Source: Microvirga arsenatis
Lineage (GTDB): Bacteria; Pseudomonadota; Alphaproteobacteria; Rhizobiales; Beijerinckiaceae
DNA length: 64,000 nucleotides
Reading direction: 5' to 3'
Assembly (NCBI RefSeq): GCF_009910705.1
Contig: NZ_JAAAXJ010000015.1
Location: 1-64,000, forward strand
In this document: in pieces, positions 1 to 64,000 of the stretch
Layout: each line of letters begins with the position of its first letter
How positions within the stretch are numbered: position 1 is the stretch's first letter
Program-made: the position numbers and the translations under genes
The notes under the pieces: generated by a model
Databases searched by the model: none
The model's input: only the letters and a program-made list of their open reading frames with translations
What the model was told of the DNA's origin: nothing

Positions 1-242
1 CCCACCTGAGCGCCGCCCACGAAGCCGCCGTCGTCATCGTCGTCGGCCAGGTCGACCGCGTCGAAGTCGTCGTCCGACCAGCCATAGCCGGCGTTCACAC
101 CGACATAGAAGCCGGTCCAGGTGAAGATCGGAGCAGCCGCCACGATCGGCGCCGGAGGAGCGGCGCGGGCCGGGAGGTCGGCAGCGGCAGCGGCTCCGGC
201 AAAGCCGAAGAGCGCAACGCTGGCAAGGAGAATCTTCTTCAT
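1..242 (-). CDS. Outer-membrane beta-barrel (porin-family) protein, N-terminal part only
   Basis: The gene runs off the left edge; only about the first 80 codons are visible. The protein begins MKKILLASVALFGFAGAAAA, a clear Sec signal peptide, followed by an alanine/proline linker (PARAAPPAP) and then TWTGFYVGVNAGYGW. That last stretch is the usual opening beta strand of the Omp25/Omp31-type small outer-membrane proteins of Hyphomicrobiales. An acidic loop (DDDDDGG) follows. It is expected to sit in the outer membrane as an 8-stranded barrel. The start is the ATG read from 242 downward. Function beyond the family fold cannot be said from this fragment. Confidence 0.85.
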   Translation of the reverse strand, partial: MKKILLASVALFGFAGAAAAADLPARAAPPAPIVAAAPIFTWTGFYVGVNAGYGWSDDDFDAVDLADDDDDGGFVGGAQV

Positions 243-535
243 GGTTTCTCTTTCCTAATCGATGTCATGCCAGCCCGACCCACTGACGTCGGATCGAGCC
301 GGGCACTCCCCATTTATAGAGCGACAACCTCGCGAGGGCTGTGACCTCACAACCACAGCGACCCTGGGGTCTTGTGGCAGGATTGTGGCGGCAATATGCG
401 TGCTTACCCCTTGTGGCATCGCTGGACCTACAACGCACAGCTTGGCCGTTGGTTCGACGGCCGAGCGAAAAAATGTCATTTTCGTGTCCAACATGCTCAA
501 CTGATCCAGCGGGAGCGGATTTCAAGAGGTTCAAA

Positions 536-1291
536 ATGAAGAATGTTGCCCTGGTGACCGGGGGCGCACAGCGCATCGGGCGCCGGATCGTCGAGCGGCT
601 GGCGCAGGAGGGCTATGCGGTGGCCATCCATTGCCGGCGCTCGGCCGACGAGGCGCAGGCCATCGCCGCGCGGATCGTGGAGGCGGGCGGCCGGGCCGAG
701 GTCGTTCGCGGGGACCTCGCCGACGGGGGTGCCGTCGAGCGCCTGGTGCCGGAGGCCGTGCGGGCGCTGGGTCCCCTTACGCTTCTCGTCAACAACGCCT
801 CGGAATTCGAGCCCGACGAGGTCGAGGCGCTCTCTCAGGAGCGCTGGGACAGGCACTTCGCCGTCAACCTGCGTGCGCCTGCCTTCCTGACTCGCGATTT
901 CGCCCGCCAGCTTCCGGAGGGGCGCGAGGGCTGCATCGTCAACATCGTCGACCAGCGCGTCTGGAAGCTGACGCCGCAATTCTTCTCCTATACGCTGACG
1001 AAGGCAGCCCTCTTCACCGCCACGCAGACCATGGCTCAGGCGCTGGCACCGCGCATCCGCGTCAATGCCGTCGGTCCCGGTCCCACCCTGTCGAATGTGC
1101 GCCAGGGGGACGAGGACTTCGCCAGGCAGAGCCGCGCCGTTCCCCTGGGCCATGGCGGCACGCCCGACGAGATCGCCGATGCGGTGCTCTATCTCGCCAA
1201 GGCGCGCAGCGTCACGGGCCAAATGATCGCCGTGGATGGCGGCCAGCATCTCGCCTGGGAGACGCCGGACGTGGCGGGCATCAGGGAGTGA
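536..1291 (+). CDS. SDR-family oxidoreductase, FolM/pteridine-reductase-like
   Basis: A 251-residue short-chain dehydrogenase. The nucleotide-binding motif TGGAQRIG (residues 8-15) has the TGxxxRxG form of pteridine reductases (PTR1/FolM) rather than the classical TGxxxGxG. NNAS is at 86-89 and YTLTK (Y152, K156) is the catalytic pair. The usual catalytic serine is replaced by Asp139, as in PTR1 and FolM. A dihydromonapterin or dihydrofolate reductase role with NADPH is therefore likely but inferred. The frame stays open upstream, but ATG 536 starts exactly at the Rossmann strand (MKNVALVTGG) and follows AGAGGT. The 3' end overlaps the convergent pgeF by 11 bases. Confidence 0.85.
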   Translation: MKNVALVTGGAQRIGRRIVERLAQEGYAVAIHCRRSADEAQAIAARIVEAGGRAEVVRGDLADGGAVERLVPEAVRALGPLTLLVNNASEFEPDEVEALSQERWDRHFAVNLRAPAFLTRDFARQLPEGREGCIVNIVDQRVWKLTPQFFSYTLTKAALFTATQTMAQALAPRIRVNAVGPGPTLSNVRQGDEDFARQSRAVPLGHGGTPDEIADAVLYLAKARSVTGQMIAVDGGQHLAWETPDVAGIRE

Positions 1292-2048
1292 GCGCGATGG
1301 CGGAGATCAGCCGGCCGTAATCCGGCTCCTTGCGGTGGGTGGTGCGGCGGTAGCTGAAGAACCGCTCCTCGTCGGAATAGGTGCACAGCCCGAGATCGGC
1401 GAAGGCGCCGATGCTGGCCGCCGCCAAGCGCGCGCCGATGAAGCCCGGCAGGTCGAACATGGCGTGACCCGGCCTCGCCCCCTCGCTGAGGAAGCGCTCG
1501 TATCCGGGCGCTTCCTTCGTGAAGCGGTCGATGAAATCCGGCCCGACCTCGTAGGCCTTCCGGCTGATCGTGGGGCCGAGCACGGCGACGACGTTCCCGC
1601 GCCGGGCGCCGAGCCGCTCCATGGCATCGAGAGTGGCTTCGAGAATGCCCGTCACGGCGCCGCGCCAGCCCGCATGAGCGGCACCGATCACGCGAGCTTC
1701 GGCATCCGCGAACAGAACCGGCCCGCAATCGGCCGTGGTGATGCCGAGCGCAAGTCCGGGAACCCCCGTCACCATGGCATCTGCCCTGGGGCGCTCGCCC
1801 CGCCAGGGACCTTCAACGATCACCGCATCGGGTGAGTGCACCTGGTACACGCTGACGAGGGCGTCGGGCGCGACATCGAGCGCAGCCGCCATGCGGCGCC
1901 GGTTCTCCTGCACCCTGGAGGGGTCGTCCGCCGAGCCGACACCGCCGTTGAGCGAGGCATAGATCCCCTCCGATACGCCGCCCTGACGGGTAAAGAAGGC
2001 GTGGCGGACGTGCGGCTGGGAGGAGAGGGCGGGAGCTTGGATGAACAT
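1281..2048 (-). CDS. pgeF: Peptidoglycan editing factor PgeF (laccase-domain, YfiH family)
   Basis: A 255-residue member of the DUF152/YfiH 'multi-copper polyphenol oxidoreductase' fold. The metal/nucleophile residues are in place: His71 in YQVHSP, Cys108 in TTADCGP and His125 in GAAHAGWRG. Family members act in the cytoplasm; in E. coli PgeF prevents mis-incorporation of serine into peptidoglycan precursors, and related proteins act on purine nucleosides. It is the last gene of a tight minus-strand run, starting 9 bases after the stop of the midA-like methyltransferase and two genes after lgt. That conserved alphaproteobacterial order supports the call. The start is ATG at 2048. Confidence 0.88.
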   Translation of the reverse strand: MFIQAPALSSQPHVRHAFFTRQGGVSEGIYASLNGGVGSADDPSRVQENRRRMAAALDVAPDALVSVYQVHSPDAVIVEGPWRGERPRADAMVTGVPGLALGITTADCGPVLFADAEARVIGAAHAGWRGAVTGILEATLDAMERLGARRGNVVAVLGPTISRKAYEVGPDFIDRFTKEAPGYERFLSEGARPGHAMFDLPGFIGARLAAASIGAFADLGLCTYSDEERFFSYRRTTHRKEPDYGRLISAIALTP

Positions 2049-2057
2049 GGCTCGATC

Positions 2058-3134
2058 TTATGGGGCGGGGGACAGGGTGGGCAATCCTGGAGCGGTCTGG
2101 ATGCTGCCATGTGTAACGGCCAAAACCTTAAACAGCTCTCCCATACCCTTCGGCCCGCGCTCGGTCAGCCTTGCGAGAGCCGCGTCGATGTCGGCCCCCT
2201 GGGTCGGGGTGGCGCGGGTCTTCAGGGCTGCGGCCCGGGCCTCGATGCCCAGTTCCTGCAGGAAATCGCCCTGCGTGGCGATCCCATGCACCCGCGCCCC
2301 CCGCGCAAGAGCGGCCCGGGCGAGGCGGTGGAAGTCCACATGGGTGGTAAGATCCGCGTCTCCGGGCGCATCCAGCGGGCCGACGGGCTTGTGGCCTTTG
2401 AGAGCCTGCAGGGTGTCGCCGAAGGCGGGCCCCCAATAGCCGTAATCCAGGATCAGGGCTGCTCCCCCCTGGCCCGTGAGCCGGCCGGCGAGCGTGCCCA
2501 TGACGTCGATGGCTGCGGCGGGCCATTCCAGCACGTCGCCGGGGCGCAGGGGCGTGCCGAGGGCCTGCTCCGGCTCCGCCCGCAGGCCAAAGATCAGGCT
2601 TCCGCCCTCGAGACCGACCAGCCGCTCGCACCAGCCGCGCTCGGTGGCGAGGAACTGGCGCACCGGCAGGGCATCGAAGAACTCGTTGGCGACGAGGAGG
2701 GTGGGGCCGGGCGGCACGTCTTCGAGCCGGTCGTGCCACTCGACCGAAAAGCCCGAAGCGGCCAGGGCGGCCTGCTGCCGCTGCCGCAAGGCGGGACTCG
2801 TCTCCACGAGATGAATGCTGGCGGCTGCCTTGAAGTCGGGCAGGAGCCTGGTTGCCCGCACCAGGTCCGCCATCAGGGTGCCGCGCCCGGGTCCGAGTTC
2901 GACGAGGCGGCAGGGGGCCGGCCGGCCCATGCCGTTCCAGACCTCGAGCATCCACAGGCCGATCAGCTCGCCGAACATCTGGCTGATCTCGGGCGCCGTG
3001 GTGAAGTCCCCGGCTGCGCCCAGCGGGTCGCGGGTGGCGTAGTAGTGCCTCAGGCACAGGCTCATGTAGCGCTCGACCGTGATCGGCCCTTCGAGCGCGA
3101 TGATCTCGCCCAATGCCTCCTTCAGGGGCCTCAC
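2058..3134 (-). CDS. Class I SAM-dependent methyltransferase, MidA/NDUFAF7 family
   Basis: A 358-residue protein with the hallmarks of the MidA (DUF185) family. GDFTTAPEISQMFGE lies near residues 42-56, the SAM-binding ELGPGRG at 79-85, and a later segment reads ILDYGYWGP. The eukaryotic relative NDUFAF7 methylates an arginine of a complex I subunit. A similar protein-methylating role in bacteria is inferred from that family and not shown here. Its start codon overlaps the stop of the upstream lgt by four bases (ATGA), so the two are translationally coupled. pgeF follows 9 bases downstream. Confidence 0.87.
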   Translation of the reverse strand: MRPLKEALGEIIALEGPITVERYMSLCLRHYYATRDPLGAAGDFTTAPEISQMFGELIGLWMLEVWNGMGRPAPCRLVELGPGRGTLMADLVRATRLLPDFKAAASIHLVETSPALRQRQQAALAASGFSVEWHDRLEDVPPGPTLLVANEFFDALPVRQFLATERGWCERLVGLEGGSLIFGLRAEPEQALGTPLRPGDVLEWPAAAIDVMGTLAGRLTGQGGAALILDYGYWGPAFGDTLQALKGHKPVGPLDAPGDADLTTHVDFHRLARAALARGARVHGIATQGDFLQELGIEARAAALKTRATPTQGADIDAALARLTERGPKGMGELFKVLAVTHGSIQTAPGLPTLSPAP

Positions 3135-3988
3135 GTGGCCTCAGCCATAGGACGTGGGCGCGTGTAGCCCCGCGCCGCCAGGACGATGGCTCCCGCGCCC
3201 ACCAGCGCCATGGGAATCGAGAGCAGCATGCCCATGGTGATGCCGCCGCCAAGGGCCTGCACCGAGGAGCCGAAGAGGAAGCCGAGCTGCGCGTCGGGCT
3301 CGCGGAAGAACTCGGCTGCGATGCGGGCGATGGCATAGCCCAGCACGAAGATGCCGCCGAGGAGGCCCGGCCGGCGGAAGCCGAAGCGGCGGGCGGCCAC
3401 GATCATGACGATGAACAGGATCAGGCCCTCGCCCAGGGCCTCGTAGAGCTGGCTTGGGTGGCGCGGCACGGGGCCCGCATGGGGAAAGACCACCGCATAG
3501 GGGAAGTCGGGTGCCGGTCTTCCCCACAGCTCCCCGTTGATGAAGTTCGCGATGCGGCCGAAGAACAGGCCGATGGGCGTCACCACGGCGGCCATGTCGA
3601 GCATGGCGAGCGGGTTCAGCCCGCGCGAGCGGGCGAAGAGCACGATGGCGAGCACCGCGCCAAGGAAGCCGCCGTGGAACGACATGCCGCCGTGCCAGAT
3701 GGCGAAGATCTCGAGAGGCCGCGAGAGATAGGAGCCCAGGTTGTAGAACAGCACGTAGCCGATGCGCCCGCCCAGCACGACGCCGAGCGCCACCCAGACG
3801 ATGAGGTCGTCCACATCCAGAGGCTTCGGCTGCCTCAATCCGCCCCAGAGATCGGCCCTGGCGGCCAGGCGCTTGGCATAGAACCAGCCGCCGAGGAGCC
3901 CGGCCACATAGGCGAGCGCGTACCAGCGGATCGCGAAGGGGCCGATGGAGATGGCGACCGGATCGATGAGCGGGAAGGAGAGCGGCAT
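3131..3988 (-). CDS. lgt: Prolipoprotein diacylglyceryl transferase
   Basis: A 285-residue inner-membrane enzyme that moves diacylglycerol from phosphatidylglycerol to the lipobox cysteine of prolipoproteins. Multiple hydrophobic segments are visible. The family signature GRIANFINGELWGR is at about 144-157, the essential His lies in MSFHGG (His105), and HPSQLYEA is at 177-184. Length is normal for Lgt. It is the first gene of the lgt-midA-pgeF run and is transcribed away from the ubiK-like gene, so the 138 bases between them should hold both promoters. Confidence 0.95.
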   Translation of the reverse strand: MPLSFPLIDPVAISIGPFAIRWYALAYVAGLLGGWFYAKRLAARADLWGGLRQPKPLDVDDLIVWVALGVVLGGRIGYVLFYNLGSYLSRPLEIFAIWHGGMSFHGGFLGAVLAIVLFARSRGLNPLAMLDMAAVVTPIGLFFGRIANFINGELWGRPAPDFPYAVVFPHAGPVPRHPSQLYEALGEGLILFIVMIVAARRFGFRRPGLLGGIFVLGYAIARIAAEFFREPDAQLGFLFGSSVQALGGGITMGMLLSIPMALVGAGAIVLAARGYTRPRPMAEAT

Positions 3989-4126
3989 AAGCGGGCCTTG
4001 ATCGAACGCGCTGCCATTGGACCCTTCGGACGAGGATCGTCAACCCTGTTGCAGTTTGGCGCGGATGCGCCCATGTGTGACGTTCCAGGGCGGATGCGCC
4101 CGCCGAACGCTGTGGATATCGACCCC

Positions 4127-4411
4127 ATGACCCAATCGTCCAACCGGATCTTCGATGAACTCGCCCGCTTCGCCACCGATGCCGCCGGAGCGGCCCAGGG
4201 TATCCGCCGCGAGGTCGAAAGCGTGGTCCGCAGCCAGTTCGAGCGCCTGATCAAGGACATGGATGTGGCCACCCGCGAGGAGGTCGCGGTTCTCCGCGAC
4301 ATGGTAGTGGCTGCGCGCGAGGAGAACGAGCGGCTCGAGGCCCGGGTGAAGGATCTCGAAGCGAAGCTGGCCGGTTCGGCCGGCGGACCGACAAGCCCTG
4401 CAACGCCCTGA
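4127..4411 (+). CDS. Accessory factor UbiK family protein (BMFP domain)
   Basis: A 94-residue, mostly helical protein: MTQSSNRIFDELARFATDAAG at the N-terminus, then EEVAVLRDMVVAAREENERL and a leucine/glutamate-rich tail typical of the C-terminal coiled coil of BMFP/UbiK proteins. E. coli UbiK assists ubiquinone biosynthesis enzymes and can fuse membranes as a trimer; transfer of that role is inference. ATG 4127 is chosen because family members start a few residues before 'FDELARF'. An in-frame ATG at 4094 would add eleven residues. The gene is divergent from lgt and precedes a YbjN gene and proC, a neighbourhood common in Hyphomicrobiales. Confidence 0.82.
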   Translation: MTQSSNRIFDELARFATDAAGAAQGIRREVESVVRSQFERLIKDMDVATREEVAVLRDMVVAAREENERLEARVKDLEAKLAGSAGGPTSPATP

Positions 4412-4655
4412 CCGGAGCGGAATGCCGGCCTGCGCCGGGCGCGGGTCTCCTGTTGTGGACAGGCGAGCCCGGCGCATTGTGACGGAGGCCGAAATCTAAG
4501 ACTGTCGATTCATGAGCTGATTCGCGGCAGCAGCGGCAGGGTCCTCGAATATTTCAGGTATTCCGAGCGTTCCTGCCGAGTACTGTCCGAATTTATGCAA
4601 TGGTGTTGCCTGAATGTGTTTAGCCTCTTCAGGCATTTGAGTTTTTTGGATCGAC

Positions 4656-5156
4656 ATGTCGCAGATTCTTCTTGAAATCGACCGCTCGGAGCATCCTCTC
4701 GACGTGGTCGAGCGTCTGGCAGCCCTGCGGCATTGGATCTTCGAGCGGGCCGAGGCCGACGAGATGGCCGTCTCTGTCGCGGGACGCTGGGCCGATTACG
4801 ACATTGCCTTCACCTGGATCGAGGACGTGGAGGCCCTGCACGTGGCGTGCGCCTTCGACCTCAAGGTTCCCATGCGGCGCCGGCAGGAGGTTCTCCAACT
4901 CATCTCCGCGGTCAACGAGCAGCTCTGGGTCGGGCATTTCGACCTGTGGAGCACCGAGAACGTCGTGATGTTCCGCCATGCGCTGCTGCTGGCGGGCGGA
5001 GCCGATCCCACGGACGGGCAGTGCGAGACCATGCTGCGGGTCGCGGTGGAGGCCTGCGAGCGCTACTTCCAGGCGTTCCAATTCGTGATCTGGGCCGGCA
5101 AATCGGCCCGCGAGGCTCTCGACTCCGTGCTGTTCGAAACCGAGGGCGAGGCGTAG
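4656..5156 (+). CDS. YbjN domain-containing protein
   Basis: A 166-residue soluble protein matching the alphaproteobacterial YbjN family: an N-terminal amphipathic helix (EHPLDVVERLAALRHWIF), a central beta segment (EMAVSVAGRWADYDIAFTW) and a C-terminal helical half containing NEQLWVGHFDLW. The fold resembles type III secretion chaperones. E. coli YbjN affects stress tolerance and motility, but the molecular role is unknown. It is followed 71 bases later by proC. The 244 bases upstream, back to the ubiK-like gene, contain no gene I can support. Confidence 0.82.
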   Translation: MSQILLEIDRSEHPLDVVERLAALRHWIFERAEADEMAVSVAGRWADYDIAFTWIEDVEALHVACAFDLKVPMRRRQEVLQLISAVNEQLWVGHFDLWSTENVVMFRHALLLAGGADPTDGQCETMLRVAVEACERYFQAFQFVIWAGKSAREALDSVLFETEGEA

Positions 5157-5227
5157 CGCTGCCTCGACAGGGATCGGCGGAGAGGGATAGATAGCGCCCA
5201 CCCGCCCCTCTTCCGTCAGGTCATCCC

Positions 5228-6055
5228 ATGGTGCCGAACGTCTCCCATCTTCCATCCTCGCTCATCCTGGTTGGAGCCGGCAAAATGGGCGGCTCCATGC
5301 TGGAAGGCTGGCTCAAGGTCGGCATGAATCCTCAAGGCGTCGCGGTGCTCGACCCGCGCCCCTCCGAGGCGATGGTCCGGTTCTGCGCCGAGCGGGGGAT
5401 TGCCCTGAACCCGGCGAGCCCCGCTGCCCCCGACGTGCTGGTGCTTGCGATCAAGCCGCAGATGCTGGACGAGGCCGCGCCTGCCCTGAACGGGTGTCTC
5501 GGGCCGCAAACCCTCGTGATCTCGATTCTGGCCGGCAAGACCATCGGCGATCTTCGCTCCAGGCTCCCTGCATCGGGAGCCATCGTGCGCGCCATGCCGA
5601 ACCTGCCCGCCAGCATCGGCCGCGGCGCCACGGGAGCCGCCGCCAACGATCAGGTGAGCGAGGAGCAGCGTCTCATGGCCGATGCGCTGCTCGCCAGCAA
5701 CGGCATCGTCGAATGGCTCCCCTCAGAGGATTTGATCGATGCGGTCACGGCGGTGTCGGGCTCGGGGCCGGCCTATGTGTTCCATCTCGTGGAGTGCCTC
5801 GCCGAGGCGGGCGCTGCGGCCGGGCTCCCCAGGGAGCTTGCCGAGCGTCTCGCACGCGCCACGGTGACCGGGGCAGGGGAGCTTCTGTTCCAGAGCGATC
5901 TGACGCCCGCAACGCTGCGCCAGAACGTGACATCGCCCGGAGGCACAACGGCGGCGGCGCTCGAGGTGCTAATGCGGGATCCGGACGGATTGAAGGCGCT
6001 CATGCGAGAGGCGGTGGCCGCGGCCAAGCGGCGCGCGGAGGAACTCGCAGGCTGA
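5228..6055 (+). CDS. proC: Pyrroline-5-carboxylate reductase
   Basis: Catalyses the last step of proline synthesis, reducing 1-pyrroline-5-carboxylate with NAD(P)H. The 275-residue protein has the N-terminal Rossmann motif LILVGAGKMGGSMLEGWL. It also has the conserved AGKTIGDLRSRLP and the signature VSGSGPAYVFHLVECLAEAG, and it ends with the TSPGGTTAAALEVL substrate-binding segment. Length is typical. ATG 5228 places the glycine-rich loop near residue 16, a little later than usual but acceptable. It follows ybjN and precedes a TetR regulator. Confidence 0.94.
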   Translation: MVPNVSHLPSSLILVGAGKMGGSMLEGWLKVGMNPQGVAVLDPRPSEAMVRFCAERGIALNPASPAAPDVLVLAIKPQMLDEAAPALNGCLGPQTLVISILAGKTIGDLRSRLPASGAIVRAMPNLPASIGRGATGAAANDQVSEEQRLMADALLASNGIVEWLPSEDLIDAVTAVSGSGPAYVFHLVECLAEAGAAAGLPRELAERLARATVTGAGELLFQSDLTPATLRQNVTSPGGTTAAALEVLMRDPDGLKALMREAVAAAKRRAEELAG

Positions 6056-6119
6056 ACCTTGGGATTGCTCCGGTCAGTCCCTAGATTAGCCTCAACGGCA
6101 CCGAGTCAGGAGATCGATC

Positions 6120-6836
6120 GTGACGGCACAAGCTTCCACTGCTCCCACGGACAAGCGCAAGGCGATCGTCGAGGCCCTAATGGATCTTGCCGCCCAGCGA
6201 CCCTGGCGCGAGATCGAGATCGCCGACATCGCCAAGGCCGCCGGCGTCTCGCTGGCCGAGTTCCGCGATCTATTTCCCTCGAAGGGGGCCGTGCTCGGCG
6301 CGCTCTCGCGCATGGTGGACCGTCAGGTCCTGGAGGGCACCACCGACGACCTCGCCGGGGAGCCCGCGCGCGAGCGCATCTTCGACGTGCTCATGCGACG
6401 CTTCGATGCGCTGCAGCCCTACAAGGAGGCCCTGCGCCGGATCTCGCAGGATCTGCAATACGATCCCGTGTCGCTTGCGGCGCTCAACCAGGTGGCGCTC
6501 AACTCGCAGCGCTTCATGCTGGCCGCTGCCGGCATCAGCACGGAAGGCCCGCTCGGGGCGCTGAAGCTCCAGGGCGCAGTGCTCGTCTACGCCAACACCA
6601 TGCGCACCTGGCTCGACGATGACGATCCGACGCTGGCCAGGACCATGGCGCGGCTCGACCGTGAGCTGCGGCGTGGCGAGCGCATCGTCGAAGGGGCCGA
6701 GGATCTGCGGCGCCTGAGCGCGCCGCTGCGCGCCGTCGGCCGCGCCTTCATGCAGGGCCGCCGCTCCGTGCGCTCCGAATGGCGCCGCGCCGGGGACGAC
6801 AACGGCGACACGCAGAACCCTGCAGCGGCCATCTGA
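6120..6836 (+). CDS. TetR-family transcriptional regulator
   Basis: A 238-residue protein with a GTG start. The N-terminal helix-turn-helix is recognisable: KAIVEALMDLAAQRPWREIEI, then ADIAKAAGVSLAEFRDLFPSKGAVL. The recognition helix carries E-F-R rather than the common Y-Y/H. The C-terminal ligand/dimer domain is alpha-helical and has no diagnostic motif. The last 20 residues are polar and probably disordered. The csaA-like gene starts 20 bases downstream, so the two may be cotranscribed. Target genes cannot be deduced. Confidence 0.85.
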   Translation: MTAQASTAPTDKRKAIVEALMDLAAQRPWREIEIADIAKAAGVSLAEFRDLFPSKGAVLGALSRMVDRQVLEGTTDDLAGEPARERIFDVLMRRFDALQPYKEALRRISQDLQYDPVSLAALNQVALNSQRFMLAAAGISTEGPLGALKLQGAVLVYANTMRTWLDDDDPTLARTMARLDRELRRGERIVEGAEDLRRLSAPLRAVGRAFMQGRRSVRSEWRRAGDDNGDTQNPAAAI

Positions 6837-6856
6837 GCAGGACTCGAAGGGGCATC

Positions 6857-7216
6857 ATGGATCAGGCGCAAGCGGCCGCACCGCAGATCACCTTCGACGA
6901 TTTCCTGAAGGTCGACATCCGCGTCGGGCGAATCCTCGCCGCGGACCCCTTCCCGCAGGCCCGAAAGCCCGCCTTCAAGCTCACTATCGATTTCGGGCCC
7001 GGGATCGGCACCAAGCGCTCCTCGGCGCAGATCACGGTCAATCATGCGCCGGAGGATCTCGTCGGTACGCTCGTGCTGGCGGTGGTCAACTTCCCGCCGC
7101 GTCAGATCGGGCCCTTCCTGTCGGAGGTGCTCACGCTCGGCGTGCCCGATGCGAACGGCGACGTCATGCTCATCCGCCCGGACCGCGACGTTCCGGTGGG
7201 CGGACGGCTGTACTAA
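6857..7216 (+). CDS. csaA: CsaA-like tRNA-binding protein
   Basis: A 119-residue OB-fold protein of the tRNA_bind/CsaA family (the EMAP-II-like domain also found in methionyl-tRNA synthetase C-termini). Family signatures seen are FLKVDIRVGRILAA, the KPAFKLTIDFGPGIGTKRSSAQIT segment, and NFPPRQIGPFLSEVLTLG. B. subtilis CsaA has export-chaperone activity and binds tRNA; the physiological role here is unknown. The ATG at 6857 follows GAAGGGGC and gives the expected length. It lies 20 bases after the TetR gene. Confidence 0.87.
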   Translation: MDQAQAAAPQITFDDFLKVDIRVGRILAADPFPQARKPAFKLTIDFGPGIGTKRSSAQITVNHAPEDLVGTLVLAVVNFPPRQIGPFLSEVLTLGVPDANGDVMLIRPDRDVPVGGRLY

Positions 7217-7338
7217 GCGAGAGCGCAGATCCCGTCCCCGGCGAGCCGGAGATGAAGGAAGGAGATTCACTCACACGCTCAGCGCTGATAGGCTCCCTTC
7301 CGTTGCGCTCTGGCCGGGAATGCAATCGAGAGGGTTGC

Positions 7339-8706
7339 CTAAGCCGGCAGGCGCACCGTCGCACGCAAGCCCCCGAGCGGGCTGTCGCCGAGCACGATGT
7401 CGCCGCCGTGGGAGCGGGCGACGTCGCGGGCGATGGCAAGGCCGAGCCCTGACCCGCCCTCGTCCTGGTTGCGCGCTTCGTCGAGGCGAACGAAGGGCTT
7501 GAAGACTTCCTCGCGCAGCTCCGGCGGGATGCCCGGTCCGTCGTCGTCCACGTGCAGGGTCAGCCAGCGCGTTTCGTGATTGGCCGTAATCTCGATCCTG
7601 TCGCCGTGCCGTGCCGCGTTGGACACGAGATTGAAGAGAAGGCGACGGAACGCGTCCGGGCGCACCGTGATCATCGGGTCGCCGATGATCTCGAGCTCGG
7701 TGACGTGGCCCTGCCGCTCGGCGTCCGACTGCACTTCTTCGAGAAGCTGCCGCAGATCCGTCTCCACGGCCTGCTCGCCGGCGTCGCCCCCCTCGCCCCG
7801 GGCGAAGGCGAGATAGCCTTCGAGCATGCGGCTCATCTCGTCCACGTCGCGCTTGAGGTCCTCGACTTCGGGCGATTGCCCGAGGAACACGAGGGACAGC
7901 TTGAAGCGCGTGAGGATGGTGCGCAGGTCGTGGCTCACGCCGTTGAGCATGGTGGTGCGCTGCTCGATGTTGCGCTCGATGCGCCGCTTCATCTCGAGAA
8001 AGGCGTGGCCGGCCTGGCGCACCTCGCGCGCGCCGCGCGGGCGGAACTCGATCTCGCGTCCCTTGCCGAGCGCTTCGGCGGCTTCCGCGAGGCGCAGGAT
8101 GGGCCTGATCTGGTTGCGCAGGAACAGGATGGCGATGCCGAGCAGCACGAAGGACGAGCCGCCCATCCACACGAGAAAGATGTGCGAGTTCGAGGCATAG
8201 GCCTGGCTGCGCCGCGCCAGCACGCGCATCACGTTGCTCTGATCGAGCTTGACCCGGACTTCCACGTAGCTCGAGCGCCCCACCGTATCGATCCAGTAAG
8301 GCCGGTCGATCTGGCGGCGCAGCTCGTTCGACAGGGTCTCGTCGAGGATGTCGAAGAAGGGTTTGGGCCCCGGCGGCGGAAGGTCGGTGTTGCGCAGGAT
8401 GTCCACGTCGAGCTGCAGGCGCTCGGAGGCGATGCGGGAGATGGTGTTGGCGTTCCTGTCCTGCGGGTAGCTTTCGTAGATGTCGATGAGCGCCGCGATG
8501 TCCGCCGTCACAGCCGATGACAGGCGCCGGGTCACGAGCTCGTAATGACGCTCCATGAACACATAGGCGACAACGGATTGCAGCAGGATGACCGGCGCGA
8601 TGATGATGATGAGCGCGCGGGCATAGAGGCCCTTCGGCAGGTACCGCCCGAACCAGCGGGCCGCGCGGTCGAGCGGGGAATACTTCAGGGTCGCGCCGAT
8701 CTTCAT
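7339..8706 (-). CDS. EnvZ-like sensor histidine kinase
   Basis: A 455-residue inner-membrane kinase. Transmembrane helix 1 is near residues 31-51 and helix 2 near 178-197, enclosing a periplasmic sensor of about 125 residues. A HAMP-like linker (RNQIRPILRLAEAAEALGKG) follows. The phospho-acceptor is His259 in GVSHDLRT, followed by Ile where most kinases have Pro. The N box (NLVSNAARHG), DGPGIP and GSGLGLAI complete the ATP-binding domain. It overlaps the upstream response regulator by four bases (ATGA), so the two form a cognate pair. With the MarR gene the order resembles petP-petR plus kinase of other alphaproteobacteria. Confidence 0.9.
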   Translation of the reverse strand: MKIGATLKYSPLDRAARWFGRYLPKGLYARALIIIIAPVILLQSVVAYVFMERHYELVTRRLSSAVTADIAALIDIYESYPQDRNANTISRIASERLQLDVDILRNTDLPPPGPKPFFDILDETLSNELRRQIDRPYWIDTVGRSSYVEVRVKLDQSNVMRVLARRSQAYASNSHIFLVWMGGSSFVLLGIAILFLRNQIRPILRLAEAAEALGKGREIEFRPRGAREVRQAGHAFLEMKRRIERNIEQRTTMLNGVSHDLRTILTRFKLSLVFLGQSPEVEDLKRDVDEMSRMLEGYLAFARGEGGDAGEQAVETDLRQLLEEVQSDAERQGHVTELEIIGDPMITVRPDAFRRLLFNLVSNAARHGDRIEITANHETRWLTLHVDDDGPGIPPELREEVFKPFVRLDEARNQDEGGSGLGLAIARDVARSHGGDIVLGDSPLGGLRATVRLPA

Positions 8707-9419
8707 CGGTCGATCACGAGGCGATAGCCGATGCCGCGCACGGTCTGGAGGAAGATCGGGTTGGCCGGGTCCGTCTCGATCTTGCGGCGCAGCCGGTTGA
8801 TCTGAACGTCCACCGTGCGCTCGTTGGCGGCGATCCCGTTGCCGGCGAGCGCCTCCCGGGGAACGTTGTCGCCCGCATGGCTTCCGAGGATGGTCAGGAT
8901 CTCGCGCTCCCGCTCGGTGATGCGCACCACCTCGTCCCCGCGCCGCAATTCGCCCCGGTCGAACCGGTACGAGAAGGGTCCGAAATGAATGGCCTCAGGC
9001 ACATCCGAGCCCGCGGCGCCCGGCATCGGCATCGCCCGCTTGAGGATGTTGCCGAGGCGCAGGAGCAGCTCCCGGGGCTCGAAGGGCTTGGGCAGGTAGT
9101 CGTCCGCGCCGATCTCGAGCCCCGTCACCCGGTCCGAGGCGTCGGAGCGGGCCGTGAGCATGAGGATGGGCACCTGGGAATGCGCGCGCAGGCTGCGGGC
9201 ATAGTCGAAACCGGACTCGCCCGGCATCATCACGTCGAGCACCAGGGCGTCGAAAACGAAGTTCTCCGCCTTGGCCCGCGCTTCAGCCGCGCTTGCCGCC
9301 GCCGTTACCCGGTAGCCGTTCTCGGACAGGAACCGGGTCAGCAGGTCGCGCAGGCGGCGGTCGTCGTCCACCACGAGAACATGCGGAGCATGGTCGGGAA
9401 TGTCGATGCGTGCATCCAT
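8703..9419 (-). CDS. OmpR/PetR-type response regulator
   Basis: A 238-residue two-component regulator. The receiver domain has the acidic pocket at VVDDD (17-20), the phospho-acceptor Asp62 in VLDVMMPGESG and the conserved Lys in YLPKPF. The C-terminal winged helix (OmpR_PhoB type) carries RRGDEVVRITEREREIL and ends DVQINRLRRKIE..VRGIGYRL. Its cognate kinase follows with a four-base overlap, and a MarR gene lies 35 bases upstream. PetR of Rhodobacter capsulatus is a family member next to the MarR-type PetP, so a PetR-like identity is plausible. The target genes are unknown. Confidence 0.92.
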   Translation of the reverse strand: MDARIDIPDHAPHVLVVDDDRRLRDLLTRFLSENGYRVTAAASAAEARAKAENFVFDALVLDVMMPGESGFDYARSLRAHSQVPILMLTARSDASDRVTGLEIGADDYLPKPFEPRELLLRLGNILKRAMPMPGAAGSDVPEAIHFGPFSYRFDRGELRRGDEVVRITEREREILTILGSHAGDNVPREALAGNGIAANERTVDVQINRLRRKIETDPANPIFLQTVRGIGYRLVIDR

Positions 9420-9454
9420 AGGGCGTCAAGCTACATTGTCCGGATCCTGCTTTA

Positions 9455-9973
9455 TCAGGTTTCCTCGGACCCGAACACGAGGTGCTTCACATGGGCGCTG
9501 TGGTCCGGATCGATGAGGCGCAGGAGATAGCGGCTCACCAGCTCCTTCGCCTCGGGCTCCATGGCCGAGAGCGCCCGCATGATGCGGCGGGTCTGCAGCT
9601 TGGCGAGCTTCAGGGCCAGCTCCCGGCCCTGGGCGGTGGCGTAGAGCAGCCGCTGGCGCCTGTCGGCGGTGCCCATCCGGCTCTCGATGAAATCCTTTTC
9701 GATGAGCTCCTTCAGAACCCGGTTGAGGCTCTGCTTGGTGATCTGCAGGATGTCGAGGAGCTCGGCGATCGTGAGGCCGGGATTGCGGCTCACGAAGTGC
9801 AGAACCCGGTGATGGGCCCGCCCGAAGCCGTATTCGCCGAGGATCCGGTCGGGATCGCTCACGAAGTCGCGGTAGGCGAAGAAGAACAGCTCAATGAGGT
9901 CGTAAGCCGGCGTCTCGGCAAGGACATCCTTGCCGGGGTGGCGAGCCTTCAAAGCCGGAATTGCGTCTGGCAA
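9455..9973 (-). CDS. MarR-family transcriptional regulator (PetP-like)
   Basis: A 172-residue winged-helix protein: RVLHFVSRNPGLTIAELLDILQITKQSLNRVLKELIEKDFI spans the DNA-binding helices, followed by the wing (ESRMGTADRRQRLLYATAQGREL) and C-terminal dimer helices. It is first in a minus-strand run with the OmpR-type regulator and the EnvZ-like kinase, and it faces the branched-chain aminotransferase gene. A long inverted repeat at 9981-10021 begins 8 bases upstream of its start codon and is the obvious candidate operator. Effector is unknown. Confidence 0.88.
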   Translation of the reverse strand: MPDAIPALKARHPGKDVLAETPAYDLIELFFFAYRDFVSDPDRILGEYGFGRAHHRVLHFVSRNPGLTIAELLDILQITKQSLNRVLKELIEKDFIESRMGTADRRQRLLYATAQGRELALKLAKLQTRRIMRALSAMEPEAKELVSRYLLRLIDPDHSAHVKHLVFGSEET

Positions 9974-9980
9974 TGTCCTT

Positions 9981-10021
9981 GTCCTGAATGATATGTCAGC
10001 CTTGTTGACATATCTCAGGAC
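9981..10021. promoter_or_regulatory. Long dyad, candidate MarR operator
   Basis: Perfect inverted arms ATATGTCA (9991-9998) and TGACATAT (10006-10013) are separated by 7 bases. They are extended by outer arms GTCCTGA (9981-9987) and TCAGGAC (10015-10021), with a two-base bulge on the left side. The centre lies about 30 bases upstream of the MarR start and 135 bases upstream of the aminotransferase. Size and symmetry suit a MarR dimer, or two dimers, controlling both directions. Binding is inferred from position and symmetry only. Confidence 0.6.
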
Positions 10022-10136
10022 GATTGTTACTCGTCAAGCCGCTTGCGCGAAACGAACGATACCCAAAGGGCGCGCGAGCGAACCGGAAATTACTCGGCCC
10101 CGGTTGCCACCAAGGCCCAGCTTCAAGGAGAACACG

Positions 10137-11024
10137 ATGTCCGCGACCCCCTTCGATCAGCGTGATGGATGGATCTGGTACGACGGGCAGCTCGTACCCT
10201 GGAAGGAGGCCCAGCTCCACGTTCTCTCGCACGGCCTTCATTATGGGTCGTCCGTGTTCGAAGGCGAGCGCGCCTATGGCGGCGAGATCTTCAAGTCCAC
10301 CGAGCATTCGGAGCGCCTGAAGAAGTCGGCCGAGATCCTCGATTTCGAGATCCCCTACAGCGTGGCCGAGATCGACGCGGCCAAGCGCCTCGTGCTGGAA
10401 AAGAACGGCATGACGGACGCCTATCTGCGCCCGGTCGCCTGGCGCGGCTCGGAAATGATGGGCGTGGCGGCGCAGGCCAACAGGATCCACCTTGCCATCG
10501 CGGCCTGGGAATGGCCGAGCTATTTCGATCCGGCCCAGAAGATGAAGGGCATCCGCATCGACATGGCGGAGTACCGCCGCCCCGACCCGGCGACCGCCCC
10601 CTCTGCGGCGAAGGCGGCAGGCCTCTACATGATCTGCACCATCTCCAAGCACAAGGCCGAGCGGAAGGGCTATGCGGATGCGCTCATGCTCGACTGGCAG
10701 GGCCGCGTGGCGGAGTGCACGGGCGCCAACGTGTTCTTCATCCGCGACGGCGTGGTGCATACGCCCATCGCGGACTGCTTCCTCGACGGCATCACCCGCC
10801 GCACGGTGATCGATCTCGCCAAGCGCCGCGGCTTCGAGGTTGCGGAGCGCCGGATCATGCCGGACGAGCTCCCAAGCTTCAACGAGTGCTTCATCACCGG
10901 CACGGCGGCCGAAGTGACGCCGGTATCCGAGATCGGCCCCTACAGGTACCAGCCCGGCAACATGACCAAGGTGCTGATGGACGACTACTCCGCCGAGGTG
11001 CAGCCCAAGAGCAGGGCGGCTTAA
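10137..11024 (+). CDS. ilvE: Branched-chain amino acid aminotransferase
   Basis: A 295-residue class IV PLP aminotransferase that interconverts Leu/Ile/Val and their 2-oxo acids. Seen: WYDGQLVPWKEAQLHVLSHG at the N-terminus, the PLP lysine in APSAAKAAG (Lys159), VAECTGANVFFI and the C-terminal signature FITGTAAEVTPV. ATG 10137 follows AAGGAGAACACG, a good ribosome-binding site; the open frame upstream to 9930 lacks one. D-amino-acid transaminase relatives share the fold, but length and motifs favour IlvE. The MarR gene and the dyad lie upstream. Confidence 0.92.
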   Translation: MSATPFDQRDGWIWYDGQLVPWKEAQLHVLSHGLHYGSSVFEGERAYGGEIFKSTEHSERLKKSAEILDFEIPYSVAEIDAAKRLVLEKNGMTDAYLRPVAWRGSEMMGVAAQANRIHLAIAAWEWPSYFDPAQKMKGIRIDMAEYRRPDPATAPSAAKAAGLYMICTISKHKAERKGYADALMLDWQGRVAECTGANVFFIRDGVVHTPIADCFLDGITRRTVIDLAKRRGFEVAERRIMPDELPSFNECFITGTAAEVTPVSEIGPYRYQPGNMTKVLMDDYSAEVQPKSRAA

Positions 11025-11049
11025 GCTTTTCTCGCATACACGCCACGTC

Positions 11050-11071
11050 ATGCCCGGCACGAGCCGGGCAT
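11050..11071 (+). terminator. Stem-loop after ilvE
   Basis: ATGCCCGGC (11050-11058), loop ACGA, GCCGGGCAT (11063-11071): a perfect 9-bp stem 26 bases after the ilvE stop, followed by TGTCGTTTC. The T-run is weak, so it may stabilise the 3' end or simply be a copy of a common rhizobial GCCCGGC palindrome. Confidence 0.5.
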
Positions 11072-11111
11072 TGTCGTTTCAGGTGGCTCGGAGATGTGCG
11101 TGCCTGAAGCC

Positions 11112-11516
11112 CTAGGCTCCTTCGTCGGCATTGGTGTGAGCGATGACACGGATCTCGACGATTGCTCCTTCACGCCTGAGACCCGCGACCTCGACCGCCG
11201 TCCAGACCGGGTACGGTTCGCCCAGGTACTCGAGGCGGATCGCGTCGAAGAGATCGAAATGATCCCGCAGACCGACATGATAGGTCGTCATCTCGACAAT
11301 CGACTGGAATGTCAGGCCGCCGGCACGCAGCACCGATCCGATCTTGTCGAAAGCGGTTCTGATCTGGGTTTCCGCATCATCCGGCATGTGCCCGTGTGCG
11401 TTGCTCCCGGTGACGCCAGTCAGAAAGACATGGCTCCCGGAGATGATAGCGGGAGACATTTTCAATCGGTCGGCAGCCGCTCGAAATTCAGGCGGAATGA
11501 TTGCACGCTTGGCCAT
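11112..11516 (-). CDS. RidA/YjgF family protein
   Basis: A 134-residue member of the Rid (YjgF/YER057c/UK114) family, trimeric enamine/imine deaminases or relatives. Matching segments are PAIISGSHVFLTGVTGSNAHG, the TQIRTAFDKIGSVLRAGGLTF helix and AIRLEYLGEPYPVWTAVEVAGL, then EIRVIAH at the end. The archetypal RidA catalytic Arg of the R-x-x-V/A segment appears shifted (AVEVAGLRREG), so this may be one of the Rid1-7 subgroups rather than RidA itself. Start ATG 11516 (MAKRAII) is preferred over an upstream extension to 11579. It is convergent with ilvE. Confidence 0.8.
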   Translation of the reverse strand: MAKRAIIPPEFRAAADRLKMSPAIISGSHVFLTGVTGSNAHGHMPDDAETQIRTAFDKIGSVLRAGGLTFQSIVEMTTYHVGLRDHFDLFDAIRLEYLGEPYPVWTAVEVAGLRREGAIVEIRVIAHTNADEGA

Positions 11517-11594
11517 CAGGGAGCCCCTGGGAAACAACGGAACCCCCATAGTGGCCGAGGCGGTCCCTCTCCTCAACATCCTCCTGCGAAGGCC

Positions 11595-12839
11595 TCAAAA
11601 ATCCTCCGCATCGGGAATGCGGTTGAAGGCGATCTTGGCGCCGGCATAGCCTCCGGGGATCGTCACCCAGGGTCCCCAGTGCAGGAGGGTCTTTCGGTAG
11701 CTGACGTTGAGCTGGTCGGCGATGGCCGAGAGGTATTCCATGCGCCGCTTGAGCTGCGCCTCCGGGGCGGCATCGAACAGATCGTCCTCGATCTCCTGCA
11801 GCGGCACCAGATCGTGCAGCGCCACATGGACGCTGCGGCTGCTGTGCATCTCCTCCCGTTCGGCATGGAGGAACAGGCGGCTCAGGGAGGCGAGGAGGGA
11901 GGGATCGTCCCAGGTGGGCTGGAAATGCTCCTCCCCATACCAGCCGGCGCTGTTCCTGTTGGTGAGCCACAGGGCCAAGGCCTTGGCCGCGAAGCCGGCC
12001 CGGCGCATGCGGCGCGAGGCCTTGGCGAGGAGGACGCGGGCGGCCGCATAGGCGCCGCCCAGCGAACGCCAGTCTGCGGGAAGCACCCGGCCGTGGCCGA
12101 ACATGCGCCGGCGGGTCTCGGGCCGCTCCACCGTGTAGCCGTGAAGCCCCATCCAGAGCCGCTCCCCCTCGACGCTGCCCCAGAGCCGGCGCAGCTCCTT
12201 GGGCTGGACCCTCCAGAGGGCGGCCATGTCGCCGATGCCCGCCCGGGCGAGCCGCGCCGCATTGCCCCGGGCGATGCCGGGGACGTCCGTGAGTTCCAGC
12301 GACAGCAGGGGGCCGGGGAGGTCGTCCGGATGGAGGGCGACGAGGCCATCCGGCTTGTGCATCTCGGCCGCGATCTTGGCCAGCAGATCGTTGGGCCCAA
12401 GGCCCACCGAGCAGGTGAGGGTGGGGCCGATGCGGGAGGCCACGGCCTCCTTCACGCGCCGCCCGAGGGCGAGGCCCTGCGCGCTCTCGGAGGGCAGGAG
12501 GGCGCAGAGCATCTCGTCGATGGAGCAGACCGCCTTGACCGGCAGAACCGTCTCGATGGCCGCAATGATGGTCTTGTGCAGATCCACATAGACCTCGTGC
12601 CGCGCCGTCACCAGCACGAGGCCGGGGCATTGCCGCCGGGCATCGCGCACGAAGGTGCCGCGCTTGAGACCCAGGGCCTTCGCCTCCCGGCTGACGGCGA
12701 TGAGGCCCGTATGCTCCGAGTCCACGGGGATGATGCCCACGGGCCTGCCGCGCAGATGCGGCTGCAGGTGCTGTTCCGCGCTGGCGAAGAAGGAATCGAA
12801 GTCGACATAGAGCCGCTCCAGACCCGTCGGTTTGCGCAT
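11595..12839 (-). CDS. Y-family DNA polymerase (DinB/UmuC-like)
   Basis: A 414-residue translesion-type polymerase. Metal-binding motif YVDFDSFFASAE has Asp13, the second motif is CSIDEM with Asp108/Glu109, and the helix-hairpin-helix region reads LTDVPGIARGNAARLARAGIG. The little-finger region (YAAARVLLAKASRRMRRAGF) is present. Met110 replaces the Ala/Val/Cys seen after SIDE in DinB and UmuC, and the C-terminal 150 residues diverge from DinB. This places it in a proteobacterial Y-family group of uncharacterised role. ATG 12839 starts four residues before the conserved GLERLYVDFDS. It is the upstream neighbour of the RidA gene, 79 bases away. Confidence 0.83.
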   Translation of the reverse strand: MRKPTGLERLYVDFDSFFASAEQHLQPHLRGRPVGIIPVDSEHTGLIAVSREAKALGLKRGTFVRDARRQCPGLVLVTARHEVYVDLHKTIIAAIETVLPVKAVCSIDEMLCALLPSESAQGLALGRRVKEAVASRIGPTLTCSVGLGPNDLLAKIAAEMHKPDGLVALHPDDLPGPLLSLELTDVPGIARGNAARLARAGIGDMAALWRVQPKELRRLWGSVEGERLWMGLHGYTVERPETRRRMFGHGRVLPADWRSLGGAYAAARVLLAKASRRMRRAGFAAKALALWLTNRNSAGWYGEEHFQPTWDDPSLLASLSRLFLHAEREEMHSSRSVHVALHDLVPLQEIEDDLFDAAPEAQLKRRMEYLSAIADQLNVSYRKTLLHWGPWVTIPGGYAGAKIAFNRIPDAEDF

Positions 12840-12958
12840 CGCCGTCCGCCTCCGCCTTGTCCATAGAACGAACCAAGAACATAAGCTTGGCGGCGAGTCG
12901 AGGGCGAAAGCTGTGGATAACGGGGATGAGTCTCAGGGGGTAACCCTCCTTTCTCTGA

Positions 12959-12983
12959 GGAACCAATGCCCTGCAAGGGTGTT
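12959..12983 (+). promoter_or_regulatory. Putative EcfG promoter of the DUF3072 gene
   Basis: GGAAC (12959-12963), 17 bases, GTT (12981-12983). This fits the alphaproteobacterial general-stress sigma EcfG consensus GGAAC-N16/17-(C)GTT. It lies 38 bases upstream of the DUF3072 start. The same spacing occurs before nepR in this window. Confidence 0.65.
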
Positions 12984-13021
12984 CTCGTTTTAGAACAAAA
13001 CCAGAACAATAGGAGTCTCAC

Positions 13022-13297
13022 ATGTCTTCACAGGGTAAAGCGAATCCCGGTGCCGCCATTCACCATAAGCGTTCCGCAGAGGCAGTTAATCCGAAGACCA
13101 ATCCTGATCCTTCCGACAACCAGATCAAGGATCCGGACGAGTGGGTCACGGGCGACGAACCCATGACCGGAGCCCAAGCCTCCTATCTCAAGACCCTCTC
13201 CGAGCAGGCGCACGACCCGGACGCCTTCGAGCCCGACCTCGACAAGGCCGAGGCCTCGAAGCGCATCGACCGGCTGAAGCGGAAGCAGGGGCACTGA
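13022..13297 (+). CDS. DUF3072 domain-containing small protein
   Basis: A 91-residue hydrophilic protein. The C-terminal half DEWVTGDEPMTGAQASYLKTLSEQA is the DUF3072 core, followed by a charged helix (DLDKAEASKRIDRLKRKQG). The N-terminal half is polar and proline-rich, with no signal peptide. Function is unknown. Family members are often stress-induced in Hyphomicrobiales, which agrees with the EcfG-type promoter just upstream. The start ATG follows AATAGGAGTCTCAC. Confidence 0.83.
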   Translation: MSSQGKANPGAAIHHKRSAEAVNPKTNPDPSDNQIKDPDEWVTGDEPMTGAQASYLKTLSEQAHDPDAFEPDLDKAEASKRIDRLKRKQGH

Positions 13298-13505
13298 GGC
13301 CTCGAAGCTCGCATGTGATGGCCGGGCTTGCGCCGGCCGTCCCGCTTCCTCCGGCGGATGCCCTTCGCATCGGGTTCGGCCGCACAAGGGCGGCATGACG
13401 GGCAGGGCAGAGGCATTCGAAACGTGACGGGAAACGAATGGGCCGCCCTTCCGCAACCCCTTGGGCATCACCACATTATCCACTGGAGCCTCACGCTCCG
13501 AAGGG

Positions 13506-14555
13506 ATGAAACGTAAGACGATGATGAATTTAGCTTCTCGCCGCAGCCGGGTGATGATCGCTCTGGCGGCCGCCTTGGTCTTCGCCGGGAGCGCAGCCGA
13601 GGCCCGCGTCGGGCGGGGAGGCGGCAGCTTCGGTTCGCGCGGCGCGCGCACCTACACTCCTCCGCCGGCGACCCGCACTGCGCCGGACGCGGCGGCTCCG
13701 ATCCAGCGCTCGCAGATTCCGAACCAGGGTCCGAATGTGACCCGTCCCGGCATGCCGGCTCCGAACGTGGCGCAGCCGCGCCGCTTCGGCTTCGGCACGG
13801 GCCTCATGGCCGGCCTGTTCGGCGCAGGCCTGCTCGGCCTCCTGTTCGGCAACGGCTTCTTCGGGGGTCTTGCCGGGCTTGCCTCGATCTTCGGCCTCCT
13901 GCTGCAGATCGGCCTGATCGTGCTCCTGGTGTCGTTCGCTATGCGCTGGTTCCGCCGGCGCCAGCAGCCGGCCTATGCCGGCCCGGATCAGGGCTATGCC
14001 CGCTCCATGGGCGGCAGCGTGCCTCCTGCCGGGGGCGGACGCCCCATGGGCGGTGGTCTCGGCGCAGGCCTGGGCGGCGGCCTCGGCGGCGCGATGGACG
14101 GCCTCAGGGGCATGGCCCAGAACACCCAGCGCCGTCCTGGGGTGCGCGATGAGATCGGCATCGGCGAAGGCGACTACGCGGCATTCGAGAAAGGCCTCGT
14201 CGAGCTGCAGGATGCCTATTCGCGCGAGGACGTCGCCAAGATATGGACGCTCGCAACCCCCGAGATGGCGGGCTACATCCAGGAGGAGCTCAACGACAAT
14301 GCGGCCCGCGGCGTCGTGAACAAGCTCTCGAACGTGCGCCTCCTGCAGGGAGACCTGTCGGAGGCCTGGCGCGAAGGCGCGACCGATTATGCCACCGTCG
14401 CCATGCGCTTCGCCATCACCGACGTGATGATCGACCGGACCACCGGGCGCGTGGTGGAAGGCGATCCGAGTAGAGCCGAAGAGGCCACAGAGGTCTGGAC
14501 CTTCCGCCGCGATGGCGGTGGCTCGTGGAAGGTTTCCGCGATCCAGCAGGCCTAA
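13506..14555 (+). CDS. Tim44-like domain membrane protein
   Basis: About 349 residues. After a short basic start comes a signal-like helix (RVMIALAAALVFAGSAAEA), then a glycine/arginine/proline-rich linker. Next are two glycine-rich hydrophobic segments (LMAGLFGAGLLGLLFGNGFFGGLAG and LASIFGLLLQIGLIVLLVSFAMRWF), a second low-complexity GGG linker, and a C-terminal Tim44-like domain. That domain contains FEKGLVELQDAYSREDVAKIWTLATPEM and ends EVWTFRRDGGGSWKVSAIQQ. Bacterial Tim44-like proteins are inner-membrane anchored and of unclear function. In-frame ATGs at 13506, 13521 and 13524 are all possible; I give the first. Confidence 0.78.
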   Translation: MKRKTMMNLASRRSRVMIALAAALVFAGSAAEARVGRGGGSFGSRGARTYTPPPATRTAPDAAAPIQRSQIPNQGPNVTRPGMPAPNVAQPRRFGFGTGLMAGLFGAGLLGLLFGNGFFGGLAGLASIFGLLLQIGLIVLLVSFAMRWFRRRQQPAYAGPDQGYARSMGGSVPPAGGGRPMGGGLGAGLGGGLGGAMDGLRGMAQNTQRRPGVRDEIGIGEGDYAAFEKGLVELQDAYSREDVAKIWTLATPEMAGYIQEELNDNAARGVVNKLSNVRLLQGDLSEAWREGATDYATVAMRFAITDVMIDRTTGRVVEGDPSRAEEATEVWTFRRDGGGSWKVSAIQQA

Positions 14556-14576
14556 GGCAGCCATTCGACAAATGCG

Positions 14577-14608
14577 AAAGCGGCCGGTGAGAACCGGCCG
14601 CTTTTTTG
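14577..14608. terminator. Bidirectional intrinsic terminator
   Basis: AAAGCGGCCGGT, loop GAGA, ACCGGCCGCTTTTTT, lying 21 bases after the Tim44-like gene and before the convergent DJ-1/PfpI gene. The strong GC stem is flanked by A-run and T-run, so it should terminate transcription from both sides. Confidence 0.88.
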
Positions 14609-14630
14609 ATGCCTGAAATCTGCGGGTCGC

Positions 14631-15212
14631 TTACTCCGCCGCTTCGCGCCGGCCTGCATGCGAGCCTTCGCGCACCTCCTCGATGATCTTGTTCACGAAA
14701 GCGTCGAGATCGCCGGGATTGCGGCTGGTGATGAGGCCCTGATCGGCGACGACGGTCTCATCGCGCCATTGGCCGCCGGCATTGATCACGTCCGTCCTGA
14801 TCGAGTGGTAGGACGTGCATTGCCTGCCCTTGATGATGCCGGCCTCGATGAGAAGCCACGGCGCATGGCAGATCGCGGCTACCGGCTTGCCCGAGGAGTA
14901 GAAGGCGCGGATGATCTCGATGGCTTTGGGCTCCACGCGCAGCTTGTCGGGATTGATCTGCCCGCCCGGCAGAACGAGCGCGTCGTAATCGGCCGGGTTC
15001 ACATCCTCGATGTCCTTGTCGACCGGGACGGTCTTGCCCCAATCCTTCTCGTCCCAGCCGTAGATCTTGCCTGATTTCATCCGCGACTTCGGGGCGGCAA
15101 CCTCGACCGTCGCGCCGGCCGCTGCCAGCTTCTCCTGCGGAACCATGAGTTCCGACTGCTCGAAACCGTCGGTGGCCATGATGAGGATCCGGGCCTGCTT
15201 GATGTCAGGCAT
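14631..15212 (-). CDS. DJ-1/PfpI family protein (type 1 glutamine-amidotransferase fold)
   Basis: A 193-residue protein close to the YhbO/PfpI group. The nucleophile elbow AICHAPW gives Cys115 with adjacent His116, and Glu18 in GFEQSEL is the conserved acidic partner. GDLDAFV appears near the C-terminus. Family members are described as proteases or deglycases that repair glycated molecules and are stress-induced in E. coli (YhbO). The start at 15212 (MPDIKQARIL) fits the family; the longer reading to 15248 does not. A GGAAC-N17-GTT promoter-like site lies 35 bases upstream. Confidence 0.88.
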   Translation of the reverse strand: MPDIKQARILIMATDGFEQSELMVPQEKLAAAGATVEVAAPKSRMKSGKIYGWDEKDWGKTVPVDKDIEDVNPADYDALVLPGGQINPDKLRVEPKAIEIIRAFYSSGKPVAAICHAPWLLIEAGIIKGRQCTSYHSIRTDVINAGGQWRDETVVADQGLITSRNPGDLDAFVNKIIEEVREGSHAGRREAAE

Positions 15213-15246
15213 GGTGCTCTCCGTCGTTCGTGGGGGACTGCCGGGC

Positions 15247-15271
15247 AACGGGTGGATGAGGGAGAGGTTCC
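15247..15271 (-). promoter_or_regulatory. Putative EcfG promoter of the DJ-1/PfpI gene
   Basis: On the minus strand: GGAAC (15271-15267), 17 bases whose last is C, GTT (15249-15247), giving the full GGAAC-N16-CGTT form. The end of the motif is 34 bases from the start codon at 15212. It is divergent from another such site at 15289-15313. Confidence 0.68.
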
Positions 15272-15288
15272 GTGCGGAAGCGGTGATC

Positions 15289-15313
15289 GGAACCCTGCCT
15301 GCACGGGCCTGTT
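15289..15313 (+). promoter_or_regulatory. Putative EcfG promoter of the 73-residue gene
   Basis: GGAAC (15289-15293), 17 bases, GTT (15311-15313), followed 38 bases later by the ATG at 15352. With 15247-15271 it forms a back-to-back pair of stress promoters in a short intergenic region. Confidence 0.63.
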
Positions 15314-15351
15314 GACCCAGTCACAAACTTCCGAAGCGAGGAGGGATGACG

Positions 15352-15573
15352 ATGGTCAATCCAGGAGCTCCCACCAACGAGCCCTTGCCCGGCGGCAACA
15401 TTCCGAGCGAGGTGCCGCCCGGCATCGTTCCGGACGAGGAGCCGGATATCGGCCCGACCGGGCCCCGCACCCCTTATCCCGTCAACGATCCCGGCATCAG
15501 CGACCCCAAGGGACCGGGCTCCGAACCGGATTACCTGCCCGGCAATCCAACCGACCCCGGCATACGCTACTGA
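15352..15573 (+). CDS. Small proline/glycine-rich hypothetical protein
   Basis: A 73-residue protein that is largely low-complexity (Pro, Gly, Asp, Glu), with short motifs such as PGIVPDEEPDIGPTGP and PGNPTDPGIRY. It has no signal peptide and no hydrophobic helix, and is probably disordered. I do not recognise a family with a known role. AGGAGG at 15339-15344 is 7 bases from ATG 15352, so I prefer it to ATG 15346, which sits on top of the ribosome-binding site. An EcfG-type promoter precedes it, suggesting a stress-induced protein. Confidence 0.62.
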   Translation: MVNPGAPTNEPLPGGNIPSEVPPGIVPDEEPDIGPTGPRTPYPVNDPGISDPKGPGSEPDYLPGNPTDPGIRY

Positions 15574-15612
15574 GGCTGTGCCCGAAGACAGCGGGCGGGG
15601 CAGGTGCCCCGC

Positions 15613-16335
15613 TCAGACTTCGAGAATGGCGTAGGGCTTGCCGTTCGGCTTCTCGATGTGCTTGGCCACGTTGTAGACCGGCTGCCCGCCGGGGGTGCGG
15701 CCCTCGAAGCGGCCGCGATGGGCATGACCGTGCACGATGGCGTTGACCTTGAAGCGGTCGATGGTCTCGGCAAGCCGCGAGGAGCCGAGGAAAGGATAGA
15801 TCTCCAGCGGCTCGCTCTCGATCGTGTCGGTGACCGGCGCGTAATGAAGAATGACCACGGAGCGCTTGGCGCGCACCTGACGCATCGCGTTCTCGAGCCG
15901 CAGCGTCTCGTTCATGGTCTCGTTGACAAATTGCTTCATGGCGGGTTCGCCGAAATAGCCCAGCATGCGCCGGCCGAAGCCGCCGGCAAATCCCTTCACC
16001 CCCACGAAGCCGACGCCGCCGATTTCGACGGACTGGCCATCGAGCAGCCTCATCCCCGCATCGCGCAGGATCCGCGCCACCTCTTCGTGCGCGCCGCATT
16101 CGTAATCGTGATTGCCGAGCACGCCGACGACGGGAATCGAGCAGGCCTTCAGGTCCTGTGCCAGAAGCTCCGCCTCCCTCGGCTTGCCGAGATCCGTCAG
16201 ATCTCCGGCGAGCACCAGCACATCCGCCTCCCGGGAAATCTCCCCGAACAGATCGCGGTAGGATTCGGCATTGTCTTCGCGAACATGAAGATCGCCCATG
16301 GCTGCGACCTTCAAAGGCGTCTGCACGTCATTCAT
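15613..16335 (-). CDS. Metallophosphoesterase family protein
   Basis: A 240-residue calcineurin-like phosphoesterase. All metal motifs are visible: GDLH (Asp15, His17), GDLTDLG (Asp45), GNHDYE (Asn75, His76) and the C-terminal HGHAHRGRFEG. Substrate is unknown; relatives cleave phosphodiesters. ATG 16335 overlaps by 8 bases the end of the nucleotidyltransferase gene upstream, so the two are translationally coupled and may work in one pathway. Confidence 0.87.
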   Translation of the reverse strand: MNDVQTPLKVAAMGDLHVREDNAESYRDLFGEISREADVLVLAGDLTDLGKPREAELLAQDLKACSIPVVGVLGNHDYECGAHEEVARILRDAGMRLLDGQSVEIGGVGFVGVKGFAGGFGRRMLGYFGEPAMKQFVNETMNETLRLENAMRQVRAKRSVVILHYAPVTDTIESEPLEIYPFLGSSRLAETIDRFKVNAIVHGHAHRGRFEGRTPGGQPVYNVAKHIEKPNGKPYAILEV

Positions 16336-17143
16336 TCCGCCATTCACCTTCGCCGCCCACATCGGCGAAGCCCCATTGCTTGACGTCGATCTCGTAGTCG
16401 ATGCGGGAGAACATCCGCCCGCGGCAGACCTTCATCTGCGGCGGCGGAAGATCGAGCTGTTTGGCAAGCCTGTCGAGAAGCTCGTCCATCACCCAGCGCG
16501 GAACCTTGTCGCGCTCGGACGGATAGATCCAGCGGAAGTTGAGCAGGTGCATGAGCAGCACCTCCCAATGCACTTCCATGTAGGCCAGAAGACCATGCCA
16601 GTCGATCTGGTCGTGCGCCTTGAGGATCGTGTGCGCCACGTCCGCGCCGTCGTAGCGGTGGCGCAGTTGGATGAAGCACTTGGACCAGACGAGCTCCGTC
16701 GGCCCGACGATGCGCACGGGAATGCCGAACACCTCGATCTGGCGCGCATGCTCGAACCAGGGATCGCCGATCGGCATGGTGCCGTTCGAGGAGGCGAAGA
16801 TCACGTCGAAGAAGTACTGGCCCTTGAAGACCTTGCCGAGCCAGCGGTCGTCCTCGATCTCGATGGAGTAGCCGAGGCTCTTGAAATGCGAGAGCACGCG
16901 CGTGTAGTCGCCGGCCTTGCAGAAGATGTCGAGGTCCTTGGTGGGGCGCGTGATGCCCGTATAGGCCGAGAGCGCGTAGGTGCCGGCAAGCAGGAAGGGC
17001 AGCCCGAGGGTGTTCAGCTCCCGCAGTGCCTCCGCATAGAAAGCCTCGGACTCAGGATATTTGAGCGTCGGCTCCGCCTTGGCGTCCATGACGGGGACGG
17101 ACGGGTATGCGGTCGAAGGGAGATCTGGGTCGTGAACTGCCAT
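16328..17143 (-). CDS. Nucleotidyltransferase-fold protein
   Basis: A 271-residue protein with the motif GTYALSAYTGITRPTKDLDIF near residues 54-74. This matches the GG/GT..A...G..R.T.D.D signature of minimal nucleotidyltransferases of the AbiEii/MNT-like superfamily. The two aspartates of KDLDIF would bind metal, and Asp residues of QYFFDVIF supply the third. The C-terminal half is helical and ends QWGFADVGGEGEW. The usual start is ATG 17143 (MAVHDPDLP); an upstream TTG at 17167 would add 8 residues. Coupling to a metallophosphoesterase suggests paired addition and removal of a nucleotide, which is inference. Confidence 0.75.
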   Translation of the reverse strand: MAVHDPDLPSTAYPSVPVMDAKAEPTLKYPESEAFYAEALRELNTLGLPFLLAGTYALSAYTGITRPTKDLDIFCKAGDYTRVLSHFKSLGYSIEIEDDRWLGKVFKGQYFFDVIFASSNGTMPIGDPWFEHARQIEVFGIPVRIVGPTELVWSKCFIQLRHRYDGADVAHTILKAHDQIDWHGLLAYMEVHWEVLLMHLLNFRWIYPSERDKVPRWVMDELLDRLAKQLDLPPPQMKVCRGRMFSRIDYEIDVKQWGFADVGGEGEWRNE

Positions 17144-17248
17144 GGGCTTTGTCCGATGCGCGGCCAAGAATGGCCCGCGTTCGACAACAGAATGGCATTC
17201 ACGAAGTTCCGCACCGGCCCAGCTTAATGCCGGAGGGGCGATTCCGGC

Positions 17249-18829
17249 TCAGGCCCGCAGCCGCCGCTGCTCCACCGATTTCGCCGGGGAGGGGGCACCG
17301 AGCCCGAGCGAGGTCCAGATGCCGAGGATGTTCTGCTCGAAATCGGCGACGCGCTGCCGAAGCTCCGCCTCATGGGCCTCCCCTTGCAGCGGCTTGCCTT
17401 CCTTGAGGAGGCGCTGGCCGGCCTCCGACAGAACCTTGCCGACGAAGCCTGCCATGTCAGGGTTCTTCTCGCTCAAGGAAAGCCACATCAGCTGGTTCAT
17501 GCGCTCGGCTGCCAGCCCGCCTCCCGTGACGGGCGAGGCGAAATAGCCGAACTTGCGCTCGAAGCGGGACTCGTCGGCAACGGCCCTGTTGAACCGGTCG
17601 GTGTGAAGCTTCCGCTCGAGCACGCCCGGCTCGGGCAGGCAGGGATGGCAGACGCCGAGCGCCACCAGGATGGTGAGCGCCTGGATGAGCCGGTTGATGC
17701 CGATGGCGCCGAGGGCAGGATCCGCCACGATCTCGCGCAGGGTGCGAGGGCCGCTCCCAAGGGCGGCGATCAGAGGATCGTAGATGCCGCTCTGCAGCTT
17801 CACCGCATGCCGCATGCCCCGCAGCTCGCGCGGAATTCTCGCGCCCCGGGCCGACAGGGCAAAGCGCATGTCGAGCCACTTTTCCCGCACCTGATGGGCG
17901 GCGAGGCGGACGGGACCCTTGACGAAGATGTCGCGCCGGAACTGCTGGTCGATCATGTGGTCCCGGGTCATCTGGCGCAGGGCCACGCTGTCGATGCCGG
18001 ACAGGAACTCCCGCTGCTCCTTGGTCAGGTTGATCTCGTCGAGGCTGTCCAGCGCATTCGCGGGTCCGACCCAGGTGAGCTTCGCCTCCGCGAGCTCCTC
18101 GGCGAGGTCCATGAAGTAGAACGGGTTGGATTCCTGGTTGAAATATTCGTGGATGATGTAGTTCGGATGGTGGTTCTTGAGCTTGTCGAGCCGGCTCGCA
18201 AGCTTGGGATGGTTGGCGAAGTAGCGCATGTCGAGCTTGCCGAACCTGTCCGCCATATCGAGGAAAGTCGACGCGCGGGATTGCGGCGAAAGCTGCGCTC
18301 CCCGGGCTGCCGTGTGCTCCACCAGCAGGCGCCGGAGCGGCAGCATGGAGACCCAGCCGGGCATGCAGTTGTAGGAAATGTAGACGAGACCGCCCGGCTT
18401 CAGCTTGCGGCGGATGAACTCCACGATGGTCCGCCGGTTCTCCGGCGAGATCCAGCTGTAGATCCCGTGAAGCGTGATGAAGTCGAAATCGGGCAGGTCG
18501 CCGCGGGTCAGGAACTCGGCGAAGCTGTCGTCGTAAAAGCGCACGTTGGTGAGCGCCGCCGCCTGGGCGAGGGTCTGCGCGCCGACGATGTGGCCGGGGT
18601 TGAAGTCCGTGGCGTGGAACTGGATGTGCGGGTTCGCGGCTGCCAGCAGGTTGGTCGAGAAGCCCTGGCCGCAGCCCAGCTCGCAATAGGTCAGGGAAGA
18701 CGAGCTCAGGTCCGGCGTCTGGACGCCCTGCAGAAGAGCGAGGAAGCCGAGCAGGCTCGGCGTCAGCTCCTGATAGAAGCCGTGGGTGTATTCAACGTCG
18801 ACGACGTAACCTGCTGACCAATTCGCCAT
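17249..18829 (-). CDS. Class I SAM-dependent methyltransferase with methyltransferase-regulatory domain
   Basis: A 526-residue protein. The N-terminal third is a Rossmann methyltransferase: YCELGCGQGFSTNLLAAANP is motif I, then FHATDFNPGH, FDFITLHGIYSWISPENR and LKPGGLVYISYN. The middle (YYFMDLAEELAEAKLTWVG to RRDIFVKG) matches the predicted methyltransferase regulatory domain. The C-terminal part resembles a winged-helix segment (RTLREIVADPALGAIGINRLIQAL). Targets are unknown; relatives lie near surface polysaccharide genes, but that is not the case here. The 124 bases upstream are AT-rich and probably hold its promoter. Confidence 0.83.
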   Translation of the reverse strand: MANWSAGYVVDVEYTHGFYQELTPSLLGFLALLQGVQTPDLSSSSLTYCELGCGQGFSTNLLAAANPHIQFHATDFNPGHIVGAQTLAQAAALTNVRFYDDSFAEFLTRGDLPDFDFITLHGIYSWISPENRRTIVEFIRRKLKPGGLVYISYNCMPGWVSMLPLRRLLVEHTAARGAQLSPQSRASTFLDMADRFGKLDMRYFANHPKLASRLDKLKNHHPNYIIHEYFNQESNPFYFMDLAEELAEAKLTWVGPANALDSLDEINLTKEQREFLSGIDSVALRQMTRDHMIDQQFRRDIFVKGPVRLAAHQVREKWLDMRFALSARGARIPRELRGMRHAVKLQSGIYDPLIAALGSGPRTLREIVADPALGAIGINRLIQALTILVALGVCHPCLPEPGVLERKLHTDRFNRAVADESRFERKFGYFASPVTGGGLAAERMNQLMWLSLSEKNPDMAGFVGKVLSEAGQRLLKEGKPLQGEAHEAELRQRVADFEQNILGIWTSLGLGAPSPAKSVEQRRLRA

Positions 18830-18953
18830 GACAATGTCCCGGCCGCGGATGAACCGGCACCCGTCGGCGAAAGAAAAGTTATAAAATAACCTATGTCAGG
18901 CCGGGCTATTCAGCGCAATACTTTTCTACTTACCACGCGGAAGATTGGTAAAC

Positions 18954-19328
18954 TCAATGGTCTCCGTGGGATACCCTGACGTCCCGTGGGCTGTTGAGGA
19001 TCTCGAGCAGGCTGTTGGCGATGTGCCGGGCCTCGTCGTCCTTCAGGCGCAGCAGGAAGGGCGGCATCATGCCGGCCTGGAGCGCCACCACGGCCATGCC
19101 GTGCTCGTCCATGCCGACGTCGATGGTCTGGGAGGTCACGTCGACCAGTTCTTCCGGCATGTCGCCGCTGTCTTCCCCACCCTCGCCGATGGCGGAGAGC
19201 AGCTGGCTCACGGCCCTGACCAGCGAGCGGGCGGCGTGGGGATCCATGACCACGGCGGTCGACTGCTCGCCCTTCTGGAAGGCCAGCTGGATGTTGTCGC
19301 CCTCAAGCGTGACGGAAATGCCTGCCAT
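18954..19328 (-). CDS. Hypothetical protein, 124 residues
   Basis: I do not recognise a family. The protein starts MAGISVTLEGDNIQLAFQKG and has two helical stretches (DPHAARSLVRAVSQLLSAIG and DEARHIANSLLEILN) around an acidic segment (GEGGEDSGDMPEELVD). It is soluble, with no signal or transmembrane segment. The codon usage matches neighbouring genes and the frame is clean, so it is probably real. It stands alone between the methyltransferase and the BON-domain gene. Confidence 0.6.
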   Translation of the reverse strand: MAGISVTLEGDNIQLAFQKGEQSTAVVMDPHAARSLVRAVSQLLSAIGEGGEDSGDMPEELVDVTSQTIDVGMDEHGMAVVALQAGMMPPFLLRLKDDEARHIANSLLEILNSPRDVRVSHGDH

Positions 19329-19469
19329 GTTCGTCCTCGTCTATCCCCTCCCATATGGGGTCCCACAAGGATCAGGGAAAGGCAGAGGCCTTGGTACGAC
19401 GAATGCGCCTCTTCCCCAAGGAAAGAAGCGCATCCTGGTAAATGGGTCAGGCCCTCGGGCCGGGAAAGG

Positions 19470-20318
19470 TCAGGCACCGCTGCCCGAGGAGCCGCCCGTC
19501 CGGCGTCCGCCCGATGCGGCTGCGCCGCTGCCGGTCCCCTCCGGCGTGCCGACGGTGCCGGCGCCGGCAGCTCCCGCGCCCGACATCGTGGTCCCGCCGA
19601 TGCCCGCATCCGCCGCCTGCTGGATGCGCAGGTTGTTCTGCACATGGATGACGCCGGAGACGGATTCGGCGATGTCCTCCGCATGGCGCTTCTCGAAGCG
19701 GCTGTTCACCGTGCCGGTGAGCGTCACCTCCCGGTTCTCCACCCGCACCTCGATCTCGGAGGCGTCGATATGCGGGTCTTCCGTCAGGCGGTCGTTCACG
19801 TCCTCCAGAATGCGGGCATCGGAGCGCTGGTAGCCCTTCGGGCCGCGGCCGCGATGCTGGCCGGCCTCGCGCATGTCCCGGTCGCGGCGGCGCTCGGCCT
19901 CATCGTCGCCGAACCAGGAGCGCACCTCGTCGCCGGCCCGGTCGAGGAAGCCGCGCTCCTCGTAGTCGTCGCGGGAGCCGCGGCCGAAGCTCTCCGAGCC
20001 GGAGCGGCCCCGCCCGTAGCGGTCCTGGCCGAGCTGGTCCGGATCGCGCCGGCGGGAGCGGTCGGTGTCGAAGACGGATCGGCCGGCGCCCCGGTCGTCC
20101 CCGACCACGTCGTGCCAGTCGAGGGCCGAGCCGCCGGTGCCGTAGCCGGCTGAATCGCCGAAATCGCGCTCGCGGCGCCGGCCGTAACCCTCGTCGGAGC
20201 CGTGGCCGCGGTCGTATCCTGCGCTGCGGTTGCCGAAGCCGCGCCGGGCGATGTAGCCGTCGTCCTCGCGGTCGCGCCAGTCGTTGTCCCGATTGTCATA
20301 GCGGCGGTCATTGGCCAT
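19470..20318 (-). CDS. BON domain protein with long charged low-complexity N-terminus
   Basis: A 282-residue protein. Residues 1 to about 165 are Arg/Asp/Gly/Tyr-rich (RRYDNRDNDWRDREDDGY, GYDRGHGSDEGYGRR) and predicted disordered. Then comes one BON domain: SDARILEDVNDRLTEDPHIDASEIEVRVENREVTLTGTVNSRFEKRHAEDIAESVSGVIHVQNNLRI. The tail is Gly/Ser/Ala-rich. BON domains bind phospholipids or act in osmotic-stress proteins (OsmY). No signal peptide is visible, so a cytoplasmic or membrane-surface role is likely. ATG 20318 follows AGGAGGAGCCCATCC. An EcfG-type promoter lies 55 bases upstream. Confidence 0.82.
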   Translation of the reverse strand: MANDRRYDNRDNDWRDREDDGYIARRGFGNRSAGYDRGHGSDEGYGRRRERDFGDSAGYGTGGSALDWHDVVGDDRGAGRSVFDTDRSRRRDPDQLGQDRYGRGRSGSESFGRGSRDDYEERGFLDRAGDEVRSWFGDDEAERRRDRDMREAGQHRGRGPKGYQRSDARILEDVNDRLTEDPHIDASEIEVRVENREVTLTGTVNSRFEKRHAEDIAESVSGVIHVQNNLRIQQAADAGIGGTTMSGAGAAGAGTVGTPEGTGSGAAASGGRRTGGSSGSGA

Positions 20319-20373
20319 GGATGGGCTCCTCCTGAATGCTTCGGGGCCGTTCCGGGGCGGCCCTTGCGCAACC

Positions 20374-20398
20374 AACGTGAGGCCGGAGCCGGTGTTCC
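20374..20398 (-). promoter_or_regulatory. Putative EcfG promoter of the BON-domain gene
   Basis: Minus strand: GGAAC (20398-20394), 16 bases, CGTT (20377-20374). This is an exact match to GGAAC-N16-CGTT, ending 55 bases upstream of the BON gene start codon. Confidence 0.7.
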
Positions 20399-20521
20399 TG
20401 ATGCCCGGACAGGCCGGGATCCTGCGTTTTTCCAAGGCTGCGCTTGAACGCTCCTGCCGCACTCGCATTGACCGGAGGCGCGGCCGGTCCGCGAAAGGGA
20501 ACAAGACGAAAGAGGTCGACG

Positions 20522-20782
20522 ATGGCCGATCTGTCCGGGTTGAGCGACGAGGCGCTGGCCGTCTTTGCCTTCGCCGCCTATCACCAGCTGTCGAGCGGCC
20601 AGCCGGTCCGCAGCGTGGTCCAGAGGGACGGCGCCGGCCACAAGGCGAACGACAAGGCCGTGGAGGAACTCAAGGGCCGCGGCCTCATCGAGGCCGACGG
20701 AGCCGAGATCCGCTTCACGGCGCAGGGCGAGGAGGCGCTGCAGGGCCTCATCGCCACGATCCGCGGGAACCGGCAGGCCTGA
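20522..20782 (+). CDS. Hypothetical small helical protein (winged-helix-like)
   Basis: An 86-residue protein starting MADLSGLSDEALAVFAFAAYHQL. The pattern SDEALAVFAFAAYHQLSSGQ.VRSVV..DGAGHKANDKAVEELKGRGLIEADGAEIRFTAQGEEAL looks like helix-helix-wing, with ELKGRGLIE...I.FT..GE typical of winged-helix 'reader' segments. The family is unknown to me. ATG 20522 follows AAAGAGGTCGACG; the open frame upstream to 20444 lacks a binding site. It is divergent from the BON gene. Confidence 0.65.
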   Translation: MADLSGLSDEALAVFAFAAYHQLSSGQPVRSVVQRDGAGHKANDKAVEELKGRGLIEADGAEIRFTAQGEEALQGLIATIRGNRQA

Positions 20783-20972
20783 GGCCCCGATCCCTTTGCC
20801 TTGCAATTGCCCCATCCGTACCCTAGGTAAAACCCATCGACATTTGGCCGGACGACTGGGCTACCCGCTTTGGCACTGCCGGGCGCACGTTCCTTCTCTA
20901 CCATCTATCGACTAACGGATGACCGGCTCCGGTCCGTCATCCACGTGCAAACGACAGTGAAAAGGATTTCCC

Positions 20973-21182
20973 ATGGAACAGGGAACCGTGAAGTGGTACA
21001 ACGAAACCAAGGGTTATGGTTTCATTCAGCCCGACAATGGCGGCAAGGACGTGTTCGTCCACGCCACGGCGCTCGAGCGCGCCGGCATGCGCGGCTTGCG
21101 CGAAGGCCAGAAGCTCTCTTATGAGCTTCAGACCGACCAGCGCACCGGCCGCCAGTCTGCAGTGAACCTGCAGAACGCGTAA
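20973..21182 (+). CDS. cspA: CspA-family cold-shock protein
   Basis: A 69-residue cold-shock domain protein with both RNA-binding motifs: KGYGFIQPDNGGKD (RNP1-like) and VFVHATAL (RNP2). It is expected to bind single-stranded RNA and melt secondary structure. The start follows AAAAGGATTTCCC. Two hairpins (21196-21218 and 21228-21256) separate it from infA, which starts 94 bases after the cspA stop. The leader upstream (about 150 bases) is long enough to fold, as in other csp genes. Confidence 0.93.
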   Translation: MEQGTVKWYNETKGYGFIQPDNGGKDVFVHATALERAGMRGLREGQKLSYELQTDQRTGRQSAVNLQNA

Positions 21183-21195
21183 GGGTTACATGCCG

Positions 21196-21218
21196 GAGGA
21201 CGTGGACGCCACGTCCTC
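21196..21218 (+). other. Perfect stem-loop between cspA and infA
   Basis: GAGGACGTGG, loop ACG, CCACGTCCTC: a 10-bp perfect stem with a 3-base loop, 13 bases after the cspA stop. It is followed by TTGCAT, not a T-run, so it is more likely an mRNA-stabilising hairpin than a terminator. Confidence 0.6.
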
Positions 21219-21227
21219 TTGCATATG

Positions 21228-21256
21228 AGCCGTTCCGGTCCAGGGGCGGCTTTTTT
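21228..21256 (+). terminator. Intrinsic terminator directly before infA
   Basis: AGCCGTTCC (21228-21236) pairs with GGGGCGGCT (21243-21251), with G-U pairs in the middle, loop GGTCCA, followed by six T. Only about 20 bases separate the T-run from the infA ATG, and that space holds its ribosome-binding site (GAGGAAAGG). No promoter fits after it, so infA mRNA must read through or carry this hairpin. Confidence 0.75.
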
Positions 21257-21276
21257 GTTATGAGGAAAGGCTTTGC

Positions 21277-21558
21277 ATGGCAAAGGAAGAACTGATCACC
21301 TTTGAAGGACTTGTGACCGAGATCCTGCCCGACGCGCGCTACCGCGTGCAGCTCGACAACGGGCACGAGGTCATCGCCTACACGGCGGGGAAGATGAAGA
21401 AGAACCGCATCAAGACGCTTGCCGGCGACCGCGTGACCGTCGAGATGTCCCCTTACGACCTGGAGAAGGGCCGGCTCATCTTCCGTCACAAGGACACGGG
21501 TGCCTCTTCCGGTCCGCGCCCGCCGCAGCGCGGCAACCCGCAGTTCCGGCGCCGCTAA
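21277..21558 (+). CDS. infA: Translation initiation factor IF-1
   Basis: A 93-residue S1-like OB-fold protein: [46 protein letters not shown] carries the IF-1 core, with [25 protein letters not shown] after it. A basic Pro/Arg tail of about 20 residues ([15 protein letters not shown]) extends beyond the usual 72-residue length, as in alphaproteobacterial IF-1 paralogues. It binds the ribosomal A site during initiation. It follows cspA with an intrinsic terminator in between, a layout that suggests cold-linked control. Whether this is the only infA of the genome cannot be told. Confidence 0.88.
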
Positions 21559-21626
21559 AGCAGCAGGCGCGCCGTTCGGAGCGCCTGTCGATGGAATCGA
21601 TTGTCGAGGCAGCCTGACGCCCGGCC

Positions 21627-22175
21627 TCAGGCGACGGCCTGCACCACCGAGAGGGTGACGCGGTCGGGGCCGAGATCCTCCTCCATGTCGGTGAAGTGCA
21701 TCAGCTCGGCGAGCCGGTTGCGGGCGCGGTTCACCCGGCTCTTGATGGTGCCGACCGCACAGCCGCAGATCTCCGCCGCCTGCTCGTAGGAGAAGCCGGA
21801 GGCGCCCACCAGCAGCAGCGCCTCGCGCTGGTCGTGGGGCAGGCGGGCCAGCGCCTTCTGCAGGTCCTCGAAGTCCAGATGGGGCATCTGGTCCGGCTGC
21901 ACCGAGAGGGCGGCGGCGTATTTCCCGTCCGCATCCTCCACCTCGCGGCGGCGCTTGCGGTACTCGGAATGGAACAGGTTGCGCAGGATGGTGAAGAGCC
22001 ACGCCTGCATGTTCGTGCCCGGCTGGAAGCGGTCGATATTGGCGATCGCCCGCATCAGGGTCTCCTGCACCAGGTCGTCGGCCCGGTCCACGTTGTTCGT
22101 GAGCGAGATGGCGAAGGCGCGCAGGTTCGGCGTGGCCTTGAGCATGGAATCGCGCAGATCGATGTCGAGGCTCAT
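21627..22175 (-). CDS. ecfG: General-stress ECF sigma factor EcfG
   Basis: A 182-residue ECF15-type sigma factor. Region 2 reads AISLTNNVDRADDLVQETLMRAIANIDRFQPGTNMQAWLFTILRN and region 4 reads LPHDQREALLLVGASGFSYEQAAEICGCAVGTIKSRVNRARNRL. It binds the GGAAC...GTT promoters of the alphaproteobacterial general stress response. The start overlaps the stop of nepR by four bases (ATGA), the classical pair. The anti-anti-sigma regulator PhyR and its kinase are not in this window. Confidence 0.93.
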   Translation of the reverse strand: MSLDIDLRDSMLKATPNLRAFAISLTNNVDRADDLVQETLMRAIANIDRFQPGTNMQAWLFTILRNLFHSEYRKRRREVEDADGKYAAALSVQPDQMPHLDFEDLQKALARLPHDQREALLLVGASGFSYEQAAEICGCAVGTIKSRVNRARNRLAELMHFTDMEEDLGPDRVTLSVVQAVA

Positions 22176-22417
22176 GAGGACTGCTTCTCCGGCTTGCGCT
22201 CGTCGAGCCGGTTGATGATCTCGATGAAACGGTCCGGCACCGGCTGCTCGCCCAGCGCCAGCGCCTCGTAGAACTGGCGCAGCCGCTGGCCGAGCTGGGC
22301 CTGAACCGAACGGCTCAGGGCCGGCGAGGAGGACTTGTCGAGGCCCGGGACAGGCTCTGGATCGTGATGGGGCATGAGGTTCGGGGTCTTCTTCTGCATC
22401 GGGGTGTCCTGGACCAT
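22172..22417 (-). CDS. nepR: Anti-sigma factor NepR
   Basis: An 81-residue protein whose C-terminal half (SRSVQAQLGQRLRQFYEALALGEQPVPDRFIEIINRLDERK) is the NepR core that clamps EcfG and is titrated by phosphorylated PhyR. The N-terminal half is polar and proline-rich. ATG 22417 is chosen; an in-frame ATG at 22399 is possible and the frame is open further upstream without support. It is cotranscribed with ecfG from the EcfG-type promoter at 22479-22503, giving positive autoregulation. Confidence 0.88.
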   Translation of the reverse strand: MVQDTPMQKKTPNLMPHHDPEPVPGLDKSSSPALSRSVQAQLGQRLRQFYEALALGEQPVPDRFIEIINRLDERKPEKQSS

Positions 22418-22478
22418 CGTGGGTAAGCGACCTCCCGCAGGGGTCGCGCGGACGGCGGCACCCAATCGCCGTGGAGCT

Positions 22479-22503
22479 AACGCCAAGTCAGATTGATCGT
22501 TCC
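22479..22503 (-). promoter_or_regulatory. EcfG-type promoter of nepR-ecfG
   Basis: Minus strand: GGAAC (22503-22499), 16 bases, CGTT (22482-22479). The motif ends 61 bases upstream of the nepR start. Autoregulation of nepR-ecfG through this consensus is known in Methylobacterium, Sinorhizobium and relatives, so this is the best-supported site of the set. Confidence 0.8.
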
Positions 22504-22550
22504 GCGGCGCGCCTACCCCTTCAGGGTTCATCCACAGGCAAGTTGCGGCG

Positions 22551-22576
22551 GGAACCTCGGGGCCTACAGCCAAGTT
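22551..22576 (+). promoter_or_regulatory. Possible EcfG promoter of the DUF3309 gene
   Basis: GGAAC (22551-22555), 18 bases, GTT (22574-22576), 52 bases before the DUF3309 start. Spacing is one base longer than the other sites here but still within GGAAC-N17-xGTT. Confidence 0.5.
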
Positions 22577-22628
22577 TCCTCCATAGCCATGCGGCCCCTT
22601 CGCGGCCGCGCGTCATGGAGGTCCTACG

Positions 22629-22787
22629 ATGGCGCTCAGCACCATCCTGCTCATTCTGGTCATCCTGCTGCTCATCGGCGCCGTGCCGGCCTGGCCCCAC
22701 AGCCGCGGCTGGGGATACGGGCCGAGCGGCCTTCTGGGCGTCATCCTGCTCATCCTGATCATCCTGCTGCTGATGGGCCGACTCTGA
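22629..22787 (+). CDS. DUF3309 family small membrane protein
   Basis: A 52-residue protein made of two hydrophobic segments (LSTILLILVILLLIGAVP and LLGVILLILIILLLMG) joined by WPHSRGWGYGPSG. This is the DUF3309 pattern: a short hairpin in the membrane, function unknown. ATG 22629 follows a GGAGGTCCTACG binding site, which is strong. It is divergent from nepR-ecfG and has a possible EcfG promoter, so it may be part of the stress regulon. Confidence 0.83.
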   Translation: MALSTILLILVILLLIGAVPAWPHSRGWGYGPSGLLGVILLILIILLLMGRL

Positions 22788-22988
22788 GGCCCCTCGGCCC
22801 TGCCGGAGCCCGGATGTCCTGCCCTGGCCGGGCCCGTTCCGGCCGCGCCGCGCCGCGCCCCAGCGACCAAACGGCTCATGGGAGAAAAAGCCCCTGTGTC
22901 CCTTTACGAAACGTGATATCAGGTTCGCGCAGACCTGCTCTGCTTCATTGCGACATGGACGTTTCAAGCAAACCGTGAAGGTTGGGAC

Positions 22989-23639
22989 ATGGCACGATAT
23001 TACGGGGGCCGCGGCGCTGACGTGCTGCGCGGCGGCAAGGCGACGGATCTCCTCAAGGGCTACAACGGCAACGACCGCCTCTATGGCGGCGCCGGCAACA
23101 ACACCCTCGACGGCGGCGACGGCCAGGACCGCCTCTGGGGCGGCAGCGGCGACGACCTGCTGATCGGCGGCAACGGCCGCGACCGGCTCTGGGGCAATGC
23201 CGGCAACGACACGGTCGATGCGGGCGCAGGCCACGACATCGTCTTCGCCGGCCTGGGCAACGACAGCGTCAATGGCGGCACGGGCGCCGACGACCTGCAG
23301 GGCGGCGCCGGCAACGACGCGCTCAACGGCGGCTCCGGGTTCGACATGCTCTTCGGCGGCGAGGGCAACGACGTGCTCAACGGCGGTACCGGCACCGACT
23401 ATCTGCGCGGCGGCAAGGGCCAGGACGTCTTCTCCTTCGATTCCGGCTTTGGCCGCGACCGCATCCGCGATTTCAGCCAGGCCGACGACCTCATCGACCT
23501 GCGCGCCATCGCCGTCACCGGCTTCGAGCAGCTCAAGATCGCCGTGAACGGCGGCAGCACCGTCGTCGACACCGGCACGGGCACCATCGTGCTGCAGGGC
23601 TTCAAGGGCACCCTGACCGCCGACGACTTCCTCTTCTGA
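22989..23639 (+). CDS. Small RTX calcium-binding repeat protein
   Basis: A 216-residue protein in which residues 1 to about 145 are tandem nonapeptides of the GGxGxDxLx type (GGAGNNTLDGGDGQDRLWGGSGDDLLIGG and so on). These form Ca2+-binding parallel beta-rolls. The C-terminal segment (FSFDSGFGRDRIRDFSQADDLIDLRAI) resembles the serralysin C-terminal domain, and the protein ends DDFLF, a type I secretion-like hydrophobic tail. There is no N-terminal signal peptide. No type I transporter is present in the window. It is a stand-alone gene. Confidence 0.85.
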   Translation: MARYYGGRGADVLRGGKATDLLKGYNGNDRLYGGAGNNTLDGGDGQDRLWGGSGDDLLIGGNGRDRLWGNAGNDTVDAGAGHDIVFAGLGNDSVNGGTGADDLQGGAGNDALNGGSGFDMLFGGEGNDVLNGGTGTDYLRGGKGQDVFSFDSGFGRDRIRDFSQADDLIDLRAIAVTGFEQLKIAVNGGSTVVDTGTGTIVLQGFKGTLTADDFLF

Positions 23640-24273
23640 AGGGGCGGGCCGCGAAGAAGACGGCGCTCCTTCCCTCCCCTTGTGGGGAGGGCCAGGGTGG
23701 GGGTGCCGGCGCTCCCCTTTCAAGATCGTGGCTCCGATCACCTCTCCCCGGATCTCGGGTGTTCCCGAGATCCGTTTCTGGGGCGCAGGTCGGGAACACC
23801 CGACCTGCGGCGGGGAGAGGTCGAGCGACAGCGAGGGTGAGGGGGAGAGCGGGTGCCGGAGAGGGCTGTAACCCCTCACCCGGACCTGACGGTCCGACCT
23901 CTCCCTCAGGGAGAGGTGAAGGGCGCCGCACGCGGACAGGCACTCGCTCACACCCCCACCTCCAACTCCTCTCCAGCGCAAGCCGGGTGTTCCCGACTTG
24001 CGGCGGACCAAAGACAAGTCTTGGGCAAGCCCGAGGCTTGTGGGGGAGGGGGCTGCCGACGCTGTCCAGGCCGGATGCCGAGGAGGCGGGCCCGCGCGGC
24101 GCGGCGTCCGTGTGCAGAATGTTCGAACGAAGCCTGGAAAGGGCGGCGGAGCGCCGCCCTTTTTGCGTTCGCCGGCCCGCTGGCCGCCACGGGTCGCACC
24201 CTGGGGCCAGTCCCCTCGGGTGCCCCGCCCGGCCAGGGGCGCCGCGCGGGCGCTCCTCATCGCGGCAGCCCGG
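23640..24273. repeat. Intergenic cluster of nested palindromes
   Basis: No gene is supported in this 634-base stretch. It contains a three-way-junction-like element at 23741-23820. The outer stem is CCTCTCCCCG / CGGGGAGAGG. It encloses a first hairpin GGATCTCGGG / CCCGAGATCC (23750-23773) and a second GCAGGTCGGG / CCCGACCTGC (23785-23808). A third hairpin, ACCTCTCCCT / AGGGAGAGGT, lies near 23907-23927. A diverged copy of the element appears near 23975-24053 (GCAAGCCGGG TGTT CCCGACTTGC, then ACAAGTCTTGGG / CCCGAGGCTTGT). This looks like a REP/BIME-type repeat mosaic. Confidence 0.7.
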
Positions 24274-24546
24274 TCAGGAATGCTCCCAGGCCGGCTGGGC
24301 CTTGGCTCTCCGGCGCTGCTCCTTCCAGTAGGCCCGGTACTCGTCGAGCTCGCAATGGACCGCATCGGCGAAGAGGTGGCGGTACTGCAGGTAGCAGGGC
24401 GGGCCGAAGCCGCCCTGGCAGCCTTCGTTCCGCCGGCACGTGCGCCGGCGGCAGAGCCGGTGCATCCTGAGCAGGTTGGACAGGCGGATCAGGGTGTCGT
24501 CGAAATCGGGCATGTCGAACAGGGTGATGGCGTCGTCATCGATCAT
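24274..24546 (-). CDS. Hypothetical Cys/Arg-rich small protein
   Basis: A 90-residue protein of unknown family. An acidic start (MIDDDAITLFDMPDFDDTLI) precedes a basic cysteine cluster (RLCRRRTCRRNEGCQGG, GPPCYLQYRH), then a helical tail (DEYRAYWKEQRRRAKAQ). The Cys/His spacing could bind zinc, but no known finger is matched. ATG 24546 is the natural start since the upstream extension is low-complexity and lacks codon bias. Ribosome-binding site is weak. Similar short Cys-rich proteins exist in Hyphomicrobiales as conserved hypotheticals. Confidence 0.5.
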   Translation of the reverse strand: MIDDDAITLFDMPDFDDTLIRLSNLLRMHRLCRRRTCRRNEGCQGGFGPPCYLQYRHLFADAVHCELDEYRAYWKEQRRRAKAQPAWEHS

Positions 24547-25295
24547 GATGAAGCTCTCGGGCAATGGGTTGGGGAATGAATGAAAAGGGCCTGGATGAAG
24601 GCACGGGCCTTCGGCCCCGGGGCCGGCGAGGGCCCCGGGTGTGAAGGCAATCGAGGGTGGCGTGTCGTGCAGCCCGGCTCGATGGATAATGGTGGAAGGT
24701 GAAGAGCCGAACTGCTCGTCACGCGCGGTTCTTTTCAGGCGGACCTCCTGCGGCAGCGCCCAGGGTCGGCCTCCCGCGACCACAGGTGTGCGAGGCCTGC
24801 GGCGGGACCGCGCCCCGTCCCGCATCTGCGACGCCTCGCGAGCGCGCCCCTCACCGGACGAGGATGGGTGATGTTATAGCTGAGGTTAGGCGAACTGTCA
24901 AGAACAAAATGGGAACATGCGCGGTGTCGCTCTCGGTCCGAGGGGGAGGTACCATCCAGGGGAGGGGGAGCTATGGCGTTGAGCCTGATCGTGGATCCTT
25001 CCCAGCCTCACGGCCGCTGGGGATAGCATCTGCTCGTCATCATCGGCCCTGTGCCGGTAGTCCAGATAAGAGAGCGCCGAGCCTTCGCCCGATCACCATG
25101 GCATGTAATGGAGGAGCACAACGCTAGGCTATGAAAGCGCTCCTCGATCAAAGAGAAGCGCTGATGGGGGCGGCGTGTTTCGGCTCGGAGTATGCTGGGT
25201 ACCTTAGCCTTAAAGTAGATGCCCTTCACCAGTTGAATACAGCCCTAACCAACTCTGTGTATTTGTTAGGATAACTGCACGCCGCGGTTGACTCG
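24547..25295. other. Long region without a supported gene; left edge of lower-GC insert
   Basis: About 750 bases. The left part is GC-rich and holds a GC-rich hairpin near 24602-24640 (GGGCCTTCGGCCC). From roughly 24880 composition turns clearly more AT-rich and continues so through the AlbA_2 gene. A 47-codon frame (25131-25274, MKALLDQREALMGAACFGSE) is open but has no good ribosome-binding site and I do not support it as a gene. The segment may carry remains of genes lost on insertion, plus the promoter of the next gene. Confidence 0.4.
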
Positions 25296-26780
25296 ATGCT
25301 GGGTACGCTATCAGATTTAGTAAAAGGCACTGTGGGGGTATGGGTGACAACCAATCGGCGAAAGCGCTCGATCCAAGATAATGAGATCGCGCTGATCAAA
25401 GCTATGTTGGTCCGGGGATTTGAGAAAACTCAGATCCAAGCTTACTTCACCCATCCTCAGAGACCTGTAAATTTCGGTCGTATTACTAATATCGAGAATG
25501 GTGAATACGGGCCGGAAGTTTCTGCGGCTTCAAGCGATGATCTTGATCGCTTTCTCTCATCGTGGGCGGAGCATAGAGGTTTAGCTATTGAGCATCTTGC
25601 AGATGCAGCCTTAGACATAACGCTTCTGCCACCCACGGCTGAAAGAAAGCTGTTGTCACTCTTCATCAGAAAAGATGATGGAAATTGGGCTCTCGACCAC
25701 AAAGAAACCGATAACATTGAATGTAAGAAGAACTTCCATCCAAACGGAAAACTATTCAGAGCGATATCTGCTTTGGCGAATAATCGTGGCGGATACGTCC
25801 TCTTTGGTGTCACTGATGAGGGTTGTATAGCAACAGGAATGGATAGCCGACGCTTCCTAGAAAATGATCCAAATTATCTCTCCCAAAAGGTTCGTGCCGC
25901 AATGGAGCCTATGCCTCGGATCGAGGTTGGTCATTGTCTTATCGATGGAAAATTTATTGGTGCGATTTACGTCCACCCCGAGGTGGACGGGCCAGTAATT
26001 GCAGCCAAGGACGATGAGAATTTCAGAGAGGGAACTATTTATTATCGATATCCCGGCGAGTCTCGGGCTGTTCGACCTGCTGAGTTTAGGAAGATCCTTA
26101 ATGAGAGAGATCGCCGGGTACGCCAAGAAAGTTTGACTGGAATATCACGCCTTATGGAGCTTGGTAGTCGGGCGGCTATCATTGACATGGGTGAGAAGAC
26201 CTCCGAGGCCACAAAGATTGTCCGTGAGAGCGTTGATGATGCAGATGTCCTACGGAACTTCCTGCGCCAAAACACAGTCCAGTTTCCACTCGCCTATGTC
26301 TTGCGGTCCGTAAACACCGCTAAGAGATGGCTGCCAATTTTCTACTATATCAAGCTATCTGGCCTCTCTATTTCACAGGCTCTCGGGGAAATCGCTGCTC
26401 GTGAAACATCTCATGTTGCTTCGAGGAGAAATCTGGTTGAGCGCTTGCTAGGAAGGAAGACCGCTTACGCAAAGCCTGTCGGGCGAGTAGCCCGCATTTT
26501 AAAGGATATCAAAAGTAATAGACCAATCATACCTGAGACGGCCTCTGAAGCTGCCCATGTAGCTCAGGCTATCGCAGGACTCGAAAGCACTACTGTTGAT
26601 CTTAGTAGGCTGTCCGAACTCCTAATCACCTGCGCTGAGGCTATACGAAGAGACAAGTCTGCAAAAGCCGTGTTCTGGAGTTCCCTTTACAAAGCCGCAT
26701 CTCGCCTCGACGAACTCTACTTTGGTGAGAGGCTGCAAACTCAAAGCGATAGGCCTAACTCTCAGAAAACTGCTGCTTGA
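25296..26780 (+). CDS. AlbA_2 (Schlafen-like) domain protein in a lower-GC insert
   Basis: A 494-residue protein. Residues 25-90 form a helical unit (NEIALIKAMLVRGFEKTQIQAYFTHPQ) that could bind DNA. Residues 140-275 match the AlbA_2 / divergent AAA-associated fold: NIECKKNFHPNGKLFRAISALANNRGGYVLFGVTDEG, later GTIYYRYPGESRAV. Glu142 and the Lys144-145 pair correspond to the conserved E.K of Schlafen-core nucleases. The C-terminal 200 residues are helical and unassigned. Codon usage and base composition are less GC-rich than all neighbours, pointing to recent transfer. The ATG at 25296 lacks a clear binding site; an in-frame GTG at 25344 follows GGGGG and may be the true start. A role in phage defence is possible but unproven. 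Confidence 0.75.
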   Translation: MLGTLSDLVKGTVGVWVTTNRRKRSIQDNEIALIKAMLVRGFEKTQIQAYFTHPQRPVNFGRITNIENGEYGPEVSAASSDDLDRFLSSWAEHRGLAIEHLADAALDITLLPPTAERKLLSLFIRKDDGNWALDHKETDNIECKKNFHPNGKLFRAISALANNRGGYVLFGVTDEGCIATGMDSRRFLENDPNYLSQKVRAAMEPMPRIEVGHCLIDGKFIGAIYVHPEVDGPVIAAKDDENFREGTIYYRYPGESRAVRPAEFRKILNERDRRVRQESLTGISRLMELGSRAAIIDMGEKTSEATKIVRESVDDADVLRNFLRQNTVQFPLAYVLRSVNTAKRWLPIFYYIKLSGLSISQALGEIAARETSHVASRRNLVERLLGRKTAYAKPVGRVARILKDIKSNRPIIPETASEAAHVAQAIAGLESTTVDLSRLSELLITCAEAIRRDKSAKAVFWSSLYKAASRLDELYFGERLQTQSDRPNSQKTAA

Positions 26781-27220
26781 TGTGATTGAAAGAAGAGACG
26801 CCCCCCGTCACATCCTCCTCACCGGGTGGGGAATAATCCATGCATTGGCCATATCGGACTGATAGGCTTGGCTAAGCAGGTGATTGCGGGCGTGATAGCG
26901 TTCGGGGTTGGCGACGTGTTTCGGCGCTCTCCTTCGACCTCATGGACAACGCTAATCGCCTGCCATTCCAGTCTTGTACCAAAAGTCCACCCGCTCTCTC
27001 GCTCCCGCCTCATCCTGAGGAGCAGCCGTGAGGCTGCGTCCCGAAGGAGGACCAGTGCGCGCTGGAAGCGCCCTCGTCCTTCGAGACGCTTCGCTCCTCA
27101 GGATGAGGGCTCGGGTTGATCGGGTCGTCCAGCGCGAACGGCCGCCCCCGGACTTAATCCGGGGACGGCCATGACGACGTGCGCAGAGCATCCGGCTTCG
27201 GGCCGGTCTAAAAAAACCCG
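26781..27220. other. Intergenic region at right edge of insert
   Basis: No gene is supported in these 440 bases. The first half is moderately AT-rich like the AlbA_2 gene; composition returns to the GC-rich norm from about 26980. The second half contains the inverted repeat listed at 27008-27108 and a CCCCGGACTTAATCCGGGG palindrome at about 27147-27165. No direct repeats or integrase that would mark an insertion site were seen. Confidence 0.5.
27008..27108. repeat. Dispersed inverted repeat, copy 1
   Basis: CCTCATCCTGAGGAGC (27008-27023) and GCTCCTCAGGATGAGG (27093-27108) are perfect 16-base inverted arms. Internal sequence includes TTCGAGACGCTTCG. A second copy lies at 45947-46052. The core CCTCATCCTGAGGAGC is a well-known intergenic repeat in Rhizobiales genomes. 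Confidence 0.8.
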
Positions 27221-27766
27221 TTACCCCGGAATCCGCCCCTCGTAATCCTGCTTCAGGCGGGCAACCTGGTCCCAGAACGGCTCCGGCTCCGTGCCTCCCA
27301 TGCGGGCGGCCAGGATGTCGAGGTGGGTGTGCCAGCCGGCGCTGACGCTGAGCAGGGTCGAGCGCTCGGGCACGCGGCGGTGGACCAGGGTGAGCAGGGT
27401 CTTTGCGCCGACGGGCTCGAGGGTGAAGGTGACGCCGCCGGTGGAGCCCCAGGTGATGGAAAGCTTTTTCGGCGGGTCGAGCTCGGTGATCCGGCAGTCC
27501 AGCCGGTGCTCCTCGGCCGAGCCCGCGGGGCGCTGGCCCGACGGGGAGGTGAGCTCGTCGTTGCGCCAGACGAAGGTGAAGGGCGCGTCCGCCGCCAGAA
27601 CCATCTCGCCCGCCGCGAGCCATTGCCGGCGCAGCCCGTCCTCCGTGAGATAGGCCCAGACCCGCTCCACGGGGCCGGGGAGGAGGCGCTGGATCGTGAG
27701 GGTGTCGGGCTCGGTCAGCACGCCATAGGCGTCGGGGGCGAGCTTCGTGGGGGAAAGATCATTCAT
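27221..27766 (-). CDS. SRPBCC (AHSA1/START-like) domain protein
   Basis: A 181-residue protein with an Aha1-type fold: LTIQRLLPGPVERVWAYLTEDGLRRQWLAAGEM is the conserved opening, with EHRLDCRITELDPPKKLSITW in the middle and GWHTHLDILAARMGG near the end. Such proteins bind hydrophobic ligands in a helix-grip cavity. ATG 27766 overlaps by 8 bases the stop of the ArsR gene, so the two are translationally coupled. The ArsR-SRPBCC pair is common, with ArsR controlling the ligand-binding partner. Confidence 0.85.
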   Translation of the reverse strand: MNDLSPTKLAPDAYGVLTEPDTLTIQRLLPGPVERVWAYLTEDGLRRQWLAAGEMVLAADAPFTFVWRNDELTSPSGQRPAGSAEEHRLDCRITELDPPKKLSITWGSTGGVTFTLEPVGAKTLLTLVHRRVPERSTLLSVSAGWHTHLDILAARMGGTEPEPFWDQVARLKQDYEGRIPG

Positions 27767-28127
27767 GGGCGTCTCCTTCGGGCTTGGGGGCTTTGCGGGC
27801 ATCCTCCTCGCGAAGGAGCCGGTCGAGGGCATCCAGACGGCTGGTCCAGAAGCGTTCGTAGTGCCTGAGCCACTCATGGGCCCCGGCGAGGGGGCCGGGA
27901 TCGAGGCGGCAGAGATGGGTCCGGCCGCGCACCTCGCGCCGGATCATGCCGGCCTTCTCCAGCACCTTGATGTGCTTCGAGGCGGCGGCGAGCGAGATCG
28001 CGAAGGGCTCGGCGAGCTGGCTCACCGTGCGCTCGCCCCCCGCCAGATCGGCCAGCATCCGCCTGCGGGTGGCGTCGCCGAGGGCGTGGAAGACGGTGTC
28101 GAGAGAGGAGGCGTGTTGTTCAACCAT
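27759..28127 (-). CDS. ArsR-family transcriptional regulator
   Basis: A 122-residue winged-helix repressor: LDTVFHALGDATRRRMLADLAGGERTVSQLAEPFAISLAAASKHIKVLEKAGMIRREVRGRTHLCRL is the full DNA-binding domain. The metal-sensing ELCVCDL motif of ArsR/SmtB is absent, as expected for the SRPBCC-linked subgroup. The start ATG 28127 lies inside an inverted repeat (28119-28136), so autoregulation by binding over the start codon is likely. The reading frame stays open far upstream, but that part is antisense to the cyclase gene and not coding. Confidence 0.88.
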   Translation of the reverse strand: MVEQHASSLDTVFHALGDATRRRMLADLAGGERTVSQLAEPFAISLAAASKHIKVLEKAGMIRREVRGRTHLCRLDPGPLAGAHEWLRHYERFWTSRLDALDRLLREEDARKAPKPEGDAHE

Positions 28128-28136
28128 GTGGTTGAA
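28119..28136. promoter_or_regulatory. ArsR operator candidate, site 1
   Basis: TTCAACCA-TG-TGGTTGAA is a perfect 8+2+8 inverted repeat. It overlaps the start codon of the arsR-type gene. A second, related site lies 40 bases further on (28159-28176). Confidence 0.65.
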
Positions 28137-28158
28137 TATGCGCCGGCAGCGGAGGATT

Positions 28159-28176
28159 GTCAACCGGTTGGTTGAA
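28159..28176. promoter_or_regulatory. ArsR operator candidate, site 2
   Basis: GTCAACCGGTTGGTTGAA matches site 1 at 14 of 18 positions, keeps the CAACC / GGTTGAA arms, and is centred 40 bases (about four helical turns) upstream of it. Two-site cooperative repression is the simplest reading. Confidence 0.55.
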
Positions 28177-28319
28177 TGAATATCGGCCGGGTCCCGGCCG
28201 CGGCGCCTTCCCGGGACCGGAGCGTGGAAGCTCGGAAAGGCCCGGGATGGCCCTGGGCCGGCGAGCATTCCGCGCCGGGGCGGATTTGTGTAGACTGGGC
28301 CGGGGGAGAGGAGGGAACG

Positions 28320-29132
28320 ATGCCCATCTATCTCGACCGCCACGACCTGAAGGGCCTGACCGCCGCCGACATCGCCGAAGCCCACCGCAAGGACCTGGAG
28401 GTCCAGGGGCGCTACGGGGTGCGGTTCCTGACCTACTGGTTCGACGACACCCGCGGCACCGCCTTCTGCCTCATCGACGCGCCCGACATCGATACGGCGA
28501 TGCGGGTCCACGACGAAGCCCACGGGGCCGTCGCGCGGGACGTGATCGAGGTCGATCTCTCGGCCGTGGAGGCCTTTCTCGGCCGCGTCTCCGATCCGGA
28601 GCCCGTGGGGCATTGCTGCGACGGCCGCGTCGATCCGGCGATGCGCACCATCATGTTCACCGACATCGTCGATTCCACCGGAATGACCGCGCGGCTCGGC
28701 GACAGGCGCGCCGTCGAGATGGTCCGGGCGCACGACGCCATCGTCCGCCGGGCGCTGCACCGGGAGGGAGGCCGCGAGGTCAAGCATACCGGCGACGGGA
28801 TCATGGCGGCTTTCGACGATGCGGCCGCCGCCGTGAATTGCGCGCGGGCCATCCAGCAGGCCTTCGAGGCCTTCAACCTCGCCAGCCGCGAAAAGCTGCA
28901 GGTGCGCATCGGTCTCGATGCGGGCGAGCCCGTGGCCGATCACAACGACCTGTTCGGCGCGACCGTGCAGATGGCGGCGCGCCTGTGCCAGAGCGCGCCG
29001 CCCGACGCCATCCTGGTGTCGCAGGCGCTCACCGGCCTCGTACCCGACCGCTCCCGCCTCGTGAGCCTCGGGCCGAAGGTCCTCAAGGGCTTCGCGGCGC
29101 CTGTCGAGGCCTATGAGGTGGCGTGGCGGTGA
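28320..29132 (+). CDS. DUF4242 - class III nucleotide cyclase fusion protein
   Basis: A 270-residue protein. Residues 1-85 (MPIYLDRHDLKGLTAADIAEAH, YGVRFLTYWFDD, FCLIDAPDIDTAMRVHDEAHG) match DUF4242, a ferredoxin-like fold described as nickel-binding in Streptomyces. Residues 105-268 form a class III adenylate/guanylate cyclase domain. Its metal aspartates are Asp115 (FTDIVDST) and Asp159 (HTGDG), and Lys155 in VKHTGDG suggests ATP specificity. There is no membrane segment, so it is a soluble cyclase with a possible metal or small-ligand sensor. ATG 28320 follows GGAGAGGAGGGAACG. It is divergent from the ArsR gene. Confidence 0.87.
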   Translation: MPIYLDRHDLKGLTAADIAEAHRKDLEVQGRYGVRFLTYWFDDTRGTAFCLIDAPDIDTAMRVHDEAHGAVARDVIEVDLSAVEAFLGRVSDPEPVGHCCDGRVDPAMRTIMFTDIVDSTGMTARLGDRRAVEMVRAHDAIVRRALHREGGREVKHTGDGIMAAFDDAAAAVNCARAIQQAFEAFNLASREKLQVRIGLDAGEPVADHNDLFGATVQMAARLCQSAPPDAILVSQALTGLVPDRSRLVSLGPKVLKGFAAPVEAYEVAWR

Positions 29133-29204
29133 GGGCGCGGGCATTGCCATAAAGAGGGCACGGCGTTCCTGCACCATGACGGTTCGGGAAGCCGGAGCGT
29201 CGGG

Positions 29205-29489
29205 ATGGTCAGGACTCTGGTCTGGTTCGTGCTGTTCGGGGCCGCGTCGCTGGCGTTCTACCGCGTGAACGACCGGATCGTGTGGGACATCTGCCGGCGC
29301 GAGCGGCGGCCCTATCCGGCGGGCTGGACCTTCTCCCTCGCCTGGCAATGGCGCACGATTGGCGGCGGCTGGTATCGGGATGCCCAGCGCGCCGGCCTGC
29401 TGCTGCCCAAGGCCGCCGCCACCGCCGCCATTCTGCTCACCGCCATCGGCCCGGTGGTCGTCGGCATCCTGGAAAGGGCGCCGGGCTAG
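29205..29489 (+). CDS. Hypothetical small membrane protein
   Basis: A 94-residue protein with two hydrophobic segments: TLVWFVLFGAASLAFYRV at the N-terminus and AAATAAILLTAIGPVVVGIL at the C-terminus. They are joined by a basic/aromatic loop (RRERRPYPAGWTFSLAWQWRTIGGGWYRD). No family is recognised. It likely spans the inner membrane twice with both ends on the same side. The gene follows the cyclase by 72 bases in the same direction, with good local codon bias. Confidence 0.55.
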   Translation: MVRTLVWFVLFGAASLAFYRVNDRIVWDICRRERRPYPAGWTFSLAWQWRTIGGGWYRDAQRAGLLLPKAAATAAILLTAIGPVVVGILERAPG

Positions 29490-29665
29490 CGGGAGGCGCA
29501 GGCATCGTCCGGCAGGCTCCTGCCCTCGTCCCACGTCCGTTCGCGAGGCCCGATCGAGCCGCGATGCGCAGCACTGCAACCTTCGGTTTATTGCCCGTGA
29601 GGCTATATTGTAACATTCTGACGCAGACTCGTATGAGCGAGTTCGCAACAGGGACCGGTCGAGCC

Positions 29666-29845
29666 ATGTCCGACGAACAATATCAAATTCCTGCCGCCAC
29701 GACCTCCGAGGCGGAGCGCACCTATGAGCGTCTCTCCGATCCGAGAGCATGGATGAACGTCTCCACCTTCACCATTCTCGAATTGAGCGAGGAGGAGATG
29801 GAGCACATCGCTGGCGCTCGTGCACCTCTGAAGGTCGACGTGTAG
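29666..29845 (+). CDS. Small protein with a double-glycine-like leader motif
   Basis: A 59-residue protein starting MSDEQYQIPAATTSEAERTY (ATG 29666); an in-frame ATG at 29633 would add 11 residues. The C-terminal part ILELSEEEMEHIAGA-RAPLKVDV closely resembles the bacteriocin leader consensus LSxEELxxIxGG/GA, leaving an 8-residue 'core'. I do not recognise a family, and no modifying enzyme or exporter is adjacent. It is followed by a strong terminator (29867-29894), so it is an independent short transcript. It could equally be a small regulatory protein. Confidence 0.5.
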   Translation: MSDEQYQIPAATTSEAERTYERLSDPRAWMNVSTFTILELSEEEMEHIAGARAPLKVDV

Positions 29846-29866
29846 GCAGGAAGACGATCAGGGACA

Positions 29867-29894
29867 AAGGGCCGTGTCACCAGACACGGCCCTT
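29867..29894. terminator. Bidirectional terminator
   Basis: AAGGGCCGTGTC, loop ACCA, GACACGGCCCTT: a perfect 12-bp stem between the small gene (stop 29845) and the convergent uvrB (stop 29917). T-rich bases follow on both strands (GTCTTTTG on plus, TGTCCC on minus), stronger on plus. Confidence 0.85.
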
Positions 29895-29916
29895 GTCTTT
29901 TGAGGGCTGGCAGGTG

Positions 29917-32622
29917 CTACCGCCCCTTGCGGCCCTTGTACTTCGGCTTCTGCCCGGCGAAGCCTTGGGTCGAGCGCCCGGTCGGGCGCTCGCGGAAGTT
30001 CAGGGGCACCTCCCGGTCGGTGCCGGGGCCCATCTCGTCGAGGCCGGGCTTGCGGATGCGGGTGCCCTCGTCGGAGCGGCCCTTGCCGAGGGGGCCGTAA
30101 GCGGCGGAATCCTCGTCGCCCGCCGTGGCGCCTTCGCCAGAGGGCGGCAGCCCCTTCGGCGGCAGGTTGGCGCTGCGGCCGTATTTGCGCGAGCCGCCAT
30201 ACTTCCCCGCCTCCCGCTCCACGTCGCTCTGGCGCGCCATCGGGTCGTCGCTGATGGCAAGCTCCGTCGCCTGCAGGCGCTTGAGCTCGTCGCGCAGCCG
30301 CGCGGCCTCCTCGAATTCGAGGTTCGCCGCGGCCTCGCGCATGCGCTTCTCCATGTCGGCGATCACGGCCTTGAGGTTGTGGCCCACCGTCTTGTCGGCG
30401 AGCCCCGTATCGACGGAGACGTGGTCGCGCTCGTAGACGCTCTCCAGGATGTCGGCGATGTTCTTCTTCACGCTCTGCGGCGTGATGCCGTGCGCGGCGT
30501 TGTAGGCGAGCTGCTTCTCGCGGCGGCGGTTGGTCTCGGCGATGGCGCGCTCCATGGAGCCGGTGATCTGGTCCGCATAGAGGATCGCCTTGCCCTCCAC
30601 GTTGCGCGCCGCGCGGCCGATGGTCTGCACCAGCGACGTCTCGGAGCGGAGAAAGCCCTCCTTGTCCGCATCGAGGATGGCGACGAGCGCGCATTCGGGA
30701 ATGTCGAGGCCCTCGCGCAGCAGGTTGATGCCGATGAGCACGTCGAAGGCACCTAGCCGCAGGTCGCGGATGATCTCGATGCGCTCCAGGGTGTCGATGT
30801 CCGAGTGCATGTAGCGCACGCGCACGCCGTTCTCGTGCAGGTATTCGGTGAGGTCCTCCGCCATGCGCTTGGTGAGCGTGGTCACCAGCGTGCGGAAGCC
30901 CTTGGCCGAAAGCTCCTTGACCTCGTGCAGCAGGTCGTCGACCTGCGTGCGCGCCGGCCTGATCTCCACCACCGGATCGACGAGGCCCGTGGGGCGGATG
31001 ACCTGCTCCACGAAGACGCCCCCGGTCTGCTCCATCTCCCACTTGCCGGGCGTGGCCGAGACGTGGATCGATTGCGGGCGCATGGCGTCCCATTCCTCGA
31101 AGCGCAGGGGCCGGTTGTCGAGGCAGGAGGGGAGGCGGAAGCCGTATTCGGCGAGCGTCGCCTTGCGCCGGAAGTCGCCGCGATACATGCCGCCGATCTG
31201 CGGAATGGTGACGTGGCTCTCGTCGGTGAAGACGAGGGCGTTGTCGGGCAGGTATTCGAACAGGGTCGGCGGCGGCTCGCCGGGCTTGCGGCCGGTGAGA
31301 TAGCGCGAATAGTTCTCGATGCCGTTGCACACGCCCGTGGCCTCGATCATCTCGAGGTCGAACTGCGTGCGCTGCTCGAGCCGCTGCGCCTCCAGCAGGC
31401 GGCCCATGCGGGTAAGCTCCTGCAGGCGGTGCTGCAGCTCCTCCTGGATGCCCTTCACCGCCTGCTGCAACGTGGGACGCGGCGTCACGTAGTGCGAGTT
31501 CGCGTAGATCTTCACGAATTGCAGGTCGTTGGTCTTCTTGCCGGTGAGCGGATCGAACTCGACGATGGACTCGATCTCGTCGCCGAAGAGGCCGATGCGC
31601 CAGGCGCGGTCCTCCAAGTGGGCGGGGAAGAGCTCGATGACGTCGCCGCGCACGCGAAACGTGCCGCGGGCGAAGTCGCTCTGGATGCGCTTGTACTGCA
31701 GGGCCACGAGATCCGCGATGAGCTGGCGCTGCTCGATGCGCTCGCCCACCTTCACGGAGAAGGTCATGGCCGTATAGGTTTCCACCGAGCCGATACCGTA
31801 GATGCACGACACGGAGGCGACGATGATCACGTCGTCGCGCTCGAGCAGGGCGCGCGTCGCCGAGTGGCGCATGCGGTCGATCTGCTCGTTGATGGACGAT
31901 TCCTTCTCGATGAAGGTGTCCGAGCGCGGCACATAGGCCTCGGGCTGGTAATAGTCGTAATAGGAGACGAAGTATTCCACCGCGTTGTCGGGAAAGAACG
32001 ACTTGAACTCGCCGTAGAGCTGCGCGGCCAGCGTCTTGTTCGGCGCGAGGATGAGGGCGGGGCGCTGCGTCTCCTCGATCACCTTGGCCATGGTGAAGGT
32101 CTTGCCCGAGCCGGTGACGCCCAGCAGCACCTGGTCGCGCTCGTTGCGGCGCACGCCATCCACGAGCTCGCGGATTGCCTGCGGCTGGTCGCCGGAGGGC
32201 GTGAAGTCGGACTTGATCTTGAACGGAATGCCGCCTTCCGACTTCTCGGGGTGCGGCGGGCGGTGCGGCACCCAGGCCTTGCCGTTCTTGAAGCGCGGAT
32301 CGCCCTCGGTCAGAAGCTTGGTGAGCGCATCGACGGTGGCCGAGACGCCGGAGCCGGGGGCGAGGTCGCCCAGCTCCTCGGCCACGTCCGGCCCGTCGTC
32401 GGGACCCTTCAGGCCGAGCTTCTTGGCGAGCGCCGGATCGACGTCGGTGACGTCGCCGTGGATGAAGGTCTCCTGCGCCCGCTCGGCAAAACCCTCGGCC
32501 GCCTCCCGCTCCCGGTTGACCGCGGGATTGAGGAGCTCGGCCAGATAGGGATCCAGCGGCTTCAGCTCGGGCTTGGAGGCTTTCCCGGTGGAAAGCTTCG
32601 GCTTCTTGGGTGATTTGGCCAT
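29917..32622 (-). CDS. uvrB: Excinuclease ABC subunit B
   Basis: A 901-residue UvrB, the damage-verifying helicase of nucleotide excision repair. Walker [13 protein letters not shown], the beta-hairpin region [23 protein letters not shown], the helicase motifs ([51 protein letters not shown]) and a C-terminal UVR motif ([17 protein letters not shown]) are all visible. The protein is longer than E. coli UvrB (about 670). It has an alphaproteobacterial N-terminal extension of roughly 130 residues and a C-terminal basic tail of about 90 residues ending PKYKGRKGR. Start is ATG 32622 (MAKSPKKPK). Confidence 0.96.
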
Positions 32623-32671
32623 AGAACGAATATGGTACGAACCGCCGGAGATTGGAAGGGTGAAGGCCTGC

Positions 32672-33727
32672 TCAGGCCGTATGCTTCTCCGCCTTCCTGC
32701 CACCCCGCAGCGCCTTCAGCACGGGCACGGCGACATAATGCACCAACGGGATCAGCACGCCGCCTAGGGCGAGCCCGAAGAGGCCTGCCGCGGCGGCCGA
32801 GACCAGCCATTCCAGCGTGCCCGCCAGCATTGGCACCGCATGGGCCACCCTCACGGCCGCTTCGTGGATCGCGTGCTCCACGCCGGCCACGCCATAGCCC
32901 GCCAGCCCGTGGATGATGATGCCGCCGCCGACCCAGATCATGGCGGCAGTGCCGACGATGCTCAGGATCTTGAGCAGGATCGGCATGCCCTTCACGAGGC
33001 CTCGGCCAAGCACTTTCGTAACAGGCGCCAAAGTCCTGTCCATACCCGAGGGAGGCTCACCGGGCGCGGCGCGCCCGAGCAGGCGGGAGACCGGCCTGTT
33101 GCTGGTCGCCATCGCCACGCCGGCATCGTCCGCCTTCACGATAAGGGCCACGGCCCCGTAAACCAGGGCCGTGATGGCGATGCCGACGACGGCGAGCACC
33201 AGCGCCTGCATCCAGAACGAGGCGGTCGGCACCGTGGCCAGGGTGATGGCCATGATCTCGGCGGAGAGGATGAAATCGGTCTTGATCGCGCCGCTGACCT
33301 TTTCGTTCTCGAAGCTTTCGGCGGTCTGCGTTGCGGCAGCGACAGCCGCTTCATGCTCATGGGCCTGATGCGGGAAGAAGGCTTCGAACACCTTTTCCGA
33401 GCCCTCGTAGCAGAGATAGGCGCCGCCGATCATCAGGAGCGGCGTGATGGCCCAGGGCGCCACGAGGCTCAGGATCAGGGCCGCTGGCAGGAGATAGAGC
33501 AGCTTGTTCCTGAGCGAGCCCCAGGCGATCCTGCCGACGATCGGCAGTTCGCGGGCTGCGGCAAATCCCACCACATAGCGCGGCGTCACGGCGGCATCGT
33601 CGATCACGACGCCGGCCGCCTTCGCGCCCGCCTTCATGGCCTGGGCGGTCACGTCGTCGAGGGAGGCGGCGGCCACCTTGGCGAGGCCGGCGATGTCGTC
33701 CAGCAGCGCGATCAGGCCGATGCTCAT
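32672..33727 (-). CDS. DUF808 family membrane protein
   Basis: A 351-residue integral membrane protein of the DUF808/YedI family: [52 protein letters not shown] is the conserved N-terminus. About six to eight hydrophobic helices follow (for example [29 protein letters not shown] and [28 protein letters not shown]). The signature [28 protein letters not shown] is present. Function unknown. It stands alone, 49 bases upstream of uvrB on the same strand. Confidence 0.88.
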
Positions 33728-33924
33728 GAGGTCTCCTGTCGAGGTCGTTCAAGCGTGACTGTGGCTCATGGAGCAACAGCTAATGGTCGGCTTCGGTTTC
33801 GACAACGCCTGATGGGCGGATTGGGTGCAAAGCGGTTCCGCTGGGAGGGGCTCCGCCGTCATTGGCCTGTCATACGACGAGCGCATGACAATCCGGCTAA
33901 CCTTGACCGTCTCGCGGGGATCCC

Positions 33925-36104
33925 ATGCATCGCTCCTTCATCGTCGGCTCGCTCGCAGCTGCGTTTCTCTCCGGCACTGCTCTCACCGCCTCGGCGGCCG
34001 AGTATTTCGACCGCATCGCCAGCTTCCCCATTACGGCGAACGTGCCGAAGGACGGGGACCCGAAAGCCGAGACCGTCGCTGAGATCATCACGGCGAGCGA
34101 GGACGGCAAGCTGCTGATCTACACGGACAGCCCGCGCAAGGCGCTGGGCTTCATCGACATTACCGACCCGGCGCAGCCGAAGGCGGGCGGATCGCTGGTT
34201 CTGGGTGGCGAGCCTACCTCCGTGAAGGTGGTGGGGCAGAAGATCTATGCAGCCGTCAACACGTCCGAGAGTTTCACCAATCCAAGCGGCAAGCTCGTGG
34301 CAATCAACTTGGCGGATCGGAAGACCGCCGCCGAATGCCCGCTGCCCGGCCAGCCGGACTCCGTCGCCGTCAATGCGGGCGTCCTGGCCGTGGCGATCGA
34401 GAACGAGCGCAATGAGGAACTGAACGGGGGAGCGCTTCCGCAGTTGCCCGCCGGCTCCCTGGTCGTTGCCTCTCTCAACGGCGATCATCTCGACTGCGCG
34501 AGCCTGAAGACCGTGGCACTGACCGGACTGGCCGCTGTCGCCGGCGAGGATCCGGAACCCGAATATGCCGACGTCTCCAGCGAGGGCAAGGTTGTGGTCA
34601 CCCTTCAGGAGAACAACCACATTGTCGTGGTCGACGGGAAGGCGGGCAGGATCGAGGCGCACTTCTCCGCCGGCACGGTCGACCTGAAGGCGGTCGATGC
34701 CAAGAAAGACGGCAAGATCGAACTCGCAGACAGCATGGGGAAGGTGGCTCGCGAACCGGATGCGGTGCACTGGATCGACGCAGGCCGCTTTGTGACGGCG
34801 AACGAAGGCGACTGGAAGGGTGGCTCCCGCAGCTTCACCATCTTCAACAGGGACGGCAGCGTTGCGTACGAGTCCGGAGAGAGCCTCGAGCACGAGATTG
34901 TTTCGCTCGGGCACTATCCCGATAAACGCAACAAGAAGGGCGTCGAGATCGAAGGTGTCGAGACCGGCCGCTTCGGCAGCGATAACCTGATCTTCGTCGG
35001 GTCCGAGCGGGCGTCGGTGGTCGGGGTCTACCGCGACACAGGCGCGGCGCCCGAACTCGTGCAGGTGCTGCCGACCGGCATCGGGCCTGAGGGGCTGCTC
35101 GCCATTCCGAGCCGCAACCTGTTCGTCGCCACCAGCGAGACCGACCTGCACGGGGACGGCGGCGTTGCGCCCCATGTGATGATCTACCAGCGCGCAGAGC
35201 GCGCCGCTCCCGCCTACCCGACGATCCGTTCCGGGAAGAGGGCCGACGGCCTGCCGATTGCCTGGGGTGCGCTTTCCGGCCTCGCGGCGGACCGGACCCA
35301 GGCCGGCAGGCTCTTCGCGGTGACCGACAGCGTCTATGCGGGCGCGCCCCGCATCCTCACGATCGATGCCACAAGGAAGCCTGCGGTGATCACGGGCGAA
35401 ACGCTCGTCACCCGTAACGGCGCTGCGGCGGAGAAGCTCGACCTCGAAGGCATCGCCACGGCCGATGAGGGCTTCTGGCTTGCTTCCGAGGGCAATCCGG
35501 AGAAGGGCCTCTACAACCGTCTCATCAAGGTCGACGCCAAGGGCGCGATCCAGGAGGAGATCGCCCTGCGGTCGATCTCGAGAAAGGCGCGAAGAACTAC
35601 GGCTTCGAAGGCGTGACCGTCACCGGTTCGGGCGCCGACGAGACCGTGTGGCTCGCCGTTCAGCGCGAATGGGCGGATGACGGGAAGAACGCCGTGAAGC
35701 TTCTCGCCTACAAGCCTTTGGACAAGAGCTGGAGCGCCGTGCGTTATCCGCTCGACAGCGCCGAGGCCGGCTGGCTCGGTCTCTCGGAGATCACCGCGGC
35801 GGGCGATCGCGTCATCATCATCGAGCGCGACAACCAGATTGCCGAGAAGGCGAAGGTGAAGAAGCTCTATGCGGTTTCGATGGCCGACATGAAGCCCCTG
35901 AAACTCGGTGGCGAGTTGCCCCTCGTGCAGAAGACGCTGGTGCGCGATCTTCTGGCCGACCTGAAGGCGGGCAAAGGCTACGTGCTCGACAAGGTCGAGG
36001 GCTTCACCATCGATGCAGCGGGCGACGCCTACATTGTCACCGACAATGACGGCGTCGACGACTCCTCCGGCGAGACGCAGTTCATCAAGCTCGGCAAGCT
36101 TTGA
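33925..36104 (+). pseudogene. Secreted phytase-like/esterase-like protein, disrupted by one frameshift
   Basis: Reading frame 1 from ATG 33925 gives a signal peptide (AAAFLSGTALTASAA), a propeller-like domain (LLIYTDSPRKALGFIDITDPAQPKAGGSL), and then the phytase-like domain (GLPIAWGALSGLAADRTQAGRLFAVTDSVYAG, LEGIATADEGFWLASEGNPEKG). At about 35566-35571 the coding frame jumps back by one base: the true continuation (VDLEKGAKNYGFEGVTVTGSG) is in the other frame and runs to 36104, ending SSGETQFIKLGKL. Adding one C in CTGCGGTC would restore ALPVDLEKG. Codon quality is good on both sides, so the break is recent or a sequencing error. Family: esterase-like activity of phytase, PF13449. Confidence 0.85.
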
Positions 36105-36127
36105 GACTGCCAGGGAAAGAAAACAGC

Positions 36128-36154
36128 AGAGGGCTGCTCATCCGGCAGCCCCCT
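36128..36154. terminator. Stem-loop between convergent genes
   Basis: GGGCTGC (36131-36137), loop TCATCCG, GCAGCCC (36145-36151) between the phytase-like gene and the fasciclin gene; flanking AGA / CCT extend imperfectly. There is no T-run on either side, so it may serve as a shared 3' stabiliser. Confidence 0.45.
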
Positions 36155-36191
36155 GCACATTGTTTCGTTTGATCTGCTGACCTGAGCGGGA

Positions 36192-36761
36192 TCAGCCCGG
36201 CAGCAGAACGGTGTCGACCACGTGGATGACGCCGTTCGACTGCATCACGTCGGCGATGGCGACCGTGGACTTGCCGCCCTTCTGGTCGGTGATGACGAGG
36301 GTGTTGCCGGAGGGGGTGACGGTGAGCGTCGCGCCCTGGACGGTCTTCAGGGTGGCCTTGCCGCCGCCTTCCTTCACCTTCGCGGCGAGATCCTGCGCGG
36401 TCATCCTGCCGGGCACCACGTGATAGGTGAGCACGCCGGTGAGCTGGCCCTTGTTCTCGGGCTTCAGCAGCGTGTCGACCGTGCCGGCGGGCAGCTTCGC
36501 GAAGGCTGCATTGGTGGGGGCGAACACCGTGAACGGGCCCTTGCCCTGCAGGGTCTCCACGAGGCCCGCCGCCTTCACCGCCGCCACGAGCGTCGTGTGG
36601 TCCTTCGAATTGACGGCATTCTCGACGATGGTCTTCGACGGATACATCGGAGCGCCGCCCACGGTCTTGGTCTGCTCCTGGGCCGTTGCGGACAGCGACA
36701 GCGTGAGAGCCGGCGCCGCGAGGGCAAGAGCGGCGGTCATGCAGGCAATGCGAATGTTCAT
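36192..36761 (-). CDS. Secreted fasciclin-domain protein
   Basis: A 189-residue protein with a Sec signal peptide (ALALAAPALTLSLSATAQ, cleavage near residue 28). One FAS1 domain follows: KTIVENAVNSKDHTTLVAAVKAAGLVETLQGKGPFTVFAPTNAAFAKLP is the first conserved box, LTYHVVPGRM the H-box, and GVIHVVDTVLLP the C-terminal box. FAS1 proteins mediate adhesion at the surface; the mycobacterial relatives MPT70/MPT83 belong to the SigK regulon. It lies downstream of a SigK/RskA-like module and has the same promoter motif (36838-36864). Confidence 0.9.
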   Translation of the reverse strand: MNIRIACMTAALALAAPALTLSLSATAQEQTKTVGGAPMYPSKTIVENAVNSKDHTTLVAAVKAAGLVETLQGKGPFTVFAPTNAAFAKLPAGTVDTLLKPENKGQLTGVLTYHVVPGRMTAQDLAAKVKEGGGKATLKTVQGATLTVTPSGNTLVITDQKGGKSTVAIADVMQSNGVIHVVDTVLLPG

Positions 36762-36837
36762 GGATCTGGTCCCCGAATGGTTTGCATGGAGATCCCGGCT
36801 GTCGTGCCGCGGATCGAAGGCTCAACCTTCAGGGCGG

Positions 36838-36864
36838 GTACACCGCATCGGGACGCTTGGATGC
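36838..36864 (-). promoter_or_regulatory. ECF-type promoter motif of the fasciclin gene
   Basis: Minus strand: GCATCC (36864-36859), 15 bases, GTGTAC (36843-36838), 76 bases upstream of the fasciclin start. The same pair of boxes with identical spacing occurs before the neighbouring sigma gene and the DUF4394 gene. Confidence 0.65.
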
Positions 36865-36897
36865 GGGATCGCGTTCTCGTGAAGAAAATTTTTGAGG

Positions 36898-37116
36898 TTA
36901 GGCGGTGAAGGCCGTCGGGCCCCTCAGATAGGCCTCCATGCGGTCGTCCTCGACTTCGGCATCTTCCTTGCTCACGAGGCGCGGCATGTCCTGCTCGGTC
37001 TCTGGAACAGGCTGCTCGTCGACGGGCGTGATATCGTTAAGAGCGCTGTGGACGGCCCGCAGAAGTTCGCTCTGCTTGTCATCGTCCGGACTCTCAGGCG
37101 GCTGGCGTGGAGTCAT
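36898..37116 (-). CDS. Hypothetical acidic small protein
   Basis: A 72-residue, strongly acidic, soluble protein (PPESPDDDKQSELLRAVHSALNDITPVDEQPVPETEQDMPRLVSKEDAEVEDDRMEAYL). No family is recognised; the LLRAVHSALN stretch is the only likely helix. AAGGAGG stands 6 bases before ATG 37116, a very good ribosome-binding site, so it is very probably translated. It sits between the anti-sigma gene (63 bases upstream) and the fasciclin gene on the same strand, and may be cotranscribed with the sigma/anti-sigma pair. Confidence 0.65.
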   Translation of the reverse strand: MTPRQPPESPDDDKQSELLRAVHSALNDITPVDEQPVPETEQDMPRLVSKEDAEVEDDRMEAYLRGPTAFTA

Positions 37117-37178
37117 GACATCCTCCTTACGGATTAGCCGAAAGTATTGCGCCGATCCGTGTCACAAATAGGGCGCCG

Positions 37179-37922
37179 TCACAGTGCGGTGGACGCCGTC
37201 CCCTTCATCACCACCGGGCCGGTGGGCAGGCCGGTGGGGGAGCCGGTGAGCGGTTCGACCGAGATGGCAAAGAGCTGGTTCGAGTGCGGCCGGGGTAGGT
37301 TGCGCAGCTCGAGCAGGACGGTCTTCGCCGTTTGGACGACGCCCACGGAGACAGGGGCGCCCGCCGGATCCGGGAAGGTCCAAACCTGGATCGAATGGTT
37401 GTGCGGGATCTCCATGTTGCCCAAGGGCGTGAGTTCGGCGCGCCCATCCGCGAAAGTGCGCAGCACGGCGCCAGGCTGGTTGGCCTCGTTCATGAGAACC
37501 GCGACAAGCGTCGGCTGGCGGGTCGCTTTGTCGGCGAAGTAGCCCACGCCCAGCGCGAGCAGGAGCGCGGCCAACGCACCGGCCATGCCGAAGCTGCGCC
37601 AGAAGGCGAGGCTGTTCCACAAACCCTGCAGCAAGCCGGGCGATGTCTCCCGCCGTGCGGGGGGCGCGGGCCGCACGGCAGCTGCCGCAGGCTGAGCTTC
37701 GAGACCGGCCTCGATCTGCTGCCACAGGACATCGCTCGGCACGACATCGGCAGCCGTGTTGTCCCATTCCGCGAAGCGGGTGCGCCATTGCCGGACGAGA
37801 GCCTGAAAGCTCTCGTCAGAGTCGAGCAGGCGCTCGGCGAGCGTGCGCTCCTCGCCCTCGAGCAGGCCGAGCACATGCTCGGCGGCCAGACGGTCCTGAT
37901 CGTCCCGCGTCATGTCATGCAC
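37179..37922 (-). CDS. Anti-sigma factor, RskA-like
   Basis: A 247-residue transmembrane anti-sigma factor. The cytoplasmic N-terminal helices (DQDRLAAEHVLGLLEGEERTLAERLLDSDESFQALVRQWRTRFAEWD) bind the sigma factor. One transmembrane segment follows (FGMAGALAALLLALGVGYF). The extracytoplasmic C-terminal domain is RskA-type (HNHSIQVWTFPDPAGAPVSVGVV, QLFAISVEPLTGSPTGLPTGPVVMKG). Regulated proteolysis of RskA releases SigK in mycobacteria. It overlaps the sigma gene by 13 bases, so the two are coupled. Confidence 0.9.
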   Translation of the reverse strand: MHDMTRDDQDRLAAEHVLGLLEGEERTLAERLLDSDESFQALVRQWRTRFAEWDNTAADVVPSDVLWQQIEAGLEAQPAAAAVRPAPPARRETSPGLLQGLWNSLAFWRSFGMAGALAALLLALGVGYFADKATRQPTLVAVLMNEANQPGAVLRTFADGRAELTPLGNMEIPHNHSIQVWTFPDPAGAPVSVGVVQTAKTVLLELRNLPRPHSNQLFAISVEPLTGSPTGLPTGPVVMKGTASTAL

Positions 37923-38476
37923 TCCCGCAGGGATACCAGAGACCGGCGGATCCAGGACTTGATCGTCCCGAGCGGCACGCCGAGGCGCCCGGCCAACTCA
38001 CCGTGGCTGAGGCCGTGGATATAGGCCAGGGTGATGGCCTGGCGGCGCGCCGGCTCCAGGCGCTCCAGGCAGCGCTTCAGGCTTCCCGTATCCGACAGGC
38101 GCATCATCACGGCTTCGGCATTCTCCTCCTCGCTCACGAGCCCCATCGGCTCGAAATCCTCGACGAGATCCGTGCGGGTCTCGCCGCGCAGGATGTTGAG
38201 CGCGCGGTTGCGCAGGATCGCATAGAGCCAGGAGCGGGCGTCGCCGCGCGCCGGGTCGAAGCTGTCGGCCTTGCGCCAGACCTGCAGGAACGTGTCGTGC
38301 ACGGCCTCCTCGGCCAGCGCGCGCCGCCGCAGGAGGCGCATGGCGACGCCGAGCATCCGCGGCGCCTCGCTGTCATAGATGGCGCGCAGGGCAAGCCGGT
38401 CGCCCCGGGCGCACCGGCCGAGGGCGTCGTTCAGGTCCAAGGCCGGGGAGGCCATCTCCCCCAGCGCTGCCTTCAC
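37910..38476 (-). CDS. ECF sigma factor, SigK-like
   Basis: A 188-residue ECF sigma factor. Region 2: ALRAIYDSEAPRMLGVAMRLLRRRALAEEAVHDTFLQVWRKADSFDPARGDARSWLYAILRNRALNILRG. Region 4: LERLEPARRQAITLAYIHGLSHGELAGRLGVPLGTIKSWIRRSLVSLRECM. The pairing with an RskA-type anti-sigma factor fits the SigK (ECF19) group. Its own promoter (38505-38531) carries the GCATCC-N15-GTGTA motif shared with the fasciclin and DUF4394 genes, implying autoregulation. Confidence 0.9.
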   Translation of the reverse strand: MKAALGEMASPALDLNDALGRCARGDRLALRAIYDSEAPRMLGVAMRLLRRRALAEEAVHDTFLQVWRKADSFDPARGDARSWLYAILRNRALNILRGETRTDLVEDFEPMGLVSEEENAEAVMMRLSDTGSLKRCLERLEPARRQAITLAYIHGLSHGELAGRLGVPLGTIKSWIRRSLVSLRECMT

Positions 38477-38504
38477 GCGGGATCTCCGTTTTCACCTGCC
38501 GACA

Positions 38505-38531
38505 ATACACCTGAGCCTGCCGCACGGATGC
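38505..38531 (-). promoter_or_regulatory. ECF-type promoter motif of the sigma / anti-sigma operon
   Basis: Minus strand: GCATCC (38531-38526), 15 bases, GTGTAT (38510-38505), ending 28 bases from the sigma start codon. It is the best candidate for autoregulation of the SigK-like factor. Confidence 0.65.
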
Positions 38532-38559
38532 AGCGGCCCGGGAAAAATTCATGCCCCCT

Positions 38560-38586
38560 GCATCCATAGAGGATTTCGGCGGGTAA
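38560..38586 (+). promoter_or_regulatory. ECF-type promoter motif of the DUF4394 gene
   Basis: GCATCC (38560-38565), 15 bases, GGGTAA (38581-38586), 50 bases before the DUF4394 start. The second box is the least conserved of the three (GGGTAA against GTGTAC/GTGTAT). Confidence 0.55.
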
Positions 38587-38636
38587 GCGCAACGGCGGCC
38601 GCGCACGGCCGGCCCTTGGACCCGGAGGGAAAAAGC

Positions 38637-39416
38637 ATGAAATTCACGTCATTGGCCGCAGCACTGGTCGGATCGACCCTGCTTGCGGGAGCGGCCCAGG
38701 CGCAGAGCGTCGCCGCGCTCGTCGGCGACGACACGATCGCCATCGTGGACGTGGCAGGGAAGAAGGTCGACAGGTCGATGAAGGTCACCGGCCTCACAGG
38801 GGCTCTGGCCGGCATCGACGTTCGCCCGGCCGACGGCATGCTCTACGGGGTCGTGGCCGACGGCACGGTCGTCACCATCGATCCGGCTTCCGGCAAGGCG
38901 ACGATGAAATCCAGGCTCGATGCCATGCTCGCCCCCGGCACCACGGCAACCGTCGACTTCAACCCGGTTGCGGACAGGCTGCGGATCATCGGCTCGGACG
39001 GGGCGAACCTTCGCGCCAACGTGGATGACGGCAAGGTCACCAGGGACGGCCAGCTGAAGTTCGCCGACGGCGACATGCACAAGGGCAAGGCGCCGAAGGT
39101 GGTCGCGGGCGCCTACACCAATTCCATGAAGGGGGCGAAGGAGACGACCCTGTACGACATCGAGGCCGGCGGCGTGCTGGTCAGGCAGGCGCCCCCGAAC
39201 GACGGCGTGCTCAACTCGGTCGGCATGCTGGGCATGGAAGCCGGCAGCGTGGCCTTCGACATCGTTGCGGCCGAGGCCGCGAACGAGGCGTGGCTCATGA
39301 GCGGCAAGACCCTCTACAAGGTCGATCTCGCCACCGGCAAGGCAACGGAGGCTGCCACGATCGCGGGCGTGGACGGAACGGTTCGCGACATTGCGGCGCT
39401 GCCGAAGTCCCTCTGA
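38637..39416 (+). CDS. Secreted DUF4394 domain protein
   Basis: A 259-residue protein with a Sec signal peptide (SLAAALVGSTLLAGAAQAQ). A DUF4394 domain follows: DDTIAIVDVAGKKVDRSMKVTGL, GIDVRPADGMLYGVVADGTVVTIDPASGKA, TATVDFNPVADRLRIIGSDGANLR. These read as propeller-like repeats. Function unknown. It is transcribed away from the SigK-like gene and carries the matching promoter motif. ATG 38637 follows GGAGGGAAAAAGC; the upstream open frame is not needed. Confidence 0.87.
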   Translation: MKFTSLAAALVGSTLLAGAAQAQSVAALVGDDTIAIVDVAGKKVDRSMKVTGLTGALAGIDVRPADGMLYGVVADGTVVTIDPASGKATMKSRLDAMLAPGTTATVDFNPVADRLRIIGSDGANLRANVDDGKVTRDGQLKFADGDMHKGKAPKVVAGAYTNSMKGAKETTLYDIEAGGVLVRQAPPNDGVLNSVGMLGMEAGSVAFDIVAAEAANEAWLMSGKTLYKVDLATGKATEAATIAGVDGTVRDIAALPKSL

Positions 39417-39422
39417 GCCAAG

Positions 39423-39450
39423 GGGCGCGCCGGAAGGGTTCGGCGCGCCC
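39423..39450. other. Stem-loop between convergent genes
   Basis: GGGCGCGCC (39423-39431), 10-base loop, GGCGCGCCC (39442-39450), exactly between the DUF4394 stop and the DUF3775 stop. It lacks a T-run, so it is a mutual 3' barrier or stabiliser rather than a classical terminator. Confidence 0.5.
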
Positions 39451-39456
39451 GTCGCC

Positions 39457-39846
39457 TCAGGCGCAGCTGCGGCCCATGGCGTTGAGGCCCTCGTCCAGGA
39501 GGTCGGCGAGGTTCGGGATGCCGATCAGCCAGTCGGCGGTCGACAGCGCGCTCGAGGCCTCGCGCTCGCGGGCGAGGCGCACGGCCGCGCCCCATTCCTC
39601 GGGTTCCATGTCGCCGCGGCCGATATAGACCAGTGCGATCAGGTCGGCGCGCTCGTCGTCGTTGAGGCCGGCGATCACGTCGCGGACCTCGTCCTCCGTC
39701 GCATCGTCGGGCGAGGCGGTGAGCGCGTCGACCGACCCGTCGTCGATGGGATTCGAGCCCGACGCCGGGTCGGTGAGGCCTTCCTTCACATCGATGGCCC
39801 TGACCCGCAGGATGAGTTCGCAAACCTTGTCGAGCGCGATATCCAT
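39457..39846 (-). CDS. DUF3775 domain protein
   Basis: A 129-residue soluble acidic protein: MDIALDKVCELILRVRAIDVKEG, then DEVRDVIAGLNDDERADLIALVYIGRGDMEPEEWGAAVRLAREREASSALSTADWLIGIPNLADLLDEGLNAMGRSC. This is the DUF3775 pattern, with a hallmark GRGDM(E) and a C-terminal leucine-rich helix. The function is unknown; members are widespread in Hyphomicrobiales. It is convergent with the DUF4394 gene and divergent from the SemiSWEET gene. Confidence 0.83.
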   Translation of the reverse strand: MDIALDKVCELILRVRAIDVKEGLTDPASGSNPIDDGSVDALTASPDDATEDEVRDVIAGLNDDERADLIALVYIGRGDMEPEEWGAAVRLAREREASSALSTADWLIGIPNLADLLDEGLNAMGRSCA

Positions 39847-40017
39847 GGAAACCCTCTAGAACAGCGTTGTCGGTCGATCGGATAGGAAACCCGGAAAGCG
39901 TCGTTCGGTTCGGCTGCGGCAAAGCTTCTCTCCGCCTGTGCCCCGCCCGATGAAATGAACAGCCAGGGACGCGCCGGCGTGATAAAGATGCGTCTGCCTC
40001 CAAAACGCGATTCGATC

Positions 40018-40272
40018 ATGTCCGGTGTAGAACTCCTCGGCTTTGCGGCCGCTTTTCTGACGACGGTCTGCTGGCTGCCCCAGGCCTTCCGGACGATCCG
40101 CACCAAGGACACGAAGTCGCTTTCGCTGTTCGCCCAGAGCATCTTCACCCTCGGGGTCGGGCTCTGGCTGGTCTATGGCATCCTTGTCGGGTCGATGCCG
40201 ATCATCCTGTCCAATGGGGTGAATTTCATTCTCGTCGGCCTGATCCTGGCGCTGAAGGTGCGCTATGGCTAG
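40018..40272 (+). CDS. SemiSWEET-type sugar transporter
   Basis: An 84-residue protein with three transmembrane helices (VELLGFAAAFLTTVCWLPQAF, LSLFAQSIFTLGVGLWLVYGIL, ILSNGVNFILVGLILAL). The PQ motif is CWLPQAFRTIRTKD and a conserved Asn (LSNGVNF) lies in helix 3. SemiSWEETs dimerise to move mono- or disaccharides across the inner membrane. ATG 40018 fits the family's short N-terminus; an ATG at 39988 would add 10 residues. It overlaps the next gene by 8 bases, implying translational coupling. Confidence 0.87.
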   Translation: MSGVELLGFAAAFLTTVCWLPQAFRTIRTKDTKSLSLFAQSIFTLGVGLWLVYGILVGSMPIILSNGVNFILVGLILALKVRYG

Positions 40273-41068
40273 GATGAGCCGGCATCGGGAGTTCGCTGTG
40301 TTCCGGATCCTTGCCTCGTGCCTGCTCGGCCTCTCGCTGGTCTCCCTTCCCGTCCACGGGGCGTATGGGCAGGCGGCCCGTCGGGCCGAACCCGTCCGGC
40401 TGGAGGCGCAGCGCCCGGGCCGGACCGACGTGTACATCCTGTCCTTCGGCCTGTGGGGGCCGCAGAGCGTGTTCGAGAGCGAGGCCAGGGGCGCGGCGCG
40501 CATCCTCGAGCGGCTCTACGGATCGAAGGGGCGCACCATCGTCCGCTTCAACACCAAGCGCCAGGCGGGCGCGACGCCCCAGACCCTTCTCGCCGCCGCC
40601 GAGGCTGTGGGGCGCACGCTCGATCCGGCCGAGGACGTGGTGGTGCTCGTCCTCACCTCCCATGGCACGCCGGAGGGGATCGGGCTCGTCGCGGGCCGCG
40701 ATACGCGCCTCATCACGCCGGCCGACGTGGGACGGCTGCTCGACCGCACCGGGGCCCGTCACCGGGCGGTGATCGTTTCCGCCTGCTATTCCGGCATCTT
40801 CGCCCGGGCGCTGGCGGACGAGCGCACCCTCGTCATCACGGCGGCCGCAGCCGACAAGCCTTCCTTCGGCTGCCGGGACGGGGCGACCTGGACCTATTTC
40901 GGCGATGCCTTCTTCAACAAGGCCCTCCGGGCCGAAGCCCGGCTCGACGCCGCCTTCGAGCAGGCCCGCAGCCTCGTCACGCAGCGGGAGCGGCGGGAGG
41001 GCTTCGACCCCTCCAACCCGCAGATCGCGGGCGGCTCGCAGGTGCTGGCGCGTCTCGGCGCTCGGTAA
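40265..41068 (+). CDS. Secreted C13 (legumain/caspase-fold) family peptidase
   Basis: A 267-residue protein with a signal peptide (VFRILASCLLGLSLVSLPVHGAYGQ). A caspase-hemoglobinase-fold domain follows: LTSHGTPEGIGL gives catalytic His133 and VSACYSGIFA gives catalytic Cys174. Later segments (ERTLVITAAAADKPSFGCRDGATWTYFGDAFFNKAL) match the bacterial C13 family. Periplasmic or cell-surface cysteine protease; substrate unknown. The start overlaps the SemiSWEET stop by 8 bases, an unexpected pairing of transporter and protease. Confidence 0.87.
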   Translation: MARMSRHREFAVFRILASCLLGLSLVSLPVHGAYGQAARRAEPVRLEAQRPGRTDVYILSFGLWGPQSVFESEARGAARILERLYGSKGRTIVRFNTKRQAGATPQTLLAAAEAVGRTLDPAEDVVVLVLTSHGTPEGIGLVAGRDTRLITPADVGRLLDRTGARHRAVIVSACYSGIFARALADERTLVITAAAADKPSFGCRDGATWTYFGDAFFNKALRAEARLDAAFEQARSLVTQRERREGFDPSNPQIAGGSQVLARLGAR

Positions 41069-41151
41069 GGCAGCTTGCCCTTCTGCAGCTTGACATGGCG
41101 GCGGAGAGGGATAGGGCAGGGCGCTCCCGTCTCCTACCCGTCCCTTCCTCA

Positions 41152-41499
41152 ATGCTCATGAACCCTCACATCGCGCCCGTCCTGATGCTGATCGCCTCGA
41201 ACGTCTTCATGACCTTCGCCTGGTACGGACACCTGAAGTTCAAGGCATCGCCCCTGTGGCTCGCCGTCATGGCGAGCTGGGGCATCGCCTTCATCGAGTA
41301 CTGGTTCGCGGTACCGGCCAACCGGATCGGCTCCGCAGTCTATTCGGCCGCCGAGCTGAAGACCATGCAGGAGGTCATCACCCTCGCGGTGTTCGCAGGG
41401 TTCTCGGTGCTCTACCTCAAGGAGCCGCTGGGCTGGAACCACCTCGTCGGCTTCGGCCTCATCGCCGCCGGCGCCGCCTTCATCTTTCAGGGGCGCTGA
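41152..41499 (+). CDS. DMT family / DUF486 membrane protein
   Basis: A 115-residue protein with four transmembrane helices: APVLMLIASNVFMTFAWYGHL, LWLAVMASWGIAFIEYWFAVPANR, VITLAVFAGFSVLYLKEPLGW and LVGFGLIAAGAAFIF. FEYWFAVPANRIG and LKEPLGWNHL are family hallmarks. It resembles half of an EamA transporter and may dimerise; substrate unknown. An in-frame ATG at 41158 would remove two residues. It follows the C13 peptidase by 83 bases. Confidence 0.87.
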   Translation: MLMNPHIAPVLMLIASNVFMTFAWYGHLKFKASPLWLAVMASWGIAFIEYWFAVPANRIGSAVYSAAELKTMQEVITLAVFAGFSVLYLKEPLGWNHLVGFGLIAAGAAFIFQGR

Positions 41500-41508
41500 G
41501 CAGTCTCG

Positions 41509-42648
41509 TCAGGTCGCCGGCTTCATGCGCAGGATGCGGCCGTTGCGGGAATCCGTGAGCAGATAGACGAAGCCGTCCGGCCCCTGGCGCACGTCGCGGA
41601 TGCGTTCGCCGAGCTGCTGCAGCATCCGCTCCTCGCCCGTCACCCGGTTGCCGCTGGTCTCCAGCCGCGACACGAGCTTGCCCGCAAGCGCGCCGACGAG
41701 AATGCTGCCGCGCCAGGCCGGAAACTTGTCGCCCGTGTAGAAGGCCATGCCGGAGGGGGCGATGGAGGGATCCCAGAAATAGACCGGCTGCTCCAGGCCC
41801 GGCTTCGATGTGCCCTCGCCGATCTTCGCGCCCGAATAGTCGACCCCGTAGGAGATGACCGGCCAGCCGTAGTTCCGGCCCTTCTGCGGGATGTTGACCT
41901 CGTCGCCGCCGCGGGCGCCGTGCTCGACGGTCCAGAGCTCCCCCGTTGTGGGATGGAGGGCTGCCGATTGCAGGTTGCGATGGCCCAGCGACCAGATCTC
42001 CGGCCGCGTATCCTCGCGGTTCAGGAACGGGTTGCCCGGGGCGGCGCCTCCTTCGGGCTTGATGCGGACGATCTTGCCGATGTGGTTGGCCGGGTTCTGC
42101 GCCTGGCTGCGCAGGTCGAAGCGGTCGCCGAGGGTGACGAAGAGGTTGCCCTCGCGGTCGAAGACCAGGCGGGAGCCCCAGTGGTTGCTGCCGGTATGGG
42201 ACGGCTCCTGGCGGAAGATCACCTGCAGGTTTTCCAGGGCCGCGCCGTTCTCGGCAAGGCGCGCCCGCGCCACGCTGGTGCCCGCGCGGCCTTCGCCGCG
42301 GTCCTCGGCATAGCTCATGTAGACGAGGCGGTTGCGGGAGAAGCCGGGGTCGAGGGCGATGTCCAGAAGGCCGCCTTGCCCGCGCACCGCGATCGGCGGC
42401 AGGCCCCGGATCGGCTCGGAGAGGCCCCCGTTCGCATCGACGAGACGCAGGCGCCCGGCGCGCTCGCTCACCAGCATGCGGCCATCGGGAAGGAAGGCGA
42501 GTCCCCAGGGATTCTGCAGATCGCGGGCGACCGTCTCGACGATCACCTCCGCTTTCTCGGTCCGGAAGCGCTGGGTGTCCTGGGCCAGGGCGGGGGGAAG
42601 GGCACCGAGGGTCAGGGCGCAGGCCAGGGCCAGCCGAAGTCCGAGCAT
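41509..42648 (-). CDS. PQQ-dependent sugar dehydrogenase (soluble glucose/sorbosone type)
   Basis: A 379-residue periplasmic protein: signal peptide (LALACALTLGALPPALAQ), then a six-bladed propeller of the GSDH family. Conserved pieces seen are LQNPWGLAFLPDGRMLVSERAGRLRLV, GQGGLLDIALDPGF, SHTGSNHWGSRLVFDREG, WSLGHRNLQSAALHPTTGELWTVEHGARGGDEVN and RDVRQGPDGFVYLLTDSRNGRILRM. It oxidises aldose sugars using PQQ. Start ATG 42648 follows GGAGAGATCGCG. Convergent with the DUF486 gene, 9 bases apart. Confidence 0.9.
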   Translation of the reverse strand: MLGLRLALACALTLGALPPALAQDTQRFRTEKAEVIVETVARDLQNPWGLAFLPDGRMLVSERAGRLRLVDANGGLSEPIRGLPPIAVRGQGGLLDIALDPGFSRNRLVYMSYAEDRGEGRAGTSVARARLAENGAALENLQVIFRQEPSHTGSNHWGSRLVFDREGNLFVTLGDRFDLRSQAQNPANHIGKIVRIKPEGGAAPGNPFLNREDTRPEIWSLGHRNLQSAALHPTTGELWTVEHGARGGDEVNIPQKGRNYGWPVISYGVDYSGAKIGEGTSKPGLEQPVYFWDPSIAPSGMAFYTGDKFPAWRGSILVGALAGKLVSRLETSGNRVTGEERMLQQLGERIRDVRQGPDGFVYLLTDSRNGRILRMKPAT

Positions 42649-42728
42649 CGCGATCTCTCCGTCGTTTCGATGCCGGAGAGCTAGACTCCTGCGGCAGGGC
42701 GTCAACCGTGCCGCCGTTCAATCACGCG

Positions 42729-42920
42729 TTATCGCGGTGAAGTGATGTGGATGGCTTTCGTGTCCTGGGCCGAGAGCGTCTGCGTCGTCGCCATCACGGA
42801 AAGCGTCGCCAGTCCCATCAGCATGATCAGGGCCAGGGAGCAGCGGGTCTCCCGGCGCGGATCGAGGCGCTGGGCGCGGGACGACACGTGACAGGTGTTT
42901 CTGGCCTGGAAGGTTTTCAT
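42729..42920 (-). CDS. Small hypothetical protein, possibly secreted or membrane-anchored
   Basis: A 63-residue protein: a basic start (MKTFQARNTCHVSSRAQRLDPRRETR), then a hydrophobic helix (CSLALIMLMGLATLSVMATTQTLSAQ) and a short polar tail (DTKAIHITSPR). The helix is close to a signal peptide but sits unusually late. GGGGAAGAACC precedes the ATG at 42920. A perfectly spaced EcfG-type promoter (42962-42986) upstream supports it as a real, stress-induced gene. No family recognised. Confidence 0.5.
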   Translation of the reverse strand: MKTFQARNTCHVSSRAQRLDPRRETRCSLALIMLMGLATLSVMATTQTLSAQDTKAIHITSPR

Positions 42921-42961
42921 CGGTTCTTCCCCTAGCAACCGAACGATGATCACAAGAGGAA

Positions 42962-42986
42962 AACTTGTTTGATTCAAGAAAGTTCC
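42962..42986 (-). promoter_or_regulatory. Putative EcfG promoter of the 63-residue gene
   Basis: Minus strand: GGAAC (42986-42982), 17 bases, GTT (42964-42962). The motif ends 41 bases upstream of ATG 42920. It is the only match of this kind in the surrounding 10 kb that I could find by eye. Confidence 0.6.
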
Positions 42987-43060
42987 AGGGTGCGGCGAAA
43001 GTGCTGCTTGCGGAGTCTTGGCTAAGCCATTGTTAACTAATTATTAACCATTGTGGCAAG

Positions 43061-43474
43061 TCATTTGCCGGCAGCCGAGGTCACAACGACGGATGGCGCC
43101 GAGCGTTCCCGCGGCCCATGATGCACCGCCTCGATGTTGTGACCGTCCGGATCAATGGCGAAGGCCGCGTAGTAGCCAGGATGGTAAGAGCGCTCTCCAG
43201 GCCCGCCATTGTCACGCCCGCCAGCGCTGAGGGCCGCCGCGTGGAAGGCATGAACGCTCTCACGGTCCTTGGCCTGAAACGCAAGATGGACCCGTGAGAC
43301 GGGGCCGTCCGCCCTGTCGACCCACAGCTCGTCGCAGGCGAAGTGCTCCGGGCTCTCCGACGTGAAGTCATGACCCAAGGCCTGGAGGACGGCGCGGTAG
43401 AAGCGCCGGCTCGCCTCGAGATCGGAGACGCGCAGATGAACGTGGTCGATCAGGCGGCCTTGGTGACGTTGCAT
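43061..43474 (-). CDS. VOC-superfamily (glyoxalase-like) protein
   Basis: A 137-residue protein of the vicinal oxygen chelate fold: GRLIDHVHLRVSDLEASRRFYRAVLQALGH is the first beta-alpha-beta unit, with metal-type His (HVHLRV). RVHLAFQAKDRESVHAFHAAAL begins the second, and GYYAAFAIDPDGHNIEAVHH carries the conserved D(P)DGHNIE motif and terminal Glu. Function could be isomerase, dioxygenase or resistance protein; the sequence does not decide. It stands alone. Confidence 0.87.
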   Translation of the reverse strand: MQRHQGRLIDHVHLRVSDLEASRRFYRAVLQALGHDFTSESPEHFACDELWVDRADGPVSRVHLAFQAKDRESVHAFHAAALSAGGRDNGGPGERSYHPGYYAAFAIDPDGHNIEAVHHGPRERSAPSVVVTSAAGK

Positions 43475-43486
43475 GCGATCCTCCTT

Positions 43487-43589
43487 CCGTCATCCCGGGA
43501 CTGTACAGCAGAACCCGGGATCGTGTGACGAGTATGGCGCCTCATCCTGCTCGCGATCCCGGATCGGCTTGCGCCGTCCGGGATGACGG
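43487..43589. repeat. Intergenic inverted repeat (CCGTCATCCCGG element)
   Basis: CCGTCATCCCGG (43487-43498) and CCGGGATGACGG (43578-43589) are perfect 12-base inverted arms. Internal parts repeat the theme (GAACCCGGGATCG, GATCCCGGATCGG). The GTCATCCCGGG core is a frequent palindromic repeat in Hyphomicrobiales. It fills the gap between the VOC gene and the Bug-type receptor gene. Confidence 0.7.
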
Positions 43590-43601
43590 TTCGTGAAAAC
43601 C

Positions 43602-44582
43602 TCACTCGGCCTTGATTCCGGCCGTCTTGATGATCTCGGCCCAGGTCTGGATTTCCTTCTCGAGATAGGGCCTGAAAGCCTCCGGATTGCGCACGTTCAG
43701 GGTGAAGCCGAGCTTGGTGATGCGCTCCTTCACGTCGGGCCGGTTGAGGATCGCGATGATCGTGCCCGACAGCTTGTCGAGGACGGGCTTGGGCGTGTTC
43801 ACCGGGGCGAAGAAGGCGGCCCAGGATTCCGCATCCGCATTGGTGATGCCTTGCTCGCGTAAGGTGGGCACGTCGGGCGCCTGCGGGTTGCGCTGCGGGC
43901 TCGCGATGCCGATGGCCCGCATCTGGCCGGCCTGGAACTGGGAGAGAACGCTCGGCAGGGTCGAGTTCGACACGTCGATGCGCCCGCCCATGAGCTCGGT
44001 CACTAAGGGAGCGGCGCCCCGGAAGGGCACATGGGTCATCTTGGTGCCCGTGCGGGTCATGAAGAGCTCGGTCGCCAGATGCGAGCCGGAGCCCACGCCG
44101 GTCGAGCCGTAGTTCAGCTTGCCCGGGTCCTTCTTGGCGAGCTCGATCAGTTCGGGGATCGTCTTCACGGAGAGGTCGTTCTTCACCACGAAGACGTGCT
44201 CGAAGGCCCCGGCGCCGGCGAGCGGCGCAAAGTCCTTCACCGCGTCGTAGCCCGGCTCTTTCAGCAGGAACATGTTGTTCCCGTGGGTCTGGTTGTTGCC
44301 GAACACGATGGTGTAGCCGTCGGGATCCGCCTTGGCGACCGTGCGGGTGCCGACCGCCCCGGAAGCGCCGGCGATGTTCTCGACGACCACGTTCTGGCCG
44401 AGGGTCTTGCCCATCTCCTCCGCCACGATGCGGGCGATCACGTCCGTCGGGCCGCCGGCCGGATAGGGGACCACCATCTTGATGACGCGGGTGGGGAAAT
44501 CCTGGGCGGGGGCCGCCGTGGCGAAGAGGGCGGCACCGGCGAACAGGCCGAGGGCCAGGCGGCGGGTGAGGGCAGGGGTCAT
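43602..44582 (-). CDS. Bug-family tripartite tricarboxylate transporter receptor
   Basis: A 326-residue periplasmic solute-binding protein (TctC/Bug): signal peptide (ALGLFAGAALFATAAPAQ), then FPTRVIKMVVPYPAGGPTDVIARIVAEEMGKTLGQNVVVENIAGASGAVGTRTVAKADPDGYTIVFGNNQTH. The last carries the family's PAGGxxD and NxxGAxG signatures. DVPTLREQGI is also typical. The usual partners TctA and TctB are not adjacent, so this is an orphan receptor, as for most Bug proteins. Ligand unknown (di/tricarboxylate or aromatic acid). Confidence 0.92.
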   Translation of the reverse strand: MTPALTRRLALGLFAGAALFATAAPAQDFPTRVIKMVVPYPAGGPTDVIARIVAEEMGKTLGQNVVVENIAGASGAVGTRTVAKADPDGYTIVFGNNQTHGNNMFLLKEPGYDAVKDFAPLAGAGAFEHVFVVKNDLSVKTIPELIELAKKDPGKLNYGSTGVGSGSHLATELFMTRTGTKMTHVPFRGAAPLVTELMGGRIDVSNSTLPSVLSQFQAGQMRAIGIASPQRNPQAPDVPTLREQGITNADAESWAAFFAPVNTPKPVLDKLSGTIIAILNRPDVKERITKLGFTLNVRNPEAFRPYLEKEIQTWAEIIKTAGIKAE

Positions 44583-44682
44583 GGGCGGGGCGTCTCCTCA
44601 AAAACCCTGAGCACAGGGCTGTTTTGCTTGCTTGGGCGGCTTGGCCGGATTAGGGTCCGCCGCCGTCACGGTCCTGTTCTAA

Positions 44683-45906
<1,224 letters not shown>

Positions 45907-45946
45907 GGGCCAACGGGAGGGCTCAGAATTGAGCTTCTCCCCTGAG

Positions 45947-46052
45947 CCCTCATCCTGAGGAGGCCGTCAGGCCGTCTCGAAGGACGAGGGCGTCTCCGGC
46001 GAACGCTGGACCCTCCTTCGAGACGCAGCTGCGCTGCTCCTCAGGATGAGGG
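45947..46052. repeat. Dispersed inverted repeat, copy 2
   Basis: CCCTCATCCTGAGGAG (45947-45962) and its inverse within GCTCCTCAGGATGAGGG (46036-46052). The middle contains TCTCGAAGGACGAGGG and TCCTTCGAGACG, which pair with each other and are shared with copy 1 at 27008-27108. The repeat lies between the aminotransferase and the next gene. Confidence 0.8.
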
Positions 46053-46093
46053 CAGAGATTGATGAGACGATCTCCAGGGAGTACACCGTGCTG

Positions 46094-46369
46094 ATGAGCC
46101 TGCCGCGCACCTTCCATCCCGATCCCGCGGCAGAGCCCTACCGGGCCAATCCCGCCTCCACGCACCGCGTGAAGTTCGACGCCCGCGTCGACTTCACCAA
46201 TGGGGGCTACGTGGAGGCGAAGGACTTTCTGCTCGACATCGAGGGCGACAGCGTCGCCCCCGAGCGCCTGGCCGAGATGATCGTCTCGGCCATGAACCTC
46301 CTGCGCGCCGGCCCCGTGACCATCACGGCGATGCGCGTGGTGCGCAGGGGCGAGCACCAGGACGGGTGA
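46094..46369 (+). CDS. Hypothetical protein, 91 residues
   Basis: A soluble protein starting MSLPRTFHPDPAAEPYRANPASTHRVKFDARVDFTNGGYVEAKDFLLDIEGDSVAPERLAEMIVSAMNLLRAGPVTITAMRVVRRG. The alternation suggests a beta-alpha fold of unknown family. Upstream GGGAG (46077-46081) is 6 bases from an in-frame GTG at 46088 and 12 from ATG 46094; either could be used. It starts just after a dispersed repeat. Similar conserved hypotheticals occur in Methylobacteriaceae, I believe, but I cannot name a domain. Confidence 0.6.
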   Translation: MSLPRTFHPDPAAEPYRANPASTHRVKFDARVDFTNGGYVEAKDFLLDIEGDSVAPERLAEMIVSAMNLLRAGPVTITAMRVVRRGEHQDG

Positions 46370-46409
46370 AGGCTCTCTCCCGTCCTGATGCCTCTGTTCT
46401 GGCAGATTC

Positions 46410-48422
46410 TTAGAGCACGAACCAGCTTTTGCTGAGGTCGATGGCGCCCTTGAGCTTGATCACGGCCTCGGCCGCCCGGTCGCTGTCGGTGTTGAGATAG
46501 ACGTGGGTGTACCCCTTCGCCTTCTCGTAGCGCACCTGGCCTGCACGCGTGAATGCCTCGTCGTCTCCGATGAAGAAGAACTTCTGATCGCCACGCAGGC
46601 GGCTGTTGGCATCCACCAGCTTCAGGTCGAGCTTGTCCCCGCTGCGGCCTCGGAAATCGGTGATGGCATCGGCCCGGCTCTTCGAGGAACCCGTCTCCCG
46701 GTCGTCGAACACGAACACGTCCCGGCCCGTGCCGCCGGTGAGCGTGTCCCGGCCAAGCCCGCCCACGAGCCGGTCGTTGCCGTCGCCGCCATTGAGACGA
46801 TCGTTGCCTGCGTTGGCGATCATGATGTTGGCGAAGGCGTCGCCTGTCAGGCGGTCGGATCCCGCGCCGCCCGAGACCGTATCGGCGAGAGCCGTGTTGC
46901 GAGCCATGGTGCCGGCGCTCACATTGATCACATGCGGCACCACCCAGCTGACGCTGCCCTCGACGAGGCTGATGGTCACCGCCTTGGTGCCAGTGCTGGC
47001 ATAGGCATGATGGACGGACACGCTGCCATTGACCGGTGTCGCCGTCATGCTCGTGCCGTCGCCCCAAGTCACCGTCACGCTGGAGGCCGAACCCACGCCA
47101 AGCCGGGCCTCGACGAAACGGCCTTCCGCGATGGCCGCAGCATTCGCTTGATAGAGCAAGTCGACACGGAAGACATCGTCACGGTCGTTGCTGTCATCGG
47201 GTATTAGATTCGCGGCGGCGCTCACGAAGAGCGCATAGCGTCCGTCAGGGCTGAGTCGGGGGCTAATGCTGTAACTCTCGCCCTGAGTTCCATCGGCTGC
47301 GGTGGAGACGCGGGTGATTGCGCCGGTGACCAGATCCTTGAGGAAGATGTCAGTGTCGTTGTTGGTGTCACCAGCAACCAGATTGCTTGCATCACTCTCG
47401 AACGTCACAAAGCGCCCGTCAGGGCTAAACCGAGGGTCGCGGCTGTCACCACCGGTGGCCTCTGCTCCCGATGAAGTGGTGGAGAGCCGCGTGACTGCAC
47501 CGGTGACCAGATCCTTGAGGAAGACGTCCCTTTCGCCGTTGGTGTCTCCCTCCACCAGATTGCCGGCGGCGCTGTCGAACACCACGTACCGTCCGTCAGC
47601 ACTGACCTTGGGATTGCTGCTGCTGCCGCCGGCGGCCTCTGCTCCCGATGATGTGGTCGAGACACGGATGATCTTACCGGAAGCCAGTTCCTTGAGGAAG
47701 ATGTCCCCCCGACCGTTGGTGTCCCCCTCCACCAGATTGCCGGCTGCGCTGTCGAACACCACGTACCGCCCGTCAGCACTGATCATGGGATTGTTGCTGC
47801 CGCCACCGGTGGCTTCTGCTCGCGATGAGGTGGTCGAGACGCGGGTGACTGCGCCGGAGATTAGATCCTTGAGGAAGACGTCTGTCTGGCCGTTCGTATC
47901 TCCGTCGACCAAATTGTTGGCGGCGCTCGTAAAAACGACAAGGCGTCCATCGGGGCTAAACTCATAGGCAAAGCTCCTGCCGCCGGTGGCCTCTGCTCCC
48001 GATGAAGTGGTCGAGACGCGGGTGACTGCGCCGGTGACCAGATCCTTGAGGAAGACGTCAGTGTTGCTGTTGGTGTCTCCCTCCACCAGATTGCTGGCGT
48101 CGCTATCGAACACCACGTAACGTCCGTCAGGGCTGAATGCAGGATAGCCGCTGCTGCTGTTGGCCTCTGCTCCCGATGAGCTGGTGGAGACACGGGTGAT
48201 TGCGCCGGTGACCAGATCCTTGAGGAAGATGTCCGCCTGGTCGTTTGTATCCCCAGGCACCAGATTGCTGGCGGTGCTTGTAAACAGCACATAACGGCCG
48301 TCAGCGCTCATTACGGCATCGTCGCTATCTCTGTTGCTTTGGGCCCCATCCGCTGCGACTGAGATGCGTGTGAGGATGTTCGACTGGGTGGGCCGGAGAA
48401 AGGATTGGACTGTCAGGAACAT
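46410..48422 (-). CDS. RTX secreted protein with seven propeller repeats
   Basis: A 670-residue protein. Residues about 15-420 are seven repeats of 56-59 residues with the core S(P/A)DGRYVVFDSxAxNLVxGDTNxxxDxFLKDLVTGAVTRVSTTSSGAEA. This is the PD40/TolB-like blade, and seven blades would close a beta-propeller. A PKD-like segment (SSVTVTWGDGTSMTATPVNGSVSVHHAYASTGTKAVTISL) follows. Then come RTX nonapeptides (GGAGSDRLTGD, GGDGNDRLVGGLGRDTLTGGTGRDVFVFDD) and a serralysin-like C-terminal secretion domain. There is no signal peptide, so type I secretion is expected. Start ATG 48422 is chosen over an unsupported upstream extension. Confidence 0.85.
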   Translation of the reverse strand: MFLTVQSFLRPTQSNILTRISVAADGAQSNRDSDDAVMSADGRYVLFTSTASNLVPGDTNDQADIFLKDLVTGAITRVSTSSSGAEANSSSGYPAFSPDGRYVVFDSDASNLVEGDTNSNTDVFLKDLVTGAVTRVSTTSSGAEATGGRSFAYEFSPDGRLVVFTSAANNLVDGDTNGQTDVFLKDLISGAVTRVSTTSSRAEATGGGSNNPMISADGRYVVFDSAAGNLVEGDTNGRGDIFLKELASGKIIRVSTTSSGAEAAGGSSSNPKVSADGRYVVFDSAAGNLVEGDTNGERDVFLKDLVTGAVTRLSTTSSGAEATGGDSRDPRFSPDGRFVTFESDASNLVAGDTNNDTDIFLKDLVTGAITRVSTAADGTQGESYSISPRLSPDGRYALFVSAAANLIPDDSNDRDDVFRVDLLYQANAAAIAEGRFVEARLGVGSASSVTVTWGDGTSMTATPVNGSVSVHHAYASTGTKAVTISLVEGSVSWVVPHVINVSAGTMARNTALADTVSGGAGSDRLTGDAFANIMIANAGNDRLNGGDGNDRLVGGLGRDTLTGGTGRDVFVFDDRETGSSKSRADAITDFRGRSGDKLDLKLVDANSRLRGDQKFFFIGDDEAFTRAGQVRYEKAKGYTHVYLNTDSDRAAEAVIKLKGAIDLSKSWFVL
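47150..48370 (-). repeat. Tandem 177-bp coding repeats
   Basis: Within the preceding gene the string CAGATCCTTGAGG (or a one-to-two-base variant) recurs at about 47331, 47508, 47685, 47862, 48039 and 48213, spacings of 177, 177, 177, 177 and 174 bases (59 or 58 codons). DNA identity between inner units is high enough that copy number may change by recombination. Confidence 0.85.
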
Positions 48423-48626
48423 GGCGGCTTCTCGGCAAGCAGGCAGGGCACAATGAGGGTTCAGGTCTATTTGCAACCTGGAAACCTTCCCCAGCGCAAC
48501 TCTCTGAATGGAGGGGAATGGGCACTCCAAGGCATCAGAATCGCCAGCTTGGTGGTACTCCGCAAGGACAGCGCTCAAAATGCGAAGTGTTGCTGGGTAA
48601 GGATCCTTGCACCGACCTTGATGCAG

Positions 48627-48653
48627 AAAGGGCCGCTCACGCGGCCCTTTTCG
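48627..48653. terminator. Intrinsic terminator between two RTX genes
   Basis: AAAGGGCCGC (48627-48636), loop TCAC, GCGGCCCTTT (48641-48650), followed on plus by TCGTTT and on minus by CTGC after TTT. It sits 26 bases downstream of the 948-residue RTX gene (minus strand), so it should end that transcript. Confidence 0.8.
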
Positions 48654-48678
48654 TTTGCTGATCGGCTGTTCGGATGCC

Positions 48679-51525
48679 TCAGATGACGAAGAAATCCTTG
48701 TGGGTCATGGCGAGCTTCTTGGACAGGGTGGTGATTTCCACGGCCTTTCCCTTGCCGGAGCCATCCGCATCGTAGAGCAGCACGCCCTTGGCCTTGTTGT
48801 AGATCAGGTAGTCGTCCTTGTCCTTGGCCGCACTGCCCACCACGAAGAACTTCTTGTTAATCTGGGCGGGATTCGTCACGGAGCCCTTCTTGCCGAGCTT
48901 GGTGAAGACCGCGTTGTCGAGCCAGAACGAGTCGTCCTTCACGACGAAGTCGGCGATCTGATCGAGATTGACCTTCTTGTTGGCCTTCGTGTCGAACACG
49001 AAGATGTCCAGGCCGGTCCCGCCCGAGAGCATGTCCTTGCCAAGCCCGCCTACCAGCCGGTCGTTGCCGTTGCCGCCGGCGATCGCGTCGTTGCCGGCCT
49101 CGCCCGTCAGCGTGTCGTTTCCGTCGAGGCCGTTCAGGGCATTCGCGCCGGCATTGCCGCTGATCGCATTGGCCGCGTTCGATCCGGTGAGGCTGTAAGC
49201 CTCGAGCCCGCCGGCCGAGGCCAGCCGCAGCACCTCCACCTCGGCCGACGGCGCCAGGCTGTAGCTGCCGGAGGCCACCACCGTGTCGATTCCCTGTCCG
49301 GCGCCCTCCGCCACCAGGGTGCCCGCCCCCACCTGGTAGGTGTCGTTGCCCAAGCCGCCATGCAGCTCGTGAGCGGCTCCGGCGAGCGTGTCGTCGAAGC
49401 GTGAGCCGAGAAGAGCCTCGATGCCGATCAGGGTGTCTCCGGCCGCCTCTCCGGCCAAGCCCTGGCCGCTGGCGAGCGACACGCTCACGCCCGATGCCGT
49501 CTCGGCATAGGAGGCCCAGTCGAAGCCCGCCTCGCCCACGAGCCTGTCGCCGCCGGTGCCGCCCGAGAGGGTGTCGTTGTCGACCCCGCCGTTGAGCTCG
49601 TCGTTGCCGTCATGGCCTTTCAGCACGTCGGCGCCCTGGGCGCCCCAGAACACCTGCGCGCCGGTGGTGCCCTCGATGGTGTCGGCCTGGGTGGTGCCGT
49701 CGACGATCTCGATGCTCCTGAACACGTCGCCCGCCGCCGCGCCCCGGCTGGCGCCGGTGGCCACGATGGTGCCGTCGCCCAGGCGCTGCATGTAGAGCGC
49801 GATGCCGGTCGGGCCGTAGTAGCTCACCTTGTCTACGCCATCCCCGCCGTCGAACACGTCGTTGCCGCCGCCGCGGCCCCACATGAAATCGTTGCCCTCG
49901 CCGCCAAAGAGCGTGTCGTCATCGGGAACGGCGGCGCTGATGACGCCGCCGTCGAGAACGTCGTCGCCGGCCCCTCCGTTGACCTCGTCGTTGCCTCCGC
50001 CGCCGCTGAGGGTGTCATTGCCGTTGTCGCCCCAGAAGATGTTGGTGCTGGCGTCACCCTCGATGACATCGGCGTAGTCTGTGCCGTCGATCACCTCGAT
50101 GCTGTTGAAGCTGTCGCCCTCGGCGGCCCCGCCGTTGTATTGCTGGTAACCCAGGTAGATCTTCACGCCTGTCTGGTTGTCATTCGTGACATTCCAGTAG
50201 CTGACCTTGTCCTGATCGCCTTCATTGCCGTTGAAGATGTCCTTGCCGCGATAATTTCCAAGATTATCCGGGGCTTCTTTGGCTTCGAAGTAGTCGTTGC
50301 CAGCGCCACCATGGAGAACATCGTCGCCATCGCCCCCGGTGAGGGTATCGTCGAATTCGGAACCGAAATAGGCATCGTTGCCCGATGTTCCAGCCAGATT
50401 CACAGGCTCATAGCGATCGTCGAAGATCCGGCTTTGGATGCCAGGTACAATGCCTGCGCTGTCTTTCCAACTGACGACGATGCGACCATCCGCAAGTGTC
50501 GTCAGGGTCGGTGTCTCCTGCAGGCCAGAATTGCTGTCGTGGACAGTCCTTGGAACTCCTTTAGGCTCTCCTGATAATGTGTAAGTCGCAAGATAGGTAT
50601 CAGAATTCGGAGGGCTCGAAGTAGTTTCCTGCTGGAAGACCAAGGCAAAGCCAGACTTGATGGCCTTGACGTTGATATTTAGCACGCGAATGCTACTGGA
50701 GCTATGCAGATCAAGCACCTGTCCCTCAGCCGTTCCATCCTCTTTGAAGATCTGCGCTTTGATGTGGTTGAACTGAGACCAGACGACGATGAACCGCCCA
50801 TCCTCGAGTGTCTCGACCGCAAAAGCCGGAGCAACTCCAAATCCGCTGGTAAGGGTGATGGATCTTTGCTCTCCTCCCTTTGCCGAAAAAAGTTTTGCAG
50901 TCAGTTCGTATCTATTCGTGCCGCTCGTTTGACCACTGGCTGCTACAACAGTGACATAGGCATTGCCACCCTGCACGGCGGCGATAGCAGTATCTTTAGC
51001 TGTATAGGACATATCTTGCACTTCGAGACGGCTGCTCCCGTCTCGGTTGTAAACGTAAGTTGTCGCTGACTCCAATGACGCTCCGTTGAAGCGGCCAGTG
51101 ACGGATACTGCAAAAGCCCCATCAGCAAGCGCCGTGACCGACGTATTGGCATGGCTGTTATGGGGCCATTCATGATCCGCGATCCGAAAAGGGGGAGTGC
51201 GGACTTTGGTGGTCCCGTCCGGGTTCACATCGAAAACCGCCGCATGCGCGGATATGGAGTTTGCATCCTCCCAAGTGACCACAAAGCCGCCATCCGTCAG
51301 GGCTGTCACGCAAGGGTTCTTGAGGGCCCCGCCGTTGGCGACCGTGAACGGGCTGACCTTTGAATCGTTATCGGCACCGATAACCCGGGCCTCGATGGCT
51401 GCACCTGTGTCGCCCGCCCAAACCGCGATGAAGCTGCCATTCTTCAAGGCTGCGACGGCAGGCATCGTGCCGGTTGAGCTGATGGCGAAGGGCTCTCCCC
51501 AGTTTGGAATTGGGCTGGCGGGCAC
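48679..51525 (-). CDS. Large RTX calcium-binding secreted protein
   Basis: About 948 residues. The N-terminal 370 residues are a run of loosely repeated beta units of the type VTALxDGGFVVTWED (also PAVAALKNGSFIAVWAG, LTTLADGRIVVSWKD). Then come several RTX blocks (GGDGDDVLHGGAGNDYF, GGGGNDEVNGGAGDDVLDGG, GGNGNDRLVGGLGKDMLSGGTGLDIFVFD) and a C-terminal segment ending AMTHKDFFVI. The tail DDYLIYNKAKGVLLYDADGSG matches the other RTX gene at 51851. It starts at GTG 51525 with AAGGAAG 8 bases upstream; a GTG at 51534 is too close to it. It is probably a type I secretion substrate of surface or adhesion function. Confidence 0.85.
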   Translation of the reverse strand: MPASPIPNWGEPFAISSTGTMPAVAALKNGSFIAVWAGDTGAAIEARVIGADNDSKVSPFTVANGGALKNPCVTALTDGGFVVTWEDANSISAHAAVFDVNPDGTTKVRTPPFRIADHEWPHNSHANTSVTALADGAFAVSVTGRFNGASLESATTYVYNRDGSSRLEVQDMSYTAKDTAIAAVQGGNAYVTVVAASGQTSGTNRYELTAKLFSAKGGEQRSITLTSGFGVAPAFAVETLEDGRFIVVWSQFNHIKAQIFKEDGTAEGQVLDLHSSSSIRVLNINVKAIKSGFALVFQQETTSSPPNSDTYLATYTLSGEPKGVPRTVHDSNSGLQETPTLTTLADGRIVVSWKDSAGIVPGIQSRIFDDRYEPVNLAGTSGNDAYFGSEFDDTLTGGDGDDVLHGGAGNDYFEAKEAPDNLGNYRGKDIFNGNEGDQDKVSYWNVTNDNQTGVKIYLGYQQYNGGAAEGDSFNSIEVIDGTDYADVIEGDASTNIFWGDNGNDTLSGGGGNDEVNGGAGDDVLDGGVISAAVPDDDTLFGGEGNDFMWGRGGGNDVFDGGDGVDKVSYYGPTGIALYMQRLGDGTIVATGASRGAAAGDVFRSIEIVDGTTQADTIEGTTGAQVFWGAQGADVLKGHDGNDELNGGVDNDTLSGGTGGDRLVGEAGFDWASYAETASGVSVSLASGQGLAGEAAGDTLIGIEALLGSRFDDTLAGAAHELHGGLGNDTYQVGAGTLVAEGAGQGIDTVVASGSYSLAPSAEVEVLRLASAGGLEAYSLTGSNAANAISGNAGANALNGLDGNDTLTGEAGNDAIAGGNGNDRLVGGLGKDMLSGGTGLDIFVFDTKANKKVNLDQIADFVVKDDSFWLDNAVFTKLGKKGSVTNPAQINKKFFVVGSAAKDKDDYLIYNKAKGVLLYDADGSGKGKAVEITTLSKKLAMTHKDFFVI

Positions 51526-51850
51526 GGTGGGCACTTCCTTGCTGATTGCTTACACGAGTAAGCTTTTGGAAAGCTGTGGGCAGAGTAGATCTTTTTGCAA
51601 TTCTATTGATTTAACAAAAGTGCAGAGGCTGCGGCACTCTCCGAACAGAGGGGTTGCCCGTGCAAGGTTCTACTTTCGACGCTCGGCTGCCAAAAGCAAC
51701 GACAGCAATCGGCAAAGCCAGAGGCGATCAATGGTAGGTCGCCTCTGGCAGCATCGTGGCGAGATTACTCTTCAGTTCTAATAGCTCGCGTCAGCGCGAT
51801 TTGCTGACCGACACTGAAGCACCACTAGCCGTCACGCCAGCCAGATCCTC
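51526..51850. other. Region between RTX genes, with a stem-loop
   Basis: No gene is supported. It should hold the promoter of the 948-residue RTX gene in its AT-richer left part (51540-51640). A perfect 11-bp stem GCCAGAGGCGA (51717-51727) / TCGCCTCTGGC (51739-51749) with an 11-base loop lies about 100 bases downstream of the 755-residue RTX gene stop and may end its transcript. Confidence 0.5.
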
Positions 51851-54118
51851 TCAGATGACGAAGAAGTCCCTGTGGGTGAGGGCGAGATCTGGCTTCAGCC
51901 TCGCGAATTCGACGGCCGTTCGAGAGCCCGATCCATCCGCGTCGTAGAAGAGCGAGCCGCTGGCCTTGTCGTAGATGATGTGGTCGTTCGCATCCTCGGC
52001 CTTGTCGCCGGTCACGAAGAAGCTCTTCTTGAGCTGAGCCGGCTTCGTCATGGAGCCTTTCTTGCCGAGCTTGGCGAAGACCGTATTGTCGAGCCAGATG
52101 CTGTCGTTCTTGACGTCGAAGTCGCTGATGGTATCGACATTGCCCGATCCGAGCTTCGTGTCGAACACGAACACGTCCTTGCCCTTGCCGCCGACAAGGA
52201 CATCCTTGCCTTTGCCGCCGAGCAGCTTGTCATTCCCACCTTGACCCTTGAGGGCGTTCCGGTCTGCATTGCCGATGATCTCCTCATCGAAACCATTGCC
52301 GATGAGATTGATCGAGCCCGCTTCGGATCCCGCTTTCAGCACGTCGATCCTGACCGATTTCGAGAGGGCATAGCTCACATTGGCCTGCACAGTCTGCTTG
52401 CCCGATCCTCCTGTTCTGATGACGGTGTCCGCACTGTCTGTGACATACATGTTGTCTCCGGCACCGCCCTCCAGGGTATCGGCTCCTGCCCCGCCATTCA
52501 GCGTGTCATTTCCTTCGCCGCCGATGAGATGGTCGTTGCCTTCGCCTCCCTCAAGACGGTCATCACCCTTCCCGCCATTGATGCGCTCATTTCCCGTATG
52601 GCCGAAGAACTCGTCATTATAGTCGGTTCCGATGAAAGCCTCGACATTGGTGTATCGATCCCCGGCAGCGTCGCGCTGATTGAACTGCGCCGTGTTGGGA
52701 TCAACAAAGACAACAACGAAATCCCTGGAACTGGCATAAGTGACCGTATCGAAGCCGCCTCCGCCGTCAATCAAGCCTGCGACCTGAGTGCCGTCCAGCG
52801 TGTCATCAGCCATGCCTCCCCCGAGAGTATTCGGAAGGGGATCAGAGCCGGGGTTTGGATTCGTTGAGGCTTCGCCAAAGACTTGAGCATTGATTCGCCC
52901 CCCGCCGCCATCCTGCCAACTCACGACGAAGCGGCCGTCCTTCAGAACAGCAACGGATGGGTTCGTCTGCCGACCATCCATATTGCTGGCGACGAGCAAG
53001 TCATTGCCGTTGCGAGCGCCCATGGCATTGAAGGACGCAACGCGAATGTCCATGGCATACGGGTCGGTCGTGCTGGCCCAATCCTGGAAAGCTACAACGA
53101 AGCCGCCACCGGGGAGCGCTTCGACGACCGGCATCATCTGCATGCCGGCCGTTTTCGAGTTGACGATGATCTCGCCAGTTAGAGGCACGATATCGATCTT
53201 GTGAAGAGCCATGGAGTCGTTAAGCTTCGACTTATCGATGCCGAAGACACGAGCCTTGATGCAACTGCCTGAGCCATCGCCGGAAGGTCCTCTGTCCTCC
53301 CAGACGACGACAAAGTTTCCGTTGGACAGAGCGGCAACAGAAGGGTTTTCCTGATTGCCTGTAAAGTTGGTCGGGACGTGGATTGTCCTGCTCGCAATGC
53401 TTGAGGATTGACCAGTCCCGTAGGGATAATCAACCGTAACCTTGATCCCGTAGCTGGAAGGGTCGGATACGGTGTCGTATGTCACTTCAGCACGAGCCCA
53501 TCCACCTCCAACAAGGCCAGAGACATCGCCGCCGTGACCAGCGTTGAAGGAGATGGGTCTGCCGGGCACGAGTACGTAATGGCCGCTACTTGTGCTTCCT
53601 GCGGAGCTATACTCGAGAACGTAGGTCCCGTCCTCTGTAGCCGATAAGTTTGGATTGTACTCGGAGAATCCATCGTCGGTGTGGGAGACAGGTGCACGTG
53701 TCACAGATCCGAGAATCTGTGACGGGTTTGCCGCCGTCGGATCGATCTCCCGCATTCTAACTTCAGACCTGTCGCTCCATTCGAATACGGTATCGAGTTC
53801 CTGTTCCCAGGCCACTAGAACCTTTCCGTTCTTTTGGACAATGATCGATGGTTTGCTGACATTAAGATCGCCATACTCATAAAGAGGCGCATCGATTTGG
53901 AACTGAGCGCCTCTCTTCGTTCCGTCGGCGTTGTAGATCTGCCCCTGAATGGAGGTGGAATCAAAAACCGAAGTCGTTTCATGATACTGCTGCCAAACGG
54001 CAATGAAGCCGCCATCGGGCAAGCCCACCATCTTCGGATGTTGCATATAGTAGACGCCGTCGCCCGTGTTGCTGGCTGCAACGAGGATCTGAGAACCGAG
54101 GCGTGTGGGCTGGGGCAT
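51851..54118 (-). CDS. RTX calcium-binding secreted protein
   Basis: About 755 residues. The N-terminal 430 residues consist of repeated beta units with DGGFIAVWQQY, GTYVLEYSS, NGNFVVVWEDRG, GGFVVAFQDW and DGRFVVSWQDGG cores, a presumed propeller. RTX nonapeptides follow (GGKGDDRLEGGEGNDHLIGGEGNDTLNGGAGADTLEGGAGDN and GGNDKLLGGKGKDVLVGGKGKDVFVFD). The C-terminal tail (DHIIYDKASGSLFYDADGSGSRTAVEFARLKPDLALTHRDFFVI) is nearly the same as that of the 948-residue protein. Start ATG 54118 has AGGTG upstream; a GTG at 54127 is also open. Type I secretion is expected. Confidence 0.85.
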   Translation of the reverse strand: MPQPTRLGSQILVAASNTGDGVYYMQHPKMVGLPDGGFIAVWQQYHETTSVFDSTSIQGQIYNADGTKRGAQFQIDAPLYEYGDLNVSKPSIIVQKNGKVLVAWEQELDTVFEWSDRSEVRMREIDPTAANPSQILGSVTRAPVSHTDDGFSEYNPNLSATEDGTYVLEYSSAGSTSSGHYVLVPGRPISFNAGHGGDVSGLVGGGWARAEVTYDTVSDPSSYGIKVTVDYPYGTGQSSSIASRTIHVPTNFTGNQENPSVAALSNGNFVVVWEDRGPSGDGSGSCIKARVFGIDKSKLNDSMALHKIDIVPLTGEIIVNSKTAGMQMMPVVEALPGGGFVVAFQDWASTTDPYAMDIRVASFNAMGARNGNDLLVASNMDGRQTNPSVAVLKDGRFVVSWQDGGGGRINAQVFGEASTNPNPGSDPLPNTLGGGMADDTLDGTQVAGLIDGGGGFDTVTYASSRDFVVVFVDPNTAQFNQRDAAGDRYTNVEAFIGTDYNDEFFGHTGNERINGGKGDDRLEGGEGNDHLIGGEGNDTLNGGAGADTLEGGAGDNMYVTDSADTVIRTGGSGKQTVQANVSYALSKSVRIDVLKAGSEAGSINLIGNGFDEEIIGNADRNALKGQGGNDKLLGGKGKDVLVGGKGKDVFVFDTKLGSGNVDTISDFDVKNDSIWLDNTVFAKLGKKGSMTKPAQLKKSFFVTGDKAEDANDHIIYDKASGSLFYDADGSGSRTAVEFARLKPDLALTHRDFFVI

Positions 54119-54404
54119 CGCAAGCACCTAAAGCAAAGGTTATTACATAGCATTATCCTTATCATCGGATCTTCTGCGTTGCCAAGCTCATGCAGGGCGA
54201 GTTGCTGCGTCGCTCATCGCCTGGAAGTTGCATTCTCGCTTCTGGCGCGAAAGGCAAATTGAACGGTCCCGAGCAAGCTCTGGGACCTTGTTTCCGTGAG
54301 ATCTTCAACCCCCCTTGCCATTCCGCTGCGACAGGCAGAGCATCGTCCTCAACGCGTCCAGGACAAGAGCGCGCCACAGCGGGGGCAAGGGAGGATGAAA
54401 TCCT

Positions 54405-56444
54405 ATGGCACCCAACGGCAGACTAGCTGCGGGCCCGCGATGCATTGCGATCGTCGGCCCGTTTCAGAGCGGCAAGACCACGCTGCTCGAGGCGATCCTG
54501 GAGCGGACCGGGGTCATCGCACGGGCCGGCCGCGTGGCGGACGGCAGCAGCGTGGGCGATGCGAGCGCCGAGGCCCGCGCCCATGCCATGAGCATCGAGC
54601 CCAACGTGGCAACCGTCGAGTTCCTCGGCGAGAGCATGACCTTCGTTGACTGCCCCGGATCGACGGAATTCCTGCATGAAATGCGCAACGTCACGCCGGT
54701 CTGCGATGCGGCGATCGTCGTGTGCGAGGCGGACGAGCGCAAGATCCCGGCTCTCGAGATCATCCTGCGGGAGCTCGAAGAGGCCGACATCCCCCGCTTC
54801 CTCTTCATCAACAAGATCGACACCGCCGGGCAGCGCATCCGCGACACGCTGGCCCTGCTGCAGCGGGCCTCGCGCACCCCGCTGCTCCTGCGGCAGATCC
54901 CGCTCTGGAAGGACGGGATCGCGGTGGGCTTCATCGATCTCGCCCTGGAGCGCGCCTTCATCTATCGCGAGCATGCGCCGAGCGAGATCGTGGACCTGCC
55001 GGAGGGTGAGCTGCCCCGGGAGAAGGAAGCGCGCTTCGCCATGCTCGAGCGCCTGGCCGACTACGACGACGAGCTCATGGAGGAGCTGATCTCCGAGATC
55101 GAGCCTCCGCGGGATCAGATCTTCAACGATCTTTCGCGCGAGCTGCGGGAGCGGCACGTGGTTCCGGCGCTGATCGGCTCGGCCGAGCGCGGCAACGGCG
55201 TCACGCGGCTTCTCAAGGCCCTGCGCCACGAGGCGCCGACGCTCAACGAGACCCGGGCGCGGCTCGGCATTCCCGAGGAGGGGGCGCCTCTCGCCCAGAC
55301 CGTGAAGACCCTGCACCTGGGGCAGGGGGGCAAGCTCTCCGTCGCCCGCGTCATGCGCGGCACCTTCCGCGAAGGCGACACGGTGGTGGGCTCGCGGGGC
55401 ACGGAAACCCGGGTCGGCAGCCTGCTCGCCCTGACGGGCACCGCCACGACCCGCAAGCCCGAAGCGGCGCCGGGCGACACCGTCGGGTTCGGCCGGCTCG
55501 AGGGCGTCGCCACCGGCGACAGCTTCGCGGCCGGCCGGGCGCGGCCCGAGGCCATCGTGTCCATTGCCCCGCCCGAGCCGGTCTATGCGCTGGCCCTCAA
55601 GGTCAGGGACCGCAAGGACGACGTGCGCCTGTCCAGCGCGCTCGCCAAGATCACCGAGGAGGATCCCTCCCTCGTGGTGGAGACCCGGCCGGAGATCGGC
55701 GAGATCCGGCTGCACGGGCAGGGCGAGATGCACCTGCGAGTGGCGGTGGAGAAGCTCGCCTCCCGCTTCCAGGTGGGCGTCGAGACCACCAGGCCGAAGG
55801 TGGCCTATTGCGAGACGATCAAGCTGCCGGCCGCGGCCCGGGGGCGCCACCGCAAGCAGACCGGCGGCCACGGCCAGTTCGGCGACGTGATGATCGAGGT
55901 CAAGCCGCTGCCCCGCGGGGAGGGATTCGCCTTCCAGGACCAGATCACCGGCGGCGTGGTGCCGCGCCAGTACATCCCGTCCGTCGAGACCGGCGTCCGG
56001 GATGCGCTGAAATGCGGTCCCCTCGGCTTTCCCGTGGTCGACCTGGCGGTGACCCTGACGGACGGCTCCTACCACACGGTCGATTCCTCGGATGCCGCCT
56101 TCCAGGCCGCCGCCAAGCTCGCCCTGGCCGAAGCCCTGCCGAAGGCCAAGCCCGTGCTGCTGGAGCCGGTCCTGTCGGTGGAGATCGCCATCCCCTCGGA
56201 GGCGCTTTCCAAGGCGACGGCTCTCGTGACCGCACGGCGCGGGCAGATCCTGGGCTACGACGAGCGCCCCGGCTGGAACGGCTGGCAGGTGCTGAGCGCC
56301 ACGATCCCGGAATCGGAGATCGGCGATCTCATCGTCGAGCTGCGCTCGGCGACGGCAGGCGTCGGAACCTTCTCGACCCGCTTCGACCACATGGCGGAGC
56401 TCAGCGGCCGGCCCGCCGAGATGGTCCTGCAGAAGGCGCATTGA
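54405..56444 (+). CDS. Atypical elongation factor G paralogue
   Basis: A 679-residue EF-G-like GTPase. G1 is GPFQSGKT (18-25), not the usual AHIDAGKT. G3 is DCPGS (82-86) where canonical EF-G has DTPGH, so the catalytic His is missing. G4 is NKID (136-139). Domain II, the III/V folds and domain IV (HRKQTGGHGQFGDVMIEVKPL, GGVVPRQYIPSVETGVRDAL) are retained. The last segment (LVTARRGQILGYDERPGW) is as in EF-G. It starts at ATG 54405 with GGGAGG 11 bases upstream. It may act in ribosome recycling or a specialised step rather than elongation. A 14-bp palindrome follows at 56453-56484. Confidence 0.87.
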   Translation: MAPNGRLAAGPRCIAIVGPFQSGKTTLLEAILERTGVIARAGRVADGSSVGDASAEARAHAMSIEPNVATVEFLGESMTFVDCPGSTEFLHEMRNVTPVCDAAIVVCEADERKIPALEIILRELEEADIPRFLFINKIDTAGQRIRDTLALLQRASRTPLLLRQIPLWKDGIAVGFIDLALERAFIYREHAPSEIVDLPEGELPREKEARFAMLERLADYDDELMEELISEIEPPRDQIFNDLSRELRERHVVPALIGSAERGNGVTRLLKALRHEAPTLNETRARLGIPEEGAPLAQTVKTLHLGQGGKLSVARVMRGTFREGDTVVGSRGTETRVGSLLALTGTATTRKPEAAPGDTVGFGRLEGVATGDSFAAGRARPEAIVSIAPPEPVYALALKVRDRKDDVRLSSALAKITEEDPSLVVETRPEIGEIRLHGQGEMHLRVAVEKLASRFQVGVETTRPKVAYCETIKLPAAARGRHRKQTGGHGQFGDVMIEVKPLPRGEGFAFQDQITGGVVPRQYIPSVETGVRDALKCGPLGFPVVDLAVTLTDGSYHTVDSSDAAFQAAAKLALAEALPKAKPVLLEPVLSVEIAIPSEALSKATALVTARRGQILGYDERPGWNGWQVLSATIPESEIGDLIVELRSATAGVGTFSTRFDHMAELSGRPAEMVLQKAH

Positions 56445-56452
56445 TCGCCCTG

Positions 56453-56484
56453 GACCTGAACGATCCACCAGGATCGTTCAGGTC
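56453..56484. terminator. Perfect 14-bp stem-loop after the EF-G-like gene
   Basis: GACCTGAACGATCC (56453-56466), loop ACCA, GGATCGTTCAGGTC (56471-56484). No T-run follows (TAAACTATTCC). It lies 8 bases after the stop codon and may stabilise the transcript; the palindrome resembles a common rhizobial repeat. Confidence 0.6.
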
Positions 56485-56586
56485 TAAACTATTCCATCGA
56501 CAAATCCGCTCTTCCGCGCCAAGTTAAGCTTTGATGGAGACGCCATCTCCCATGAAGCAAACCTCGCCACGAAGCGGAGGACAACG

Positions 56587-58317
56587 ATGAACGCGACACA
56601 TCCGGCGCCTGCGACGGCGGGCGCCCCGGACCCGGCTGCAGCCCGCCCCTGGCTCGCCTCCTATCCCCCCCAGGTGCCGAAGACCATCGACGAGGCGCGG
56701 ATCGGCACGCTCAACGACATTTTTCGGGATGCCCTCGCCAACTACCCGAACCGGCCCGCCGCCGAGAGCTTCGGCAAGCGCATCACCTATGCCGAGCTGG
56801 GACAGAAGGCGGATGCGGTCGCGTCCTGGCTCCAGGGACAGGGGCTGAAGAAGGGCGACCGGGTGGCGATCATGCTGCCGAACGTGATGGCCTATCCCGC
56901 CATCCTGTTCGGAATCCTCATGGCGGGCGGCACGGTGGTCAACGTCAACCCGCTCTACACGCCGCGGGAGCTCACCTATCAGCTCAAGGATTCCGGCGCG
57001 CGCTTCCTGTTCGTGCTCGAGAATTTCGGCGCGACCGTCGAGGAATCCCTGCCGGAGATCAGCCTGGACCGCGTGGTCCTGGTCACGCCGGGCGACCTGC
57101 TGGGCCTGAAAGGGGCCATCGTCAATCTGGTGTCGCGGCACGTGAAGAAGGCGGTCAAGCCCTTCAGCCTGCCGCAGGCGGTTGCGTTCAAGGCGGTTCT
57201 CGCCGAGGGCGGGAAGGGCAAGCCGCAATCCGTGGCCGTGTCGCCGGACGACGTGGCGTTCCTGCAATATACGGGCGGCACGACGGGCGTGGCCAAGGGC
57301 GCCACGCTTCTTCACCGCAACGTGGCGGCCAACGTGCTGCAGCTGGAAGCCTGGATGATCCCGTTCTTCGGGGAGCGCCAGGATCACGTGATGGTGACGG
57401 CGCTGCCGCTCTACCACATCTTCGCGCTGACGGTGTGCGGCCTGCTCATGACGAAGATCGGCGGCTGCCAGCTGCTCATCGCCAATCCGCGCGACATCCC
57501 GGGCTTCGTGAAGACCCTGCAGAAGAGCCGCATCACGCTCATGTCCGGCCTCAACACCCTCTACAACGCCCTCGCGCATGCGCCGGGCATCGAGAAGGTG
57601 GATTTCTCCCAGCTCGTTTTCGCCGTGTCCGGCGGCATGGCCACCCAGGAGGCGGTGGCGAAGAAATGGAAGCAGGTGACCGGCCAGCCGATCGTCGAGG
57701 GCTACGGCCTGTCCGAGACCTCGCCGGTGGTCTGCGCCAACCGGCTCGACATCGAGGAGTTCACCGGCACCATCGGGTATCCCCTGCCATCCACCGACGT
57801 GAGCGTGCGGTCCGCCGACGGCGCGATCCTGCCCCCCGGCGAGCGGGGCGAGCTGTGCGTGAAGGGACCCCAGGTCATGGCGGGCTACTGGCAGCGGCCC
57901 GACGAGACCGCCAAGGTGATGACGTCCGACGGCTGGTTCCGCACGGGCGACGTGGCGGTCATGCTCCCCGACGGGCAGATCAAGATCGTCGACCGCATGA
58001 AGGACATGATCCTGGTCTCCGGCTTCAACGTCTATCCGAACGAGGTCGAGGACGTGATCGCCAAGCATCCGGGCGTCATGGAGGCCGCCGTCATCGGCCT
58101 GCCGGACGAGCATTCGGGCGAGGCGGTGGTGGCCTATGTGGTGCGCAAGGATCCGAGCCTCGGCGCGGACGAGCTGCGCCAGTTCTGCCGCGAGCACCTG
58201 ACCGGCTACAAGGTGCCCCGTCGCATCGAGTTCCGCGAAAGCCTGCCGAAGACCAATGTAGGCAAGGTTCTGCGCCGGGCTCTCAAGGAGGAGGTGGAGC
58301 GGTCCCAGCCCCGCTGA
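56587..58317 (+). CDS. fadD: Long-chain fatty acid-CoA ligase
   Basis: A 576-residue AMP-forming acyl-CoA synthetase. The P-loop-like motif is LQYTGGTTGVAKGA, the A5 region is GYGLSETSPVV, and the C-terminal motifs are GWFRTGDVAVMLPDGQIKIVDRMKDMILVSGFNVYPNEVED with the catalytic Lys in TNVGKVLRRAL. FadD activates exogenous fatty acids for beta-oxidation at the inner membrane. ATG 56587 follows GGAGGACAACG. Substrate chain length cannot be read from the sequence. Confidence 0.92.
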   Translation: MNATHPAPATAGAPDPAAARPWLASYPPQVPKTIDEARIGTLNDIFRDALANYPNRPAAESFGKRITYAELGQKADAVASWLQGQGLKKGDRVAIMLPNVMAYPAILFGILMAGGTVVNVNPLYTPRELTYQLKDSGARFLFVLENFGATVEESLPEISLDRVVLVTPGDLLGLKGAIVNLVSRHVKKAVKPFSLPQAVAFKAVLAEGGKGKPQSVAVSPDDVAFLQYTGGTTGVAKGATLLHRNVAANVLQLEAWMIPFFGERQDHVMVTALPLYHIFALTVCGLLMTKIGGCQLLIANPRDIPGFVKTLQKSRITLMSGLNTLYNALAHAPGIEKVDFSQLVFAVSGGMATQEAVAKKWKQVTGQPIVEGYGLSETSPVVCANRLDIEEFTGTIGYPLPSTDVSVRSADGAILPPGERGELCVKGPQVMAGYWQRPDETAKVMTSDGWFRTGDVAVMLPDGQIKIVDRMKDMILVSGFNVYPNEVEDVIAKHPGVMEAAVIGLPDEHSGEAVVAYVVRKDPSLGADELRQFCREHLTGYKVPRRIEFRESLPKTNVGKVLRRALKEEVERSQPR

Positions 58318-58348
58318 GGCTGCTCAGGCGGCTGCCGAAAAGAAAAAA

Positions 58349-58367
58349 GCCGGGCCAAAGGCCCGGC
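58349..58367 (-). terminator. Terminator for the LysR gene (minus strand)
   Basis: GCCGGGCC, loop TTT, GGCCCGGC then TTTTTT on the minus strand (plus strand shows AAAAAAGCCGGGCC...). The 8-bp stem with a six-base T-run is a classical terminator. It lies 230 bases downstream of the LysR stop and 31 bases after the fadD stop; on plus it lacks T, so it mainly serves minus-strand transcripts. Confidence 0.75.
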
Positions 58368-58599
58368 GAAAGTCGAGGTCCGACAAATACGTCAAAACCT
58401 TCCAGAGGGAACGGCCGACACGGCAGCGCCGGGAGGAAGAAAGCGGTGCCGCGTTGAAATCAGCCGCCGCTCATATCGTCTGCATCGCGCCTCTTTGCAA
58501 TGCAGCATGCCTCATAAAAGGGCTGCAAGAAATGCATGGCTCCTGTCACATGGGTGACGAAATCCGGCGAGCCATCGAGCTTGGCCTCAAGAGGCCCTG

Positions 58600-59490
58600 C
58601 TAGAAGGTCCAGCGCTGGGCCTTGGAGATCAGGAAGTCGCGGAAGGCCTGGACGCGGGCCACGGAGCGCATCTCCTCCGCATAGACGAGATAGCTGTCCA
58701 GGGAGGGCATCTCCACGTCCCGCAGGACCTGGACGAGATCCGGGTTCCCCACCACCGCGTAATCCGGCAGCACGGCGATTCCGGCGCCGGTTTCCACGGC
58801 GATCTTCAGGGCGGTGATGTTGTTGACGACGTAGTGATACTGGCGCGGCTCGCGCCCCTCGCGCCCGGCCGTGGAGAGCCAGTGCACCGCCATGAGATAG
58901 GAGGGCTGGTCGCCGCCGAAGGAGACGATGCGGTGCTCGTCCAGATCCTCCAGGGTCTTGGGCTCGCCGAACCGCTTGATGTAGTCGGCCGAGGCATAGA
59001 CGTGGAAGTGGATCGTGAAGAGGCGGCGCTGGATCAGGTCGGGCTGGGCCGGGCGGCGCAGGCGGATCGCCACGTCGGCCTCGCGCATGGCGAGATCGAG
59101 CTCCTCGTTGGAGAGGATCAGCTCGATGCGCACGTCGGGATAGAGATCCATGAACTCGGCGATGCGTTGCGCCAGCCAGATGGAGCCGAGGCCCACCGTG
59201 GTCGTCACCTTCAGGTCGCCCGACGGGCGCTCGCTCGTCTCGACCAGCCGGGCCTTGGTGGTCTCGAGCCGCATGCGCATGTCGCGGGCCGCCCGGAACA
59301 GCAGATCGCCCTGCTCGGTGAGGATCAGGCCGCGGGCGTGACGATGGAAGAGCGGGGCCTTCAGCTCGCGCTCGAGGGCGCTGATCTGGCGGCTGACGGC
59401 GGACTGGCTCAAGCCCAGATCGTCGCCGGCACGGGTGAAGCTGCCCGCTTCGGCGACGGTGTAGAAAATCCGGATCTTGTCCCAGTCCAC
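58600..59490 (-). CDS. LysR-family transcriptional regulator
   Basis: A 296-residue LysR regulator with a GTG start at 59490 (AGGGGAATGCC upstream). DNA-binding domain: DWDKIRIFYTVAEAGSFTRAGDDLGLSQSAVSRQISALERELKAPLFHRHARGLILTEQGDLLF. The effector domain begins LKVTTTVGLGSIWLAQRIAEFMDLYPDVRIEL. The close opening DWDKIRIF is typical of a conserved Hyphomicrobiales group that sits next to trxB, as here (trxB is 38 bases beyond its stop-to-start gap). Targets are unknown. Confidence 0.9.
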   Translation of the reverse strand: MDWDKIRIFYTVAEAGSFTRAGDDLGLSQSAVSRQISALERELKAPLFHRHARGLILTEQGDLLFRAARDMRMRLETTKARLVETSERPSGDLKVTTTVGLGSIWLAQRIAEFMDLYPDVRIELILSNEELDLAMREADVAIRLRRPAQPDLIQRRLFTIHFHVYASADYIKRFGEPKTLEDLDEHRIVSFGGDQPSYLMAVHWLSTAGREGREPRQYHYVVNNITALKIAVETGAGIAVLPDYAVVGNPDLVQVLRDVEMPSLDSYLVYAEEMRSVARVQAFRDFLISKAQRWTF

Positions 59491-59603
59491 GGCATTCCCC
59501 TCATGCCCCGCATGCTCCCCGCGCAAGGCACCCTTTTGTCTTATGAGCCGACAGCCCGATGCAACAGGAAATCGGCCTGAGGGATAAGCAATTGTTAATA
59601 AAT

Positions 59604-61579
<1,976 letters not shown>

Positions 61580-61755
61580 TCGATCAATGAGCCTGTGGAG
61601 TTCATGAAGTTCGTTGCGACTTAATCGCCCGTCCTCCTTGTGCCGAACCTTTATACGGTCTAGTCAGCCAAGACGAGATTTTTTGACCCTATTCCGCACG
61701 ACCCGAAGCGACCTGCCGGTCGCGTTTGCCGGATTCGTGCTCTAGCGGAGTTACC

Positions 61756-62241
61756 GTGCGCGGACGCCTCGATTCCATCGATTGGGCCATCCTGAGAGAA
61801 CTGCAGGCCGACGGCAGCATCACCAACGTGGAGCTGGCCCGCCGGGTCGGCCTGTCCGCTCCCCCCTGCCTGCGGCGGGTGCGGGCGCTGGAGAGCGCCG
61901 GCATCATCAAGGCCTACCGGGCGATCCTCGACCCGAAGAACCTCGGCTTCGAGATCGTCTGCTTCGCCATGGTGCAGCTCGACGTCCAGGGCAAGAAGGA
62001 GCTGCAGGAATTCGAGCAGCGGGTGAAGGACTGGCCCATGGTCCGCGAGTGCTGGACGCTCTCGGGCGACATCGACTTCATCATGAAGTGCGTGGCCCCG
62101 AACCTGGCCGCCTTCCAGGGTCTCGTGTCGGAGCTCACCAGCCTGCCGAACGTGCGCCATGTCCGCACGGCGCTCACCCTCGATCTCGTCAAGGACGAGC
62201 CGCTGGTGCCGATCGAGGACGTGGCGGAGGCCGAGGGCTAG
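61756..62241 (+). CDS. Lrp/AsnC-family transcriptional regulator
   Basis: A 161-residue regulator with a GTG start (GCGGAG 6 bases upstream). Helix-turn-helix: LDSIDWAILRELQADGSITNVELARRVGLSAPPCLRRVRALESAGIIKAYRAILDP. The C-terminal RAM domain senses amino acids: FEIVCFAMVQLDVQGKKELQEFEQRV, MVRECWTLSGDIDFIMKCVA, VRHVRTALTLDLVKDEPLVPIED. Divergent from the ELM1-trxB pair. It likely controls an amino-acid pathway, target unknown. Confidence 0.92.
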   Translation: MRGRLDSIDWAILRELQADGSITNVELARRVGLSAPPCLRRVRALESAGIIKAYRAILDPKNLGFEIVCFAMVQLDVQGKKELQEFEQRVKDWPMVRECWTLSGDIDFIMKCVAPNLAAFQGLVSELTSLPNVRHVRTALTLDLVKDEPLVPIEDVAEAEG

Positions 62242-62251
62242 AGGCCCGCGA

Positions 62252-62755
62252 TCAGATCTGCCGCCTGAGCCAGCGCACGTAGTGCTGCGCCACGGCGACG
62301 GCGCGGCCCTGCTCGTTCGGGTCGAGGATGCTGGTGTTCACGTCGAGCACGGCCAGCATGGGATGCCGCGCCAGGACCTCGCCCCGCCGGCCGACGGCCA
62401 GGGCCTCGCCCTCCACGGAATCGTGCCCGCCTCCGCCGCCTCCGCGCCAGCGGAAGCCGCCTCCACGGTCGGGGAAGGGGGTGAGGGACACGCCGGTCAG
62501 GCGCAGGACGAGGCGCGGACCGCGCGGGTCGACCCGGTCGGCGAAGGAGCGGCGCAGCTCGTCGAGCGCGGCGGCCCCTACAAGGTCGGCGAAGGGACCG
62601 AGCCCCTTCGCCTTCAGGACGCTCACATCCACGGCGAACGAGGAGAAAGCCTGCGGGAAGCTTTGAGCCCGGGCCGGCAGAGCGAGACCTGCGCCGGACA
62701 ATCCGGCGCAGGCGAGCGCTTTCAGCATGGAGCGGCGGGACAGGGGGGATGCCAT
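62252..62755 (-). CDS. Tat-type exported hypothetical protein
   Basis: A 167-residue protein with a twin-arginine leader: SRRSMLKALACAGLSGAGLALPARAQ contains the S-R-R-x-M-L-K motif and an AxA cleavage site. The mature part has a predicted beta fold (FAVDVSVLKAKGLGPFADLVGAAALDELRRSFADRVD, RGPRLVLRLTGVSLTPF) and a glycine-rich loop (GGGFRWRGGGGGGHDSVEGEALAVG). No family recognised. ATG 62755 is chosen; a GTG at 62767 would add four residues. Convergent with the Lrp gene, 10 bases apart. Confidence 0.68.
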   Translation of the reverse strand: MASPLSRRSMLKALACAGLSGAGLALPARAQSFPQAFSSFAVDVSVLKAKGLGPFADLVGAAALDELRRSFADRVDPRGPRLVLRLTGVSLTPFPDRGGGFRWRGGGGGGHDSVEGEALAVGRRGEVLARHPMLAVLDVNTSILDPNEQGRAVAVAQHYVRWLRRQI

Positions 62756-62790
62756 GGGATTGCTCACCTTTCTGCCCCCTTCAAGGATCC

Positions 62791-63264
62791 TTAGCCGAAC
62801 TGGACGCCCACGACTTCGTAGGACTTGCCCCCGCCGGGGGTCGAGACCTCGACCGTGTCGCCGATGGTCTTGCCCATGAGGGCGCGGGCGATGGGGGAGG
62901 CCACCGAGACGCGGCCCGAGCGCACGTCCGCTTCGGGCTCGCCGACGATCTGGTAGGTTTTCTCCTCCTCGGTGTCCTCGTCGACCAGCTTCACGATCGC
63001 GCCGAACTTGATCCGGTCGCCCGAGAGCTTCGTGACGTCGATGACCTCCGCACGGGAGATGAGGCTCTCGAGCTCAAGGATCCGGCCTTCGTTGAGGGAT
63101 TGGGCTTCCTTGGCGGCATGGTATTCGGCGTTTTCCGACAGGTCTCCAAGCGCACGCGCTTCCGAGATCGCCTGGATGATCCGGGGGCGTTCCACCTGCT
63201 GCCGGTGCCTGAGTTCTTCCTCGAGCGCCGCAAAACCCTTGATCGTCAGAGGGACCTTGTCCAT
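62791..63264 (-). CDS. greA: Transcription elongation factor GreA
   Basis: A 157-residue coiled-coil factor that rescues backtracked RNA polymerase. [69 protein letters not shown] forms the N-terminal coiled coil, with the catalytic acidic tip in [10 protein letters not shown]. The C-terminal FKBP-like part reads [55 protein letters not shown]. It is preceded by carB on the same strand; a possible EcfG-type promoter lies between. Confidence 0.96.
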
Positions 63265-63327
63265 CGTTTGTCTCGTCCAAAAAGAGGTACGAGGCCGCTG
63301 TTTCCAGCGCCCTCGCATGTCAACGAA

Positions 63328-63352
63328 AACTCCACAGAAGCTTCGCAGTTCC
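63328..63352 (-). promoter_or_regulatory. Possible EcfG promoter upstream of greA (weak)
   Basis: Minus strand: GGAAC (63352-63348), 17 bases, GTT (63330-63328), 64 bases before the greA start. The spacing fits the other sites, but greA is not a known general-stress target and a chance match is possible. Confidence 0.3.
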
Positions 63353-63370
63353 AATGTGAGGCCGGATGCC

Positions 63371-64000
63371 TCAGGCAAAGTATTCCTGAAGCGCCCGGAC
63401 TTCGAGATCGCCGCTGAGATAGGCCTTGATGCCCTCGGCCGCGGCAATCGCTCCTGCAAGAGTGGTGTAGTAGGGTATCTTATGCAAGAGGGCAGCTTGT
63501 CTTAGGGACCGGGAATCCGACAGGGCGCCTGCGCCTTCCGTTGTGTTGAAGACGAGCTGGATGTCGCCGTTCTTCATGGCATCGACCACGTGGGGGCGGC
63601 CTTCGAGCACCTTGTTGACCCGCCTGGCCTTGACGCCCTGCTCCTCGAGATAGCGCTGGGTGCCGGCCGTGGCCACGATCTGGAACCCGGCCTCCTCCAG
63701 CATCCGCACCGCCGGCAGGATGCGCGGCTTGTCCGAATCGCGCACCGAGACGAACAGGGTGCCGGTCTTCGGCAGCTGGCTTCCGGCGCCGAGCTGGCTC
63801 TTGGCGAAAGCCACGCCGAAGCCGCGGTCGAGGCCGATGACCTCGCCGGTGGAACGCATCTCCGGCCCGAGCAGCACGTCCACGCCCGGGAAGCGGTTGA
63901 AGGGGAACACGGCCTCCTTCACGCCGATATGCGGCAGCTCCTTCGGGGTGAGGCCGAACTTGGCCAGGCTTTCGCCGGCCATGATGCGGGCCGCGATCTT
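63371..64000 (-). CDS. carB: Carbamoyl phosphate synthase large subunit, C-terminal part
   Basis: The gene runs off the right edge; the last 209 codons are visible. The region contains the end of the second ATP-grasp half ([50 protein letters not shown]) and the C-terminal MGS-like allosteric domain ([88 protein letters not shown]). CarB supplies carbamoyl phosphate for arginine and pyrimidine synthesis. The following gene is greA, 106 bases downstream. Confidence 0.96.

Follow-up and report, generated by a model that had tools for sequence, protein, structure and literature searches.

A SigK/RskA-type switch of Microvirga is predicted to drive its own operon, a DUF4394 gene, a fasciclin gene and an RTX-repeat gene via promoters of the form GCATCC-N15-GKGTA. 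We estimate the probability of this reading at about 0.85. The evidence is computational and comprises gene identities, box conservation, co-occurrence and background density. In the window, which is the whole stretch of 64 kb of DNA that was analysed, the three boxes of the original prediction were present exactly where it had placed them, with 15-base spacers and the claimed distances to the start codons of the fasciclin, sigma factor and DUF4394 genes (Table 1). The gene order fasciclin, small ORF, anti-sigma factor, sigma factor and, in divergent orientation, DUF4394, DUF3775 and C13-type peptidase is largely conserved in the closest loci. By eye, the N-termini of the fasciclin and the DUF4394 proteins are signal-peptide-like, with a hydrophobic character in the fasciclin protein.

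Table 1. Genes, predicted promoters and a possible operator of the sigma factor cluster in the window.
Feature	Coordinates	Strand	Remarks
Fasciclin-domain protein, 189 aa	36192..36761	-	PF02469, E 1.4e-37; ATG start 36761; predicted target gene
Predicted fasciclin promoter, GCATCC-N15-GTGTAC	36838..36864	-	76 bases to ATG 36761
Imperfect 9-bp inverted repeat around the fasciclin promoter, possible operator	36840..36869		7/9 pairs in the window
72-aa acidic protein	36898..37116	-	pI 4.2; genus-conserved; no own box
Anti-sigma factor, RskA_C domain	37179..37922	-	PF10099, E 4.1e-23
SigK-like ECF sigma factor	37910..38476	-	GTG start 38476; overlaps anti-sigma gene; Cys136 and Cys186
Predicted autoregulatory promoter of the sigma/anti-sigma operon, GCATCC-N15-GTGTAT	38505..38531	-	28 bases to GTG 38476
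Predicted DUF4394 promoter, divergent, GCATCC-N15-GGGTAA	38560..38586	+	50 bases to ATG 38637
DUF4394 protein, 259 aa	38637..39416	+	PF14339, E 5e-70; model pLDDT 87.4; predicted core target gene

The best PDB match of the sigma factor was SigK of M. tuberculosis (4nqw_A, E 6.6e-25, 91 bits), with RpoE of R. sphaeroides as a close second (86 bits). Judged by its sequence, the protein is SigK-like and not SigK proper, because the NCBIfam SigK model NF007228 scored 139 bits against a cut-off of 226. Two other NCBIfam ECF models scored above the SigK model (206 and 193 bits), both below their own cut-offs. The alignment placed Cys136 and Cys186 at the positions of SigK Cys133 and Cys183, which influence the RskA-SigK interaction and are required for SigK activity (PMC7509140). 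Cysteines occupied both columns in all 116 aligned sigma rows, several of which represent one locus in duplicate. The pair extends beyond the GCATCC class, since 20 more distant sigma genes in this alignment carry it too. The anti-sigma factor has the properties of the RskA type: an RskA_C domain (PF10099, 82.6 bits, cut-off 29.4), a single predicted membrane span, visible in the hydropathy as one hydrophobic stretch near residues 110–131, and a gene overlap with the sigma factor. The NCBIfam anti-sigma equivalog NF052375 scored 83, below its cut-off of 100. A box shared by the sigma operon and the fasciclin gene is characteristic of a SigK regulon and is present here. The original assignment to the SigK/RskA type thus gains support from the PDB and Pfam matches and from the cysteine pair, with a score below the NCBIfam cut-off for SigK itself.

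The sigma factor was searched in the own genome and 119 relatives. The comparison covered 20 same-genus and 20 more distant loci (family and order); with the window, the same-genus set comprised 21 loci. In this set, 51 of 53 upstream regions have kept a GCATCC-N15-G(T/G)GTA box. Conservation before orthologous genes, on which the original prediction had been staked, was found for the fasciclin gene in 18 of 18, for DUF4394 in 14 of 14 and for the sigma factor in 19 of 21 cases. The two misses are second-copy sigma genes (L056 and L057) without the canonical box; one further sigma box reads GCGTCC. Flank identities were 0.59 for the sigma box, 0.70–0.80 for the fasciclin box and 0.80–0.82 for the DUF4394 box. 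The boxes are selected and not a product of chance, because 51 of 53 upstream regions keep the box while the flanks are only 59–82% identical. The spacers showed identities of 0.66 (sigma), 0.66 (fasciclin) and 0.88 (DUF4394). The identity of the box columns, 0.97–1.00, is partly high by construction, as the two boxless rows had been dropped beforehand; the informative figures are the presence in 51 of 53 regions and the identities of flanks and spacers. The compared sequences are not independent, the Microvirga genomes being closely related. Among the 20 more distant loci, the box preceded 4 of 20 sigma genes and 4 of 5 DUF4394 genes.

Strict matches to the box are rare. The three boxes are the only ones in the 64-kb window, and 100 shuffles of the window (single bases, 1-kb blocks) yielded 0.03 matches on average and never more than one. 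The own genome (5.05 Mb) has nine strict N15 matches: three in the cluster, one at an RTX-repeat gene and five others. These five overlap mechanical ORFs, which is weak evidence since such ORFs also overlap the boxes of the window. The 14 sigma-plus genomes (78.9 Mb) contain 98 strict matches and the 29 sigma-less genomes (163.8 Mb) contain 108, nine of which represent one repeated element; the genus genomes G017, G019, G025, G031 and G037 belong to neither set. After removal of 38 cluster and 5 RTX-gene sites, the density of non-target matches was 0.70 per Mb in the sigma-plus and 0.66 per Mb in the sigma-less genomes. The reversed pattern served as a control and gave 14 and 46 matches, respectively. 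The background is not flat: even in sigma-less genomes, the box is commoner than the reversed control (108 versus 46). The sigma-less genomes are therefore the fairer null. At 0.66 matches per Mb, the chance of a box within a 150-nt upstream window is about 5e-5.

A genome-wide search for the box, proposed together with the original prediction, thus revealed background density beyond the cluster and one RTX-repeat gene. The 14 sigma-plus genomes have 60 strict matches beyond the cluster; 24 of these were viewed in context, all six of the own genome and 18 of relatives. Only the RTX gene stood up as a target. A box located 7 bases before an ORF which we take to be NAD-kinase-like from its sequence was rejected, since look-alikes, recognised by their spacer letters, are present in sigma-less genomes. 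Some non-target matches recur in genomes with and without the sigma gene. As far as seen, the regulon consists of three cluster sites and the RTX gene; with 24 of 60 matches viewed, more targets may exist in other genomes.

The box of the RTX-repeat gene (C67:69468) lies 113 bases upstream of the gene, and an alternative in-frame start follows 17 bases after the box. The protein has calcium-binding repeats (PF00353) and a conserved N-terminal region. Strict boxes precede the gene in six loci, the own included, and a seventh locus (L147) has GCATCT. Seven genomes, each with a sigma orthologue, contain matches to the RTX gene of at least 72% identity. In G011, G026 and G036 the matches are weaker (38–52%) and lack the box. 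In G047 and G031, the RTX gene has a SigK-like sigma gene nearby. The proposal of a three-gene local regulon hence holds for the three local boxes, but the regulon is not purely local: the unlinked RTX gene is a fourth predicted target.

The cluster fasciclin orthologues are 63–92% identical. Other fasciclin genes of the genus were rejected as targets: among the 47 matches listed, 30 loci were examined, and the box was present before none of 21 paralogues outside the cluster. One genome, G015, has retained the fasciclin gene (83% identical) and the small ORF and lacks the sigma factor, anti-sigma factor and DUF4394 genes between these and DUF3775; the closest sigma match in this genome reaches 31% identity. 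The fasciclin box of this single genome, ACATCC-N15-CCGTA, departs from the genus consensus in both blocks, and still matches the looser cross-genus pattern described below. The original prediction had also put the 72-residue acidic protein inside the cluster. This protein is real and conserved in the genus, with homologues in 12 of 20 same-genus loci, and has no family match in Pfam or NCBIfam. It is probably outside the regulon, because its gene is boxless in all 13 rows, the window included, and G015, which has lost the sigma gene, retains a homologue.

The constant partner of the switch is DUF4394; fasciclin is optional. DUF4394 was detected in 14 of 48 congeners, and a sigma orthologue adjoins all 14. 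Of the 48 congeners, 18 have a sigma match with 75% identity or more, and one further congener has a match at 70%; the 30 congeners without an orthologue at this threshold have no DUF4394. Fisher's exact test, which ignores kinship, gave p 6e-9 for the co-occurrence. The predicted membership of DUF4394 in the regulon agrees with the original proposal. Three genomes (L047, L049 and L051) have kept the sigma and fasciclin genes, with no DUF4394 genome-wide and no divergent strict box. The model of the DUF4394 protein is a confident all-beta, propeller-like structure (pLDDT 87.4). No function follows from this structure, as Foldseek returned generic beta-propellers only (best E 2e-8, TM about 0.4–0.6).

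Beyond the genus, named genomes were scanned with the DUF4394 profile, and the best 80 of at least 566 relatives were retained. This set is biased towards the query and overlaps with the Microvirga loci described above. Sigma and anti-sigma matches lie beside 75 of these best 80 DUF4394 loci, in 66 cases divergently. Within flanks of 4 kb, a fasciclin gene was found at 6 of the best 80 loci, all in Microvirga. A near-strict pattern, GCATC[CT]-N14..16-GNGTA, preceded just 32 of the 80 DUF4394 genes and 42 of the 75 sigma genes. The misses had the same GCATCC and other -10 blocks, and a looser N15 pattern was chosen after they had been viewed. Upstream regions were available for 79 of the best 80 starts, one contig being too short. 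GCATCC was present within 200 bases upstream of 74 of the 79 starts, compared to 8% of the control stretches taken from these loci. Its distance to GTA peaked at 15+2 (44 cases) and 15+3 (12 cases) among these 79, with about 0.1–0.2 expected. The looser pattern matched 58 of the 79 upstream regions and 0.2% of the controls. Of the 66 divergent loci among the best 80, 63 had it on the sigma side and 58 on the DUF4394 side, with both sides matched in 55. Common -10 blocks, differing by lineage, are GTGTA, GGGTA, CGGTA and GGCTA.

A sample of 398 Pseudomonadota genomes yielded 27 with a DUF4394 match, 24 of them above the cut-off. With flanks of 1.5 kb, DUF4394 was linked to sigma and anti-sigma genes in 8 of 8 genomes of the same order, the own included, in 1 of 8 from other orders of the class and in 0 of 11 beyond the class. 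The linkage is rare outside the order (1 of 19 genomes). The pairing is also encoded on annotated plasmids of Shinella, Allorhizobium and Deinococcus. On these plasmids, GCATCC is visible by eye before DUF4394, and the full pattern fits none of the three.

The ECF sigma factor would be held at the membrane by the single-span RskA-type anti-sigma factor. As inferred from the family, an envelope or redox signal may lead to release from the anti-sigma factor. The freed sigma factor together with RNA polymerase would recognise GCATCC-N15-GKGTA and transcribe its own operon, the divergent DUF4394 gene, the fasciclin gene and the remote RTX-repeat gene. The regulon would be very small, with positive feedback and exported proteins as its products. 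Within Hyphomicrobiales, the switch would usually serve DUF4394, with fasciclin as an addition. We take the locus to encode a sigma switch that is membrane-held, probably tuned by redox state and under positive feedback. Proteins of the fasciclin and RTX families are typically exported or located at the surface. Together with the propeller-like structure predicted for DUF4394, this suggests a small set of exported proteins as the probable output. We infer the linked sigma factor to be the reader of the boxes, and likewise the signal of the switch and the functions of the proteins. A wider role of DUF4394 is a tentative idea: it may be the dedicated extracytoplasmic partner of an entire branch of SigK/RskA-type switches, as a secreted beta-propeller that either feeds back on the RskA domain or is the main effector. 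In that case fasciclin, known mainly from mycobacteria, would be one of several optional surface outputs, with the -35 block GCATCC and the N15 spacer fixed and the -10 block drifting with the sigma lineage.

The boxes may be conserved promoters read by another ECF sigma factor, with the linked SigK-like protein as one of several possible users. The own genome has 10 sigma matches at E <= 0.001, and of the five loci without a linked sigma match among the best 80 of at least 566, four have kept a box-like sequence by eye; the contig of the fifth starts inside the gene. Such a reader is nevertheless unlikely: DUF4394 of the genus occurs only together with this sigma gene, the loss of this gene in G015 goes along with a drifted fasciclin box, and 19 of 21 loci have the box before the sigma gene itself. 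Recognition of the GCATCC half of the boxes by a transcription factor is far less probable. In its favour, 12 of 18 loci retain 7 or more of the 9 pairs in the inverted repeat around the fasciclin box, two of them with a paired change, and the spacer of the DUF4394 box shows an unusual degree of conservation (0.88). The sigma and DUF4394 boxes, however, have just 0–5 of the 9 pairs, and two conserved blocks at a fixed 15-base spacing before start codons resemble ECF promoters.

Chance combined with the shared ancestry of close genomes is the least probable explanation. The Microvirga genomes are close relatives, and the recurrence of some non-target matches irrespective of the sigma gene is in line with it. 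It is largely refuted by the comparison of spacing and flanks: the boxes stay while their flanks diverge, and an identical spacing is found in many other genera. The predicted switch, in which the linked SigK-like sigma factor reads the boxes, is preferred over these explanations.

The association with an envelope-type sigma switch across many genera provides a first functional lead for DUF4394. No paper on DUF4394 was found in the open-access literature searched, and the accessible text of this literature revealed no link to SigK/RskA or ECF/fasciclin systems. The promoter rule GCATCC-N15-NNGTA may make the regulons of SigK-like sigma factors readable from alphaproteobacterial genomes. Soil and plant bacteria that are not pathogenic are offered as hosts for studies of the SigK/RskA mechanism; the host Microvirga is a soil bacterium. 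The original prediction had presented the system as an extension to an alphaproteobacterium. The box is indeed present there, but fasciclin-sigK-rskA cassettes with a SigK site have already been published for Gram-negative bacteria; the site is reported to be conserved in them, and Yersinia enterocolitica has an mpt83-sigK-rskA cassette (PMC7509140). New, as far as the open-access literature searched goes, are the alphaproteobacterial box, DUF4394 as constant partner and the RTX target.

The ECF group of SigK is treated differently in the literature. One paper assigns the M. tuberculosis sigma factor to ECF18, and another its anti-sigma factor to AS19-1, which corresponds to ECF19; ECF18 is named as a neighbour of ECF19, the SigK group (PMC7509140). 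The RpoT-like factor of Pseudomonas syringae belongs to ECF18 and shares the sigma/anti-sigma gene pair with these systems; it differs in the toluene-tolerance targets reported for the P. putida orthologue, and fasciclin is unmentioned in the text (PMC3597554). The fasciclin-sigma-antisigma operon on the Pantoea vagans plasmid pVag1 comprises the same three families as the Microvirga cluster and has GCATCC-N15-TCGTA 54 bases before the fasciclin start; the loose pattern applied there matches twice more elsewhere in the 8.5 kb. Unlike in Microvirga, the fasciclin gene is the first of the operon and no DUF4394 is annotated nearby. MPT70 and MPT83 of mycobacteria are fasciclin proteins, and the mycobacterial SigK box is CCATCC, whereas the -35 block of Microvirga is GCATCC. 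The Microvirga system resembles the SigK-RskA-MPT70/MPT83 system of M. tuberculosis and the Y. enterocolitica cassette in the ECF sigma factor with an RskA-type anti-sigma factor, the two cysteines, a target of the fasciclin family and an autoregulation that is predicted here (PMC7509140). It differs from both in DUF4394 as the constant partner, fasciclin as an optional one and the RTX-repeat gene as an added target.

The fasciclin promoter of core Microvirga is enclosed by a 9-bp inverted repeat. At least 7 of the 9 pairs form in 12 of the 18 same-genus fasciclin loci that carry the box (window counted), and two of these 12 show a paired change. A second regulator may use the repeat as its operator. 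At the DUF4394 promoter, spacer conservation is 0.88 vs. 0.66 for the sigma and fasciclin spacers, which is unusually high. A phytase-like gene is interrupted where its length differs by one base, which leaves it in two frames. Since relatives carry intact copies, this is either a pseudogene or a sequencing error.

Positions of the features in the window
Feature	Position	Detail
Phytase-like gene	33925-36104	frame break near 35570
Inverted repeat, fasciclin promoter	36840-36869	
Region with the conserved spacer, DUF4394 promoter	38555-38586	

A second SigK-like sigma/anti-sigma pair is encoded on contig 4 of the Microvirga genome G047 (L057/L138), divergent to the RTX-repeat gene predicted as fourth regulon target; the promoter of this pair is non-canonical. 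Fasciclin genes also adjoin more distant ECF/RskA pairs (sigma identity 37%-41%). By eye, four of these loci (L066, L071, L074 and L075) have TGAAAC-N16/17-CGT-like sequences and no GCATCC upstream of fasciclin; at a fifth, L070, such a sequence is not clear. Fasciclin-linked ECF promoters may fall into two classes, with these motifs as the second.

On a Shinella plasmid (L264), DUF4394 and fasciclin genes are grouped with two sigma/anti-sigma pairs. Inspection by eye revealed GCATCC-N15-TGTGTC before DUF4394 and a distant GCATCC-N15-GTGTT for the first sigma gene, in contrast to a TTGAAAC-like sequence at the fasciclin gene.
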